NCBI GenBank assembly: GCA_937982115.1
Contig: CALJNE010000030.1
Coordinates: forward strand, 1-49,818
DNA: 49,818 nucleotides
Direction: 5' to 3'
DNA from: an uncultured Bacteroidales bacterium
GTDB taxonomy: Bacteria > Bacteroidota > Bacteroidia > Bacteroidales > ML635J-15
The notes below the pieces were generated by a model. The model was given only the letters and a program-made list of their open reading frames with translations, was not told where the DNA came from and did no database searches. Numbering within the stretch: position 1 is the first letter of the stretch; every line of letters starts with the position of its first letter. Both the position numbers and the translations under genes were made by a program. Positions 1 to 49,818 of the stretch are shown piece by piece.

Positions 1-1
1 C

Positions 2-1831
2 CAATCAATCCTTTTGAATAAGGATTCAACTTTTTACAAAACAGAATACCTAAAAAAATTACATAATTTATTATCAGAACTGTCAAAAGATTTTGATGTA
101 AAGTTTATTAAATTTGATGAAAGTGTCTTTAACGATACTGTTATTGATTATTCCGGCAACATAACAAATATAAGCAATGTTTTTAAGGAGATAATATCAG
201 CCTATTCTGGAATGAATTTAGGTGCCGTGGTTTTATTGTCTGATGGAATTTTCAATGCAGGCAACAATCCTCTCTACTCTACTCTACCGACGGTACCTAT
301 TTACACAGTGGCACTTGGAGATACTCTCAGTCAAAAAGACTTAATTATTAAAGATGTTATTACAAATAAAATTGCTTTTTTAGGTAACAGATTCCCTGTA
401 AGAGTACTAATTTCAGCTGAAAATTGTCCGGAGAATGAAGCTATATTGACAATAAGTCGGGACAACAAAATTGTTGCAGAAACAAAATTCCAAATTCCAC
501 GTGAAAGTCAAACAGCAACTCTTGATATAGAAATTCCGGCAGATAAAACCGGAAATAATATTTATAAAGTTGAGGTATCTAAATTAAACAAAGAAATAAG
601 TTATTTAAACAATATATATAACTTTAGCATTAAAGTAATTGATAATCGTCAAAATATTCTTTTAATCACTGAAGCTCCTCATCCTGATTTGGGGGCAATT
701 CGTTTTGCTTTGAAAAATAATCCGGATTTTAATCTTGAAATTGCTTATGTTAATGAATTTAAAGAAGACATTTCAAGATATGATTTAGTAATTTTATACC
801 AGTTACCATCTATTAAAAATAATATAACCAATATTTTAAAAGAAATTCAGAAAAATAAAATTTCTGTGCTATATATTCTTGGAATAAATTCTTCTTTAAA
901 CGATTTCAATAAATTAAATACCGGGGTTGAAATATACAGCAGAACGAAAAATTTTGAAGATGCTACAGCAGCATATAACAATACATTTACATCTTTTGAC
1001 CCCGTAATAGAAAGTAATTATTTAAAAAATTTAAGTCCTTTAAAAACATTTTTTGGAGATTATAAAATCGTTGACAACGTCAAAATTCTAATTTATCAAA
1101 ATATTAATGGAATAAAAACCCAAAAACCACTTTTTGCTTTTATTGACAACATTGAATATAAAACCGGAATTATTTTGGGAGAAGGAATTTGGCGTTGGAG
1201 AATGGATGATTTTAAATATAATAATTCCCATAATAATTTTATTTCTTTAATGAATAAAACGGTGCAATATCTATTAGTAAAAAGAATTGCAAACAAACTT
1301 TCTTTAGAATATAAAACTGTTTATAGCGAAAACGAATCTGTGATTATTGATGCCTTTTTCTATGACGAAACATTTGAGTTAAACCCCAACCTTGACATAA
1401 AACTTGTTCTTAAAAATGATAAAGACAAAGAATTTAATCACATTTTTGTAAGACGAGATAAAAGCTACAGAGTAAATCTTGGAAGACTTCCTGCAGGTAA
1501 TTATAAAATTGTTGCAGAAACAAAATTTGATAACAAAACATACAGCGAAACAGGTGAATTTTTTGTAGAAAAAATTAACATTGAATTCTTAAACCTTAAA
1601 GCAAATCACAGATTATTAAATTCTATTTCGGAAAAAACCGGAGGCAACATGTATTATCCTTTTAATTGGAATCAATTAGCAAATGATATAAGGAATAATC
1701 AAAATATTGTTACGCTGGCATACGAAGAAGAGAAACTGAATACAATATCTGATTTTGCATGGTTATTTTTTGTAATACTGCTTTTTGGAGCCACAGAATG
1801 GGCTTTGCGAAAATATCATGGCGGATATTAA
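2..1831 (+). CDS. VWA-domain membrane protein, 5' end outside the window
   Basis: The reading frame is open from base 2 and begins QSILLNKDST, so the gene starts before the window; a TTG at base 14 is only an internal codon. The first residues look like the end of a MIDAS D-x-S-x-S metal site, and a second VWA strand, VVLLSDGIFNAGNNP, follows about 75 residues in. After an Ig-like stretch comes a Rossmann/GATase-like segment (ILLITEAPHPDLGAIRFAL). The protein ends with one hydrophobic segment (FAWLFFVILLFGATEWAL) and a short basic tail. This layout is common in large Bacteroidetes VWA proteins anchored in the inner membrane, which usually also have N-terminal membrane helices; those would be off the window. 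The substrate or partner is unknown. uvrA begins about 44 bp after its stop if the preferred uvrA start is right. Confidence 0.75.
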   Translation, partial: QSILLNKDSTFYKTEYLKKLHNLLSELSKDFDVKFIKFDESVFNDTVIDYSGNITNISNVFKEIISAYSGMNLGAVVLLSDGIFNAGNNPLYSTLPTVPIYTVALGDTLSQKDLIIKDVITNKIAFLGNRFPVRVLISAENCPENEAILTISRDNKIVAETKFQIPRESQTATLDIEIPADKTGNNIYKVEVSKLNKEISYLNNIYNFSIKVIDNRQNILLITEAPHPDLGAIRFALKNNPDFNLEIAYVNEFKEDISRYDLVILYQLPSIKNNITNILKEIQKNKISVLYILGINSSLNDFNKLNTGVEIYSRTKNFEDATAAYNNTFTSFDPVIESNYLKNLSPLKTFFGDYKIVDNVKILIYQNINGIKTQKPLFAFIDNIEYKTGIILGEGIWRWRMDDFKYNNSHNNFISLMNKTVQYLLVKRIANKLSLEYKTVYSENESVIIDAFFYDETFELNPNLDIKLVLKNDKDKEFNHIFVRRDKSYRVNLGRLPAGNYKIVAETKFDNKTYSETGEFFVEKINIEFLNLKANHRLLNSISEKTGGNMYYPFNWNQLANDIRNNQNIVTLAYEEEKLNTISDFAWLFFVILLFGATEWALRKYHGGY

Positions 1832-1874
1832 GTTGAAATCTAATTCAATATTTCTTTTATCAAAAAAATCGAGA

Positions 1875-4682
1875 ATGGATAATACTGAAGGAATTATTTT
1901 ACAAGGTGTTAGGGTTCATAATTTAAAAAACATAAATGTTTTCATTCCTCACGGCAAATTAGTGGTTATTACAGGTTTATCCGGCAGCGGAAAATCATCC
2001 TTGGCTTTCGATACACTTTTTGCCGAAGGACAAAGACGATATGTGGAGAGTCTTTCTTCTTATGCTCGCCAATTTCTTGGCAGGATGAATAAGCCCGACG
2101 TGGATTTTATTGATGGTATTCCACCTGCAGTTGCAATTGAGCAAAAAGTAAATACCAGAAATCCTCGTTCTACAGTAGGAACTTCAACAGAAGTTTACGA
2201 TTACCTTAAATTATTGTTCTCACGTATTGGAAGAACATATTCGCCTGTTAGTGGTAATGAAGTAAAAAAGCATCAAGTTGCAGACGTCGTAAATAAAATT
2301 CTTAGTTTAGACGAAGAAACTAAAGTTTACATCTGCTTTAAATATAATTTCAATAATCGCCACGATAAAAAAGAACAATTAAATCTAATTTTAAAACAAG
2401 GTTACACAAGGGTCTTAGATAATAATCGGATATTAAAAATTGAAGAATTACTACAATCTGAAAGTTTAGATAAGATAAAAGAAATTCGCATTATTTTAGA
2501 CAGAATCGTTGTAAAAAATGATGATAAGCAATATGTACGTATTGCTGATTCTGTTCAAACAGCTTTTAACGAAGGTAATGGAGAATGCTGCATAACGGCA
2601 GAGTTTAATGATGAATTTAAAACTTTTAATTTTTCCAATCGTTTCGAGCTTGATGGAACTCAATTTGAGGTTCCAAACGAAAACCTTTTCAGCTTTAACA
2701 ATCCTATTGGAGCTTGTCCTGTTTGTGAAGGGTTTGGTAAAATTCTTGGAATTGATGAAGATTTGGTTGTCCCCGACAAAAGTTTAAGTGTTTATAACGA
2801 TGCCATAGTTTGCTGGAAAGGCGAAATTATGAAGGAATGGAAATTTGATTTTATCAATAAAGCTCAAAAATTCGGATTTCCAATACATAAACCTTATTTT
2901 GAATTAAGCGAACAACATAAAGAACTCCTCTGGAATGGAAATGATATAGTTACAGGCATAAATGGATTTTTTGAATATCTTGAATCAAAAAAACAAAAAA
3001 TTCAATATCGGGTAATGATTTCAAGATATCGAGGTAAGACAACCTGCCCGGAATGCAAAGGAAAAAGGTTAAAAAAAGAGGCTTTTTATGTTAAAATTGC
3101 AGGCAAAAGCATTGCGGATTTAATTGATATTTCAATTTTTGAATTGAGAGATTTTTTCTCAAATCTTAAATTAGAAAAACACGACCAATCTGCAGCCGAA
3201 AGACTTTTACAGGAAATTAAACTTCGCCTCGACGCAATAATTGATGTTGGTCTGGGATACCTCACACTAAACCGATTGTCTTCTACTCTTTCGGGCGGTG
3301 AATCTCAAAGGATAAATCTTGCTTCTATATTTGGAGCAGGCCTGGTGGGAAGTCTGTATGTTCTTGACGAGCCAAGTATAGGCCTTCATCCAAGAGATAC
3401 TCAAAATTTGATTAATTTACTTAAAAGACTTCGGGATAAAGGCAATACCGTTGTTGTAGTTGAACACGACGAAGAAATTATGAGAGCTGCCGATTACATA
3501 ATTGATTTAGGTCCAAAAGCAGGAATTTTCGGTGGCGAAGTAGTTTTTCAAGGAACTCTCGATGAACTTATTTCAAAATCAAAAGGATTTACTGCTAAAT
3601 ATTTAAAAGGTGAATTAACAAATCCTGTAAACCGCCATCTGGCAAAATCCTTCAATTCTATTGAAATTGTTGGAGCTCGTCATAATAATCTCAAAAACAT
3701 AGATGTTAAATTTCCTTTAAATTTAATTATTGTTGTTACAGGTGTAAGCGGTTCTGGAAAAAGCAGTTTAGTTAAGGGAATTTTATATCCCGCCCTAAAG
3801 AAAAGATTAGGTTTTTCTGCTGACAAAACCGGAGAACACAAAACCATACAGGGAGATTTGCATCTGATTTCCGATATACTTTATGTTGACCAGAATCCAA
3901 TAGGTAAATCATCTCGTTCAAATCCTGCCACTTATATAAAAGCATTTGATGAAATCCGCAAATTGTTTAGCGAACAAAAGCAAGCCTATAATAATGGCTA
4001 TAAAGCTTCCCATTTTTCGTTTAATGTTCCGGGAGGAAGATGCGATACCTGTAATGGTGAAGGAGAAATAGTTGTGGAAATGCAATTTATGGCTGATGTG
4101 CACCTTGTGTGTGAGGAGTGCGGAGGAAAAAGATTTAAAGATGAAATACTCGAAATTAAATATCGCGGTAAAAATATTCACGATATAATTGAAATGTCAA
4201 TCGAAGAAGCGGTTGGATTTTTCTCTGAAGACAAAGATAAAACTGCCCAGAAAACCGCTAAATTACTGGAATATTATTTAGAAATCGGATTAGGATATCT
4301 AAAACTTGGTCAATCTTCAAGTACCTTGAGTGGTGGCGAAAGTCAAAGAATAAAACTCGCCAGTTTTTTAAGTCAGGAAAAAATGAATCCTGCAATTTTT
4401 GTTTTTGATGAACCAACAACAGGCTTGCATTTCCACGACATTCATCAACTTATAAAAGCATTCGAAAAGTTAAAACAAGCCGGACATACTCTCATTATTA
4501 TTGAACATAATCCTGAAATTATTAAATATGCCGATTATATTATTGACTTAGGTCCGGAAGGTGGAGAAAATGGAGGTAATCTAATTTTTTCAGGAACACT
4601 TCAGGATTTATTAAAGTGCAAAAACTCTTTTACTGCCGAAGCTATGCGTAAATATCTGGAGCCGATTAAAACCAAAAACTAA
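1875..4682 (+). CDS. uvrA: Excinuclease ABC subunit UvrA
   Basis: This is the damage-recognition ATPase of nucleotide excision repair, which loads UvrB on DNA. Two ABC modules are visible. The first has Walker A TGLSGSGKSSLAFDT, a split zinc-binding insertion (CPVCEGFG, later CPECKGKR) and the signature LSGGESQRINLAS followed by VLDEPSIGLHPRD. The second has Walker A TGVSGSGKSSLVKG, a zinc module (CDTCNGEGE with CEECGGKR) and LSGGESQRIKLAS with FDEPTTGLHFHD. The chosen ATG gives 935 residues beginning MDNTEGIILQGVRVHNLKNI, the usual start for this phylum. An in-frame ATG at 1818 would overlap the end of the VWA gene and add 19 atypical residues. The 3' end overlaps the convergent downstream gene by 17 bp. 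All key motifs are intact. Confidence 0.97.
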   Translation: MDNTEGIILQGVRVHNLKNINVFIPHGKLVVITGLSGSGKSSLAFDTLFAEGQRRYVESLSSYARQFLGRMNKPDVDFIDGIPPAVAIEQKVNTRNPRSTVGTSTEVYDYLKLLFSRIGRTYSPVSGNEVKKHQVADVVNKILSLDEETKVYICFKYNFNNRHDKKEQLNLILKQGYTRVLDNNRILKIEELLQSESLDKIKEIRIILDRIVVKNDDKQYVRIADSVQTAFNEGNGECCITAEFNDEFKTFNFSNRFELDGTQFEVPNENLFSFNNPIGACPVCEGFGKILGIDEDLVVPDKSLSVYNDAIVCWKGEIMKEWKFDFINKAQKFGFPIHKPYFELSEQHKELLWNGNDIVTGINGFFEYLESKKQKIQYRVMISRYRGKTTCPECKGKRLKKEAFYVKIAGKSIADLIDISIFELRDFFSNLKLEKHDQSAAERLLQEIKLRLDAIIDVGLGYLTLNRLSSTLSGGESQRINLASIFGAGLVGSLYVLDEPSIGLHPRDTQNLINLLKRLRDKGNTVVVVEHDEEIMRAADYIIDLGPKAGIFGGEVVFQGTLDELISKSKGFTAKYLKGELTNPVNRHLAKSFNSIEIVGARHNNLKNIDVKFPLNLIIVVTGVSGSGKSSLVKGILYPALKKRLGFSADKTGEHKTIQGDLHLISDILYVDQNPIGKSSRSNPATYIKAFDEIRKLFSEQKQAYNNGYKASHFSFNVPGGRCDTCNGEGEIVVEMQFMADVHLVCEECGGKRFKDEILEIKYRGKNIHDIIEMSIEEAVGFFSEDKDKTAQKTAKLLEYYLEIGLGYLKLGQSSSTLSGGESQRIKLASFLSQEKMNPAIFVFDEPTTGLHFHDIHQLIKAFEKLKQAGHTLIIIEHNPEIIKYADYIIDLGPEGGENGGNLIFSGTLQDLLKCKNSFTAEAMRKYLEPIKTKN

Positions 4683-5229
4683 TTCGAATAACAGGATTAG
4701 TATATAATGAATAATAGTTTTCATTAAAATTATACATTGCACTTATCACCATATAAGATACTCGTTTTGCACCTCCAGAAGGTATTTGAATTGCAAAACC
4801 AGCCATAGGTGAATAATTCCATACCAAATTATCAAAAGGTGGAACATACATTTTACTTACATTCATCAAATTTAATTCCGTGAGAATTAATAATCCGGTA
4901 CCTTTAGCAATAAAAGGCAGAATTTCCTGTATATCTTTTATTACAGTGTAACCTAAAAAAGCATTATATCCAAGAGCGGAACCTTCCGAAATGTAATAAT
5001 ATCTGGTTTTGTAATAAAGATAATTTATCCCTGAACCAACTGAAAGCCTATTTGTAAGACGATAACCGACAACGGGATTCACGGAAATAACAGTACTTGT
5101 TCCAAAATTCAATCCTATATCACCCCCGAAAAAAATCCTTTGTTTCCACGTTGGATTATTTTCAAGATATTGAGTTTTGCCGACAAAGCTTGCCATCAAA
5201 ATAAATGATATAACTAAAAATTTTTTCAT
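4666..5229 (-). CDS. Small outer-membrane beta-barrel-like protein
   Basis: The 187-residue product has a clear N-terminal signal peptide (MKKFLVISFILMASFVGKTQ). The rest alternates polar and aromatic or hydrophobic residues in short strands, for example VNPVVGYRLTNRLSVGSGI. It ends in phenylalanine (RISFWF), as expected for the C-terminal signal of outer-membrane barrels. There is no lipobox. The length fits an eight-stranded barrel of the OmpA/OmpW-like type, but no specific family was recognised and no ligand can be named. It is convergent with uvrA and overlaps its last 17 bp. It lies downstream of the GH3 fusion gene on the same strand after a 47-bp gap, so co-transcription is possible. 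Confidence 0.65.
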   Translation of the reverse strand: MKKFLVISFILMASFVGKTQYLENNPTWKQRIFFGGDIGLNFGTSTVISVNPVVGYRLTNRLSVGSGINYLYYKTRYYYISEGSALGYNAFLGYTVIKDIQEILPFIAKGTGLLILTELNLMNVSKMYVPPFDNLVWNYSPMAGFAIQIPSGGAKRVSYMVISAMYNFNENYYSLYTNPVIRISFWF

Positions 5230-5276
5230 TTATGATAAATCATTTATTTTCCAAATTTACGTTTTTTTTAAATATT

Positions 5277-8273
5277 TCAATCATTTTCGATTTTCAAATC
5301 AGGATTTTTGCTCAATATTGCTTGATAAACAATTTCTTCAATATCTGTACGAATATTCATTTTTATAATTTTCCAGTTCTCTGCATCTGGAAAAACTCTG
5401 TTTGAATTAAATACATACACCAAATCATAATGAGGGTCTGCCCAAACCATTGTACCGGTGTAACCACTGTGACCATAAGCCTCATCAGAAGCACTTTGTG
5501 TTCCGAGTCCTTTTGTTCTGTCGTTTGGCAATGGTTTATCCCAACCTAATCCTCGTCTGTTTTTGGAAGGGTCATGTTGATATGCGGTAAAAAGTTTAAC
5601 TGTTCCTTCGGAGAAAAATTTTATATCTGAATATGTTCCGAAATTTATAAAAATCTGCAATAATTTGGCAACATCATTAGCCGAACCGAATAATCCTGCA
5701 TGCCCCGACACTCCTCCCAGCATAGCTGCTCCCTGGTCGTGGACATAGCCATGTAACAACTGATTTCTAAATACTTTATCGTCTTCAGTAGGAACTATTT
5801 GTTCCTTTGTAAATTTTTCCAATGGTAAGTAGGTCATTGTCCAGCATCCTAATCGCTTGTAAAAATTGTCATTCAAATAATTCGTAAAATCCTCTCCAGT
5901 AATTTTTTCAATCATAATTGGGAAAAGATAAAATCCTAAATCCGAATAAACATATTTACCTTTGGTGTTGTTTGGAGATTTTACTATCCTGTCCAAGATA
6001 GTATCCTTAAAACTATCAAGTAGGTATAGATTTTCTGCAACTTTAATTGAATATTTCTCTTCCGGCTGATTCCTGTAATATTTATTTCTGACCTGATTAT
6101 TGGTAATTGTTTCCTTATAAAAAGGTATCCAGGATTTAAAACCTGCTGAGTGAGTGAGTATGTCAGAAATCAAAAAGTTTTGTTTGGTAGTAGCTTTTAA
6201 AAATTCTAAATACTGAGAAAGTTTATGATTCAAAGAAAATTTTTCCTCATCATATAATTTCATTAAGGCAGGTAATGTAGCAACTACTTTTGTAACAGAT
6301 GCAAGGTCGTATAAATCAAAATCAGTTACTTTTCGAGAATTATCGTAAGTATGAAATCCATAAGATTTACAGAAAAAGACAATACCATTCCTTGAAAGAA
6401 CAATTTGAGCGCCCGGAAAGGCTTTAGCTTTAATTCCTTCCTCGATAATAGAATCAATCTTATAAAGATATTTTGAATCTACGCCGGCTTCCTCGGGAAT
6501 ATGGGTATATTTTAATCTTATTTTTGAGGTATTTACTCCGGTTCCTTCTTTAAAACCCCCGGCACTTACAGGCAGTTTTGCTTTTGCCCCAATACCACCA
6601 AAAATTAACTGTGCAGAAAAATCCCTAATAAGTTCATCATTTTCGTAAGAAACTATAACAGCATCAAACTCGTTTATTTTTTCAAAAAACGAAAGACTAT
6701 ACGGATTTGCGAAAACATCCAATATTATTTTTGTTTTTCCGGCCAAATTTTCAATAAAATTTATTGTTTCTTGCGAAATTCCGTAACGCGAAGAAGCTGA
6801 CATCCTGGTGTTATGAATCCCTATAATAACAATATCGTATCCGATTAAAGTATCCATTAACTTTTTCTCACATAAACTTTTCTTTAAATCTTCATAAGAA
6901 AAAACATCAACTTCAGCATAATACTTTAATCTTTCGCTAAAAATATTTGTCTTATTACTTCCGAAAATTAAACAGGCAATTTTTGGATTTTCATCTATAC
7001 TTATGGGTATAATGTTATTTTTATTTGTAACAAGCGTTAATCCGTTTTCAACAATTTTTTGTTTTATCAATAAAGCATCTGTATTATTCAAATCTTCCAA
7101 TAGGTTTTCTTCAGATATTGGTTCAAAACTGTTCAATCCGCACCAGTATTTAGCTTTCAGTATTTTTTTACATCTATCGTCTATTTCAATTTGAGAAATT
7201 TTTCCTTGCAGGATTGCTTCTTTAATTTTTTCAATAACTACAGGCATCTCTCCGGGAAAAAGAAGAATATCATTTCCGGCTAAAAGTGCTAATACTGCGG
7301 CATCTCCTTGTTTATAGTGATTAGTAACACCTCCCATGTTCAAAGCATCAGTAAATATCAAGCCTCTAAAACCATAATCGTTTTTTAATAAATCGGTTAC
7401 AACCTTTTTAGAAAGACTTGACGGTAAATTTGGCGTTGAATCTAGGGTTGGTATATACAAATGAGCTACCATCACAGCAGCTATCCCATTATCGAACAGA
7501 TACTTAAAGGGATATAATTCCAAAGAATCAATCCTTGTTCGGGAATGCTTTATTATCGGAAGGGATTTATGAGAGTCAACATTTGTATCACCATGTCCGG
7601 GAAAATGTTTGGCGGTTGCAATAATTTTATTATCCTGCAAGCCCATCATGTATTGATATGACTTAATTGCTACATTATATTTATTTTCGCCGAAAGACCT
7701 GTTGTTTATAACCGGATTTTTCGGATTATTATTAACATCGCAAACAGGCGAAAAACTCACATTAACTCCAACTCGTTTAAGTTGTCTGGCAAATTCCGCT
7801 CCCATTTGATAGATAATATTATCATCCTGAATTGCTCCCAACATCATTTGACGTGGATAGTTCACCACACTGTCGAGTCTCATTGCCAACGACCATTCGG
7901 CATCCATTCCAACCAATACCGGCACTTTTGAAACTTCCTGAATTTTGTTTAACAATTTAACTTGCGAAACAGGATTTCCTTGCATAAAAATAATTCCCCC
8001 GGGCTTATATTTTGTAATTTCTTCAATTATATTGTTGTTATATTTTTTGTCTTTATTTGAATAAACCGGAACCATCAATAACTGAGCAATTTTTTCATCC
8101 TGAGTTAGAGTATTAAAAACTGAATCAACCCAATATTCCTCAACAGATAAAAACTCCGGAAACTTTTTCTCTTTACTAAAATAATCTCTCTTTATTTTCA
8201 GATTAGATGAAAAGATATTAATATTATCAGTTAAAAGCACCAAAGGTATTAATAACGCCAATATCCTTATCAT
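5277..8273 (-). CDS. GH3 beta-N-acetylglucosaminidase fused to a serine beta-lactamase-like hydrolase
   Basis: This 998-residue exported protein joins two enzymes. Residues 1-20 are a hydrophobic signal or anchor. Residues about 45-400 are a glycoside hydrolase family 3 domain of NagZ type: KHFPGHGDT (222-230), Asp-Ser-His ending at H235 (the NagZ His-Asp dyad loop) and the nucleophile D309 in FTDALNMGG. A GH3 C-terminal domain follows to about 560. Residues 595-998 are a penicillin-binding-protein/beta-lactamase class C-like domain with S659-V-T-K662, Y776-S-D and H935-S-G-Y-T-G. The family is widespread in Bacteroidetes and is assumed to act on peptidoglycan fragments in the periplasm or at the outer surface. 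The GH3 half should release GlcNAc from muropeptides. The role of the serine hydrolase half (esterase, amidase or peptidase) is not known from sequence. All catalytic residues are present in both halves. Confidence 0.9.
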   Translation of the reverse strand: MIRILALLIPLVLLTDNINIFSSNLKIKRDYFSKEKKFPEFLSVEEYWVDSVFNTLTQDEKIAQLLMVPVYSNKDKKYNNNIIEEITKYKPGGIIFMQGNPVSQVKLLNKIQEVSKVPVLVGMDAEWSLAMRLDSVVNYPRQMMLGAIQDDNIIYQMGAEFARQLKRVGVNVSFSPVCDVNNNPKNPVINNRSFGENKYNVAIKSYQYMMGLQDNKIIATAKHFPGHGDTNVDSHKSLPIIKHSRTRIDSLELYPFKYLFDNGIAAVMVAHLYIPTLDSTPNLPSSLSKKVVTDLLKNDYGFRGLIFTDALNMGGVTNHYKQGDAAVLALLAGNDILLFPGEMPVVIEKIKEAILQGKISQIEIDDRCKKILKAKYWCGLNSFEPISEENLLEDLNNTDALLIKQKIVENGLTLVTNKNNIIPISIDENPKIACLIFGSNKTNIFSERLKYYAEVDVFSYEDLKKSLCEKKLMDTLIGYDIVIIGIHNTRMSASSRYGISQETINFIENLAGKTKIILDVFANPYSLSFFEKINEFDAVIVSYENDELIRDFSAQLIFGGIGAKAKLPVSAGGFKEGTGVNTSKIRLKYTHIPEEAGVDSKYLYKIDSIIEEGIKAKAFPGAQIVLSRNGIVFFCKSYGFHTYDNSRKVTDFDLYDLASVTKVVATLPALMKLYDEEKFSLNHKLSQYLEFLKATTKQNFLISDILTHSAGFKSWIPFYKETITNNQVRNKYYRNQPEEKYSIKVAENLYLLDSFKDTILDRIVKSPNNTKGKYVYSDLGFYLFPIMIEKITGEDFTNYLNDNFYKRLGCWTMTYLPLEKFTKEQIVPTEDDKVFRNQLLHGYVHDQGAAMLGGVSGHAGLFGSANDVAKLLQIFINFGTYSDIKFFSEGTVKLFTAYQHDPSKNRRGLGWDKPLPNDRTKGLGTQSASDEAYGHSGYTGTMVWADPHYDLVYVFNSNRVFPDAENWKIIKMNIRTDIEEIVYQAILSKNPDLKIEND

Positions 8274-8367
8274 AGTTTTTTTTCAAAATTGTTAAAAATC
8301 ATTAAACAGAAATTTTTTTTAAATATCTTTTTTTTAACATAATTGAGTTAATTTAATTTTAATAATA

Positions 8368-8375
8368 TAACTTTG
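8368..8375 (+). promoter_or_regulatory. Bacteroidetes -7 promoter element for the PAS kinase gene
   Basis: TAACTTTG matches the TAnnTTTG consensus and lies 21 bp before the ATG of the downstream kinase. A possible -33 TTG is at 8343-8345, with a spacing of 22, slightly longer than ideal. Confidence 0.5.
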
Positions 8376-8396
8376 TGAATATTATTTTTATTTTCT

Positions 8397-11042
8397 ATGA
8401 GCGAGAGTTTAAAAAAAGAACTTGAATTACTTCAAGAAGAAAACCGGAAATTAAAAGAACAAATCTTAAGATTTAGAAGTCTTTACACAAATACAACTAT
8501 TGGTGTTTACAGAACTACTCCTGATGGGAAAATTGAGCTTGCCAATCAACCTCTTGTAGAAATGTTAGGATTTAAAAGTCTTGAAGAATTAAAAATATAC
8601 AATCTTGAAAAAGGACAATTAATTTCCATAAAACAAAGGGAAGAATTCAAAGAATTAATTGAGAAGCATGGGGTTATTATTGGTCACGAAGCTATCTGGA
8701 AAAAGAAGGACGGCAGTCCTATACATGTTAGAGAAAGTGCTAAAGCAATAAAAGATGAAAATGGAAAAACTATATTTTATGAAGGAACCATCGAAGATAT
8801 CACTGCTCAAAAACACAAAGAGCAACAATTGACAGAAAGTGAAGAAAGATACCGCAAACTTATGGAGGCTCTCCCCTATGCAGCTGCTGTTCATAAAGAT
8901 TACAAAATCCACTATCTTAATAATCATGCCATTAAACTTTTAAAATGCGATAAAATTGAATACATAGGTCGAAGCATTTACGATTTTATTCACCCGAAAT
9001 ATCATTCATTTGCAACAAAAAGAATAAAAACTGTTGTAAGCAAAAAACAAAATGTAGAACTAGCAGAACAAATTTTCATAAATAGTTTAGGAGAACAATT
9101 TCCTGTCGAGGTTTCTTCATTACCAGTAATAATTAATAATGAAAAATATATCCTCTCTGTTTTTTCTGATATATCGGAACGCAAAAAAACTGAACAAGAA
9201 TTAACGTTATCCGAAATAACGTTTCATAGTTTATTAAATAATATCTCAGAAGGCATTTTTATTCTTGATTCAAATTTCAAAATAATTGAAATTAATAATA
9301 CTGTAACAAAACTTTTCGATAAAGAATATAACAATTTTATCGGTAATTATCTTTTTAATTTTTTTAGAATAAACAAAAAAAATTACAATAAAATCATTAA
9401 AAAATTAAAAGCCCTAAAAAAAAATAAACCCGAAGTTTATCAATTAAGTTGTATTAAATCCAACGAAACCGAATTCCAGGGAGAAGTAAGTTTTTTAAAA
9501 GGCATTTACTACGATAAACAAGTAATAATTGCTGTTGTGCGTGATATTACAGAGTTTGTTAAAAGTGAAACTCGCTATAAGGATTTGTTTGAATTTGCTG
9601 TTGGAGGAATTTTAATAGGAACAACAGATGGCTATATTATTGATGCCAATAACCGCATGTGCAAAATCTTCGGACGAAAGAAAGAAGAAATTATCGGCAA
9701 ACATTTAAGCGACGGATTCTTTACAAAAGACAGTGTTGAAACAAAACCTTTTGAATATGAAAAACTATGGTACGGCGAAACCATTGTGAAGCAAAGAACA
9801 GTACAACGTCCTGATGGCAGTAAGATTGATATTGAAATGCATACCAAAATGTTTCCGGATGGCACACTACAGTCCTTCTTTCATGATATTACAGATAAAA
9901 AACGAGCTGAAAAACAAATACTCGAAGAAAAGGAGAAAACACTTCTTAATTATGCAAATCTAGTTGCAGTAATCGAAAATACTACCGATAACATCTGGGC
10001 TATTGATACCGAATATAGAATACTTTACCTTAACAACAATTTCAAAACAAATTTTAAAGATGTTTTTGGAAAAGATTTATTTCTGGGAATAAATCTTTTA
10101 GATTGTCTTGAAAAGTCTTACGCTGAATTCTGGAAAGAAAAATATGACTTCGTTATCAATAATAATCAAAGACTGCAATTTGAACAAGAAATTCCTCTAA
10201 AGGAAAATTTTATTTATATAAATGTTTCATTAAACCCAATTGTAAAAAATAATAAAGCAATTGGTGTTGCATGTTTTGGTTCTGATATTACTAAACGAAA
10301 AACTGAAGAAAAAGAATTAATTAATGCACTTACAAAAGCCGAAGAAAGTGAAAAACTTAAATCGGCGTTTCTTGCTAACATGAGTCATGAAATCAGAACA
10401 CCCATCAACGGAATTCTGGGATTTCTTGATTTGTTGAGAGATGAAATCTCAAACGAAGAAAAAAATGAATATATAAATATAATCGAAAACAGCACCCGCC
10501 AGTTACTCGAAACACTCACTGATATTATTGAATTATCAAAAATCGAAGCAGGTATTGTAAAAATTAAAAGCGAACCGGTAGATTTTTCAGAAATTATATC
10601 CGAAGTAGTTACTCAAATGCAAGGATATATTCCTCGCAATAAAAATATTAATCTTTATTATAAAAATACTTTTAATCAACAAGTTTTTGGAAATACAGAC
10701 AAAATTAAATTACGCCAAATTTTAATTAATCTTATAAGTAATGCCGTAAAATTTACAGACCAAGGTTTTATCGAAGTTACATTTACTAAAATATCTCCAA
10801 CACATATCGAAATTTCTATTAAAGATACCGGTATTGGAATAAAATCTGAAAATATCGAAAAAATTTTCGACCGTTTTTCTCATTTTGAAAGCTCAAATAA
10901 ATCTTTACACAAAAGTTCAGGCTTAGGATTATCCATTTGCAAAGCTTATTCGGAAATGCTGGGCGGTAAAATTTCTGTAATGTCAGAATATGGCAAAGGA
11001 AGTACTTTCACACTCACGATACCAATATATTTATCATGTTAG
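8397..11042 (+). CDS. Cytoplasmic sensor histidine kinase with five PAS domains
   Basis: The 881-residue protein starts with a short coiled coil (about 3-28). Five PAS domains follow, at roughly 27-137, 151-262, 272-387, 392-500 and 516-635. Each ends in a PAC-like strand such as FYEGTIEDITAQK or SFFHDITDKKRAE. The HisKA dimerisation domain has the phospho-acceptor H664 in FLANMSHEIRTPINGIL. The HATPase_c domain has its N box around N782 (ILINLISNAVKFTD), G1 at D810-TGIGI and G2 SGLGLS (841-846). There is no transmembrane segment, signal peptide or receiver domain, so it should sense an intracellular cue and act on a separate regulator. No response regulator gene is adjacent, so it is an orphan. 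The PAS ligands cannot be read from sequence. The last four bases overlap the convergent lipoprotein gene. Confidence 0.93.
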   Translation: MSESLKKELELLQEENRKLKEQILRFRSLYTNTTIGVYRTTPDGKIELANQPLVEMLGFKSLEELKIYNLEKGQLISIKQREEFKELIEKHGVIIGHEAIWKKKDGSPIHVRESAKAIKDENGKTIFYEGTIEDITAQKHKEQQLTESEERYRKLMEALPYAAAVHKDYKIHYLNNHAIKLLKCDKIEYIGRSIYDFIHPKYHSFATKRIKTVVSKKQNVELAEQIFINSLGEQFPVEVSSLPVIINNEKYILSVFSDISERKKTEQELTLSEITFHSLLNNISEGIFILDSNFKIIEINNTVTKLFDKEYNNFIGNYLFNFFRINKKNYNKIIKKLKALKKNKPEVYQLSCIKSNETEFQGEVSFLKGIYYDKQVIIAVVRDITEFVKSETRYKDLFEFAVGGILIGTTDGYIIDANNRMCKIFGRKKEEIIGKHLSDGFFTKDSVETKPFEYEKLWYGETIVKQRTVQRPDGSKIDIEMHTKMFPDGTLQSFFHDITDKKRAEKQILEEKEKTLLNYANLVAVIENTTDNIWAIDTEYRILYLNNNFKTNFKDVFGKDLFLGINLLDCLEKSYAEFWKEKYDFVINNNQRLQFEQEIPLKENFIYINVSLNPIVKNNKAIGVACFGSDITKRKTEEKELINALTKAEESEKLKSAFLANMSHEIRTPINGILGFLDLLRDEISNEEKNEYINIIENSTRQLLETLTDIIELSKIEAGIVKIKSEPVDFSEIISEVVTQMQGYIPRNKNINLYYKNTFNQQVFGNTDKIKLRQILINLISNAVKFTDQGFIEVTFTKISPTHIEISIKDTGIGIKSENIEKIFDRFSHFESSNKSLHKSSGLGLSICKAYSEMLGGKISVMSEYGKGSTFTLTIPIYLSC

Positions 11043-11695
11043 TATATACAATTGAAAACAACGGTATCTCCGGGAACACAATATAAATTCTGATTGTAAT
11101 TCTGTGATTCTCCATTATGTATCGAAATCCATACAATTCTTAGTGTTTCGCCACCAACAACGTTAACGACAAAAGTTGTATCTACATCTGCTCCGTTAAA
11201 ATATCTGAATTCCCCGTTATCGCACTGCTCACACTCAGAATTAATATTTTCAATTCTTATTTTTAAAACATCTGACTCTAATTTTGGAGGAATGTTTTTA
11301 ACAAATACTTTTAAAAATGATTTTCTTGCCAGTAAAATATTCTTAAGATATTCTGTTTTACCATCTTCTGCAAAAAATTCAGTATTTTTCAAATAATATT
11401 CATAAGTTTCGACAATAATTCTAAATTTAACGTAAACTTCCCGTTCAATTTCAAAAGAATAATTTCCGTCTTCATCAGTAAATGTCTCAGAAATTTTACT
11501 GAACATAGCATTATAACTTCCTGAATTAACAGCGTTACCGTATAATATTACCTTAGCATTGGGAATTGGTGAAGAATCCACCACATTGGTTATTCTTCCT
11601 AAAATAATGATATTTTCTTCTTTTTTACATGATGTAAAAACAATTGCAGAGATAATTAAAAAACATAAAATTGTATTTCTGTAAAATTTTAACAT
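11039..11695 (-). CDS. Lipoprotein with carboxypeptidase regulatory-like (CarboxypepD_reg) domain
   Basis: The 218-residue product has a lipoprotein signal peptide ending VFTSC (C23) followed by KKEE, the usual outer-membrane lipoprotein start in this phylum. Residues about 30-115 resemble an Ig-like regulatory domain: IILGRITNVVDSSPIPNAKVILYG and then a stretch ending DEDGNYSFEIE. The remainder is a second beta-rich region that contains ECEQC and ends in CVPGDTVVFNCIY. The function is unknown; such domains normally serve for adhesion or assembly. Its stop codon overlaps the end of the convergent histidine kinase by 4 bp. No operon partner is evident. Confidence 0.7.
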   Translation of the reverse strand: MLKFYRNTILCFLIISAIVFTSCKKEENIIILGRITNVVDSSPIPNAKVILYGNAVNSGSYNAMFSKISETFTDEDGNYSFEIEREVYVKFRIIVETYEYYLKNTEFFAEDGKTEYLKNILLARKSFLKVFVKNIPPKLESDVLKIRIENINSECEQCDNGEFRYFNGADVDTTFVVNVVGGETLRIVWISIHNGESQNYNQNLYCVPGDTVVFNCIY

Positions 11696-11760
11696 TTCAA
11701 AAATTTTTAAATCAAAAATAAACTGTAATTTTATCCAAAATTAATCAAAATTTTAATACT

Positions 11761-13218
11761 ATGAGCGATATATTAAATCTGCAGCCAAAAAATGTTTGGA
11801 ATTATTTTTACCAAATTACACAAGTTCCGAGACCAAGTAAAAAGGAAGAAAAAATCATTAAATTCCTTTTAGATTTTGCAAAAGAAAATAATCTCGAAGC
11901 AAAACGTGATAAGGCAGGCAATATACTTATAAAAAAACCTGCAAGCCGAGGTATGGAAAATAAGAAAACTGTTGTTCTGCAAAGCCACATGGATATGGTT
12001 TGCGAAGCAAATAAAGACACAAAAATTGATTTCGATAATGACCCAATAATTGCATACGTTGACGGAGAATGGGTAAAAGCAAAAGGTACCACTCTCGGAG
12101 CTGACGACGGTATAGGAATGGCTGCTCAGATGGCTATTTTAACCGACAATACAATTCAACACGGTCCTATTGAATGTTTGTTCACCGTTGACGAAGAAAC
12201 CGGTCTTACCGGTGCATTTGAACTCGAACCCGGATTTTTCGAAGGGACTATTCTCTTAAACCTTGATTCAGAAGACGAAGGAGAAATTTTCATCGGTTGT
12301 GCCGGTGGTATTGACACTACTGCTTATTTCAATTTTACAAAAGAACCTGTTCCCGCAAAAAGTTATGCTTACAAAATAACTGTAAACGGATTAAAAGGTG
12401 GTCATAGCGGCGATGAAATTCACAAAGGATATGGTAATTCTAATAAAATCGCAAACAGATTTTTATTCTTATTCACAAACAAATACGATATCAGACTTAC
12501 AAACTTTGACGGAGGAAACAAACGCAATGCAATTCCTCGTGAAGCAGAGTTTGTCTTTACTGTAGCTGAAACAGAAAAAGAGAACTTACTTAAAGACTTC
12601 GATATTTTAAAGAATCATATCATTAAAGAAATTGAAATTACAGAACCAAATTTGAACATCCAGATTGAAAATGTTTCGCTACCTGAATTTGTGATTGATA
12701 AAACAACACAGAAAAATCTAACTTACTCGTTATATGCTTGTCCACATGGAGTACATGCATGGAGCACAACCATGCCCGGGCTTGTTGAAACTTCAACAAA
12801 TCTTGCCGCAGTAAAATTCAATGATACAAAAATTACAATTACTACCAGCCAGCGTAGTTCTTTGGAATCAGGGAAAACCGACATAAATAATATGGTAAAG
12901 GCGGTATTTGAACTTGCGGGAGCTGAAGTCGAATCCGGTGATGGTTATCCCGGTTGGGCACCAAACCCAAAATCAGAAATTCTGGAAATCGCATCAGCTT
13001 CTTATGAAAGATTGTTTGGTAAAAAACCTGTTATCAGAGCAATTCATGCCGGTCTTGAATGCGGGCTATTCCTCGAGAAATATCCATATCTCGATATGAT
13101 TTCTTTCGGTCCAACTCTTCGTGGTGTTCATTCTCCAGATGAAAGAATTGAAATTAAAACAGTCGAGATGTGGTACAAACATTTGATTGATATTCTAAAA
13201 AATATTCCGAACAAATAG
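11761..13218 (+). CDS. pepD: Cytosolic Xaa-His dipeptidase (aminoacyl-histidine dipeptidase, M20C)
   Basis: This 485-residue zinc peptidase cleaves dipeptides such as carnosine-type Xaa-His and feeds amino-acid catabolism. Metal-site motifs are in order: LQSHMDMVCEAN (first zinc His, then Asp), TLGADDGIGMAA (bridging Asp), VDEETGLTGA (catalytic Glu pair) and LNLDSEDEGE (zinc Asp). A lid domain with GGHSGDEIHKGYGN follows, and near the C-terminus IHAGLECGLF and FGPTLRGVHSPDE supply the last His ligand. The length fits the PepD family (about 485). There is no signal peptide, so it is cytoplasmic. It is a single gene with its own terminator immediately downstream. Confidence in the family is high; the exact substrate range is inferred. 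Confidence 0.95.
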   Translation: MSDILNLQPKNVWNYFYQITQVPRPSKKEEKIIKFLLDFAKENNLEAKRDKAGNILIKKPASRGMENKKTVVLQSHMDMVCEANKDTKIDFDNDPIIAYVDGEWVKAKGTTLGADDGIGMAAQMAILTDNTIQHGPIECLFTVDEETGLTGAFELEPGFFEGTILLNLDSEDEGEIFIGCAGGIDTTAYFNFTKEPVPAKSYAYKITVNGLKGGHSGDEIHKGYGNSNKIANRFLFLFTNKYDIRLTNFDGGNKRNAIPREAEFVFTVAETEKENLLKDFDILKNHIIKEIEITEPNLNIQIENVSLPEFVIDKTTQKNLTYSLYACPHGVHAWSTTMPGLVETSTNLAAVKFNDTKITITTSQRSSLESGKTDINNMVKAVFELAGAEVESGDGYPGWAPNPKSEILEIASASYERLFGKKPVIRAIHAGLECGLFLEKYPYLDMISFGPTLRGVHSPDERIEIKTVEMWYKHLIDILKNIPNK

Positions 13219-13234
13219 TATCACAAAGAAACGA

Positions 13235-13267
13235 GGCTGTCTCAAAATTTGACAGCCCCTTTTTTTA
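13235..13267 (+). terminator. Rho-independent terminator shared by convergent genes
   Basis: A 7-bp stem (GGCTGTC at 13235-13241 with GACAGCC at 13251-13257) is followed by a CC and a run of Ts on the plus strand. It lies 17 bp past the pepD stop. Read on the other strand it follows the ferritin-like gene that ends the redox operon, so it may serve both. Confidence 0.85.
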
Positions 13268-13720
13268 ATTCTCTCTCAAAATCACTTCGTCATATTCTAT
13301 CTCAAACATAAGTTTATGCTTTGATTCTTCCTGTGCCAACGAAAGCAACAAGTTTACCAATTCGGGATTTGAGGTTTGAGAAGCTAACTTAGTGTAAAGT
13401 TTAAAAGCAGCTTTCTCACGTTTCATTGCCAGAATCAAAGCATCCTGATAACTCATGTCCGGAGAAGGTTCTGTTCGCTCCACATATTCCGAAATATTTA
13501 ACTCCCGCACTTTTTCTTCTCCCAGTGTGAAAATTTTTTCTTCTTTTACTTTTGTTAGTTTTGCTTTATGTTTTATTTCTTCCTCAACAAAACGTAAAAA
13601 AGTCTTTTTCATTTCTGATGACTTTGCTCTATCAGATAACTCCTTGTAAAAATCAATGGATTTTTGTTCCATGTCAATGGCAAAATCCAGTATATCATCA
13701 ACTGTTTTAAACTCTCTCAT
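13265..13720 (-). CDS. Ferritin-like / rubrerythrin-type diiron protein
   Basis: The 151-residue, all-helical protein has two tandem half-motifs typical of ferritin-like diiron carriers. The first is E18 in FAIDMEQKSIDFYKEL with E48-x-x-H51 in EEEIKHK. The second is the Glu in MKREKAAFKLYTKL with EESKHKLMFE. It lacks the C-terminal rubredoxin domain of classical rubrerythrin. Proteins of this type handle peroxide or iron in anaerobes; the specific reaction here is inferred. The ATG overlaps the last 14 bp of the large oxidoreductase gene, so the two are probably translationally coupled. It is the last gene of the four-gene redox operon and ends at the shared terminator. Confidence 0.85.
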   Translation of the reverse strand: MREFKTVDDILDFAIDMEQKSIDFYKELSDRAKSSEMKKTFLRFVEEEIKHKAKLTKVKEEKIFTLGEEKVRELNISEYVERTEPSPDMSYQDALILAMKREKAAFKLYTKLASQTSNPELVNLLLSLAQEESKHKLMFEIEYDEVILREN

Positions 13721-16700
13721 ATTCTAATTGTTTTTTTAGTTTTGACTTAAAATCATTTTCAAAATTGTTACTGATATAATCTGCTGCATTTTCAAACAGT
13801 TTAATGTTTACAGATTCTTCAGTAATTCTTAATTGATCTTTGATATCTACAACATCATTGAATTGTTTAAGAAATTCAGATTTAACATCATCTATTGAAC
13901 CCAATCCGTTTACTCCCGCAAGTTTAAGTATTGATAATAATTGACCTACATTACAATATTCAAACGGAGGATTCGATGCTTTTTCAAATTCCAGAATTTG
14001 TCTCTGAGTGTTTGTAAATGATCCGCCGGTTTCGTAAGGTAAAGAAGCCGGTAAAATCAAATTAGCTTTTTGAGCTGTTTCAGTTATAAAATAATCCTGT
14101 ACCATTATAAATTCAGCTTCATTAAACCATTGGTTTACATCGGTTTTATTTATGGCCGTACCTAACGGATCTTCACCAAAGATAAACCACGAAGAAACTT
14201 TTCCGCATTTAATTTTCTCAAGAAGTTTTGTTTCGCCGTAATTATTTATAACATTAAATTTAGCTGTGCCTTCAACAATTCCCATATTAAATAAACCTTC
14301 GGAATTGTTCTTTTCTTTTAAGGAAATTATTCCGGCAGCGGTTTTACCAAGTTTTCCGGTTAAAATTGCAAGGTTTCTGATTTCAGAGCAAGTTTCGGCA
14401 CTTAAATTTTTCTCACTGAAAATTATTACAGAATTGTGATTATTGTTATATTCAGTTACAAAATATTCAATAATATCTTCACTTACTCCAGCTTTTTTAA
14501 TCAACTCCTCAAAGTTTTGAGCTAAAATATAATTACGATACTCAATGAAACTATCTTTGTAGTGCTGATCAAGATAAATTTGATTTTGCAAATTATGTGA
14601 AAGAATATAGTAATTAGCAGCTTTGATAAAGTGATAATACGAAGAAATTACTAAAGTTTTGTCAGCCTTTTTAGAAACAGAATTATTTTTATCCTCTGTT
14701 ATTAGAACTACAGGAACATTTTTTTTGAATTGATGATTAAATACCATATATCCAACTATTGGATAATCATAATTAATTTCTGTTCCAAGGATAAAAATTC
14801 TTTCTGTTTTTGGTATTTCATTAAAAGCTAAATTATTAAGACTGTTTTCAGCAAAAGCATTTCCTCTACCGAGATAAGAGAAAGATGACATATTTTTTTC
14901 TCCATCAGCAATTTCATATAATTTAGAGATTAAAAACATTTCTTCATTAGATAGTCTTGCTCCGGCAAACAAAGCTTTTTCGCCGGCTGACTTTTCTTTT
15001 AACTTGTTATATATAATGTTAAAAGCCTCATCAAAAGATATATTTTTCCATTTGCCGTTTTCTTTGATCATGGGTTGAGTTATTCGGTTTTTATCATTTA
15101 TATAATTGTAACCGAATTTTGCTTTTGCACAAATGTTTGAATCCTGATTTATTTGACCATAAGCCCCATTAACTCTCCAAACAAAATTTTTCTTTACCAG
15201 GTATTCCAATTCACAACCAACCGAACAATAATTACATATTGAATTTATAGGTTCAGTTTTAACCGGTCCCGGTTTAAATGTAACATTTTCAGAAATTGCA
15301 GCAGTAGGACAGGCCGATATACACATTCCACAGGATTCACAATCTGTTTCCAGCAATGATTTTCCAAGACTTGGAGCAACAAATGTATCAAATCCGCGAT
15401 TTACCAGCCCCAGAGCATAAGCACCAACAACTTCGCTGCAAATCCTTACACAACGAGCACATAATATACACTTGTTATTGTCAATTTCTATATAGGGATG
15501 ATCAAATTTTACATCAAACTGTTTAAACTCTCCTTTCAAATTTTCCTGAGAAGCTTGATATGCTGTAGCATGTTTTTTCAAATCACAGGTATAATATTCA
15601 ACACACCCGCACTCAAAACATCTTGATGCCTCCTGCACAGCTACCTCATCATTTTCGTAACCTAATTCCACCTCAACGAAATTAAGTCGCTTGTTGGGAG
15701 ATAAAGTAGGCATTTCATGTCGCTTTTGAGAAACATATTTTGGTTTATAGTCTTCCGGAACCTGCTTTTTAAAATTATCTTTTTTGCTGATAAATTCGTA
15801 ATTTTCGACTTTTATTTCCTGACCAGTGAGGAATTGATGACAACTCAAAGCAGCTCTGCGAGCTTGTTGTATAGCTTCGATAACTGTGGCAGGACCTTTA
15901 ACAGCATCACCACAAGCAAAAATCTTTGGATTTCCGGTTTGTAAGGTTTGTGGATTTACGTCGAGATCCCCCCATTTATTTAACGCAACTCTTCCATTTT
16001 CTGAAAAGTTATTAATATCATCTATAAACGGCGCTACAGTTTTCTGTCCTATTGCAGCAAGAATATAATCTACCTGAATATCGAAATCGCTACCTTCAAC
16101 CGGAACCGGTCTTCTACGCCCTGAAGCATCCGGTTCGCCTAATTCCATTTTAAGGCAGGTAATAGATTTAACTTTACCTTCTTCATCTTTATTTATTCTT
16201 TTAGGTGCTGTTAGAAACATATATTCAACACCTTCGAGTTTTGACTCGTGAATTTCTATTGGATTTGCCGGCATCTCTTTTTCGGTACGGCGGTACAAAA
16301 CATAAACCTTATCGGCATGGCAACGTATCGAAGTTCGACAGCAATCCATAGCCGTATTACCGCCACCAATTACTGCAACTGTTTTGCCTCTGAAGTCATA
16401 TCTTTGACCGGTGATTTCCATATTGCGTAAAAACTCTACACCTCCAAAAACATTTATGGCATCATCCCCTTCACAACCCACAGGTGTGCTTCCCTGCGAA
16501 CCAATGGCAAGAATTACTGCATCGTAATTATCTTTAAGATTTTTATAACTAAGATTTTCCCCAAGTTTTTTATTATAATGAATTTGAGATAATCCTAATT
16601 CAAGTATAGCATTAACTTCTTTATCTATAATTTCATTAGGCAAACGATATTCAGGGATACCATATCTTAACCAGCCTCCCGGTTTTGAGTTAGCCTCGAA

Positions 16701-17369
16701 AATATCGCAATAATGACCTTGAAGTTGTAAGAACCATGCAGCCGATAATCCTCCAGGTCCGGCACCAATTATAGCAACACGTTTTCCTGATGCAGGTTTT
16801 GGAGTAGGCCTATATCTATCAGCGGATTCCAGATCTTTATCACTTGCAAATCTTTTGAGATAATCTATTCCTACACCGGCACCTTCTTCCATTAAATTTC
16901 GACGACAAGCCACCTCGCATGGTCTAACGCATACACGCCCACAAACTGCCGGCAATGGATTAACTTCTTTTATCAAAGCTACTGCTTCGCTATAAAGGCC
17001 TTTTTCAATCAACGAAATATATCCCTGTACATCAACTCCGGCCGGACAGGTTTGTTTACACGGAGCAACGCAATCTGCATAGTGATTACTTACCAACAAA
17101 TTCAAAGCTGTTTGTCTGGCTTTGTATATTTTTTCGTTATCCGTAGTGATTTTCATCCCCTCGGTGATCTTTGTTGAACATGAAGGCTGGAGTCCTCTCA
17201 TACCTTCAATTTCGACTACACAAACATAACAAGATGAATACGGTTCAAGGCGAGGATCATGGCATAATGTAGGAATTTCTATTCCGGATCTGGAAGCTAA
17301 TTCCAAAACTGATTCTCCCTCGTATCCTATTACGGGTTTGCCGTTTAATATAACATTTATCTGGTTCAT
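13707..17369 (-). CDS. GltD-NuoG fusion: Fe-S flavoprotein with degenerate molybdopterin domain
   Basis: The 1220-residue protein is a chain of redox modules. Residues 1-80 are a NuoG-type [2Fe-2S] ferredoxin (C36, C47, C50, C64). A His-Cys cluster motif follows (H96, C100, C104, C108). Residues about 110-515 are a GltD/NfnB-like FAD and NADPH module with VAIIGAGPGGLSAAW and VAVIGGGNTAMDCCR dinucleotide folds. A cysteine-rich linker has C584, C587 and C589. Two [4Fe-4S] sites come next (C634/637/640/644 and C677/680/683/687). From about 710 there is a molybdopterin-oxidoreductase-like domain with its own [4Fe-4S] site (C712, C715, C719, C747). That domain has no Cys or Sec where formate dehydrogenases carry the active-site residue (about 825-840). 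It also seems to lack the C-terminal cofactor-binding domain, so it looks structural, as in NuoG. With the NuoF and NuoE genes directly upstream, it should exchange electrons between NAD(H), NADP(H) and ferredoxin. It is soluble, with no signal or membrane segment. Confidence 0.85.
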   Translation of the reverse strand: MNQINVILNGKPVIGYEGESVLELASRSGIEIPTLCHDPRLEPYSSCYVCVVEIEGMRGLQPSCSTKITEGMKITTDNEKIYKARQTALNLLVSNHYADCVAPCKQTCPAGVDVQGYISLIEKGLYSEAVALIKEVNPLPAVCGRVCVRPCEVACRRNLMEEGAGVGIDYLKRFASDKDLESADRYRPTPKPASGKRVAIIGAGPGGLSAAWFLQLQGHYCDIFEANSKPGGWLRYGIPEYRLPNEIIDKEVNAILELGLSQIHYNKKLGENLSYKNLKDNYDAVILAIGSQGSTPVGCEGDDAINVFGGVEFLRNMEITGQRYDFRGKTVAVIGGGNTAMDCCRTSIRCHADKVYVLYRRTEKEMPANPIEIHESKLEGVEYMFLTAPKRINKDEEGKVKSITCLKMELGEPDASGRRRPVPVEGSDFDIQVDYILAAIGQKTVAPFIDDINNFSENGRVALNKWGDLDVNPQTLQTGNPKIFACGDAVKGPATVIEAIQQARRAALSCHQFLTGQEIKVENYEFISKKDNFKKQVPEDYKPKYVSQKRHEMPTLSPNKRLNFVEVELGYENDEVAVQEASRCFECGCVEYYTCDLKKHATAYQASQENLKGEFKQFDVKFDHPYIEIDNNKCILCARCVRICSEVVGAYALGLVNRGFDTFVAPSLGKSLLETDCESCGMCISACPTAAISENVTFKPGPVKTEPINSICNYCSVGCELEYLVKKNFVWRVNGAYGQINQDSNICAKAKFGYNYINDKNRITQPMIKENGKWKNISFDEAFNIIYNKLKEKSAGEKALFAGARLSNEEMFLISKLYEIADGEKNMSSFSYLGRGNAFAENSLNNLAFNEIPKTERIFILGTEINYDYPIVGYMVFNHQFKKNVPVVLITEDKNNSVSKKADKTLVISSYYHFIKAANYYILSHNLQNQIYLDQHYKDSFIEYRNYILAQNFEELIKKAGVSEDIIEYFVTEYNNNHNSVIIFSEKNLSAETCSEIRNLAILTGKLGKTAAGIISLKEKNNSEGLFNMGIVEGTAKFNVINNYGETKLLEKIKCGKVSSWFIFGEDPLGTAINKTDVNQWFNEAEFIMVQDYFITETAQKANLILPASLPYETGGSFTNTQRQILEFEKASNPPFEYCNVGQLLSILKLAGVNGLGSIDDVKSEFLKQFNDVVDIKDQLRITEESVNIKLFENAADYISNNFENDFKSKLKKQLEYERV

Positions 17370-17380
17370 AACTTTTACTT

Positions 17381-19159
17381 TTACGAAAGATTAATAGCCT
17401 CAAACTTACACTTGCTGAAGCAAACACCACATTTAATACACACTTCCTGATCTATATAATGCACCTGCTTTCTTTCTCCCGATATTGCATTTACTGGACA
17501 ATTTTTTGCACATACGGTACAACCTGTACATTTTTCGGGATTTACAGTATATGTAATAAGTTTTTTACAAGTCTTTGCCGGGCATTTTTTATCGCGAATA
17601 TGAGCCTCATACTCGTTTCTGAAATATTTTATCGTTGTAAGTACCGGATTTGGAGCTGTTTGACCAAGACCGCAAAGCGAACTGTCCTTGATCTGATATG
17701 CTAATTCTTCAAGCAGTTCAATATCGCCTTCTTTGCCTTCTCCTTCACAAATTCTGGTAAGTATTTCCAGCATTCGTTTGGTTCCTATACGACAGAAAGT
17801 ACATTTTCCGCAAGACTCTTTTTGCGTAAAATCCAAAAAGAATCGAGCCATATCAACCATACATGTAGTTTCATCCATTACAACCATACCACCGGACCCC
17901 ATAATGGCACCGGTAGCTAAAATGGAATCATAATCTACGGGTGTTTCTGCTAAATAATCAGGGATGCAACCTCCGGAAGGTCCACCTAATTGAACAGCTT
18001 TAAATTTTTTATCCCCCTGAATACCACCACCAAGTTTGAAAATTATGTCTTTAATGGATATTCCCATCGGGACCTCCACAAGTCCGCCTCGTTTTATTTT
18101 TCCAGTTAAGGCAAAAACTTTTGTACCTTTTGATTTTTCGGTTCCGTACTTATTAAATGATTCTGCTCCGTTTAAAACAATATATGGAACATTGGCAAAG
18201 GTTTCAACGTTGTTAATATTGGTAGGTTTTTTCCATAATCCCGACACTGCCGGAAATGGAGGACGCTTGCGTGGCATACCTCTGCGACCTTCGACTGAGG
18301 CCATCAAAGCAGTTTCTTCACCGCAAACAAAAGCTCCGGCACCTTCTTTAACATAAATATCAAAGTTCCAGCCTTTTTTACCGTAAATATCTTTGCCTAA
18401 ATATCCTTTAGCACGAGCCTGTTCTATTGCAATATTCAAACGTTTAATTGCTAGTGGATATTCGGCTCTACAATAGATTACTCCCTGAGTAGCTCCTATT
18501 GCATAAGCAGCAATGGTCATACCTTCAAGAACTGCATGTGGATCGCCCTCGAGTAACGAACGATCCATAAATGCTCCGGGATCACCTTCGTCGGCATTAC
18601 AAATTATATATTTTTCGTCGGATTTGCTGTTGAATGCAAATTTCCATTTTAATCCAGTCGGGAATCCACCTCCTCCCCTGCCACGTAAACCACTGTCAAT
18701 TATTGTTTGTATAACCGTTTCCTGTGAAAGGTTTTCATTTAATATTTTTTTAACTGCCAAATAACCTCCGGCATTTTCGTATTCTTCAATTACCTCAGGA
18801 TTTATTACTCCACAATTTCGTAAAGCAATTTTCACCTGATTTTTCCAGTAAGAGTCGTCTTCGTTTTCGAAAAGGTCGGTTTTTACAATATATTCTTTAA
18901 CAGGCTCTCCGGTTTTAATGTGCTTTTCGATTATTTCGGTAATTTTAAACTCGTCAATTTCGCCGTACAAATAAGAACCTGTATAATCAATAATTTCAAC
19001 GAGCGGTTCCCGATAGCACATCCCGACACAACCTGTTTTTGTAAGTTCAAAATTTAATTTTTCGTGTTCTTTAACAGCTAAAATTTTATCATAAACTTTG
19101 TTAGCTCCTGCTGCAATTCCGCAACTGGCTAAACCGACAAGAACCTTCATTTGTTCCAT
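17381..19159 (-). CDS. NuoF/HydB-like NADH-binding flavoprotein subunit
   Basis: The 592-residue protein has an N-terminal thioredoxin-like domain with C13, C44 and C48. The NuoF core follows, with the FMN/NADH loop GLRGRGGGGFPTGLKW (157-172), NADEGDPGAFMDR, and the [4Fe-4S] site C450, C453, C456 and C496 (ESCGKCTFCRIG, LCGLGQ). A C-terminal two-cluster ferredoxin domain has C544/547/550/554 and C574/577/580/584. This three-part layout is that of HydB of bifurcating hydrogenases and of related soluble complexes, and it differs from respiratory NuoF, which lacks both extensions. It should oxidise or reduce NAD(H) with FMN. It sits 14 bp after the NuoE-like gene and 11 bp before the fusion gene, clearly in one operon. 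No [FeFe]-hydrogenase subunit is encoded here. Confidence 0.93.
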   Translation of the reverse strand: MEQMKVLVGLASCGIAAGANKVYDKILAVKEHEKLNFELTKTGCVGMCYREPLVEIIDYTGSYLYGEIDEFKITEIIEKHIKTGEPVKEYIVKTDLFENEDDSYWKNQVKIALRNCGVINPEVIEEYENAGGYLAVKKILNENLSQETVIQTIIDSGLRGRGGGGFPTGLKWKFAFNSKSDEKYIICNADEGDPGAFMDRSLLEGDPHAVLEGMTIAAYAIGATQGVIYCRAEYPLAIKRLNIAIEQARAKGYLGKDIYGKKGWNFDIYVKEGAGAFVCGEETALMASVEGRRGMPRKRPPFPAVSGLWKKPTNINNVETFANVPYIVLNGAESFNKYGTEKSKGTKVFALTGKIKRGGLVEVPMGISIKDIIFKLGGGIQGDKKFKAVQLGGPSGGCIPDYLAETPVDYDSILATGAIMGSGGMVVMDETTCMVDMARFFLDFTQKESCGKCTFCRIGTKRMLEILTRICEGEGKEGDIELLEELAYQIKDSSLCGLGQTAPNPVLTTIKYFRNEYEAHIRDKKCPAKTCKKLITYTVNPEKCTGCTVCAKNCPVNAISGERKQVHYIDQEVCIKCGVCFSKCKFEAINLS

Positions 19160-19173
19160 AATAAAAAAATGAA

Positions 19174-19692
19174 TTAATTATTGTGTTTTAACTGATATTC
19201 CTTAATAACATTAACAGCCGTTTTGCCGCTGAGTTTTCCGAAAACTTCGTCATCAATCATTAGTACAGGAGCCAGAGAACAACATCCCAGGCAAGCTACT
19301 GATTCCACAGTGTAAAATCCATCGGGAGTAGTTTCTCCATCTGCGATTTTAAGTGCTTCGAGAATACTTTCGGTAATTATATTAGCTCCCTGTACGTGAC
19401 AGGCTGTACCGTGACATACTTTTACAATATGTTTTCCTACGGGTTTTAATCTAAACTGTGCATAAAAAGTAGCAACTCCGTAAAGTTCGCTTTTTTTAAT
19501 TCCTGTTTTTTCACTAATTAAATCAAAAGCTTTTTCAGGCAAATAACCATATATTTGTTGTACTGCCTGCAAAACAGGAATAGTTATTCCTTTTTTGTTT
19601 TTAAACTTTTCAATCACACTGTCGAGTTGAGATAAATCAACTTCTTCGTGAATATTTTCACGATTTTCTAATGCAATTCTTTGAATACGCAT
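19174..19692 (-). CDS. NuoE/HydC-like [2Fe-2S] thioredoxin-fold subunit
   Basis: The 172-residue protein has the four-helix N-terminal part of NuoE (TIPVLQAVQQIYGYLPEKAF). Its thioredoxin-like [2Fe-2S] domain has ligands C93 and C98 (CHGTACH) and C134 and C138 (CLGCC). GATFYAQF-like sequence (GVATFYAQF) precedes the cluster, as in NuoE and HydC. It would relay electrons next to the FMN of the NuoF-like partner. It is the first gene of the operon. The gap to gdhA upstream is only 65 bp and contains the gdhA terminator, so the operon promoter is either within that gap or relies on read-through; no strong promoter was seen (one-mismatch TATTTTCG). Confidence 0.93.
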   Translation of the reverse strand: MRIQRIALENRENIHEEVDLSQLDSVIEKFKNKKGITIPVLQAVQQIYGYLPEKAFDLISEKTGIKKSELYGVATFYAQFRLKPVGKHIVKVCHGTACHVQGANIITESILEALKIADGETTPDGFYTVESVACLGCCSLAPVLMIDDEVFGKLSGKTAVNVIKEYQLKHNN

Positions 19693-19717
19693 AATAATGA
19701 TTTTTATTACGAAAATA

Positions 19718-19748
19718 GAAAAAAAGAGGACAGAAACTGCCCTCTTTT
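19718..19748 (-). terminator. gdhA terminator
   Basis: On the minus strand AAAAGAGG and its partner CCTCTTTT (19741-19748 with 19722-19729) form an 8-bp stem, with an extra CAG/CTG pairing in the loop, followed by a T-rich tract. It begins 10 bp past the gdhA stop and separates gdhA from the redox operon. Confidence 0.85.
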
Positions 19749-19757
19749 AAAAAATAA

Positions 19758-21131
<1,374 letters not shown>

Positions 21132-21157
21132 TTAGTGATTTGGTTAAATTTTCATTT

Positions 21158-21187
21158 CAAAATTAGTAATTTATAATTACAAAACAA
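21158..21187 (-). promoter_or_regulatory. gdhA promoter (TTG -19 bp- TAATTTTG)
   Basis: Reading the minus strand, TTG (21185-21187) is followed after exactly 19 bp by TAATTTTG (21158-21165), an exact match to the Bacteroidetes consensus, 44 bp before the gdhA ATG. The first copy of the 41-bp repeat begins 9 bp upstream of the -33 element. Confidence 0.75.
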
Positions 21188-21195
21188 CATTTAAA

Positions 21196-21277
21196 ATGAT
21201 ATTCTACAACATATTTATTGATTTTTATCATTTATTATGATATTATACAACACTCAAATTGATTTGCATCATATTGT
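21196..21277. repeat. Two tandem 41-bp imperfect direct repeats (putative operator)
   Basis: Copy 1 is 21196-21236 and copy 2 is 21237-21277; 30 of 41 positions are identical and most mismatches fall in one 5-base block. Each begins ATGATATT, has TACAACA in the first half and ATTGATTT in the second, and closes with ATCAT, so the ATGAT/ATCAT ends form an inverted pair. They lie between the gdhA promoter and the promoter of the divergent gene. Confidence 0.7.
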
Positions 21278-21292
21278 AATTTTATATATTTT
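21263..21292 (+). promoter_or_regulatory. Putative promoter of the GAF/receiver/ATP-grasp gene
   Basis: TTTG at 21263-21266, inside repeat copy 2, is followed after 18 bp by TATATTTT (21285-21292), one base off the TAnnTTTG consensus. It is 20 bp before the ATG at 21313. This is a weaker match than the gdhA promoter. Confidence 0.4.
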
Positions 21293-21312
21293 TATTTCTA
21301 AAACTTATTATT

Positions 21313-24300
21313 ATGAATCTGAACGAAAATAATAACCAGAAAATCAACTACGATAAACTGTTAAAAGAAAATCAAGAAAGATTAAAGGAATTAAATTGCA
21401 TTAACAAAACCACAGAATTAATAAAACAAGGACTTAGCATTAGCGAAACTTTGCAAAAAATTTGCAATTTCATGACTAATGCTTATCAATATCCCGAATA
21501 TACTGTTTGCTCAATTGAATACGATGGCAAAAAGTATGTGTCTAATTTTTTTCTCGAAACTAAATGGAAGCAAAGTGCCGAATTCACCACAGCCGAAGGA
21601 AACAAAGGACAAATTAATGTTTATTATACTAAAGAATTTCCAAATGAAAGTGATGAAGGTCCATTCCTTATTGAAGAAAGGAACTTAATTAATAATATTG
21701 CAACGCTAATTTCTAACTTCATCAACAGCTCGAAAATAAAAGAAATTATTAATTACGAAGAGCCAAAAATTGATATTACAAATATTCAGCAGTCTGCACA
21801 ACAATACAGCAGACAACTATTGCAAAGATTTTTGAACCGTGACTATTACGAAAGAGATATTTATCATGATCTGATGCCATTTAAAGTAAAAGAAATTTTA
21901 CTTATCGCAAACCTTTACGATGCTTTCAGTATTGAAAAAGAAGGGAGATTTACCGAACATATACTTGGAGAATATTATAAATTAAACCTCACATCATTGC
22001 CTCGAATTACCGGATGTTCAAGCGAAAACGAAGCTTTGTATTTATTGAAACATCGTCATTTTGATTTGATAATCATTATGATGGGCTCAGATAAAAAATT
22101 CCCATTTGCTGTTTGCGAAAAAATAAAAGAACATCATAATTACATATCCACATATTTGCTCCTCAACAACGATAACGATATTCAATATCTTAAAAAATTC
22201 AGTTTTTATAAATCAAGCTTCGACAAAGTGTTTGTATGGAATGGAGACTCAAAGATATTTTTTGCAATGGTAAAACTGCTGGAGGATAAAGTTAATATGG
22301 AAAATGATGCAAAACTTGGAGTTGTTCAGGCTGTTCTGATTGTTGAGGATTCTCCTAAATATTACAGCAGATATTTACCTGCAATATACAGTGCTATTCT
22401 GGAACAAACACAAAAACTTATTGAAGAAGTAAATACCGATGAATTATATAAAGTCTTGAAATTACGAGCCAGACCAAAAGTTCTACATGCCTGCACCTAC
22501 GAAGAAGCTATACATTATTATAATAGGTATCAAGATATCATTGTCTGTATTCTAACTGATATAAGATTTCCAAAAGACCAAAAGGAAGACTCAGGAGCTG
22601 GTTTTGAGCTTGTTAAATACATTCAATCGCACAATCCTCACATTCCTGTTTTGATGCAATCATCTGATCAAGAAAACATAAAAAAAGCCTCAGAATTAGG
22701 AGCAATGTTTCTTAATAAACTTTCCGACAGTTTGATTCAGGATATTAAATATTTTATTTCTTTCCATCTGGGATTCGGGAATTTTGTGTTCAGATCTAAT
22801 GAAGGACAGCAACTTGCTGTGGCTAAAAACCTCAAAGAATTTGAATCATTATTAAACCAAATTCCGGAAGATTCTTTAACTTTTCATGCCTTAAAAAATC
22901 ATTTCTCTCTATGGATGATGGCTAGAGGTGAAATTGAAATTGCACGAAAAATAAAACCATATAAAATAACAGACTTTAAAAATGCCGGAGAAATTAGGGA
23001 ATTCCTGTTAAAAATTATTCAGAAACATAAAATTGAAAAAGCAAAAGGAAAAATTGTTCAGTTCGATCCTGACATTGTTAAGGAAGAAAGTAACATCGTT
23101 ATGCTTAACAGCGGAGCGTTAGGAGGCAAAGGAAGAGGACTGGCTTTTGTTAACACCTTAATCTATAACTACGATTTTTCAAATGTTATTCCCGGAATTA
23201 TCATTCGCACTCCCGCAACAAGTATAATAGGTACCGACGAGTTTGATATTTTCATGCAAAAAAACAAACTCTATCAGGTTATACATGAAGAAAGCGATTA
23301 CACTATCATTAAATCCAAATTTGTAAATGCAAGTCTATCTTTTGAACTCAGCAAAAAACTCAAAGCCTTTATTAAGTCAATTAAAAAGCCTCTTGCCATA
23401 AGGTCTTCGAGTTTATTGGAAGACTCATTAAGCCAACCTTTTTCGGGAGTTTTCGAGACTTATTTACTTCCCAATAATCATCCTGACGACAATGTACGTC
23501 TGAAACAACTCGAAACTGCGATAAAGTTAGTATATGCCTCCGTTTTTGCTCCAAATGCAAGATTGTACTTCGAAGCCATAAATTACCGGATCGAAGAAGA
23601 GAAAATGGCAGTGGTTATCCAGGAAGTAGTTGGAAAGCAACATCAGGACTATTATTATCCGCATATTAGCGGAACGGCTCAATCACATAATTTTTACCCT
23701 GTAGGTTATATGAAACCTGAGGAAGGTTTTGCCGTAATTGCCTTAGGTTTAGGGCAATATGTTGTTGAAGGTGAAAAAACATATAGATTCTCTCCTCAAT
23801 ATCCAAAAATTGACATTACAAGCCTCAAAGACCTTGTAAACAATTCGCAATCCGAATTTTATGCAATAAATTTAAAAAGGACTAATCCGGACTTACTTGA
23901 AGGTGAAAATGCCGGGCTAAGTCGCCTTGATTTGTATGATGCTGAAATGCACGGAACTTTAAAACATCTTGCATCGACTTACGATCCATACAACGACACA
24001 ATAGAAGCAGGAATTAATAAAACAGGTCCGAGAGTTATAAACTTTGCCGACATATTAAAATACGAATATATTCCACTGTCACAAACCATACAAGTTGTAC
24101 TCTGCATTGTTAAGGAAGCCATGGGAACTCCGGTTGAAATAGAATTTGCCGTAACCCTCGACAAAGATCCGCCTTACAATCTTCCATCTTTTTATCTTTT
24201 ACAAATTAAACCGCTCCTTGGAAGTCAAAGTGATTTTAAAGTTGAGTTTGAAAAGTATGCAAAAGAAAATACTGTTTTAAAATCATCGAAAAGCATGGGA

Positions 24301-24777
24301 AATGGAAAAATCGAAGGAATACAGGATGTTATTTTTGTTAAGCCCGAAGCCTTCGACAACCTTAAAACCGAAGAAATGTCCGAAGAAATAGATAGAATTA
24401 ACCGTGAATTTTTAAAATCAAATCGCAAGTATATATTAATAGGTCCAGGAAGATGGGGTTCTCGAGATAAGTTTATTGGAATTCCTGTAGTTTGGTCGCA
24501 GATTTCGGCCGCTAAAGTAATTGTAGAAATGGAATTACCTAATTTCCCGCTCGATGCCTCTTTAGGTTCGCATTTTTTTCATAACGTAACCGCTATGAGC
24601 GTCGGATATTTTTCGGTAAAACAGTTTAATGATTTTGACTTTATCAATTGGGATATTCTAAATAATGCCGAAGTAGTAAAATCTTTTAAATATTTCAAAC
24701 ACGTAAAATTCAATAATCCGCTTACAGTTCTTATGGATGGAAGTCAACAAAAAGCAATTATAATAAACACAGATTAA
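21313..24777 (+). CDS. GAF / receiver / PEP-synthase-type ATP-grasp protein
   Basis: The 1154-residue protein starts with a coiled coil and a GAF-like domain (about 25-140). A degenerate receiver-like fold (about 192-325) and then a fuller receiver domain (about 338-485) follow, the latter with VLIVEDSPKYY and a possible phospho-acceptor D416 in ILTDIRFP. From about 595 it has the ATP-grasp (PPDK_N) domain of phosphoenolpyruvate synthase/pyruvate phosphate dikinase: LGGKGRGLAFVNTL and RSSSLLEDS (697-705) with the glycine-rich FSGVFETYLLP. The phosphohistidine swivel domain and the PEP/pyruvate TIM barrel of real PEP synthase are absent. Instead there is a conserved-looking C-terminal part with GPGRWGSRDKFIGIPVVW. 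So it is probably not a PEP synthase but may phosphorylate or bind a partner under signal control. It is a single transcription unit, divergent from gdhA. The function is unknown. Confidence 0.8.
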   Translation: MNLNENNNQKINYDKLLKENQERLKELNCINKTTELIKQGLSISETLQKICNFMTNAYQYPEYTVCSIEYDGKKYVSNFFLETKWKQSAEFTTAEGNKGQINVYYTKEFPNESDEGPFLIEERNLINNIATLISNFINSSKIKEIINYEEPKIDITNIQQSAQQYSRQLLQRFLNRDYYERDIYHDLMPFKVKEILLIANLYDAFSIEKEGRFTEHILGEYYKLNLTSLPRITGCSSENEALYLLKHRHFDLIIIMMGSDKKFPFAVCEKIKEHHNYISTYLLLNNDNDIQYLKKFSFYKSSFDKVFVWNGDSKIFFAMVKLLEDKVNMENDAKLGVVQAVLIVEDSPKYYSRYLPAIYSAILEQTQKLIEEVNTDELYKVLKLRARPKVLHACTYEEAIHYYNRYQDIIVCILTDIRFPKDQKEDSGAGFELVKYIQSHNPHIPVLMQSSDQENIKKASELGAMFLNKLSDSLIQDIKYFISFHLGFGNFVFRSNEGQQLAVAKNLKEFESLLNQIPEDSLTFHALKNHFSLWMMARGEIEIARKIKPYKITDFKNAGEIREFLLKIIQKHKIEKAKGKIVQFDPDIVKEESNIVMLNSGALGGKGRGLAFVNTLIYNYDFSNVIPGIIIRTPATSIIGTDEFDIFMQKNKLYQVIHEESDYTIIKSKFVNASLSFELSKKLKAFIKSIKKPLAIRSSSLLEDSLSQPFSGVFETYLLPNNHPDDNVRLKQLETAIKLVYASVFAPNARLYFEAINYRIEEEKMAVVIQEVVGKQHQDYYYPHISGTAQSHNFYPVGYMKPEEGFAVIALGLGQYVVEGEKTYRFSPQYPKIDITSLKDLVNNSQSEFYAINLKRTNPDLLEGENAGLSRLDLYDAEMHGTLKHLASTYDPYNDTIEAGINKTGPRVINFADILKYEYIPLSQTIQVVLCIVKEAMGTPVEIEFAVTLDKDPPYNLPSFYLLQIKPLLGSQSDFKVEFEKYAKENTVLKSSKSMGNGKIEGIQDVIFVKPEAFDNLKTEEMSEEIDRINREFLKSNRKYILIGPGRWGSRDKFIGIPVVWSQISAAKVIVEMELPNFPLDASLGSHFFHNVTAMSVGYFSVKQFNDFDFINWDILNNAEVVKSFKYFKHVKFNNPLTVLMDGSQQKAIIINTD

Positions 24778-24933
24778 CAGTTAGAAATAGTTCTTATTTA
24801 CAATAAAAACATTGTTATAGCAACTTATCTCGAAATTAAAAATCTGATTAAAATTGTTCAATTTAAATTCTAATAAAATAAAAAGACACCAAAAAAACTT
24901 TTAAGTAGTTTTAATATGAGTTAATTATAAATT

Positions 24934-25308
24934 TTATTTAACTGCGATTGTTTCGATTTCGATTAATACTCCAAGAGGCAATTCTTTTACTGCAAAAGCA
25001 GCCCTTGCAGGAGGATTTTCATTATAATATTTTGCATAAACTTCGTTCATGGCTTTAAAATTTGCCATATCACTCAGCAAACAGGTTGATTTAACAACAT
25101 TTGAATAATCATAACCAGCTTCATGAAGTATGGCACCAATGTTTTTCATCACCTGTTCGGTTTGAGCCTGAATACCTTCAGGAATTTCTCCTGTCTGTGG
25201 ATTTACGGGAATTTGTCCTGATATAAATAACATCCCGTTTATTTCAATTGCTTGAGAATAAGGTCCTATAGCTTTTGGAGCATTTGGCGTATTTATGACT
25301 TTTTTCAT
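24934..25308 (-). CDS. ridA: RidA family enamine/imine deaminase
   Basis: The 124-residue protein hydrolyses reactive 2-aminoacrylate-type enamines and imines released by PLP enzymes. The diagnostic parts are [14 protein letters not shown] at the N-terminus, [15 protein letters not shown], the substrate-binding arginine in [15 protein letters not shown], and the end [11 protein letters not shown]. The length is normal for RidA. The ATG at 25308 is preferred; a GTG one codon earlier is possible. It follows buk on the same strand by 11 bp, so it is the last gene of a ptb-buk-ridA unit. Confidence 0.95.
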
Positions 25309-25319
25309 CACTTTTAATT

Positions 25320-26402
25320 TTAATAAACTTTAGGTTCAAGTTCAGCTCTCAAAACTAATAATCCATTCATTGCAAGAGCTAACATTTCATCTTCTCCCGG
25401 ATAAACTTTAAGGGGAGCAATAAATCCGACCATTTCTTCGATAAATGAACAGAATTGTTTGTTATAAGCAATACCGCCAGTTAGAATAATTGCATCTACT
25501 TTACCTTTAAGCACTGCCGAAAGAGCTCCGATTTCCTTGGCTACCTGATAAGCCATTGCATCGGAAATAAACTGAGCTTTTTCATCGCCGTTTTTAGCTC
25601 TCATTTCAACTTCGTAAGCATCGTTGGTGCCCAGATAAGCAGCAAAACCACCATTCCCTTTGAGCATTAAATTGATTTCTTTTTGGGAATATTTACCGCT
25701 GAAGCACATTTTCACAAGCTGACCTGCCGGTAATGTTCCTGAACGTTCGGGAGAAAATGGACCTTCGCCGTTAAGAGCATTGTTCACATCAATAACTCTA
25801 CCTTTTCGATGAGCTCCAACAGATATACCTCCGCCTAAATGAGCAATAATTAAATTTAAGTCTTCGTAACATGCATTTATATCATTTGCATAGCGGCGAG
25901 CAATGGCTTTTTGGTTTAAAGCATGAAAAATAGAAATTCTTTCGAACAAAGGGTGTCCTGCCACGCGAGCAATATCTTCCATTTCGTCAACAACAACAGG
26001 GTCGGCTATATAGGCTTTAACACCATTAAGTTCTTTAGCAAGATCGTCGGCAATAAGTCCTCCTAGATTGCTTGCATGTTCGCCAATAGGAGAATTGCGA
26101 AGATCGTTTTTCATCTTTTCGTTGATTTCATAAACACCGGAAGGTATTGGATTAATCAGCCCTCCGCGTCCCATTATGCAATCAATAGTTGAAAAATCTT
26201 CGCCGGCATTTTTTAGTTCTTCGAGTATAGCATTTTTTCTAAACTCATATTGGTCGGCTATGCTTGCAAAAGGAGCTAAATCCTCTGTTGAGTGTTTTAT
26301 GTTTTTTTGAAAAACATTTGTTTCGTTCTCAAAAATCGCAATTTTTGTGGATGTTGAACCCGGGTTTATTGCTAAAATTCTAAATTTTCTCATTCCTGAC
26401 AT
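25320..26402 (-). CDS. buk: Butyrate kinase
   Basis: The 360-residue ASKHA-fold kinase converts butyryl-phosphate (or a branched acyl phosphate) plus ADP to the acid plus ATP. Motifs are [19 protein letters not shown] (phosphate 1 loop), [20 protein letters not shown] (phosphate 2 loop) and [12 protein letters not shown], with [11 protein letters not shown] as the adenosine motif. The length is normal for Buk (about 355). The start is ambiguous between ATG at 26402 and ATG at 26393 ([10 protein letters not shown]), which would be closer to family starts. It follows ptb by 22 bp. Acetate kinase is less likely because the length and sequence fit Buk, and the partner upstream is a Ptb. Confidence 0.94.
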
Positions 26403-26424
26403 CAAATTTTAGATTAATAAAAAA

Positions 26425-27330
26425 TTATTTTGCTGCTAATGCTGCCATTGCAATTGAGTAGGTTTTAGTTGCAGCAGAATCTCCTCTTGAAGACAAAACA
26501 GCCGGACATTTTGCTCCAACGAGCATTGCTCCCATTTTTGCATTTAATAATTTTGATGCTGTTTTGTAAAATACGTTTGCTGCTTCAATATTTGGAAATA
26601 CTAAACAATCAGCTTCACCATTAACAACAGATTTAAGTTTTTTAATTTCAACAGATTCCTTGTCAATTGCCACATCTAGTGCCAAAGGACCATCAACCAG
26701 AGCTCCTTTAATCTGACCTCTTTCTGCCATTTTTGATATTATTGCAGCATCAACACAAGCTTGCATTCCTGCCGACATTTGTTCGGTTGCAGCTATTAAA
26801 GCAACTTTCGGTTGTTCGATGCCCAAAGAATGAGCCATAGATATAACATAGTTTGTGATGGCAATCTTTTGGCTTAAATCCGGTGCCGGTAATACTGCTA
26901 CATCTGATACTACCAATAATTTCGGATAATTATCAATTTCCATCACTACAACATGACTCAAGACAGCTTTAGGTGGTAACAAGCCTTTTTCTTTATCCAA
27001 AATTGCACGCATGTATTTGTCGGTACTTACAAGACCCTTCATTAAAAATTCAGCTTCGCCTTCATTAATCAACTGAACGGCTTTACGTGTAGCTGCCATT
27101 TCGTCGGGCTCGTGAATAACCTTAAATTTGCCGAAATCAATCTTTTCGTGTTCGCAAATCTTTTTTATTTCATTTTCATCTCCAACAAGTATGCCTTCAA
27201 TAATACCTAAATCAATGGCATTACTAACTGCTTCAATTGTATGTGCATCATTTGCAAAAGCAACAGATAATCTTTTACGTGGTTTTGATTTTACTGCTGC
27301 AATAATTTCATCCATTCTTGTTATATTCAT
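26425..27330 (-). CDS. ptb: Phosphate butyryltransferase (Pta/Ptb family)
   Basis: The 301-residue enzyme exchanges CoA for phosphate on butyryl-CoA or similar short-chain acyl-CoAs. It aligns with the Ptb branch of the PTA_PTB family: FANDAHTIEAVSNAIDLG near the N-terminus, FLMKGLVSTDKYMRAIL, LSHVVVMEID, ALVDGPLALDVAID and SSRGDSAATKTYSIAMAAL. It lacks the long N-terminal regulatory part of some Pta enzymes, and its length matches Ptb (about 300). Paired with buk, it gives substrate-level ATP from acyl-CoA. Whether the physiological substrate is butyryl-CoA or branched-chain acyl-CoA from amino-acid fermentation cannot be told. It is the first gene of the unit. Confidence 0.94.
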   Translation of the reverse strand: MNITRMDEIIAAVKSKPRKRLSVAFANDAHTIEAVSNAIDLGIIEGILVGDENEIKKICEHEKIDFGKFKVIHEPDEMAATRKAVQLINEGEAEFLMKGLVSTDKYMRAILDKEKGLLPPKAVLSHVVVMEIDNYPKLLVVSDVAVLPAPDLSQKIAITNYVISMAHSLGIEQPKVALIAATEQMSAGMQACVDAAIISKMAERGQIKGALVDGPLALDVAIDKESVEIKKLKSVVNGEADCLVFPNIEAANVFYKTASKLLNAKMGAMLVGAKCPAVLSSRGDSAATKTYSIAMAALAAK

Positions 27331-27384
27331 TGCTGTAAAGTTTTAAAATTAGGTTTGCTAAATTATTATTATTATTTAGATTAC

Positions 27385-27392
27385 CAAAAATA
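27385..27392 (-). promoter_or_regulatory. -7 element upstream of ptb
   Basis: On the minus strand TATTTTTG matches TAnnTTTG, 54 bp before the ptb ATG. A TTG lies upstream but only 14 bp away, so the -33 assignment is uncertain. Confidence 0.4.
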
Positions 27393-27488
27393 AATTTTTG
27401 TTTTTTCAACGATTTATTAAAAATTTCTTCCCAATATTAAATTATTGTTAAGTTATTATTTCCAAAACATTAAACCTTATAATATTTT

Positions 27489-27496
27489 TATTTTTG
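27489..27496 (+). promoter_or_regulatory. -7 element upstream of the porin-like gene
   Basis: TATTTTTG matches TAnnTTTG and ends 16 bp before the ATG at 27513. No convincing -33 TTG was found at the right distance. Confidence 0.4.
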
Positions 27497-27512
27497 CCAA
27501 AAATTGACAAGC

Positions 27513-28529
27513 ATGAAAAATTTTGTAGCATTGTTTTTATCTGTTTTTTTAATTACCAGTCTTACAGCACAGGAAGAAAAAGAAAATCAAATATCGTATA
27601 AACCTATATTTTTAATCTATTCAAATTTTTATAAAGGAATTTCAAAAACAAGTCCTGAATCAAATTTTGATGTTCGCAGAGCATATTTAGGTTATGATTT
27701 TTTTCTGAATAATGAATTTGCAGCAATGATCAGGCTCGACATAGGTTCTCCCGACGAAAGACAAAATTATTCTCTAACTCGTAGAAATGCTTATGTTAGG
27801 AATGCTTATATTTCGTATAATCATGAAAATTTAAAAATTGATTTTGGAATTGTTGACAATTTTCATCATAAACTTCAGGAAAAAAACTGGGGAAAAAGAT
27901 ATATTTTTAAAGCCTTTCTTGATGAATATAAATTTGTTTCGAGCACAGAGCTTGGGATTACTATCAGTTACAAGTTTCTAAAAAATTTTATTTTTAACTC
28001 CTCTGTTACAAATGGAGAATATCTCTCGAATATTACTGGCTTTAACAAATATTTTTATTCTGCAGGCTTTGATTATCTGCCTTCAAAAAAAATTATTGCT
28101 CGTATTGTTTCAAAATACTCAAACAGAACCGATAATAATCTTTTAACAAGTATCTTTTTAGCGGGAACCATTGTTAAAAAATTTACACTTGGAGGAGAAT
28201 TTGCTTTTAAAAATTATTTCAATGAGCCGATAACAAAATACAATTATGGTTACAACATTTTTGCAATATATGTAGTAAATGAGAAAATTAATCTTTTTGT
28301 AAGGTATGATGACCTAAAATCAAACTTACCTGAAAATTACACAATACCATGGAACCTCGCCAATGATGGTTCTGCACTAATGGGAGGAATTGAATATAAG
28401 TTTAACGACAACGTCAGAATATCATTAAATTATCAGGATTGGTATCCTTTTGCAGCAAATTTACCAAATAAATCTTTCATTTACTTGAATCTTGAATTTG
28501 GAATTTTCGAATCATATAAAAGACTTTAA
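27513..28529 (+). CDS. Porin-like outer-membrane protein (OprO/P type)
   Basis: The 338-residue product starts at ATG 27513 with a signal peptide (MKNFVALFLSVFLITSLTAQ). The mature part is rich in amphipathic beta strands. FDVRRAYLGYDFFLNNEF and AYVRNAYISYNHENLKIDFG resemble the 'R-A-Y-L' strands of phosphate-selective porin O/P family barrels. The last residues are FESYKRL, not a terminal Phe, so the barrel-end signal is imperfect. A TTG three codons upstream is possible but less likely. It is followed after 2 bp by a lipoprotein gene, and the pair is likely co-expressed. The solute is unknown; no phosphate-transport genes are nearby. Confidence 0.72.
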   Translation: MKNFVALFLSVFLITSLTAQEEKENQISYKPIFLIYSNFYKGISKTSPESNFDVRRAYLGYDFFLNNEFAAMIRLDIGSPDERQNYSLTRRNAYVRNAYISYNHENLKIDFGIVDNFHHKLQEKNWGKRYIFKAFLDEYKFVSSTELGITISYKFLKNFIFNSSVTNGEYLSNITGFNKYFYSAGFDYLPSKKIIARIVSKYSNRTDNNLLTSIFLAGTIVKKFTLGGEFAFKNYFNEPITKYNYGYNIFAIYVVNEKINLFVRYDDLKSNLPENYTIPWNLANDGSALMGGIEYKFNDNVRISLNYQDWYPFAANLPNKSFIYLNLEFGIFESYKRL

Positions 28530-28531
28530 TA

Positions 28532-29872
28532 ATGAATAAGATTAGTATAATATTAGTTTTAGCGGGATTTATAATATTAGTGTTTTCATCCTGCAGAAAA
28601 AGTGAATATGTAACCGAAGAAACAATTATACTTAAAGATGAAGGCGGAGGTATAGGGACTCTAACTCTTAAAGAAGGGAAAAGATATGTTGTGGAAGGAT
28701 TTGTATTTGTTAATGAAGGACAAGTTCTAACAATAGAGCCGGGAGCTGTTATTCGATTTAAAACCGGTAGCGGTGAAAACTCTTCTGCTTTAATAGTTTG
28801 TCGAGGAGGAAAAATTATTGCAGAAGGCACAGAATCAAAGCCGATAATTTTCACTGCAGAAAGTGATAATCTTAATGGGAACATTCCTCTACAAGTCTCA
28901 GGATTATGGGGAGGTATCATAATTCTGGGAAATGCTCCAATAAATGCTCAAAATACAAGCTCAAGAATTGAAGGAGTACCTATCTATGACGAACGTACCG
29001 AATACGGCGGAAATGACCCCAACGATGATAGCGGTGTTCTAAAATACGTTTCAATACGTCATGCCGGCTCTATGCTCACACCAGGAAATGAAATAAACGG
29101 GCTTACTCTTGGCGGGGTCGGGCGAGGAACAACTATTGAGTTTGTAGAAGTAATTTCAAATAGCGATGATGGTTTTGAATTTTTTGGAGGAACAGTAAAC
29201 TGCCGATATCTTATTTCTGCATTCTGCGAAGACGATGCCTTCGATTTCGACGACGGATATCAAGGAAATTGTCAATTCTTATTAGCAATACAGACAAACT
29301 CTGCAGGCGATTTTCTTATGGAACACGACGGCGGATTTAATGAATACATCAATTGTACAAAACCAACAATTGCAAACGCAACTGTTGTTGGCAGAGGTAT
29401 TACCGGAAACAGAGGAACAATTTTTTTCCGTAACGGAAGCGGTGGAATTTATAAAAATTCAATATTCATAAATCAAGCCTGGGGAATAAATATTCAATAT
29501 GAAAACACAAACCATGATGCATTTACAAAATTCCTGAATGGCACACTCAAACTCGAAAACAATATTTTTTATTATATCGGATATAGCGATGATTATCCCC
29601 TACTTAAATTGATAAGCAACACACAAACAATTCCTCAGGAAAAACAAAATCTATTAAATTCATATTTTCAGCAAGCAGGAAATCTCATTAAAAACCCCGG
29701 TATTAGAATAGAAAACGACGGCATTTACATCATACCGGAAAACGATGTTTCGATGCCTTTGCTTGACGAACAAAATAGTTGGTTTATCCCGACAGATTAT
29801 GCCGGAGCCTTTAAAAATGTTAATTGGACAGCAGGATGGTCATATTTATATCAAAAAGGTTTTATTAAATGA
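28532..29872 (+). CDS. Beta-helix-type outer-membrane lipoprotein
   Basis: The 446-residue product has a lipoprotein signal ending VFSSC (C21). The mature protein has rung-like repeats typical of right-handed parallel beta-helices: EGFVFVNEGQVLTIEPGAV, then GGKIIAEGTESKPIIFTAES, and later NSDDGFEFFGGTVNCRYL and NCTKPTIANATVVGRG. Proteins of this type in Bacteroidetes are surface or periplasmic lipoproteins, often encoded next to an outer-membrane porin, as here (2-bp gap). No catalytic residues of polysaccharide lyases can be recognised, and no type IX sorting domain is seen. The stop overlaps the next gene in an ATGA arrangement. The function is unknown. Confidence 0.75.
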   Translation: MNKISIILVLAGFIILVFSSCRKSEYVTEETIILKDEGGGIGTLTLKEGKRYVVEGFVFVNEGQVLTIEPGAVIRFKTGSGENSSALIVCRGGKIIAEGTESKPIIFTAESDNLNGNIPLQVSGLWGGIIILGNAPINAQNTSSRIEGVPIYDERTEYGGNDPNDDSGVLKYVSIRHAGSMLTPGNEINGLTLGGVGRGTTIEFVEVISNSDDGFEFFGGTVNCRYLISAFCEDDAFDFDDGYQGNCQFLLAIQTNSAGDFLMEHDGGFNEYINCTKPTIANATVVGRGITGNRGTIFFRNGSGGIYKNSIFINQAWGINIQYENTNHDAFTKFLNGTLKLENNIFYYIGYSDDYPLLKLISNTQTIPQEKQNLLNSYFQQAGNLIKNPGIRIENDGIYIIPENDVSMPLLDEQNSWFIPTDYAGAFKNVNWTAGWSYLYQKGFIK

Positions 29873-30651
29873 AAGAAAAAACAGAAATACGCAAGTTTTA
29901 TTCAAAATTAGCACAAGCTATTCAAAATTTTAATTTAATTTCGGAAGACGACAGAATTCTAATTGGCGTTTCCGGAGGAAAAGATTCCGTAAGTCTGCTA
30001 CAGGGATTGGCAAAATATAAAAAATACGGAAAAATAAATTTTGAAATTTTTGCTGTACATATAGAAATAACCAGTGTCCCGTACATAATAGACAAAACTT
30101 ATCTCGAAAATTTTTGTATCGAAAATAACATAAAATTTATTTGCGAGAAAATTGATGTTGACTTCTCCAAACGTAAAAACAAATCCCACTGTTTTGTCTG
30201 CTCATGGCACAGAAGAAAACAACTTTTTGAAACAGCACATTATTTAAACTGCAATAAATTAGCACTTGGGCACCATCTCGACGACGCCATAGAAACTCTT
30301 ATTATTAATATGTGTTATCATGGCAGTATAAGCTCTATGCCGGCAAAACTTGATATGTTCGACGGAAAAATTCAATTAATTCGTCCTTTAATTCTTTTAA
30401 AAAACGACGAGATAAAAAAGTTTGCAACCGCAATGAATATCCCGGCAGAAATTGAAACCTGTCCTTTCGATGATAAAACAAAAAGAAATCAAGCCGGTGA
30501 AATAATTAAAGAAATGGAAAAAAGATTCAAATTCGCCAAAAATTCAGTCTTTAATTCTATGTCGAAAATCTACTTAAAATATCTGCCTGTACCCGAAAAC
30601 ACAAATCCTATTATCGAAGACTTAAATGTTCCTAATAAAAAAGTCCAGTAG
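29869..30651 (+). CDS. TtcA-like PP-loop tRNA thiolase (tRNA 2-thiocytidine family)
   Basis: The 260-residue protein has the ATP pyrophosphatase loop SGGKDS (35-40), a CFVC pair (C108, C111) that could bind an Fe-S cluster as in TtcA, and GHHLDDAIETL (134-144). TtcA makes 2-thiocytidine at tRNA position 32 with an Fe-S cluster and ATP. The length and motif order fit this branch and not TilS, which has no CxxC pair here. The ATG overlaps the stop of the beta-helix lipoprotein gene (ATGA), so it is translationally coupled to an unrelated envelope gene. A paralogue with another tRNA or small-molecule substrate is possible, so no symbol is given. Confidence 0.8.
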   Translation: MKEKTEIRKFYSKLAQAIQNFNLISEDDRILIGVSGGKDSVSLLQGLAKYKKYGKINFEIFAVHIEITSVPYIIDKTYLENFCIENNIKFICEKIDVDFSKRKNKSHCFVCSWHRRKQLFETAHYLNCNKLALGHHLDDAIETLIINMCYHGSISSMPAKLDMFDGKIQLIRPLILLKNDEIKKFATAMNIPAEIETCPFDDKTKRNQAGEIIKEMEKRFKFAKNSVFNSMSKIYLKYLPVPENTNPIIEDLNVPNKKVQ

Positions 30652-30886
30652 TTAGTTATGTGATTAGTTGGTTTGAAGGGAGGCTGAGTGCTGACTTTCG
30701 CTAAAAATTGTTTGTTGCGAATTGTACGAATGAACACTCCGATAAAATAAAATTAATAGTTTTCTTTCAACAATGTTAGTTTCTCACATTGAACTTCGGA
30801 CGCTCTACACCCTCAGTTTCGGTGGGAGAGCGATGCAGACCCCACCAGACAATCCCGCCTCCAGAAAATATTTGCACCTTCCAATG
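30652..30886. other. Intergenic stretch with a GC-rich hairpin
   Basis: No gene is seen in these 235 bp. At 30801-30832 the sequence CGCTCT pairs with AGAGCG and ACC with GGT around a loop. The surrounding 60 bp are much richer in G and C than the neighbourhood. This may be the remnant of a mobile element boundary or a structured RNA. Confidence 0.4.
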
Positions 30887-31888
30887 CTATTCTATGATTA
30901 AATTATAGTTATTTATCAAATTCTCGTCAAAACTAAGCTTAAATCTAATGTTATTTGATTTCCATTTTCGCTTTATCGCAACATAATCGGAATATGATGA
31001 AAAATTATTTTTCAAAAAGTCTTTGTATAATACCTCCATCTTTAAATATTTTATCCACGCCAACCTGACCTCCAAAAGTTTATAATAATTCGGAACAGGC
31101 TTTAAACTTTGTAAAAACGAATAAAAATTTGCATACACCTGTAGATACTTCGTTGCAACCCCTCGCATAAAACGATTTATAAATTCTTTAAATTCCTCTA
31201 CTTTGTACCTGTGAATCTTCAAACTTTTCTCTAACTTTCTGATTTTTACAGAAGTATTTTTTTCTTTTACTAAACGTTTAGCATCCTCAACTAAAATATT
31301 TTCAGAATCCTTAAAAAATAATAACGATTTATTCGCAACTCTGTCAGAAAAACGTTCGTGAAAATCTTTACTTATACTGTCTCCAACGTTAATAAATTTA
31401 AACTCTGTCAATCGGCTATCAGTAACGGAACACAAATTAACTTTTGGCAAATTTCTTTTGAAGCTCAGAGTGGCTTGCTTACGTCCTTTTTCACTAAAAT
31501 TAAAACTTACTTTATTTGCAATCGTTAACGACTCGTAATCTTGCTTGATCAATTGCAAAGCTATAAAAATCTTATGTCGCCAGTCAAAAGCAGTTAAAAT
31601 ACTAATTCCAAACTTTTTAGAAATATTTTTTACAGTCAATACCTCACCACTATTGAACATATCAAATAACCTCAAAAACTTCTCCTTTTTATTTATGTAA
31701 TGAATACTGCTACCACTCGTAGGAATAAACGTGCGACGACAAACTTTACATCTATATCTTGATACATTTACATACTTTCCAAATTTGACAAAATGCCTAC
31801 TACCACAGTGTGGACATTCTTTGATTGGAAGATTAACAATCTCCTTCGGGAAAGGATTGCGTTTTACTTTTTTGTTTTTCTGATTCAT
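30887..31888 (-). CDS. IS1595-type transposase-like protein, catalytic residues apparently lost
   Basis: The 333-residue protein has an N-terminal zinc ribbon (C25, C28, C47, C50: CPHCGS and CKVC), a helix-turn-helix region with GISILTAFDWRHKI (94-107), and the IS1595/ISXO2-type signature GVATKYL (243-249). In active relatives an acidic motif of the form D-E-T precedes a KG motif. Here that place reads KVSFNFSEKG (126-135), without the Asp. The usual N/H-containing helix before GVATKYL reads YKVEEFKEFINRF, also lacking those residues. The frame is nevertheless open and full length, with a consensus promoter. I see no inverted terminal repeats on either side. It may be a decaying remnant or a domesticated DNA-binding protein. 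Confidence 0.7.
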   Translation of the reverse strand: MNQKNKKVKRNPFPKEIVNLPIKECPHCGSRHFVKFGKYVNVSRYRCKVCRRTFIPTSGSSIHYINKKEKFLRLFDMFNSGEVLTVKNISKKFGISILTAFDWRHKIFIALQLIKQDYESLTIANKVSFNFSEKGRKQATLSFKRNLPKVNLCSVTDSRLTEFKFINVGDSISKDFHERFSDRVANKSLLFFKDSENILVEDAKRLVKEKNTSVKIRKLEKSLKIHRYKVEEFKEFINRFMRGVATKYLQVYANFYSFLQSLKPVPNYYKLLEVRLAWIKYLKMEVLYKDFLKNNFSSYSDYVAIKRKWKSNNIRFKLSFDENLINNYNLIIE

Positions 31889-31918
31889 TTTTTAAGGTCT
31901 TTCAATTAAAAATCAATG

Positions 31919-31947
31919 CAAAAGTAATAAAAAAATAAAAATATCAA
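31919..31947 (-). promoter_or_regulatory. Promoter of the transposase-like gene (TTG -18 bp- TACTTTTG)
   Basis: On the minus strand TTG (31945-31947) is followed after 18 bp by TACTTTTG (31919-31926), matching the Bacteroidetes consensus; the ATG is 30 bp further on. Confidence 0.6.
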
Positions 31948-32492
31948 CACATATTTTAAATAATTTATTCTTTCTAAAATATTTTCTCCTTACATTAAAC
32001 AATTTTTCAAATTTTTAACAAAATTTACAACTCATCAATATGCTAAATAAATAATTGTCGTATAGATTCGTTTAGAATTCTTTTTTTTAAGCAATTCCAT
32101 TTTATGTAATCATTTTCTGGTTCTTAAAAAATTCTTTTTTATAAACAAACCTATGCAAATTTATTATAAATAAAACGAAATAATAACAAAAATTCTAAAT
32201 ATTTTATATAACGTCTTAATTTTTTAGGTTAATACTTTATGCATTATTTGATTTTCTTCGTTTAAATTAAAAAAAAATCAGGTAACGAGAAGCTTTTTAT
32301 TTTGTTACTTTTTTTTAAGCGATTGTAAAAAGAAAAGTAAATTACTTCAAACCAAACACCCCACTCTAAACCGAACAGATAAACTTCAATCCAAACAGCT
32401 ACTAAAATAAGTAAGTAAGTATATTAAAAAAATAATAATATTTAGCATAAAAATTACTTACTTTGCTAACAAAACATAAAAACTTATTTATT
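31948..32492. other. AT-rich intergenic stretch with no gene
   Basis: About 545 bp with no coding frame, RNA or strong terminator visible. Around 32340-32400 the plus strand is unusually C-rich and G-poor, with three short AAACC(A/G)AAC-like repeats. A weak inverted pair GTAAC/GTTAC lies near 32283-32309. A one-mismatch -7 element (TTACTTTG) sits close to the PHP gene start. The stretch is probably accessory or decayed sequence linked to the transposase-like gene. Confidence 0.4.
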
Positions 32493-33587
32493 ATGAAGAA
32501 ATTTCTTGTTTTCTCGTTTTTTCTGATTGCCGTAAACCTGTTAGTATTTTCTCAAAGTAGAGTTACAAAATCTCAACTGTTTTTTCCCGACATTGACGAA
32601 TATAAAACATTAAAATGTGACTTTCACATTCATACAGTTTTTTCTGATGGTCTTGTCTGGCCTGATTTCAGAGTTTCGGAGGCAATTCTGGACGGTCTGG
32701 ATGCCATTGCCATTACCGATCACATTGAGTATCGTCCGCACAAAGAATTTTTAACAGGAGATTTGAATACATCAAATTCTATTGCAATAAAAGAAGGGAA
32801 ATATCAAAATTTTATTGTCATTAAAGGGGCAGAAATAACTCGAAAAATGCCTCCAGGACATATCAATGCAATTTTTTTAAACGATGTTACTCCACTCGAA
32901 ACTGATGATGTAGTTGAGGCAGTTAAAGCAGCTTACGAACAAGGAGCATTTATTTTTTGGAATCATCCTTGCTGGGAAGCACAACAACCCGACACCGTGG
33001 TTTGGTTCGATATACATACTGAGCTTTACACAAAAGGTTATATTCATGGAATAGAATTAGTGAACTTTAGTGATTTTTGTCCTGAAGCCTGGAAATGGGC
33101 CGAAGAAAAGAAACTTACAATTTTATCAAATTCCGATATTCATGGAACAACTTACACGAGCGAATTTGTAAAACATCGCCCGATTACTCTTGTTTTTACA
33201 AAAGAGCATTCCGAGAACTCCATAAAAGAAGCTCTTTTTGCCGGAAGGACTCTTGCTTACTACAACGAAAAAATTTATGGTGAAAAACAATGGCTCGAAA
33301 AATTATTTAAAAACTCACTTAAAATTAAAAAGCACAACAATCCCGATATTCAACGAACTTTTTATGAAATTACTAATTTAACTTCCGTTCCTATCATTTT
33401 AGAACCACAAAACACTGATATTGTAAAAAAAAGAATTACTCCTGAAAAAATTGAAATACCGCCACTCTCTAAAGTTAATTTTGACATCCGTTACAAAAAT
33501 TATTCTGAACAAAAAGTAAAATTCGATGTTAAGACCTTCATGTATGATATTGACAAATATCTTGAATTTGAACTCGATGTAAAATAA
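32493..33587 (+). CDS. Exported PHP-family phosphoesterase-like protein
   Basis: The start is ATG 32493 (MKKFLVFSFFLIAVN), giving 364 residues with a signal peptide cut near VFSQS; an upstream TTG would spoil the signal. Metal-binding PHP motifs follow: CDFHIHTVFSDG, AIAITDHIEYRP, the Glu in VIKGAEITRK, GHINAIF, WNHPCW and NSDIHGT. These are the His/Asp/Glu ligands of the trinuclear PHP site. Cytoplasmic members act as DNA polymerase PHP domains or histidinol phosphatases, but secreted members of this size in Bacteroidetes have no assigned substrate. A C-terminal beta-rich segment (residues about 280-364) is unlike the PHP core. The SDR gene starts 16 bp after the stop. Confidence 0.85.
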   Translation: MKKFLVFSFFLIAVNLLVFSQSRVTKSQLFFPDIDEYKTLKCDFHIHTVFSDGLVWPDFRVSEAILDGLDAIAITDHIEYRPHKEFLTGDLNTSNSIAIKEGKYQNFIVIKGAEITRKMPPGHINAIFLNDVTPLETDDVVEAVKAAYEQGAFIFWNHPCWEAQQPDTVVWFDIHTELYTKGYIHGIELVNFSDFCPEAWKWAEEKKLTILSNSDIHGTTYTSEFVKHRPITLVFTKEHSENSIKEALFAGRTLAYYNEKIYGEKQWLEKLFKNSLKIKKHNNPDIQRTFYEITNLTSVPIILEPQNTDIVKKRITPEKIEIPPLSKVNFDIRYKNYSEQKVKFDVKTFMYDIDKYLEFELDVK

Positions 33588-33603
33588 AATAACAAAATGA
33601 CTT

Positions 33604-34410
33604 ATGAAAACAGTTCTATTAACCGGAGCTACAGGTGGTATTGGCAAAGCAACAGCATTATTATTCCTCGAAAAAGGCTGGCAGGTAGTTGCCACAGGCA
33701 GAAACGAAAAAGCTTTTGAAGAATTATCTTCAAAATTGGCAATATGCCATAAATTAGATGTTTCGGACATAAACTGCGTACTGGAATTAAAATCTTTTTT
33801 AGAAAACAATAATTTTAAAATTGATGTATTAATTAATAATGCCGGTTATGGACAGTTTGGGACTATCGAAGAAACTCCGATAGAACTTGCTGTAAAGCAA
33901 TTTGATACAAATGTTTTCGGTTTAGCATCAGTAACGCAGGTTGTTATACCTTTTTTAAGAAATTCAGGCGGTGGTAGAATAATAAATGTTTCATCCATTG
34001 CCGGAAAAGTTTCAATGCCCGGAGGTGGATGGTACGCAGCGAGCAAACATGCCGTTGAAGCTATTTCAGATGCTTTGAGATGGGAATTAAGTAAATTCAA
34101 TATTAAGGTTTCTATTATTGAACCCGGACCAATAAAAACAGATTTTGCTGCAAATGTCAACAAGTCCATTGTATATAATCCTGAAGGTCCTTATGGGAAT
34201 TTAATCGGAAACTTAACAGGAAGTACCAAATCAATTAAAGGAGGAACTGTAGAAAATTGTGCCAGGATAATTTACAAAGCGGCTGTTTCAAAATGTCCGA
34301 AAAATCGTTATTTAGTAACAAAAGAGGCAAAACTTATTAATATTCTTATAAAAATATTGCCTACCAAGTTGTTCGACAAAATGATTATCAAATTTTTCAA
34401 AATAAAGTAA
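33604..34410 (+). CDS. Short-chain dehydrogenase/reductase
   Basis: The 268-residue classical SDR has the nucleotide-binding TGATGGIGKATA near the N-terminus, the structural motif NNAGYGQFG, the catalytic Ser in INVSSIAGK and the Tyr-x-x-x-Lys pair in WYAASKHAVEA. The Arg in VATGRNEKAF after the second strand favours NADP(H). The substrate is unknown. It lies 16 bp behind the PHP gene on the same strand. A family resemblance to SDRs that act on hydrophobic alcohols or ketones (C-terminal hydrophobic extension LINILIKILPTKLFD) is only suggestive. Confidence 0.9.
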   Translation: MKTVLLTGATGGIGKATALLFLEKGWQVVATGRNEKAFEELSSKLAICHKLDVSDINCVLELKSFLENNNFKIDVLINNAGYGQFGTIEETPIELAVKQFDTNVFGLASVTQVVIPFLRNSGGGRIINVSSIAGKVSMPGGGWYAASKHAVEAISDALRWELSKFNIKVSIIEPGPIKTDFAANVNKSIVYNPEGPYGNLIGNLTGSTKSIKGGTVENCARIIYKAAVSKCPKNRYLVTKEAKLINILIKILPTKLFDKMIIKFFKIK

Positions 34411-34535
34411 TGTTTTATTAACAATGATTTATATAAGGTTCTCAAAATCAAAATTATAGTTGGCGTTAATATTTTTTTTGATTTTAAATTGGATAGTGTT
34501 AATAAATACATTTTCTTTGTCAAAAATTTAAAGTA

Positions 34536-35234
34536 ATGAAACGTTCAGTAATAAGTTTAATAATTATGGCAGCAGTAGCAAGTTTGGTGCTGTCATGTAA
34601 ATCTCAGAAAGAAGTGGAAAATAAAAAATTAGAATTAAAAAATGCTGCAGATTCAGCAGCTTATGCAATTGGAATGCAGATTGCCGGAAATTTGGCTCAA
34701 CAAGGTCTTGATACAATTTTCAATCCCGAAATGATTGCTGCTGGTCTTAAAGACCAGATGAATAAACAAGCAATCTTGAAAATGGAACAAACCGATAAAC
34801 TTATTCAAGACTTTTTTAACGACATGATGGCATCAAAATCAAAAGGTAAGAAAGAAGAAGGTGAAAAATTTTTGGCAGAAAATGCTAAACGTCAAGGTGT
34901 TATAACTACTCCAAGTGGGTTGCAATACGAAGTTTTAGTTCAAGGTAATGGACCAAAACCTACTGCTACTAGTACTGTAAAAGTTCATTACAAAGGTACT
35001 TTAATTGACGGTACAGTATTCGACAGTTCTTATGATAGAGGTCAGCCTATTTCATTCCCGCTAAACGGAGTAATTCAAGGTTGGACAGAAGGTTTGCAAC
35101 TAATGCCTGTTGGTTCAAAGTATAAATTTTATATACCTTATAATTTAGCTTATGGCGAAAGAGGCGCCGGACAGGTAATAGGTCCTTTCGAGACATTAAT
35201 CTTTGAAGTTGAATTATTAGCGATTGAAAAATAA
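34536..35234 (+). CDS. FKBP-type peptidyl-prolyl cis-trans isomerase lipoprotein
   Basis: The 232-residue protein has a lipoprotein signal ending LVLSC (C21). A helical N-terminal dimerisation part with [18 protein letters not shown], as in Mip and FkpA proteins, is followed by the FKBP domain (about 120-232). That domain holds [50 protein letters not shown] and LIFEVELL. It should assist folding of envelope proteins in the periplasm, tethered to a membrane. The catalytic pocket residues (Tyr, Phe, Asp, Trp, Tyr) are present. A strong hairpin follows the stop directly. Confidence 0.94.
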
Positions 35235-35239
35235 TTTTG
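35209..35239 (+). promoter_or_regulatory. pyrB: Candidate pyrBI promoter inside the end of the FKBP gene
   Basis: TTG (35209-35211), a 20-bp spacer and TAATTTTG (35232-35239) match the Bacteroidetes consensus exactly. Transcription would start in or just before the hairpin at 35241-35263. This is the only good promoter between the FKBP gene and pyrB. Confidence 0.55.
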
Positions 35240-35240
35240 A

Positions 35241-35269
35241 AAACCGAAGTTTACCTTCGGTTTTTTTTT
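35241..35269 (+). terminator. Terminator or attenuator between FKBP gene and pyrB
   Basis: AAACCGAAG (35241-35249) and CTTCGGTTT (35255-35263) form a perfect 9-bp stem with a 5-base loop and a run of Ts. It ends the FKBP transcript and finishes only 24 bp before the pyrB ATG. Confidence 0.88.
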
Positions 35270-35293
35270 GTTAAAACAATTAAACCAAAGTAT

Positions 35294-36205
35294 ATGAAAA
35301 ACAAAAGCCTTATTTCAATTAACGACTTTACAAAGGAAGAGTATTTCAGGGTTCTGGATCTGGCTGAAGAGTTTCAGAAAAATCCAAATCAACAATTATT
35401 ATCGGATTACGTTATTGCTTCATTATTTTTTGAACCTTCTACCCGTACTCGTTTAAGTTTTGAAACCGCAATACAACGTTTGGGAGGTAAAGTTATAGGA
35501 TTTAGCGAAGCATCAAGCTCAAGTGTTTCAAAAGGAGAATCTCTTAAAGACACCATTCTTACAGTTAGCAGATATGCGGATTTGATTATTATGCGTCATT
35601 CTATTGAAGGTTCGGCAAGATACGCAAGCGAAGTTTCAAACAAACCTATTATTAACGCAGGAGACGGCTCTAACCAACATCCTACTCAATGCCTTCTGGA
35701 TCTATATTCTATTAGAAAATCTCAAGGAACACTCGAAAATCTTAATCTATTTCTCGTAGGTGACCTCAAATACGGTCGCACCGTTCATTCTCTTTTAATG
35801 GCCATGTCAGAATTTAATCCTGTGTTTAATTTCGTATCCCCTCCTACTTTGCGTATGCCTCAGGAATATAAAGATTATCTCGACGAAAAAGGCATCAAAT
35901 ATTACGAACACCACCAGCTTGATGATAATCTAAAACATGCTGATATCGTTTATATGACAAGAGTTCAACGCGAAAGATTTTCAGACCCGATGGAATACGA
36001 AAAAGTTAAAAATGCTTACGTTTTGAATAACAAAATGCTTGATAATACTAAAGAAAATCTTAGAATTATGCATCCACTACCACGTGTTAACGAAATTGAT
36101 ACTGATGTGGATACAAATCCAAAAGCATATTATTTTGAACAAGCCGAAAACGGAGTTTATGCCCGTATGGCTTTGATGTGTTTAATACTTGGTGTTGTTA
36201 AATAA
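35294..36205 (+). CDS. pyrB: Aspartate carbamoyltransferase catalytic chain
   Basis: The 303-residue enzyme makes N-carbamoyl-aspartate in pyrimidine synthesis. It shows the carbamoyl-phosphate loop [15 protein letters not shown] (S49-T-R-T-R53), [28 protein letters not shown] and the C-terminal [10 protein letters not shown]. The length fits the class B catalytic chain (about 305-311). A TTG at 35237 would extend the frame through the terminator stem and is rejected; the ATG at 35294 ([16 protein letters not shown]) matches family starts. The regulatory chain gene follows after 14 bp, so the product is probably a dodecameric, allosterically controlled enzyme. Confidence 0.97.
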
Positions 36206-36219
36206 TAAATCTTAAAATT

Positions 36220-36678
36220 ATGAAAAGCGAACTTAAAGTAAAAGCAATAGAAAAAGGTACTGTAATTGACCATATAAAACCCGAAGCATTATACAAAATT
36301 CTTTCAATTATTGGTATCGAAAAAATTGATACTCAAGTATTTATTGGAAATAATCTGGATAGCGAAAAATACGGTAAAAAAGCTATTATAAAAATTGCTG
36401 ACAAATTTCCTTCGATTGATGATATTAACAAAATAGCTCTAATTGACCCACATGCCGTTATCAATATTATTAGAGATTATCAGGTTGTGGAAAAGAAAAA
36501 AGTTGAACTGCCTGAAAAAATCGAAGGCTTTGTAAAATGTATAAATCCAAAGTGTATAACTAATCACGAAAAAGTTGAAACAAAATTTAAAGTTGTGATT
36601 AAAGACGAAAAAGTAAATTTAAAATGTTATTATTGCGAAAAAATTACCGGACAGGACAATATCGAAGTTATAAGGTAG
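36220..36678 (+). CDS. pyrI: Aspartate carbamoyltransferase regulatory chain
   Basis: The 152-residue zinc protein binds CTP/ATP and tunes the catalytic chain. The N-terminal allosteric domain includes KAIEKGTVIDHIKPEAL. The zinc ligands C107, C112, C136 and C139 (CINPKC and CYYC) align with the Escherichia coli set. The length is normal. It follows pyrB directly on the same strand in the usual pyrBI order. Confidence 0.97.
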   Translation: MKSELKVKAIEKGTVIDHIKPEALYKILSIIGIEKIDTQVFIGNNLDSEKYGKKAIIKIADKFPSIDDINKIALIDPHAVINIIRDYQVVEKKKVELPEKIEGFVKCINPKCITNHEKVETKFKVVIKDEKVNLKCYYCEKITGQDNIEVIR

Positions 36679-36698
36679 TTATAAAATAAAACCGTATT

Positions 36699-37874
36699 AT
36701 GAAAAAATTTATTTTTCTGATATTCTCGCTCTCTTTGATTACAACTCTTAATTGTAAAGCACAAATTGTGGAAAACAATAATGAATTTGCATTTGAAATT
36801 TTTAAACAAATTTCTGCATCAGACAGTCTTGAAAATGTATTTCTAAGTCCTTTCAGCATCAGTACCGCCTTAAGTATGGCGTATGACGGTGCTGCAGGAA
36901 AAACTGCTAAAGAAATGCGTCAAGTTCTAAGGTTTACCAAAGACCAAAAACTCTCGCATAAAGAATTTACCGATTTATTAAAGTATTACCGAAATTCAAA
37001 GCAACAAGTTTTTAAAACTGTAAATGCTGCCTTTGCTCAAGAAAAATACAATTTTCTGCAATCCTATCTTGATTTATTGAAAAATTATGACGCAATCATC
37101 AAGACTGTTGACTTTAGAGATGCAAATAAAAGAGAAATTGCTCGTCGCGAAATGAATAAATGGGTCTCAGATAATACCGAGAAAAAAATCGAAGAATTGA
37201 TTGATAAAAACTCAATTGACGATCTTACCCGACTTGTTCTTATCAATGCGATTTATTTTAAAGCTGATTGGAAATTTAAGTTTGATGAAACTCAAACCCG
37301 CCAGATGATTTTTCAATCAAAAAAGCGTCAATACATCACTGCCTTTATGCACATGCGTGAAAACATGAACTTCTACCAGTCTGAAAAACTCGTTGCTATG
37401 GCTCTGCCTTATGCCGACGATATTGCAACTCTTTATGTTATTATGCCGGTAGATGAAAATATTGATGCACTTGCTACTTCCTTCTCTTATAAAGATTTTA
37501 TTAGTCTTAAATCTGAATTAAAATCAACTAAAGTTGACTTCTTCATACCTAAAATCAAAATTGAAAGCAGATATAAATTAAAAGACGTCCTTATAAAAAT
37601 GGGAATGGTTGAAGCATTTACATCAAAAGCCAATTTCAAAAATATGAACGGACGTTCCGACCTTATGATTGATGATGTAATTCATCAGGCATTTATTGAA
37701 ACATACGAAACAGGCACAGAAGCTGGAGCTGCAACAGCCGTAGTAGTTCGCGAAAAGTCGGCACCACAACTTATATATGTAAATTTTAACAAACCTTTCA
37801 TTTTTATAATCCAGGAAAATAAAAAAGGATCTATTTTATTTATCGGAAAATTTATTAAGCCATTTCAACAATAA
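36699..37874 (+). CDS. Secreted serpin-family protease inhibitor
   Basis: The 391-residue protein has a signal peptide (about 1-22, ending CKAQ) and a full serpin fold: NVFLSPFSISTALSMAYDGA, LVLINAIYFKADW, ALPYADDIATLYVIMP and the C-terminal NFNKPFIFIIQENKKGSILFIGKFI. The reactive-centre hinge is ETGTEAGAAT (337-346), with small residues where inhibitory serpins need them. Counting 17 residues from E337 puts K353 at P1 and S354 at P1', which predicts inhibition of trypsin-like proteases. The -N-C- before the cut is not a good lipobox, so it is probably released into the periplasm or medium. It lies 20 bp after pyrI. A shared transcript is possible without any functional link. Confidence 0.93.
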   Translation: MKKFIFLIFSLSLITTLNCKAQIVENNNEFAFEIFKQISASDSLENVFLSPFSISTALSMAYDGAAGKTAKEMRQVLRFTKDQKLSHKEFTDLLKYYRNSKQQVFKTVNAAFAQEKYNFLQSYLDLLKNYDAIIKTVDFRDANKREIARREMNKWVSDNTEKKIEELIDKNSIDDLTRLVLINAIYFKADWKFKFDETQTRQMIFQSKKRQYITAFMHMRENMNFYQSEKLVAMALPYADDIATLYVIMPVDENIDALATSFSYKDFISLKSELKSTKVDFFIPKIKIESRYKLKDVLIKMGMVEAFTSKANFKNMNGRSDLMIDDVIHQAFIETYETGTEAGAATAVVVREKSAPQLIYVNFNKPFIFIIQENKKGSILFIGKFIKPFQQ

Positions 37875-37893
37875 TAATAATAATAATTTAAGT

Positions 37894-38334
37894 ATGAAAA
37901 GAGTTTTTATTATTAGTATTTTAATAGGCTTTACAACAGCAATTTTTCCTCAAAAAGGATTTGTCTCCTATTTAGAACCAAGTTTTAAAAACATTGATGT
38001 AAGATACAAAATAACAAATCTTAATTTTTTCAATAAAAACAGCCCTGCAGTTATAATTTTAAAACTTAAGAATAATAATAAATTTGATGTTCAGGTTGAT
38101 ATTCAAATAGAATATCATTTTGGAATCAAATCAAGATACAAAAGCGAAAAAGTATCGGTTTGTATTCCCGCCGGACGAATTGTCGGCGGTAGAATGCACG
38201 GACTAAGTTTTGAACTCAAAACTTCTGATACCAAAATATTCGAAAATGAAGAAAACGAATGGTTTTTTAGTGTATTCGAAGTTGAAAAAATTGATAAATG
38301 TACTGTTAATAGAAAAAAATTAATTTCAAATTAG
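37894..38334 (+). CDS. Small exported protein of unknown function
   Basis: The 146-residue product has a signal peptide (MKRVFIISILIGFTTAIFPQ). The mature part is beta-rich and basic, with YKITNLNFFNKNSPAVIILK and KFDVQVDIQIEYHFGIKS suggesting an Ig-like or lipocalin-like fold, and only two cysteines (in VSVCIPAG and KCTVN). I do not recognise a family. It starts 19 bp after the serpin stop across an AAT repeat and ends 1 bp before the next lipoprotein gene, so the three are likely one transcript. The role may be in the envelope alongside its neighbours. Confidence 0.6.
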   Translation: MKRVFIISILIGFTTAIFPQKGFVSYLEPSFKNIDVRYKITNLNFFNKNSPAVIILKLKNNNKFDVQVDIQIEYHFGIKSRYKSEKVSVCIPAGRIVGGRMHGLSFELKTSDTKIFENEENEWFFSVFEVEKIDKCTVNRKKLISN

Positions 38335-38335
38335 C

Positions 38336-38866
38336 ATGAAAAACTTAGTTTTTGTAATTATTTTGCTCGTAAGTGCTGTATTGTTTTCTTGTAATAACAT
38401 CTCAAAAAAATCCCAGGAAGAAAGTTCATGTTGCAAAACCGAACAAAGTGAAATGTGCAAAGACGTAATGTCTGTTGCCGAACTTAACAATAATCTCGAA
38501 GCCAATATTGATAAAGAAGTTGCAGTTTGCGGTTTTTGTTCTCACATCTGTTCGCATAGCGGTAAAAACTTATTCCTCGAAGAAAAAGACAATGCAGATG
38601 AACTAATAATCTGTAAAACCGGCGAAAATATTGAAAAATTAGACAAAAACCTCGAAAATCAATATGTTATTATCAAAGGGATTCTCAGGGCAGTAAAAGA
38701 AACCGAAAGTGAAGAGGTTGAAGTACATCACGATGTTAAAGTTAGCTATTACATCGAAGTAAATGATATGAAAAAATGTTCTTGCAACAGCAATTGCAAG
38801 TCAGATAAAGATAATGCCTGCTGCAGCAAAGGCACTCAAAAGAAATGCTGTAAATCTCTCAAATAA
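38336..38866 (+). CDS. Cysteine-rich lipoprotein
   Basis: The 176-residue product has a lipoprotein signal ending VLFSC (C19). It then contains 14 further cysteines, including CC pairs at 32-33, 162-163 and 171-172, CGFCSHIC (65-72) and a terminal tail CSCNSNC. Histidines 70, 74, 131 and 132 lie near the cysteines. The middle (about 50-142) looks like a small OB-like barrel: VAVCGFCSHICSHSGKNLFL, then IIKGILRAV and VSYYIEVNDM. Such a Cys/His pattern suggests metal binding or a redox buffer at the envelope. No family was recognised. The gene starts 1 bp after the preceding stop. Confidence 0.65.
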   Translation: MKNLVFVIILLVSAVLFSCNNISKKSQEESSCCKTEQSEMCKDVMSVAELNNNLEANIDKEVAVCGFCSHICSHSGKNLFLEEKDNADELIICKTGENIEKLDKNLENQYVIIKGILRAVKETESEEVEVHHDVKVSYYIEVNDMKKCSCNSNCKSDKDNACCSKGTQKKCCKSLK

Positions 38867-38885
38867 AAATATCAGTAATTTTTAT

Positions 38886-38893
38886 TACTTTTG
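38886..38893 (+). promoter_or_regulatory. mtaB: -7 element upstream of mtaB
   Basis: TACTTTTG matches TAnnTTTG and is followed after 1 bp by the hairpin at 38895. No -33 TTG was found at the usual spacing. Confidence 0.35.
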
Positions 38894-38894
38894 C

Positions 38895-38922
38895 AAAAAA
38901 CGGATATTATCCGTTTTTTGTT
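38895..38922 (+). terminator. Terminator after the Cys-rich lipoprotein gene
   Basis: AAAAAACGGAT (38895-38905) and ATCCGTTTTTT (38909-38919) form an 11-bp stem with a 3-base loop and a T-rich tail, 28 bp past the stop. It overlaps the expected start of mtaB transcription. Confidence 0.75.
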
Positions 38923-38940
38923 TTATACAGGAATTAGACA

Positions 38941-40236
38941 ATGAATAAAACAGTAGCTTTCAATACTTTAGGATGCAAACTTAATTTTGCAGAGAGTTCC
39001 CGGATTTATTCTTTTTTCAAAGAAAAAGGATTTAAACTTGTTCCTTTCAGTCATGAAGCCGACTTTTATGTTATAAATACCTGTACTGTTACTGCAAATG
39101 CCAACAAAAAAAGCCGCAATGCCATTCAAAGAGCAATTAAAAAAAATAAAAATGCGATTGTTATAGTAACCGGTTGCTATACACAAACAGGTCTTGAGGA
39201 ATTAAAAAAAATTAATGGAATTGATTACATCTTTGGAGCAAACGATAAAGAAGAAATAAAAAAAATTATTGATCATGCCACAAAATGCGATAGTCCGGGA
39301 ATAATAACAACCGAACACAAAGAAATGAAAACTTTTTTTCCGGCGGTTTCTCAAGATGATCGCACACGAACATTCTTAAAAATTCAAGACGGTTGTGATT
39401 ATTTTTGCTCCTATTGTACTATTCCCTATGCCAGAGGACGCAGCAGGAACATGAGTATAAAAGATGTTCTTCAAAAAATAGAAGAAGAGGTTGAAAAGGG
39501 CACAAAAGAAATTATTCTCACCGGTGTTAACATCGGAGATTTCGGGAAATCAACATCCGAAAGTTTTCATAATTTATTGAAAGCTATTGTTAATCAAAAT
39601 ATAATTCCGAGATTAAGAATCGGCAGCATCGAACCAGATTTGTTAAGTGGGGATATAATAAAATTGATAGCGGATTCGGAAATTATTATGCCGCATTTTC
39701 ATATTCCTCTACAATCCGGAGACAATGAACTGCTAAAAATTATGAAACGTAAATACACCACCGAACTTTTTAAAAACAGAATAGATACCATCCATAAATA
39801 TATCCCTGATGCTTTTATAGGAATAGATTTAATCGTAGGCATGAACGGTGAAACTAATGAAATATTCGAACGTTCATACAATTTTATTAAGACTCTTGAT
39901 ATATCCTACATTCATTATTTTCAATATTCAGAAAGAAAAAACACTCCGGCTTTGAATTTTACACCCAAAATTTCTCCACAAATAAAAAATGAACGGGTAA
40001 AACTTATAAATCAATTGTGTGAAGAAAAAAACAAAAAATTTCTTGAAAAAAATATAGGAAAAACTCAAAAGGTGTTGTTCGAGTCTAAAAAGAAAAATGA
40101 TAAAATCTTTGGTTTCACCGAAAATTATATTCGCGTTTCTGCACCTGTTAAACCAGAATTTATAAATAAAATTATTTCCGTAAGATTAACAGGTTTTGAT
40201 TTTGATAACGATTGTTTGAACTCAGAAATTTTATAA
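38941..40236 (+). CDS. mtaB: tRNA t6A37 methylthiotransferase
   Basis: The 431-residue radical SAM enzyme adds a methylthio group to N6-threonylcarbamoyladenosine at tRNA position 37. The N-terminal cluster ligands are C12, C48 and C79 (TLGCKLN, NTCTV, TGCYTQ). The radical SAM triad is C152, C156 and C159 (CDYFCSYC), followed by TIPYARGRSRN. The opening AFNTLGCKLN is the MtaB pattern, which separates it from MiaB and RimO. A C-terminal TRAM-like part ends the protein. It ends 2 bp before the inositol monophosphatase gene. Assignment to MtaB is by motif and length. Confidence 0.92.
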   Translation: MNKTVAFNTLGCKLNFAESSRIYSFFKEKGFKLVPFSHEADFYVINTCTVTANANKKSRNAIQRAIKKNKNAIVIVTGCYTQTGLEELKKINGIDYIFGANDKEEIKKIIDHATKCDSPGIITTEHKEMKTFFPAVSQDDRTRTFLKIQDGCDYFCSYCTIPYARGRSRNMSIKDVLQKIEEEVEKGTKEIILTGVNIGDFGKSTSESFHNLLKAIVNQNIIPRLRIGSIEPDLLSGDIIKLIADSEIIMPHFHIPLQSGDNELLKIMKRKYTTELFKNRIDTIHKYIPDAFIGIDLIVGMNGETNEIFERSYNFIKTLDISYIHYFQYSERKNTPALNFTPKISPQIKNERVKLINQLCEEKNKKFLEKNIGKTQKVLFESKKKNDKIFGFTENYIRVSAPVKPEFINKIISVRLTGFDFDNDCLNSEIL

Positions 40237-40238
40237 TC

Positions 40239-41030
40239 ATGAACTTTGAAAATATTTTAACAGAAGTAACAAAAATAGCTAAAACCTCTGGCTCTTTAAT
40301 ACGAGAACGATTTTATTCAAAAGAAAATTTTGTTTTCGAAGAAAAAGGAATAAATGACTATGTTACTGAAATAGATAAACTGTCAGAAAAAATAATTGTG
40401 GAGGGATTGTTGGCAGTATTCCCGGAAGCAGGTTTTATAGCTGAAGAAAACACTAAAAGCACAAGATCTGAAATATATAATTGGATAGTTGATCCTCTGG
40501 ATGGGACAACAAACTTTATGCATGGGATTTTTCCGGTTGCAGTAAGCATTGCACTTATGAAAAAAGACGAAATTATTCTGGGAGTAGTTTATGAAGTTGG
40601 CTTAGACGAATGTTTTGCTGCAATTAAAGGTAAAGGTGCTTTCCTTAACGGGAAAAGGATTCATGTATCCGAAAGTGATTCTTTAAAGAAATCCCTTGTT
40701 GCAACAGGTTTTCCATTCAGGAATTTCTCCATGCTCGAACCCTATTTAAAAATACTCGGAGAACTTACAGGCGAAACACGAGGAATCAGACGGCTCGGAT
40801 CGGCAGCTACCGATTTGGCTTACGTTGCGTGTGGCAGGTTTGAAGCTTTTTATGAATATGATCTAAAGCCATGGGATGTTGCAGCCGGAACTTTGATAAT
40901 TTCTGAAGCAGGTGGTAAAAATACAGATTTCAGTGGCGGGAATAATTTTATCTTTGGTGAACAAATAATATCATCAAACAATAAGATTCATAATTTGTTA
41001 GTTGAGATTGTTAAGAAACATTTAAAGTAG
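40239..41030 (+). CDS. Inositol monophosphatase family protein (SuhB-like)
   Basis: The 263-residue enzyme belongs to the Mg-dependent, lithium-sensitive phosphatases. It has the metal-site motif WIVDPLDGTTNFMHG, FIAEENT with the Glu ligands upstream, and YDLKPWDVAAGTLIISEAGG near the C-terminus. The length is normal for SuhB-type enzymes (about 260-270). The ATG at 40239, 2 bp after the mtaB stop, is preferred over a TTG at 40212 inside mtaB. It is probably co-transcribed with mtaB. Whether it acts on inositol phosphate, another sugar phosphate or NADP cannot be told. Confidence 0.92.
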   Translation: MNFENILTEVTKIAKTSGSLIRERFYSKENFVFEEKGINDYVTEIDKLSEKIIVEGLLAVFPEAGFIAEENTKSTRSEIYNWIVDPLDGTTNFMHGIFPVAVSIALMKKDEIILGVVYEVGLDECFAAIKGKGAFLNGKRIHVSESDSLKKSLVATGFPFRNFSMLEPYLKILGELTGETRGIRRLGSAATDLAYVACGRFEAFYEYDLKPWDVAAGTLIISEAGGKNTDFSGGNNFIFGEQIISSNNKIHNLLVEIVKKHLK

Positions 41031-41076
41031 ACATACTTAAAAAAAATTTTCGTAAATTGCATTAAAAATAAAAAAT

Positions 41077-42534
41077 ATGAGAAAAATAATATTTTTAACA
41101 ATCCTGTCCCTTGCCTTAAGATTAACTTCTTTGGCAAATCTTGAGGTTTATTTCATGTATGCAACATTCAACTCTCCTTCAGGATCTTATCTGGAAACTT
41201 ATATGAGTATTATTGGAAACAGTGCGGTATTTTCTCCTACTGAAGATGGAAAATTTCAATCAAAAATTGAAGTTACCATGATTTTTAAACAAGACGGTAA
41301 AATATTTGATTTCAATAAATACATTATCGAAAGTCCCATAATTGAAAATCTTGAACAACAAAAACCTAATTTTATTGATTTGCAAAGAATCAGCATTCCT
41401 AATGGAAATTACAAATTCGAAATGATTATTAAAGACCTGAATGACCCGAATAATAAATCTTATTTTCTCAACGACATAATTAATATTGATTACAATTCCG
41501 CAGAAATGAAATTCAGTGATTTTCAACTAATTGAATCCATCACTCCTACAAAAAATCAAAATATTTTAAGCAAAGGAGGATATGATTTAACTCCTTATAT
41601 TTCAAATTTTTACCCAAATAACATCAATAGTCTCTCGTTTTATATCGAACTATATAATTCAGATAAAAAAATTGAAGGAGAATTTCTTGTAAAATACTAT
41701 ATTGAATCATTTGAAACAGGAAAAATTAATGAAAAAACCGCTCGTTTTAAAAAATTTTCAACAGCAAGTATTATCCCTATAATAGGTGATTTAAACATCT
41801 CAGATTTATCAACCGGGAATTATTATCTTGTTGTAGAAGCTGTTGACAGAGAGAATAACACACTGCAAAAAACAAAATTCTTTTTTCAAAGAAGTTTAGG
41901 AAACATTAACATTGAGGAATTTGCAGATTTGCTGAGTAAATTTGACATTAGAAATTCTTTTAGCGGATACATGGAAAACAAGGATTCATTAATGTTGTAC
42001 GTTTCTTGCCTCCGACCAATTGCAAATCAAGATGAAAGAAATTTTATTGATTACAGATTAAAAGCTGCAAAAGTAGATGATTTACAAAATTTCTTTGTGC
42101 AGTTTTGGCTCAAACGCAACAATGTAGATCCAAATTCACTGTGGGTGAAATACAAAGAGCAGGTAGATTTTGTTGATAAATATTATCGTACACCGATAAA
42201 TCGCGGTTTTCAGACTGATAGAGGCAGAGTTTATTTGCAATACGGAGCTCCAGACAGTAAGTATATTTCAAAGCATGAACCATCTGCATACCCTTACGAA
42301 ATATGGACATACCACAGAGTAGGGAACGAAAACAACAGAAAATTCATTTTTTACAATCCTCATATTGCCGGTGAAGAATACGAACTTTTACATTCAGACC
42401 TTACAGGAGAAGTTAAAACCCCAAATTGGGAGCGTGTGCTTCAAAAAAGAAACAATACCTTGTATGATCATGATGTAAAGAATGCTGATGATTCATGGGG
42501 TAGTCGTGCTGCTGAAGAATACAGAAAAAAATGA
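41077..42534 (+). CDS. GWxTD-domain exported protein
   Basis: The 485-residue protein starts with a signal peptide (MRKIIFLTILSLALRLTSLA). A long beta-rich region follows, then a C-terminal GWxTD domain whose hallmark reads GFQTDRGRVYLQYGAPD (377-393; Phe in place of Trp), preceded by FVQFWLKRNNVDPNS. The domain is common in Bacteroidetes and deltaproteobacterial-type exported proteins and has no assigned activity. Its ATGA overlap with the kinase gene downstream implies translational coupling. Confidence 0.82.
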   Translation: MRKIIFLTILSLALRLTSLANLEVYFMYATFNSPSGSYLETYMSIIGNSAVFSPTEDGKFQSKIEVTMIFKQDGKIFDFNKYIIESPIIENLEQQKPNFIDLQRISIPNGNYKFEMIIKDLNDPNNKSYFLNDIINIDYNSAEMKFSDFQLIESITPTKNQNILSKGGYDLTPYISNFYPNNINSLSFYIELYNSDKKIEGEFLVKYYIESFETGKINEKTARFKKFSTASIIPIIGDLNISDLSTGNYYLVVEAVDRENNTLQKTKFFFQRSLGNINIEEFADLLSKFDIRNSFSGYMENKDSLMLYVSCLRPIANQDERNFIDYRLKAAKVDDLQNFFVQFWLKRNNVDPNSLWVKYKEQVDFVDKYYRTPINRGFQTDRGRVYLQYGAPDSKYISKHEPSAYPYEIWTYHRVGNENNRKFIFYNPHIAGEEYELLHSDLTGEVKTPNWERVLQKRNNTLYDHDVKNADDSWGSRAAEEYRKK

Positions 42535-43454
42535 AAATTCGCTTTCTTAAAGGATTAAAATCGGAATACTTCTTTTTTCCGGAAGAAGAAGAATTTTTAT
42601 TGTCAAAATCTAAATTTTCTTTAGTTTATCTTGGTGCGGATATTAATACCAAAGAAAAAGTTATTTGCAAACGCCTCTCTCCTGCCCTTTTTGGCAGTAA
42701 TGTAGAGAGATTAAAATTCATAGTTGAAGCCGGATTTAGCGTAAACCATCCCGGTTTTGCAAAAAATATTGACCTGGTTGTCGAAGATACTGATGCCTTT
42801 ATAATTCAGGAATTTATTTATGGCAGAAATCTTAAATCTTTGATACAGGATCAAAATTATTTTGAAATCTTTTATAATACTTTTTTTTACAGAATAATTA
42901 TCTCTGTTTTGGATAGTCTTTCGTTTTTACACAAAAACGGATATTGTCACTGCGACATAAAACCGTCGAATATCATGGTTCAATTTGACGAAAACGGTAA
43001 AATTGACTTTAATAATCCTGTCGTTAAGATTATTGATTTCGGAAGTGTAAAAAAAAGTTATCAAATCGGTGAATTCGACAAATATACACGAAGCTTTAAC
43101 ATAATGTATGCTTCGCCGGAACAGATTTTTGGATTTACAGATTTTGTTGGTGATCATTCTGATATTTTCAGTACCGGGTTAGTATTATACGAATCTATTA
43201 CTAAGGAACCCGCAATGAAAGCAAACATTCCGTTGATTATGCAACAATATCAGGCAACAGCTCCTATCACTAAACATTACAGATTAGATGATGATTTGTT
43301 CAAAATAATTTCTAAAGCCACAGCAAAACCTAAACTAAAAAAAGTATTCCATAAATACCAAGAAAATGAATTGCGAATTGAATGTTTAAAATCAATGAGT
43401 GCAAGATTTCAGAAAGCCGCGGATTTTAAAGATGCATTGAATTTACTTTTATAA
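42531..43454 (+). CDS. Hanks-type serine/threonine protein kinase without glycine-rich loop
   Basis: The 307-residue kinase has the ATP-binding lysine K47 in KVICKRLS, the catalytic loop HCDIKPSNIMV (H140, D142, K144, N147; HCD in place of HRD), D169-F-G and the activation-end motif YASPEQIFG. D211 and DIFSTG follow. The usual G-x-G-x-x-G loop is replaced by SKSKFSLVYLG, with only one glycine at the far end. There is no transmembrane segment or sensor domain. Its start overlaps the GWxTD gene stop by 4 bp. The kinase core looks active except for the loop. Substrate and signal are unknown. Confidence 0.9.
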   Translation: MKIRFLKGLKSEYFFFPEEEEFLLSKSKFSLVYLGADINTKEKVICKRLSPALFGSNVERLKFIVEAGFSVNHPGFAKNIDLVVEDTDAFIIQEFIYGRNLKSLIQDQNYFEIFYNTFFYRIIISVLDSLSFLHKNGYCHCDIKPSNIMVQFDENGKIDFNNPVVKIIDFGSVKKSYQIGEFDKYTRSFNIMYASPEQIFGFTDFVGDHSDIFSTGLVLYESITKEPAMKANIPLIMQQYQATAPITKHYRLDDDLFKIISKATAKPKLKKVFHKYQENELRIECLKSMSARFQKAADFKDALNLLL

Positions 43455-43460
43455 AATTTT

Positions 43461-43468
43461 TATTTTTG
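43461..43468 (+). promoter_or_regulatory. -7 element upstream of the LOG-family gene
   Basis: TATTTTTG matches TAnnTTTG, 17 bp before the ATG. A TTG at 43437-43439 gives a spacing of 21. Confidence 0.45.
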
Positions 43469-43485
43469 CAAAAAATATCTATAAC

Positions 43486-44202
43486 ATGACAGAACAAGAA
43501 AAAAAAACATTAGAATCCATGACCATTAAAACATGGACAGAAAGAAAATCAAACGATGCGTGGAGTATATTTAAAATAATGGGTGAATTTGTAAACGGTT
43601 TTGAAAAGTTTGCAGAAATAGGACCTTGCGTTTCAATATTTGGTTCAGCACGAACAAAACCGGACAATCCATATTACAAAATGGCTACCGAAACTGCATA
43701 TTTACTTACTCAGAAAGGGTTTGGAGTTATGACCGGCGGTGGTCCCGGAATTATGGAAGCTGCTAATAAAGGCGCTGCATCAGGTGGTGGTAAATCTGCC
43801 GGCTGCAATATTAAACTCGAATTTGAACAAGCCCCCAATAAATACATTGACGAAGATAAACTTGTTACTTTCGATTACTTCTTCGTTCGTAAAGTAATGT
43901 TCATGAAATATTCTCAAGGATTTATCGTATTTCCTGGTGGCTTTGGAACTTTCGACGAATTGTTCGAAGCAATAACTCTTATTCAAACTCATAAAATCGG
44001 CCGCTTCCCAATAGTGCTTATGGATAAAAGTTATTGGTCGGGATTATTCAAATGGGTTGATGAAGTAATGTTTGAAAAAGAAAAATATATTTCTCCCGAA
44101 GATAGAAATATTTATCACATCGTTGATACTCCCGAAGAAGCAGTCAAAATTATTGACGACTTTTATAAAGAATATACACATAAACCTAATTTTGAGATTT
44201 AA
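43486..44202 (+). CDS. LOG-family protein (TIGR00730 Rossmann fold)
   Basis: The 238-residue protein has the LOG signature pair MTGGGPGIMEAANKGA and VFPGGFGTFDELFEAITL. The Arg and catalytic Glu of this family lie in these motifs. Relatives cleave nucleoside 5'-monophosphates such as cytokinin precursors or AMP to base and ribose phosphate. In bacteria most have no confirmed role. The N-terminal 40 residues are a helical extension. It has its own likely promoter and ends 6 bp before rtcB, so the two are probably co-transcribed. Confidence 0.9.
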   Translation: MTEQEKKTLESMTIKTWTERKSNDAWSIFKIMGEFVNGFEKFAEIGPCVSIFGSARTKPDNPYYKMATETAYLLTQKGFGVMTGGGPGIMEAANKGAASGGGKSAGCNIKLEFEQAPNKYIDEDKLVTFDYFFVRKVMFMKYSQGFIVFPGGFGTFDELFEAITLIQTHKIGRFPIVLMDKSYWSGLFKWVDEVMFEKEKYISPEDRNIYHIVDTPEEAVKIIDDFYKEYTHKPNFEI

Positions 44203-44208
44203 AATTAG

Positions 44209-45381
44209 ATGCAAAAAATTGATAGTGGATCAAAAGTCCCTATTAAACTCTGGATAGATGAAATTGAAGAGTCTGCTCTTCAACAGGCTCGAAATGTGGC
44301 TTCTTTACCTTTCGCCTTTAGCCATGTGGCAATTATGCCGGATGCTCACGAAGGTTATGGTATGCCAATTGGTGCAGTATTGGCAACAAAAAATGCAATA
44401 GTGCCTAATGCCGTTGGTGTTGATATTGGATGCGGGATGTGTGCTGTTAAAACAAACCTTAAAACTTTTCAGATAGACCAAAAAATCCTAAAAAAAATTC
44501 TCTCCGAAATACGAGCAAAAATACCTTTAGGTTTTAACCATCACAAATCTGCTCAAGACTCTTCATTGATGCCAAAAAATTTTGATATTTCTTCAATGGA
44601 AATTGTTAGTAGAGAGTATAATTCGGCATTGAAGCAATTAGGAACTCTCGGTGGAGGAAATCATTTTATCGAAATTCAAAAAGACAAAAATGATTTTTTA
44701 TGGATAATGATACACTCCGGCAGCAGAAATATTGGACTAAAGGTAGCTGAACACTACAATAAAAAAGCCGCAAAATTCTGCGTAGATTACAATCTTCCTG
44801 TTATTCCGAAAGCAGATTTGTCTTATTTTCCCATTGATTCCAAAGAAGCCTCAGATTATATTCGAGAAATGAATTATTGTATAGAGTTTGCTTATTCGAA
44901 TCGCAAACTCATGATGAACAGAATCCTCGAAACTTTTGACGACAAGTTCGCAAATTTTGAATTCGGAGAAATTATAAATATTACACATAATTATGCAGCA
45001 CTCGAGGAACATTTCGGAGAAAAAGTTTATGTCCATCGTAAAGGTGCGACCTCGTCTAAAAAAGGAGAAACAGGAATTATTCCTGGTTCTCAAGGAACAA
45101 ATTCATATATTACCGAAGGGCTTGGTAATCCGGAAAGTTTTATGAGTTGCTCTCATGGAGCCGGCAGAGTTATGAGTCGCAAAAAAGCGATAAAATCTCT
45201 TGACTTGCACAAAGAGGTGAAAATGCTTGAAGAAAAAGGAATCATACATTCTATACGTAGCCAGCGAGATCTTGAAGAAGCTGCAAGCGCATATAAAGAC
45301 ATTCACGAAGTCATGAAATTACAGAAAGACTTAGTAAAAATAAAATATGAATTATTCCCTCTTGCTGTTATAAAAGGATAA
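44209..45381 (+). CDS. rtcB: RtcB RNA-splicing ligase
   Basis: The 390-residue ligase joins RNA 2',3'-cyclic phosphate or 3'-phosphate ends to 5'-hydroxyl ends with GTP and manganese. Visible metal and catalytic residues are D72 and C75 (GVDIGCGM), H152 in GGGNHF, H169 in IHSGSR, H260 in ITHNYA, and the guanylylated H316 in MSCSHGAGR. The length is slightly below the E. coli protein (408). No rtcA or archease gene is adjacent. It follows the LOG gene by 6 bp and ends at a terminator. Confidence 0.95.
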   Translation: MQKIDSGSKVPIKLWIDEIEESALQQARNVASLPFAFSHVAIMPDAHEGYGMPIGAVLATKNAIVPNAVGVDIGCGMCAVKTNLKTFQIDQKILKKILSEIRAKIPLGFNHHKSAQDSSLMPKNFDISSMEIVSREYNSALKQLGTLGGGNHFIEIQKDKNDFLWIMIHSGSRNIGLKVAEHYNKKAAKFCVDYNLPVIPKADLSYFPIDSKEASDYIREMNYCIEFAYSNRKLMMNRILETFDDKFANFEFGEIINITHNYAALEEHFGEKVYVHRKGATSSKKGETGIIPGSQGTNSYITEGLGNPESFMSCSHGAGRVMSRKKAIKSLDLHKEVKMLEEKGIIHSIRSQRDLEEAASAYKDIHEVMKLQKDLVKIKYELFPLAVIKG

Positions 45382-45383
45382 AA

Positions 45384-45411
45384 AAAGGGGCTGCAAAAGC
45401 AGCCTCCTTTT
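45384..45411. terminator. Bidirectional terminator between rtcB and TPR gene
   Basis: GGCTGC (45389-45394) and GCAGCC (45399-45404) pair around AAAA, extended by AAAGG/CCTTT with one bulged T, and flanked by A and T tracts. The convergent genes end on both sides, so it can serve both. Confidence 0.85.
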
Positions 45412-45424
45412 ATTAAAATTTTAA

Positions 45425-46693
45425 CTATTCAGTTAATTTTTTGATTTTAGCATCAGCTTCTTTGTATTTTTCCATTTCGCCAAGTCGGTAGTAAATTGTT
45501 TTCAAAGTTGCCAAAACGTTCATATTTGTTGGCTGTATAACTTCAGCTTTTTCGAGATATGGTTTAGCCTGTTCAAATAATCCGTTAGCAATCTTTTTAA
45601 ATTCTTCAAGTCTGGCAAATTCTGTTATTGGAATGTTTTTATCAGCCCAATCTAATGTATCAACACCGGTATTATAATAATATGCACCTGCACTGTAATT
45701 TGCATCGAAATTGTTTGGATCTAATTCTATCGCTTTTTTATAATCAGCAATAGCATTATCTCTAAGTTTTAATGTTTCATTCAATGTTCCTCTAATAACA
45801 TAAAATTGTGGATCATTAGGATTCTTCTGAATAGCTAAATTTATATATTCCAAAGCTTTATCGTTTTGTTCTGAATTAACAAAGTAGTTAAATAATTCAA
45901 TAACCAGAGGATAATTGGCATTAGGATATTTTTCTATTCCTTTTTGTAAAGTTTCAATCATTTTATTGGTTTTGCCAAGTTCTCTGTAACAAATTGCCTG
46001 ATTTAATATAATTAAAACTCTTTCATCGTCATTAGCACCAAATTTAGCTTCAATCAAAAAATCGTTTAATTTAACGGCTTCTTCAAATTTTTTAGCTTTT
46101 ATGGCAGCCAACGAGGTAAAGTAGTATAATTGTGTATCTGCTCTGAATGATAAGGTAGAAATCATAACTGCTTTTTCAAATTTAGCATAAGATTCTTCCC
46201 ATTTTTGTTCCTGATATTTAGCAACACCTTCATTTATGAAAGCATTTGATAAAGCCGGTAATCTATTACCTATAATATCATATAATGATTCGGTATTTTC
46301 ATAATTTCTATCGTCCATTTTTTGAATTATGGAGACGAATTTCATAAAACCGGTTTCAGAAGTCAAATCAATTTGACGATATTCGGGATTAACAAAGTTA
46401 AGTAAAATAGCTTTGATATATGAATCGTATGCTTCGTCGAGGCAATTATCGCAGAGACCTTTGTATTTTTTCTTATCAGTAATGCCTAATTCCTGATAAA
46501 TTTGACCACGGTAGTAATAAGTTTTGTACCAATTGCTTGTTTCGGGATTAGCTGTAGCTTTATCAATTGATTTTTTAGCATCATCCAGAAACCCGTCTTT
46601 TAGATAACTCCATGCACTGGTAACTTCACGCTTTTGAGCAAAAATTGCGGTTATAAAAAGCATTCCAATAATTACTAAGCTAAATTTTTTCAT
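45425..46693 (-). CDS. Exported TPR-repeat protein
   Basis: The 422-residue product has a signal peptide (MKKFSLVIIGMLFITAIFAQ). The rest is helical, built of tetratricopeptide repeats. The clearest run is from about 255 to 335, with PNDPQFYVIRGTLNETLKLR and NAIADYKKAIELDPNNFDAN. TPR proteins serve as scaffolds. With no partner gene adjacent and no other domain, its role cannot be assigned. It ends at the shared terminator and is 100 bp downstream of gyrA. Confidence 0.85.
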   Translation of the reverse strand: MKKFSLVIIGMLFITAIFAQKREVTSAWSYLKDGFLDDAKKSIDKATANPETSNWYKTYYYRGQIYQELGITDKKKYKGLCDNCLDEAYDSYIKAILLNFVNPEYRQIDLTSETGFMKFVSIIQKMDDRNYENTESLYDIIGNRLPALSNAFINEGVAKYQEQKWEESYAKFEKAVMISTLSFRADTQLYYFTSLAAIKAKKFEEAVKLNDFLIEAKFGANDDERVLIILNQAICYRELGKTNKMIETLQKGIEKYPNANYPLVIELFNYFVNSEQNDKALEYINLAIQKNPNDPQFYVIRGTLNETLKLRDNAIADYKKAIELDPNNFDANYSAGAYYYNTGVDTLDWADKNIPITEFARLEEFKKIANGLFEQAKPYLEKAEVIQPTNMNVLATLKTIYYRLGEMEKYKEADAKIKKLTE

Positions 46694-46793
46694 AACTTTT
46701 AATTTTATAATTTAAAATTCGGATACAAATATACAAACACTTTGCCAATATTTATTCAATAACATTTTCATTATTTTCTAAAACTTGATTTTC

Positions 46794-49298
46794 TTAAACT
46801 TCGGTGTTACTTTCGCCATTTTCGTTTTCATCTTCTAAGTCTCCGTTTTCAATTTTTGCTACCGAAGCAATTTGATCTCCATCTTTGAGGTTAATTAATT
46901 TAACGCCTTGTGTTGCTCTTCCCATCACACGTAAATCTTTAACCGCAATTCTCAACATTATACCGCTACGGTTGGTAATCATAAGGTGGTCTAAATCTGT
47001 TACAGCAGAAATATCAATAAGTTTTCCGGTTTTGGGAGTAATATTTATTGTTTTTACGCCTTTCCCACCTCTGCCGGTAATTCTATATTCTTCTATGTCG
47101 GATCTTTTTCCGTAACCGTTTTCACTAACAACAAGTATGTCTTGACCGGATTTAACGGTAATTAATCCAATCACAACATCATCATCGTCAAGATTTATTC
47201 CTTTTACGCCGGTGGCTGTACGACCCATTGGTCTAACGAGATTGTGCGGGAATCTGATGACTTTACCGTTACGAGCACCTATCATTATATTTACAGGTTC
47301 TTCGCCTGGTTTGTCTTCAATTAAGTTTGCTGTCAAAAGGCTGTCGCCTTCTCTAATATTCAATGCTATAACACCATTTTGACGAGGTCTGGAATATTCA
47401 GCAAGTTTTGTTTTTTTGATGATTCCATTTCTGGAACACATTATTATATATGAATTGTTTATGTATTCCTGATCTGTTAAGGATACAACATTCATAAAGG
47501 CTTTGATTTCGTCGTCAGGTTCGATGTTTATCAAATTTTGAATAGCACGTCCTTTTGATGTTTTACTACCTTCCGGAATTTCATAAACTTTGAGCCAATA
47601 ACATTTTCCTTTCTTTGTGAATAATAACAAAGTATTATGCATGGTTGCCACAAACATATGTTCAACAAAGTCTTCATCTCTGGTAACAGTACCTCTTGAT
47701 CCTACTCCTCCCCTGTTTTGAGCTCTAAACTCATTTAAAGGTGTTCGTTTGATATAACCAAAATGAGAAATTGTAATAACAACATCTTCATCGGCATAAA
47801 AATCTTCGGGATTAAGGTCCTCACTTGAGTAAATAATTTGAGTTTTGCGAGGATCATTATATTTTTCTTTGAGTTCGAGTAATTCCTCCTTAACGATTTT
47901 CATTCGGAGTGAAAGATTTGCCAGAATTTCTTTGTAGTAAGCAATTTTTTCGAGTAAATCTGAATATTCAGCACGTAGTTTATCCTGTTCGAGACCGGTG
48001 AGCTGTCTCAATCTCATCTCAACAATAGCTCTCGACTGAATTTCAGTTAACTGGAATCTTTCCATTAATCTTTCTCTTGCCTGGTCAGGAGATTCCGAAG
48101 AGCGAATTATGCTGATAACTTCGTCTATATGGTCGCTTGCTATGATCAAGCCTTCTAATATATGGGCTCTCTCTTCGGCTTTTCTGAGATCAAATTGTGT
48201 ACGACGAACCACTATTTCGTGGCGATGCTCCACAAAAAGACTTATCAAATCTTTTAAGGTTAAGGTCATTGGACGACCTTTTACCAAGGCGATGTTATTA
48301 ATGCTGAAGGAAGATTGTAATGCTGTATATTTAAAAAGTTTATTTAAAACAACGTTTGAAACAGCATCTTTTTTTATCTCGATTACAATACGCATCCCGT
48401 TGCGGTCGGATTCATCGTTAATGTCCGATATTCCTTCAATCTTTTTTTCGTTGATTAACTCGGCAATTTTCATTATTAACTCAGCTTTGTTAACCATATA
48501 AGGAATTTCGGTTACGATAATTTTTTCGCGACCACCTTCAGAAACTTCTATATCGGTTTTAGCTCTTATAACAACACGTCCTCTACCGGTTTCATAAGCT
48601 TCACGTACTCCTTCAATACCATAAATAATACCCCCGGTTGGAAAATCCGGAGCAACAATTATATCAGCGAGCTTTGAGGCTTCAATTTCAGGATTATCAA
48701 TATATGCAACAATAGCATCAACTGTTTGCCCCAAATTATGAGGAGCCATGTTAGTTGCCATACCTACGGCAATACCGCTTGCACCATTAACTAACAAATT
48801 CGGTAGTTTAGTGGGCATAACGGTTGGCTCTTCCAGAGAATCATCAAAGTTTAGCGTAAAGTCTACTGTTTCTTTGTCAATATCAGCCATTATTTCATCA
48901 GCAATTTTTGATAATCTTGCCTCGGTATAACGCATAGCTGCCGGGCTGTCTCCATCAACTGATCCAAAGTTTCCCTGTCCGTCAACTAAAGTATAACGCA
49001 ACGACCAATCCTGAGCCATCCTCACCATCGCCATATACACCGACGAATCGCCATGGGGGTGATACTTACCTAATACTTCACCAACAATTCTTGCTGATTT
49101 TTTATATGGTTTGCTTGCAAACAATCCAAGCTCGTACATTCCAAATAATATACGACGCTGAACGGGTTTTAATCCATCCCTTACATCCGGCAAAGCTCTC
49201 GATACAATTACAGACATCGAATAATCTATGTAAGCCGATTTCATCTGTTCCTCTATGTTCACCGGAATAATCCTTGATTCTCTTCCTGTTTCAGACAT
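46794..49298 (-). CDS. gyrA: DNA gyrase subunit A
   Basis: The 834-residue subunit cuts and rejoins DNA to introduce negative supercoils with GyrB. The catalytic tyrosine is Y124 in [11 protein letters not shown]. The quinolone-interacting helix is [17 protein letters not shown] (80-96), with Ser at the E. coli position 83 equivalent (S85) and Met at the 87 equivalent (M89). From memory Bacteroidetes also lack Asp there. Coiled-coil parts and six C-terminal beta-pinwheel blades follow, and the GyrA box is read as ITGRGGKG, which marks gyrase and not topoisomerase IV. A short acidic tail ends the protein ([13 protein letters not shown]). The promoter-like TATATTTG lies 58 bp upstream of the ATG. 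Confidence 0.96.
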
Positions 49299-49355
49299 AT
49301 TTTTTATTTTAATTTATTGATATTCAATATTTTATACTTTATAAATTTTAGCTCA

Positions 49356-49363
49356 CAAATATA
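49356..49363 (-). promoter_or_regulatory. gyrA: -7 element upstream of gyrA
   Basis: On the minus strand TATATTTG matches TAnnTTTG, 58 bp before the gyrA ATG. No TTG lies at the usual distance upstream. Confidence 0.45.
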
Positions 49364-49610
49364 GCATTTTTGTTGCAATTTTAACTTATAACTTAATTAT
49401 TAGTTATTAACAATTGTAGTTTATAATTTACAGATTATCAGATAAAAATTATTTTAATCTAAATTCTGAATTTGTATATGAAAAAATTTTATTAAAGACA
49501 GACTTCTCGGGTGGTTTCGGCTGAGATAGTAACAATGGTTTCTACTTCGAGCAACTTCTGGAAATTAGTAATTACATTCCAATTGCATAATACGTTATTA
49601 ATTTTAATAA
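49364..49610. other. Intergenic region between gyrA and hsp20
   Basis: No gene is supported here. Most is AT-rich, but 49505-49560 is richer in G and C and contains GGCTGAGA (49519-49526), which resembles a TPP-riboswitch fragment. The required pairing and the ACCTGA motif are missing. Confidence 0.4.
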
Positions 49611-49640
49611 AAAAAAAGAGGGGAAACACCCTCTTTTTTT
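49611..49640 (-). terminator. hsp20 terminator
   Basis: GAGGG (49618-49622) and CCCTC (49629-49633) form a stem extended by seven A-T pairs on each side. On the minus strand it lies just after the hsp20 stop and is followed by Ts. Confidence 0.85.
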
Positions 49641-49653
49641 ATTTTTTAGTGAT

Positions 49654-49818
49654 TTATGAAACTTTAATTTCTTTAATAATTTTTGCTTCTTTGTTTTTCG
49701 GAATGTTAACTTTTAAGATTCCGTTTTCGTAGTTTGCCGAGATTTTGTCTTTATCAACATCTTCAGGCAAACTGTAGGATTTTTTGAAACTGCCGTAGCA
49801 GAAACCTCTGTAGTAGTA
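49654..49818 (-). CDS. Hsp20 small heat-shock protein, 5' end outside the window
   Basis: The last 54 codons of a minus-strand gene are present; the start lies beyond base 49818. The product reads YYYRGFCYGSFKKSYSLPED, then DKDKISANYENGILKVNIPK. This is the end of the alpha-crystallin domain: S-F-x-x-S-x-x-L-P followed by the A-x-Y-x-N-G-I-L-x-V-x-I-P strand. The tail KNKEAKIIKEIKVS contains I-I and I-K-V and may act as the oligomerisation motif. It acts as an ATP-independent holdase in the cytoplasm. The stop is followed by a terminator hairpin. Confidence 0.92.
   Translation of the reverse strand, partial: YYYRGFCYGSFKKSYSLPEDVDKDKISANYENGILKVNIPKNKEAKIIKEIKVS

Follow-up and report, generated by a model that had tools for sequence, protein, structure and literature searches.

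The closest described systems belong to the Stn (Nfn-Bfu, type 1 Bfu) family. In StnABC of Sporomusa ovata (PDB 8oh5/8oh9; PMC7483475, PMC10482914), StnC (1172 amino acids) combines NuoG, GltD, and an inactive FdhF-like domain in a single chain (PMC10482914). Mutation of C1/C2 or removal of the FdhF-like domain destroyed the S. ovata complex. Mutation of Cys114 halved its activity; K170 was called strictly conserved in StnC, but Cys114 was not, being Val/Ile in two homologues (PMC10482914). S. ovata Stn did not oxidize formate, and in that genome stnABC is flanked by metVF on its upstream side and by pabAB on its downstream side (PMC7483475). Nfn-Bfu has already been mentioned in Bacteroidetes (PMC9304861). 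The same study proposed a type 4 enzyme, Rub-Bfu, predicted to have a rubrerythrin gene immediately downstream of BfuB. Rubredoxin-less rubrerythrins are likewise known (PMC5114695). One of them, ferriperoxin of Hydrogenobacter thermophilus, has NADPH and ferredoxin:NADP+ reductase as its working partners (PMC3317640).

We analyzed a window of 49,818 nucleotides (contig CALJNE010000030.1) from an uncultured Bacteroidales bacterium. Judged by its sequence, the locus described below is a Bacteroidales member of the known Stn family. Its operon has one unexpected feature: it ends with a rubrerythrin gene, a pairing that is kept in many related bacteria.

Gene content and comparison with known complexes

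The cluster encodes StnA (NuoE-like), StnB (HydB-like), and StnC (GltD-NuoG fusion), which make up the complete Stn/Nfn-Bfu gene set (Table 1). The first-pass annotation had described a NuoE-like protein, a HydB-like NuoF, and a 1220-residue fusion, and all three reading frames were found in their places on the minus strand. The interval it outlined, which starts at position 13265, also holds a fourth gene that it did not mention, encoding the rubrerythrin. Gaps of 14 and 11 nucleotides separate stnA from stnB and stnB from stnC, and the reading frames of stnC and rbr overlap by 14 nucleotides.

Table 1 Features of the stn locus and its upstream neighbor
Feature	Position	Strand	Description
stnA	19174..19692	minus	NuoE/HydC-like, 172 aa; PF01257 E 1.3e-48
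stnB	17381..19159	minus	HydB/NuoF-like bifurcating-core subunit, 592 aa; PF01512, PF10589, Fer4
stnC	13707..17369	minus	NuoG-GltD-FdhF-like chain, 1220 aa
rbr	13265..13720	minus	Rubredoxin-less rubrerythrin/ferritin-like diiron protein, 151 aa; PF02915 E 2.3e-15
gdhA	19758..21113	minus	NADP-specific glutamate dehydrogenase, 451 aa; upstream neighbor
Terminator-like hairpin	19722..19748	minus	Separates gdhA from stnA; stem of 12 bp followed by a T-rich tail

The annotation had also read the locus as a candidate for a soluble, electron-bifurcating complex of NAD(P)H and ferredoxin, with Stn as the nearest known concept. Sequence searches of the PDB support this reading well, with StnA, StnB, and StnC all ranking 9bov first, followed by 8oh5 and 9n5u. 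The matches are 9bov_C, 8oh5_A, and 9n5u_C for StnA; 9bov_B (E 1.9e-262) and 8oh5_B (E 2.5e-260) for StnB, with the cluster Cys residues aligned in both; and, for StnC, 9bov_A (residues 4–1168, E 8e-229), 8oh5_C (residues 1–875 and 961–1168, E 2e-222), and 9n5u_A (residues 4–818). The further suggestion that StnC has a distinct architecture did not hold up: S. ovata StnC has the same arrangement in one chain (PMC10482914), and 9bov_A aligns along nearly the whole protein.

The three subunits and the domain order of StnC, including the inactive FdhF-like domain, are shared with S. ovata StnABC. The locus differs in carrying Val114/Cys143 in place of Cys114/Ile143, and it is preceded by gdhA and followed by the rubrerythrin gene rather than flanked by metVF and pabAB. 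Nfn-ABC of Caldicellulosiruptor saccharolyticus (PDB 9bov, 9bp5) shows no architectural difference, but like S. ovata it has C114/I143. The 9n5u structure (chains NfnA/B/C), which we attribute to the Thermococcus sibiricus Nfn-Bfu (PMC9304861), shares the subunits and the GltD-NuoG fusion, whereas its 963-residue chain has a partial C-terminal domain and lacks the Cys residues of the second dicluster site in the alignment; both sites are intact here. As in Rub-Bfu, a rubrerythrin gene and the BfuBC (StnAB) core lie in one operon; Rub-Bfu lacks BfuA/StnC, however, and a complete StnC stands here between stnB and rbr, which sets the locus apart from that type (PMC9304861). PF10418 (NfnA, DHODB-type) was unmatched in the five proteins of the window that were searched, which distinguishes it from NfnAB.

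Cofactor motifs of StnA and StnB

The Cys pattern of StnA (C93, C98, C134, C138) predicts one [2Fe-2S] cluster; a fifth Cys is C137. StnB begins with a thioredoxin-like domain whose C13, C44, and C48 mark a putative N-terminal [2Fe-2S] cluster. The FMN/NADH domain follows, then an N3-type [4Fe-4S] site (C450, C453, C456, C496), a linker with H520, C526, and C531, and a C-terminal 2x[4Fe-4S] ferredoxin domain (C544–C584). The cluster Cys residues of StnB are invariant across the seven rows of our alignment. When aligned to the 8oh5 and 9bov chains, StnA and StnB contain all ligands of the BfuBC core, as far as primary structure can tell.

StnC and its inactive FdhF-like domain

Pfam matches in StnC are Fer2_4 (3–78), Fer4_20 (99–181), Pyr_redox_2 of the GltD type (197–503), Fer4_Nqo3 (625–692), Molybdop_Fe4S4 (709–759), and Molybdopterin (762–1137). 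The protein thus proceeds from an N-terminal [2Fe-2S] region through a GltD/NfnB-like FAD-NADPH module and a dicluster ferredoxin domain to an inactive FdhF-like domain. Its Cys/His motifs have aligned counterparts in StnC of S. ovata, a protein with six [4Fe-4S] clusters and one [2Fe-2S] cluster; the first-pass annotation was right that [4Fe-4S] motifs are present, but it counted two sites where there are more. From this alignment we infer our own assignment of residues to clusters, which gives C712, C715, C719, and C747 as the C1 ligands in the FdhF-like domain.

The annotation saw neither an H-cluster subunit nor a formate dehydrogenase active site, and our results agree. PF01568 (Molydop_binding) and PF02906 (H-cluster domain) are absent from StnC in Pfam searches at E 0.001. 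When StnC is aligned to the formate dehydrogenase that this genome encodes elsewhere, it has Gly opposite the Cys of the RLCHA motif, which we take to be the catalytic position, and the C-terminal cofactor-binding stretch is missing. Two observations that would speak against a transhydrogenase, a hydrogenase or formate dehydrogenase catalytic subunit encoded in the operon and an aligned catalytic residue in the C-terminal domain, were looked for, and neither was found there. We rejected an NAD-dependent FdhABC because StnC has no catalytic Cys/Sec and its Mo/W cofactor domains are incomplete, and a bifurcating [FeFe] hydrogenase (HydABC) because it lacks PF02906. Proteins of both kinds are encoded elsewhere in the genome, each with NuoE/NuoF-type neighbors of its own: a formate dehydrogenase-like protein (L041:838-3567) and an [FeFe] hydrogenase with PF02906 (C51, L042:7829-9457; neighbors HydB/HydC-like). 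A search of this genome with StnC gave five matches, and among the four listed only StnC itself covers the GltD part. PRK12775, a model named for a combination of GltD with ferritin-type domains, matches StnC; the rubrerythrin has no match to it at 1e-3.

Of 583 confirmed stretches, 78 loci were kept among the matches listed. We used 50 of them as StnC loci (L043–L092; the contig of L047 is that of L034, and the contig of L090 is that of L035) and L093–L096 as short StnC. The other 24 (L097–L120) were set aside, since they match only the GltD part and neighborhood, at 31–34% identity. The StnC alignment has 61 rows among the matches listed, and K172 (equivalent to S. ovata K170, the Lys ligand of C7) and R242 (equivalent to R239) are present in all 60 that reach these columns. 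Position 114 is Val here, so the equivalent of S. ovata Cys114 is missing; among the matches listed, Val/Ile occupies this position in 56/56 rows of the Bacteroidota/Delongbacteria/Chlorobi-type set, and Cys in the four short-StnC rows. Because Val/Ile was reported in two homologues (PMC10482914), we do not treat Cys114 as defining the family.

The C1 cluster is variable. At least one of three C1 ligands (C747 was not counted) is lost in 15 of 54 StnC rows among the matches listed; L047 lacks one of the three, and the other 14 rows lack all of them. The FdhF-like domain is wholly absent from the StnC of ruminant-gut Clostridia/Coriobacteriaceae (L093–L095, 683–714 amino acids). These natural losses bear on the purpose of C1 and C2, a question raised for the S. 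ovata enzyme (PMC10482914).

A rubredoxin-less rubrerythrin linked to StnC

The protein encoded by rbr has a complete diiron site of the form E..ExxH..E..ExxH (E18, E48, H51, E102, E132, H135), and these ligands are identical in all 27 StnC-linked copies examined, this one included. None of the 27 contains CxxC, and the copy at this locus has no Cys at all; the rubredoxin domain is therefore missing. The predicted model is a four-helix bundle (pLDDT 86) with TM1526 (1vjx) as its top fold match, and the best solved matches are TM1526 and a Pyrococcus furiosus protein (2fzf). The resemblance to ferriperoxin lies in the missing rubredoxin domain.

We surveyed 393 genomes of the order for both proteins. 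StnC, counted by its C-terminal domain, is common, with 130 genomes kept of 144 that had a match. Seven were dropped because the domain stands alone and seven because their best match was weaker than 1e-60 to 4e-83; two of the latter lie in a formate dehydrogenase-like frame (906–909 amino acids), and five have no listed place. Rubrerythrin was accepted at E < 1e-40, which kept 119 of 127 genomes and dropped eight with weaker matches. It occurs in 106 of the 130 genomes with StnC but in 13 of the 263 without it, counts that are not corrected for descent. In the genus of this bacterium, strong matches were found in 5/7 StnC genomes (G001 entered on a partial StnC) versus 0/18 others; the StnC-bearing G018 has a weak match only, elsewhere in its genome.

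The two genes are often adjacent. Rubrerythrin lies within 1.5 kb downstream of StnC on the same strand at 66 of 131 StnC loci (66/119 rubrerythrin genomes). Among the matches listed, it follows stnC in 22 of 39 assessable loci on named contigs, and the gap is at most 30 nucleotides in 12 of these 22. In the remaining 53 genomes, a count that omits L138, which is the second rubrerythrin copy of G014, as well as L211, which adjoins an StnC copy and is already among the 66, rubrerythrin lies beside NADP-GDH (15, with no flavoprotein alongside), NfnAB (10), or a flavodiiron protein (4); the other 24 have a different neighbor (20) or a contig edge (4). Some of those 20 neighborhoods are short upstream (354 nucleotides in L181, 419 in L180). 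In L194, L197, and L203, which were counted as NfnAB, StnC is upstream in the same row. These GDH-adjacent and other settings make a general oxidative-stress role for rubrerythrin possible. No rubrerythrin turned up in 24 of the 130 StnC genomes, which together with the weak match in G018 indicates that Stn does not depend on it. The idea that rubrerythrin is tied to the C1 cluster was rejected, since both C1 states occur with and without rbr in a tree that includes the C1 columns themselves and excludes rows shorter than 660 amino acids (L086, L092, L096).

gdhA as a linked neighbor

The gdhA product scores 790 bits against NF006929 (cut-off 536). A GDH gene directly precedes stnA in six of the seven assessable loci of the genus (nine in total, two unassessable; this locus included) and, among the matches listed, in the named loci L043 and L081. 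A scan found seven terminator-like sites where shuffled sequences predict 5.7, and the hairpin between gdhA and stnA has the longest stem; it folds with an energy of −15.4 kcal/mol, a z of −5.6 relative to 200 shuffled sequences. We therefore rejected gdhA as the first gene of the stn transcript and treat it as a linked neighbor, probably on a separate transcript.

Proposed function

We consider it quite probable that the locus encodes a Stn-type NADH-dependent ferredoxin:NADP+ oxidoreductase accompanied by a rubrerythrin that scavenges peroxide with electrons from the NADPH/ferredoxin pool. NADPH would react at the FAD in the GltD module, the StnC clusters would relay electrons to FMN in StnB, and StnA/StnB would couple these electrons to NAD(H) and ferredoxin: 2 NADPH + NAD+ + Fdox ↔ 2 NADP+ + NADH + Fdred. 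The FdhF-like domain would be a structural remnant without catalysis. PNTB (proton-translocating transhydrogenase) and G6PD_C (glucose-6-phosphate dehydrogenase), the two other NADPH sources covered by the search, were unmatched in the genome, which is 91% complete. Because neither was found, the net direction here is likely NADPH formation, and Stn may supply NADPH without a proton-translocating transhydrogenase or oxidative pentose phosphate entry. By analogy with ferriperoxin, rubrerythrin would form a peroxide-scavenging branch, drawing electrons directly or via ferredoxin from the Stn-linked pool.

Since the enzyme is reversible, both directions are possible. In the opposite, catabolic direction, GDH would generate NADPH by oxidizing glutamate, and Stn would convert it to NADH and reduced ferredoxin for hydrogenase, formate dehydrogenase, and Rnf. 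The adjacency of gdhA in the genus is consistent with such a flow. So is the presence in the genome of an [FeFe] hydrogenase with HydB/HydC-like genes, of FdhABC-type genes, and of two genes of the Rnf/Nqr type. Even so, we regard it as rather unlikely: the missing PNTB and glucose-6-phosphate dehydrogenase matches argue for a shortage of NADPH, not a surplus, and the strong terminator-like hairpin parts gdhA from stnA.

That rubrerythrin is a physical fourth subunit, in a complex that reduces hydrogen peroxide (or oxygen) and bridges Rub-Bfu and Nfn-Bfu, appears improbable. The stnC/rbr overlap, the short gaps in other loci, the persistent co-occurrence, and the published Rub-Bfu prediction (PMC9304861) would all suit such a complex, but in 29 of 119 genomes the same rubrerythrin has GDH, NfnAB, or a flavodiiron protein as its neighbor, and 24 of 130 StnC genomes lack it. 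Still harder to credit is that the complex oxidizes NADPH with a different terminal substrate, such as sulfur (compare the name of the related NsoABC in Thermococcus), or that it is a formate-related enzyme with an active C-terminal domain. That domain does keep an FdhF-like fold, and formate dehydrogenases are the first Foldseek matches of its model, which is poor (pLDDT 61). Against this stand the absent catalytic Cys/Sec and PF01568, the recurrent loss of C1 ligands or of the whole domain, and the lack of formate oxidation by S. ovata Stn (PMC7483475).

Returning to a scavenging rubrerythrin, its linkage points to a partner of a bifurcating transhydrogenase that can be put to the test. It is tempting to speculate, although we hold the idea only tentatively, that Bacteroidota pair StnABC and, independently, NfnAB with a dedicated rubredoxin-less rubrerythrin that wires the NADPH/ferredoxin pool, often with NADP-GDH, to peroxide removal. 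If so, the transhydrogenase would have a third outlet, one that guards its clusters and spends surplus low-potential electrons when oxygen enters.

A Stn-type complex with a rubrerythrin gene downstream

The first-pass annotation had likened the three window subunits to the Stn-type transhydrogenases, and sequence comparison bears this out: 9bov, 8oh5, and 9n5u are the three best PDB relatives of every subunit. The record of 9bov is titled electron bifurcating Nfn-ABC from Caldicellulosiruptor saccharolyticus, 8oh5 is StnABC of S. ovata, and the chains of 9n5u, which we take to be the Thermococcus sibiricus enzyme, are named NfnA, NfnB, and NfnC. Alignments of StnC (P0001) span 4–1168 with 9bov_A and 1–875 and 961–1168 with 8oh5_C. 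Judged by sequence, the window complex is a Stn/Nfn-Bfu enzyme. PMC10482914 (excerpts) describes StnC as a GltD-type module fused to a NuoG domain, with a catalytically inactive, FdhF-like C-terminal part that holds clusters C1 and C2; the fusion first proposed as possibly a distinct architecture is therefore already described. Bacteroidetes are named among Nfn-Bfu carriers (PMC9304861, excerpts), and StnABC in this group is known in outline.

Features of the stn locus in the window
Feature	Position	Strand	Basis
gdhA, NADP-specific glutamate dehydrogenase (GDH)	21113-19758	minus	ORF + profile match
strong terminator-like hairpin, within the 65-nt gap 3' of gdhA	19748-19722		-15.4 kcal/mol, z -5.6
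stnA, NuoE-like subunit	19692-19174	minus	ORF + Pfam
stnB, HydB/NuoF-like subunit	19159-17381	minus	ORF + Pfam
stnC, 1220-aa protein	17369-13707	minus	ORF + Pfam
rbr, rubrerythrin-family protein, 151 aa	13720-13265	minus	ORF + Pfam

From gdhA to rbr, successive genes are separated by 65, 14, 11, and -14 nt. Because the hairpin lies between gdhA and stnA, the operon proper probably starts at stnA and comprises stnA-stnB-stnC-rbr. A 1154-aa gene divergent from gdhA (21313-24777, plus strand) occupies the same place in genomes G014 (95%) and G018 (56%); by eye, its product appears to join a receiver domain to a PEP/pyruvate-binding-type domain.

The rubrerythrin gene recurs behind stnC. Within the order, rbr lies 3' of stnC in seven of nine loci; in L034 a 141-aa gene, whose product is zinc-ribbon-like, stands between the two, and in L035 rbr follows after 538 nt. 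gdhA precedes the stn genes in six of seven assessable loci of the order, is broken into two frames in L039 (5081-6412; genome G011), and is cut by the contig in L040. Among the matches listed, Bacteroidales MAGs supply most named StnC loci, which suggests a Bacteroidales host for the window. On the named public contigs listed with at least 600 nt downstream, rbr is found 3' of stnC in 22/39 StnC loci. The listed contigs with this pair are Bacteroidota-labelled MAGs and one Ignavibacteria MAG; it is absent from the two Delongbacteria and two Chlorobi loci among these matches.

Genome content shows the same association. Across 41 relatives, a strong rubrerythrin match (E under 1e-30) occurs in 8/10 genomes with StnC versus 1/31 others (Fisher 4e-6), and within the genus in 5/7 versus 0/18. 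A sample of 393 genomes of the order contained 106 with both proteins, 24 with StnC only, 13 with rubrerythrin only, and 250 with neither (Fisher 1.6e-56, kinship ignored); in 66 genomes rubrerythrin lies within 1.5 kb 3' of StnC on the same strand. Rubrerythrin was rare in a phylum-wide draw (3/296 genomes at 1e-18): the window's own genome, G220, where it stands beside StnC, and G327, with a weaker match and no full-length StnC match.

The rubrerythrin and its other genomic settings

P0004, the window rubrerythrin, is predicted to fold as a four-helix bundle (pLDDT 86) with six diiron ligands (E18, E48, H51, E102, E132, and H135) and contains no Cys. TM1526 (1vjx) is its nearest relative by both sequence and fold. 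All six ligands are invariant in the 27 StnC-linked copies, and CxxC is absent from all 27. Another contig of the same genome carries a second PF02915 match that scores better than P0004.

In 53 genomes of the 393-genome sample the rubrerythrin is found outside the 1.5 kb that follow StnC. Its neighbor there is GDH on the same strand (15), NfnA/NfnB (10), a flavodiiron protein (4), a contig edge (4), or something else (20). Profile matches support the NfnAB identity in L136 (TIGR01316 and PRK06222 above cut-offs; PF10418) and the flavodiiron identity in L207 (PF19583 plus flavodoxin); the remaining neighbors were assigned by BLAST against the L136 and L207 proteins and the window GDH. Tandem rubrerythrin-family genes directly follow GDH in L213 (G617), L215 (G679), and L216 (G537). 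In genus g15 (L174, L177, L181, and L136) the rubrerythrin lies between divergent nfnAB and a 937-aa gene, which presumably resembles 2-oxoglutarate dehydrogenase E1, judging from its N-terminus; the L181 contig ends at the nfnAB side.

StnC, a ~297-aa protein, NfnA, NfnB, and rubrerythrin follow one another on a single strand in three genomes from three families (L194, L197, and L203), whereas Stn and Nfn have been reported as almost mutually exclusive in acetogens (PMC7483475, excerpts). The L203 copy of the ~297-aa protein (L203:2775-3665) has no Pfam or NCBIfam match; it is related to a protein encoded at L136:624-1505, both being ~290 aa and adjoining NfnAB, and the latter by eye starts with a CxxC zinc-ribbon-like stretch.

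Electron flow and a possible role for the rubrerythrin

The same rubrerythrin accompanies two bifurcating transhydrogenases and GDH, a distribution suggesting that it draws electrons from the NADPH/ferredoxin pool and not from a single enzyme surface. Our search of the draft genome (2.69 Mb, 91% complete) for NADPH sources covered PNTB and G6PD_C, and neither gave a match. The genome encodes two NQR2/RnfD-type genes, a formate dehydrogenase-like protein accompanied by a MobA-like gene and separate NuoE/NuoF-like neighbors, and an [FeFe] hydrogenase beside its own HydB/HydC-like neighbors. This gene content suggests that the main direction in which Stn joins the pools is towards NADPH, which the nearby NADP-GDH would consume. 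The Stn enzyme is reversible, which would allow the opposite, catabolic direction; we consider that direction the less likely one.

Catalysis by the window complex would proceed as published and shown for S. ovata. For the rubrerythrin, the closest functional model is ferriperoxin, a rubrerythrin-like protein that lacks a rubredoxin domain; its substrates are hydrogen peroxide and organic hydroperoxides, which it reduces in the presence of NADPH and ferredoxin:NADP+ reductase (PMC3317640, excerpts). Stn, with one ferredoxin-facing and one NADPH-facing site, could replace that reductase, and electrons might reach the rubrerythrin directly or through ferredoxin.

A Rub-Bfu complex, predicted to consist of a BfuBC core and rubrerythrin without BfuA (PMC9304861, excerpts), is ruled out for the window because BfuA/StnC is present. 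Rub-Bfu aside, the listings from full-text searches of openly accessible articles pointed to no rubrerythrin linked to Stn or NfnAB, nor is such a link described in the excerpts of PMC7483475, PMC6405883, PMC4518329, and PMC4287179. The window Stn has a conserved operon partner, which may prove a variant worth testing.

Two further proteins are encoded on contig C51 of the same genome. A 667-aa protein adjoining HydABC-type genes (L042:5829-7829) combines [FeFe] hydrogenase-like and Fe-S domains with a histidine kinase and is possibly a sensory hydrogenase. L123:3-3233 encodes a 1076-aa protein in which, by eye, a [2Fe-2S] domain at the N-terminus is joined to an FAD/NAD oxidoreductase, an additional FAD domain, and [4Fe-4S] motifs.

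Residues near cluster C7

In S. ovata, cluster C7 has an unusual ligand, K170, which PMC10482914 (excerpts) calls strictly conserved; its window counterpart is K172, and that of R239 is R242. Both are kept in 60/60 rows that reach those columns in the 61-row StnC alignment, among the matches listed. C114, which modulates C7 in S. ovata, is instead V114 in the window, and this position is Val or Ile in two published homologues (PMC10482914, excerpts). Among the listed matches, Val/Ile114 is paired with Cys143 in 56/56 rows of the window's kind that reach both columns. Cys114 is paired with Ile143 in S. ovata, C. saccharolyticus, and the four short rows from ruminant gut (L093-L096); in 9n5u the two positions hold Val and Leu. 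The pattern is possibly a swap near C7, and it is a guess that Cys143 takes over the part of C114.

The FdhF-like domain

P0001 matches PF00384 and PF04879 and, in a Pfam profile search, gives no match to PF01568, in agreement with the original description of a shortened molybdopterin-type domain. PF01568 is present in the FdhA-like protein encoded elsewhere in this genome (L041:838-3567). The absence of a catalytic Cys or Sec also held: in an alignment with this FdhA-like protein, P0001 and seven of its eight aligned relatives have Gly in place of the catalytic Cys; the eighth, L035, has Gln. Compared with these eight relatives, the C-terminal domain is less conserved than the whole StnC chain (85% versus 90% to the closest relative; 36–46% versus 55–59% to the other seven).

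The window StnC has the C1 ligands C712, C715, C719, and C747. Among the matches listed, 15/54 StnC rows lack one or more of C712, C715, and C719, and the StnC tree of 58 rows, of which 54 were scored, shows at least five changes. In S. ovata, the complex is destroyed when the domain is deleted or when ligands of C1 or C2 are mutated (PMC10482914, excerpts), whereas listed StnC proteins of ruminant-gut Clostridia/Coriobacteriaceae (L093-L095; 683–714 aa) naturally lack the domain while StnA and StnB adjoin. Downstream in L093 lies a second StnAB-like set.

Stand-alone homologues of the domain, in frames of 527–567 aa, occur in at least seven of the 393 genomes: L183 (G029), L184 (G441), L185 (G465), L186 (G391), L187 (G481), L188 (G572), and L189 (G353). 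No GltD part, StnA, or StnB was found within the stretches fetched, and strong rubrerythrin was found in 0/7 of these genomes. In L016, the same gene as L183, the C1-site Cys is retained.
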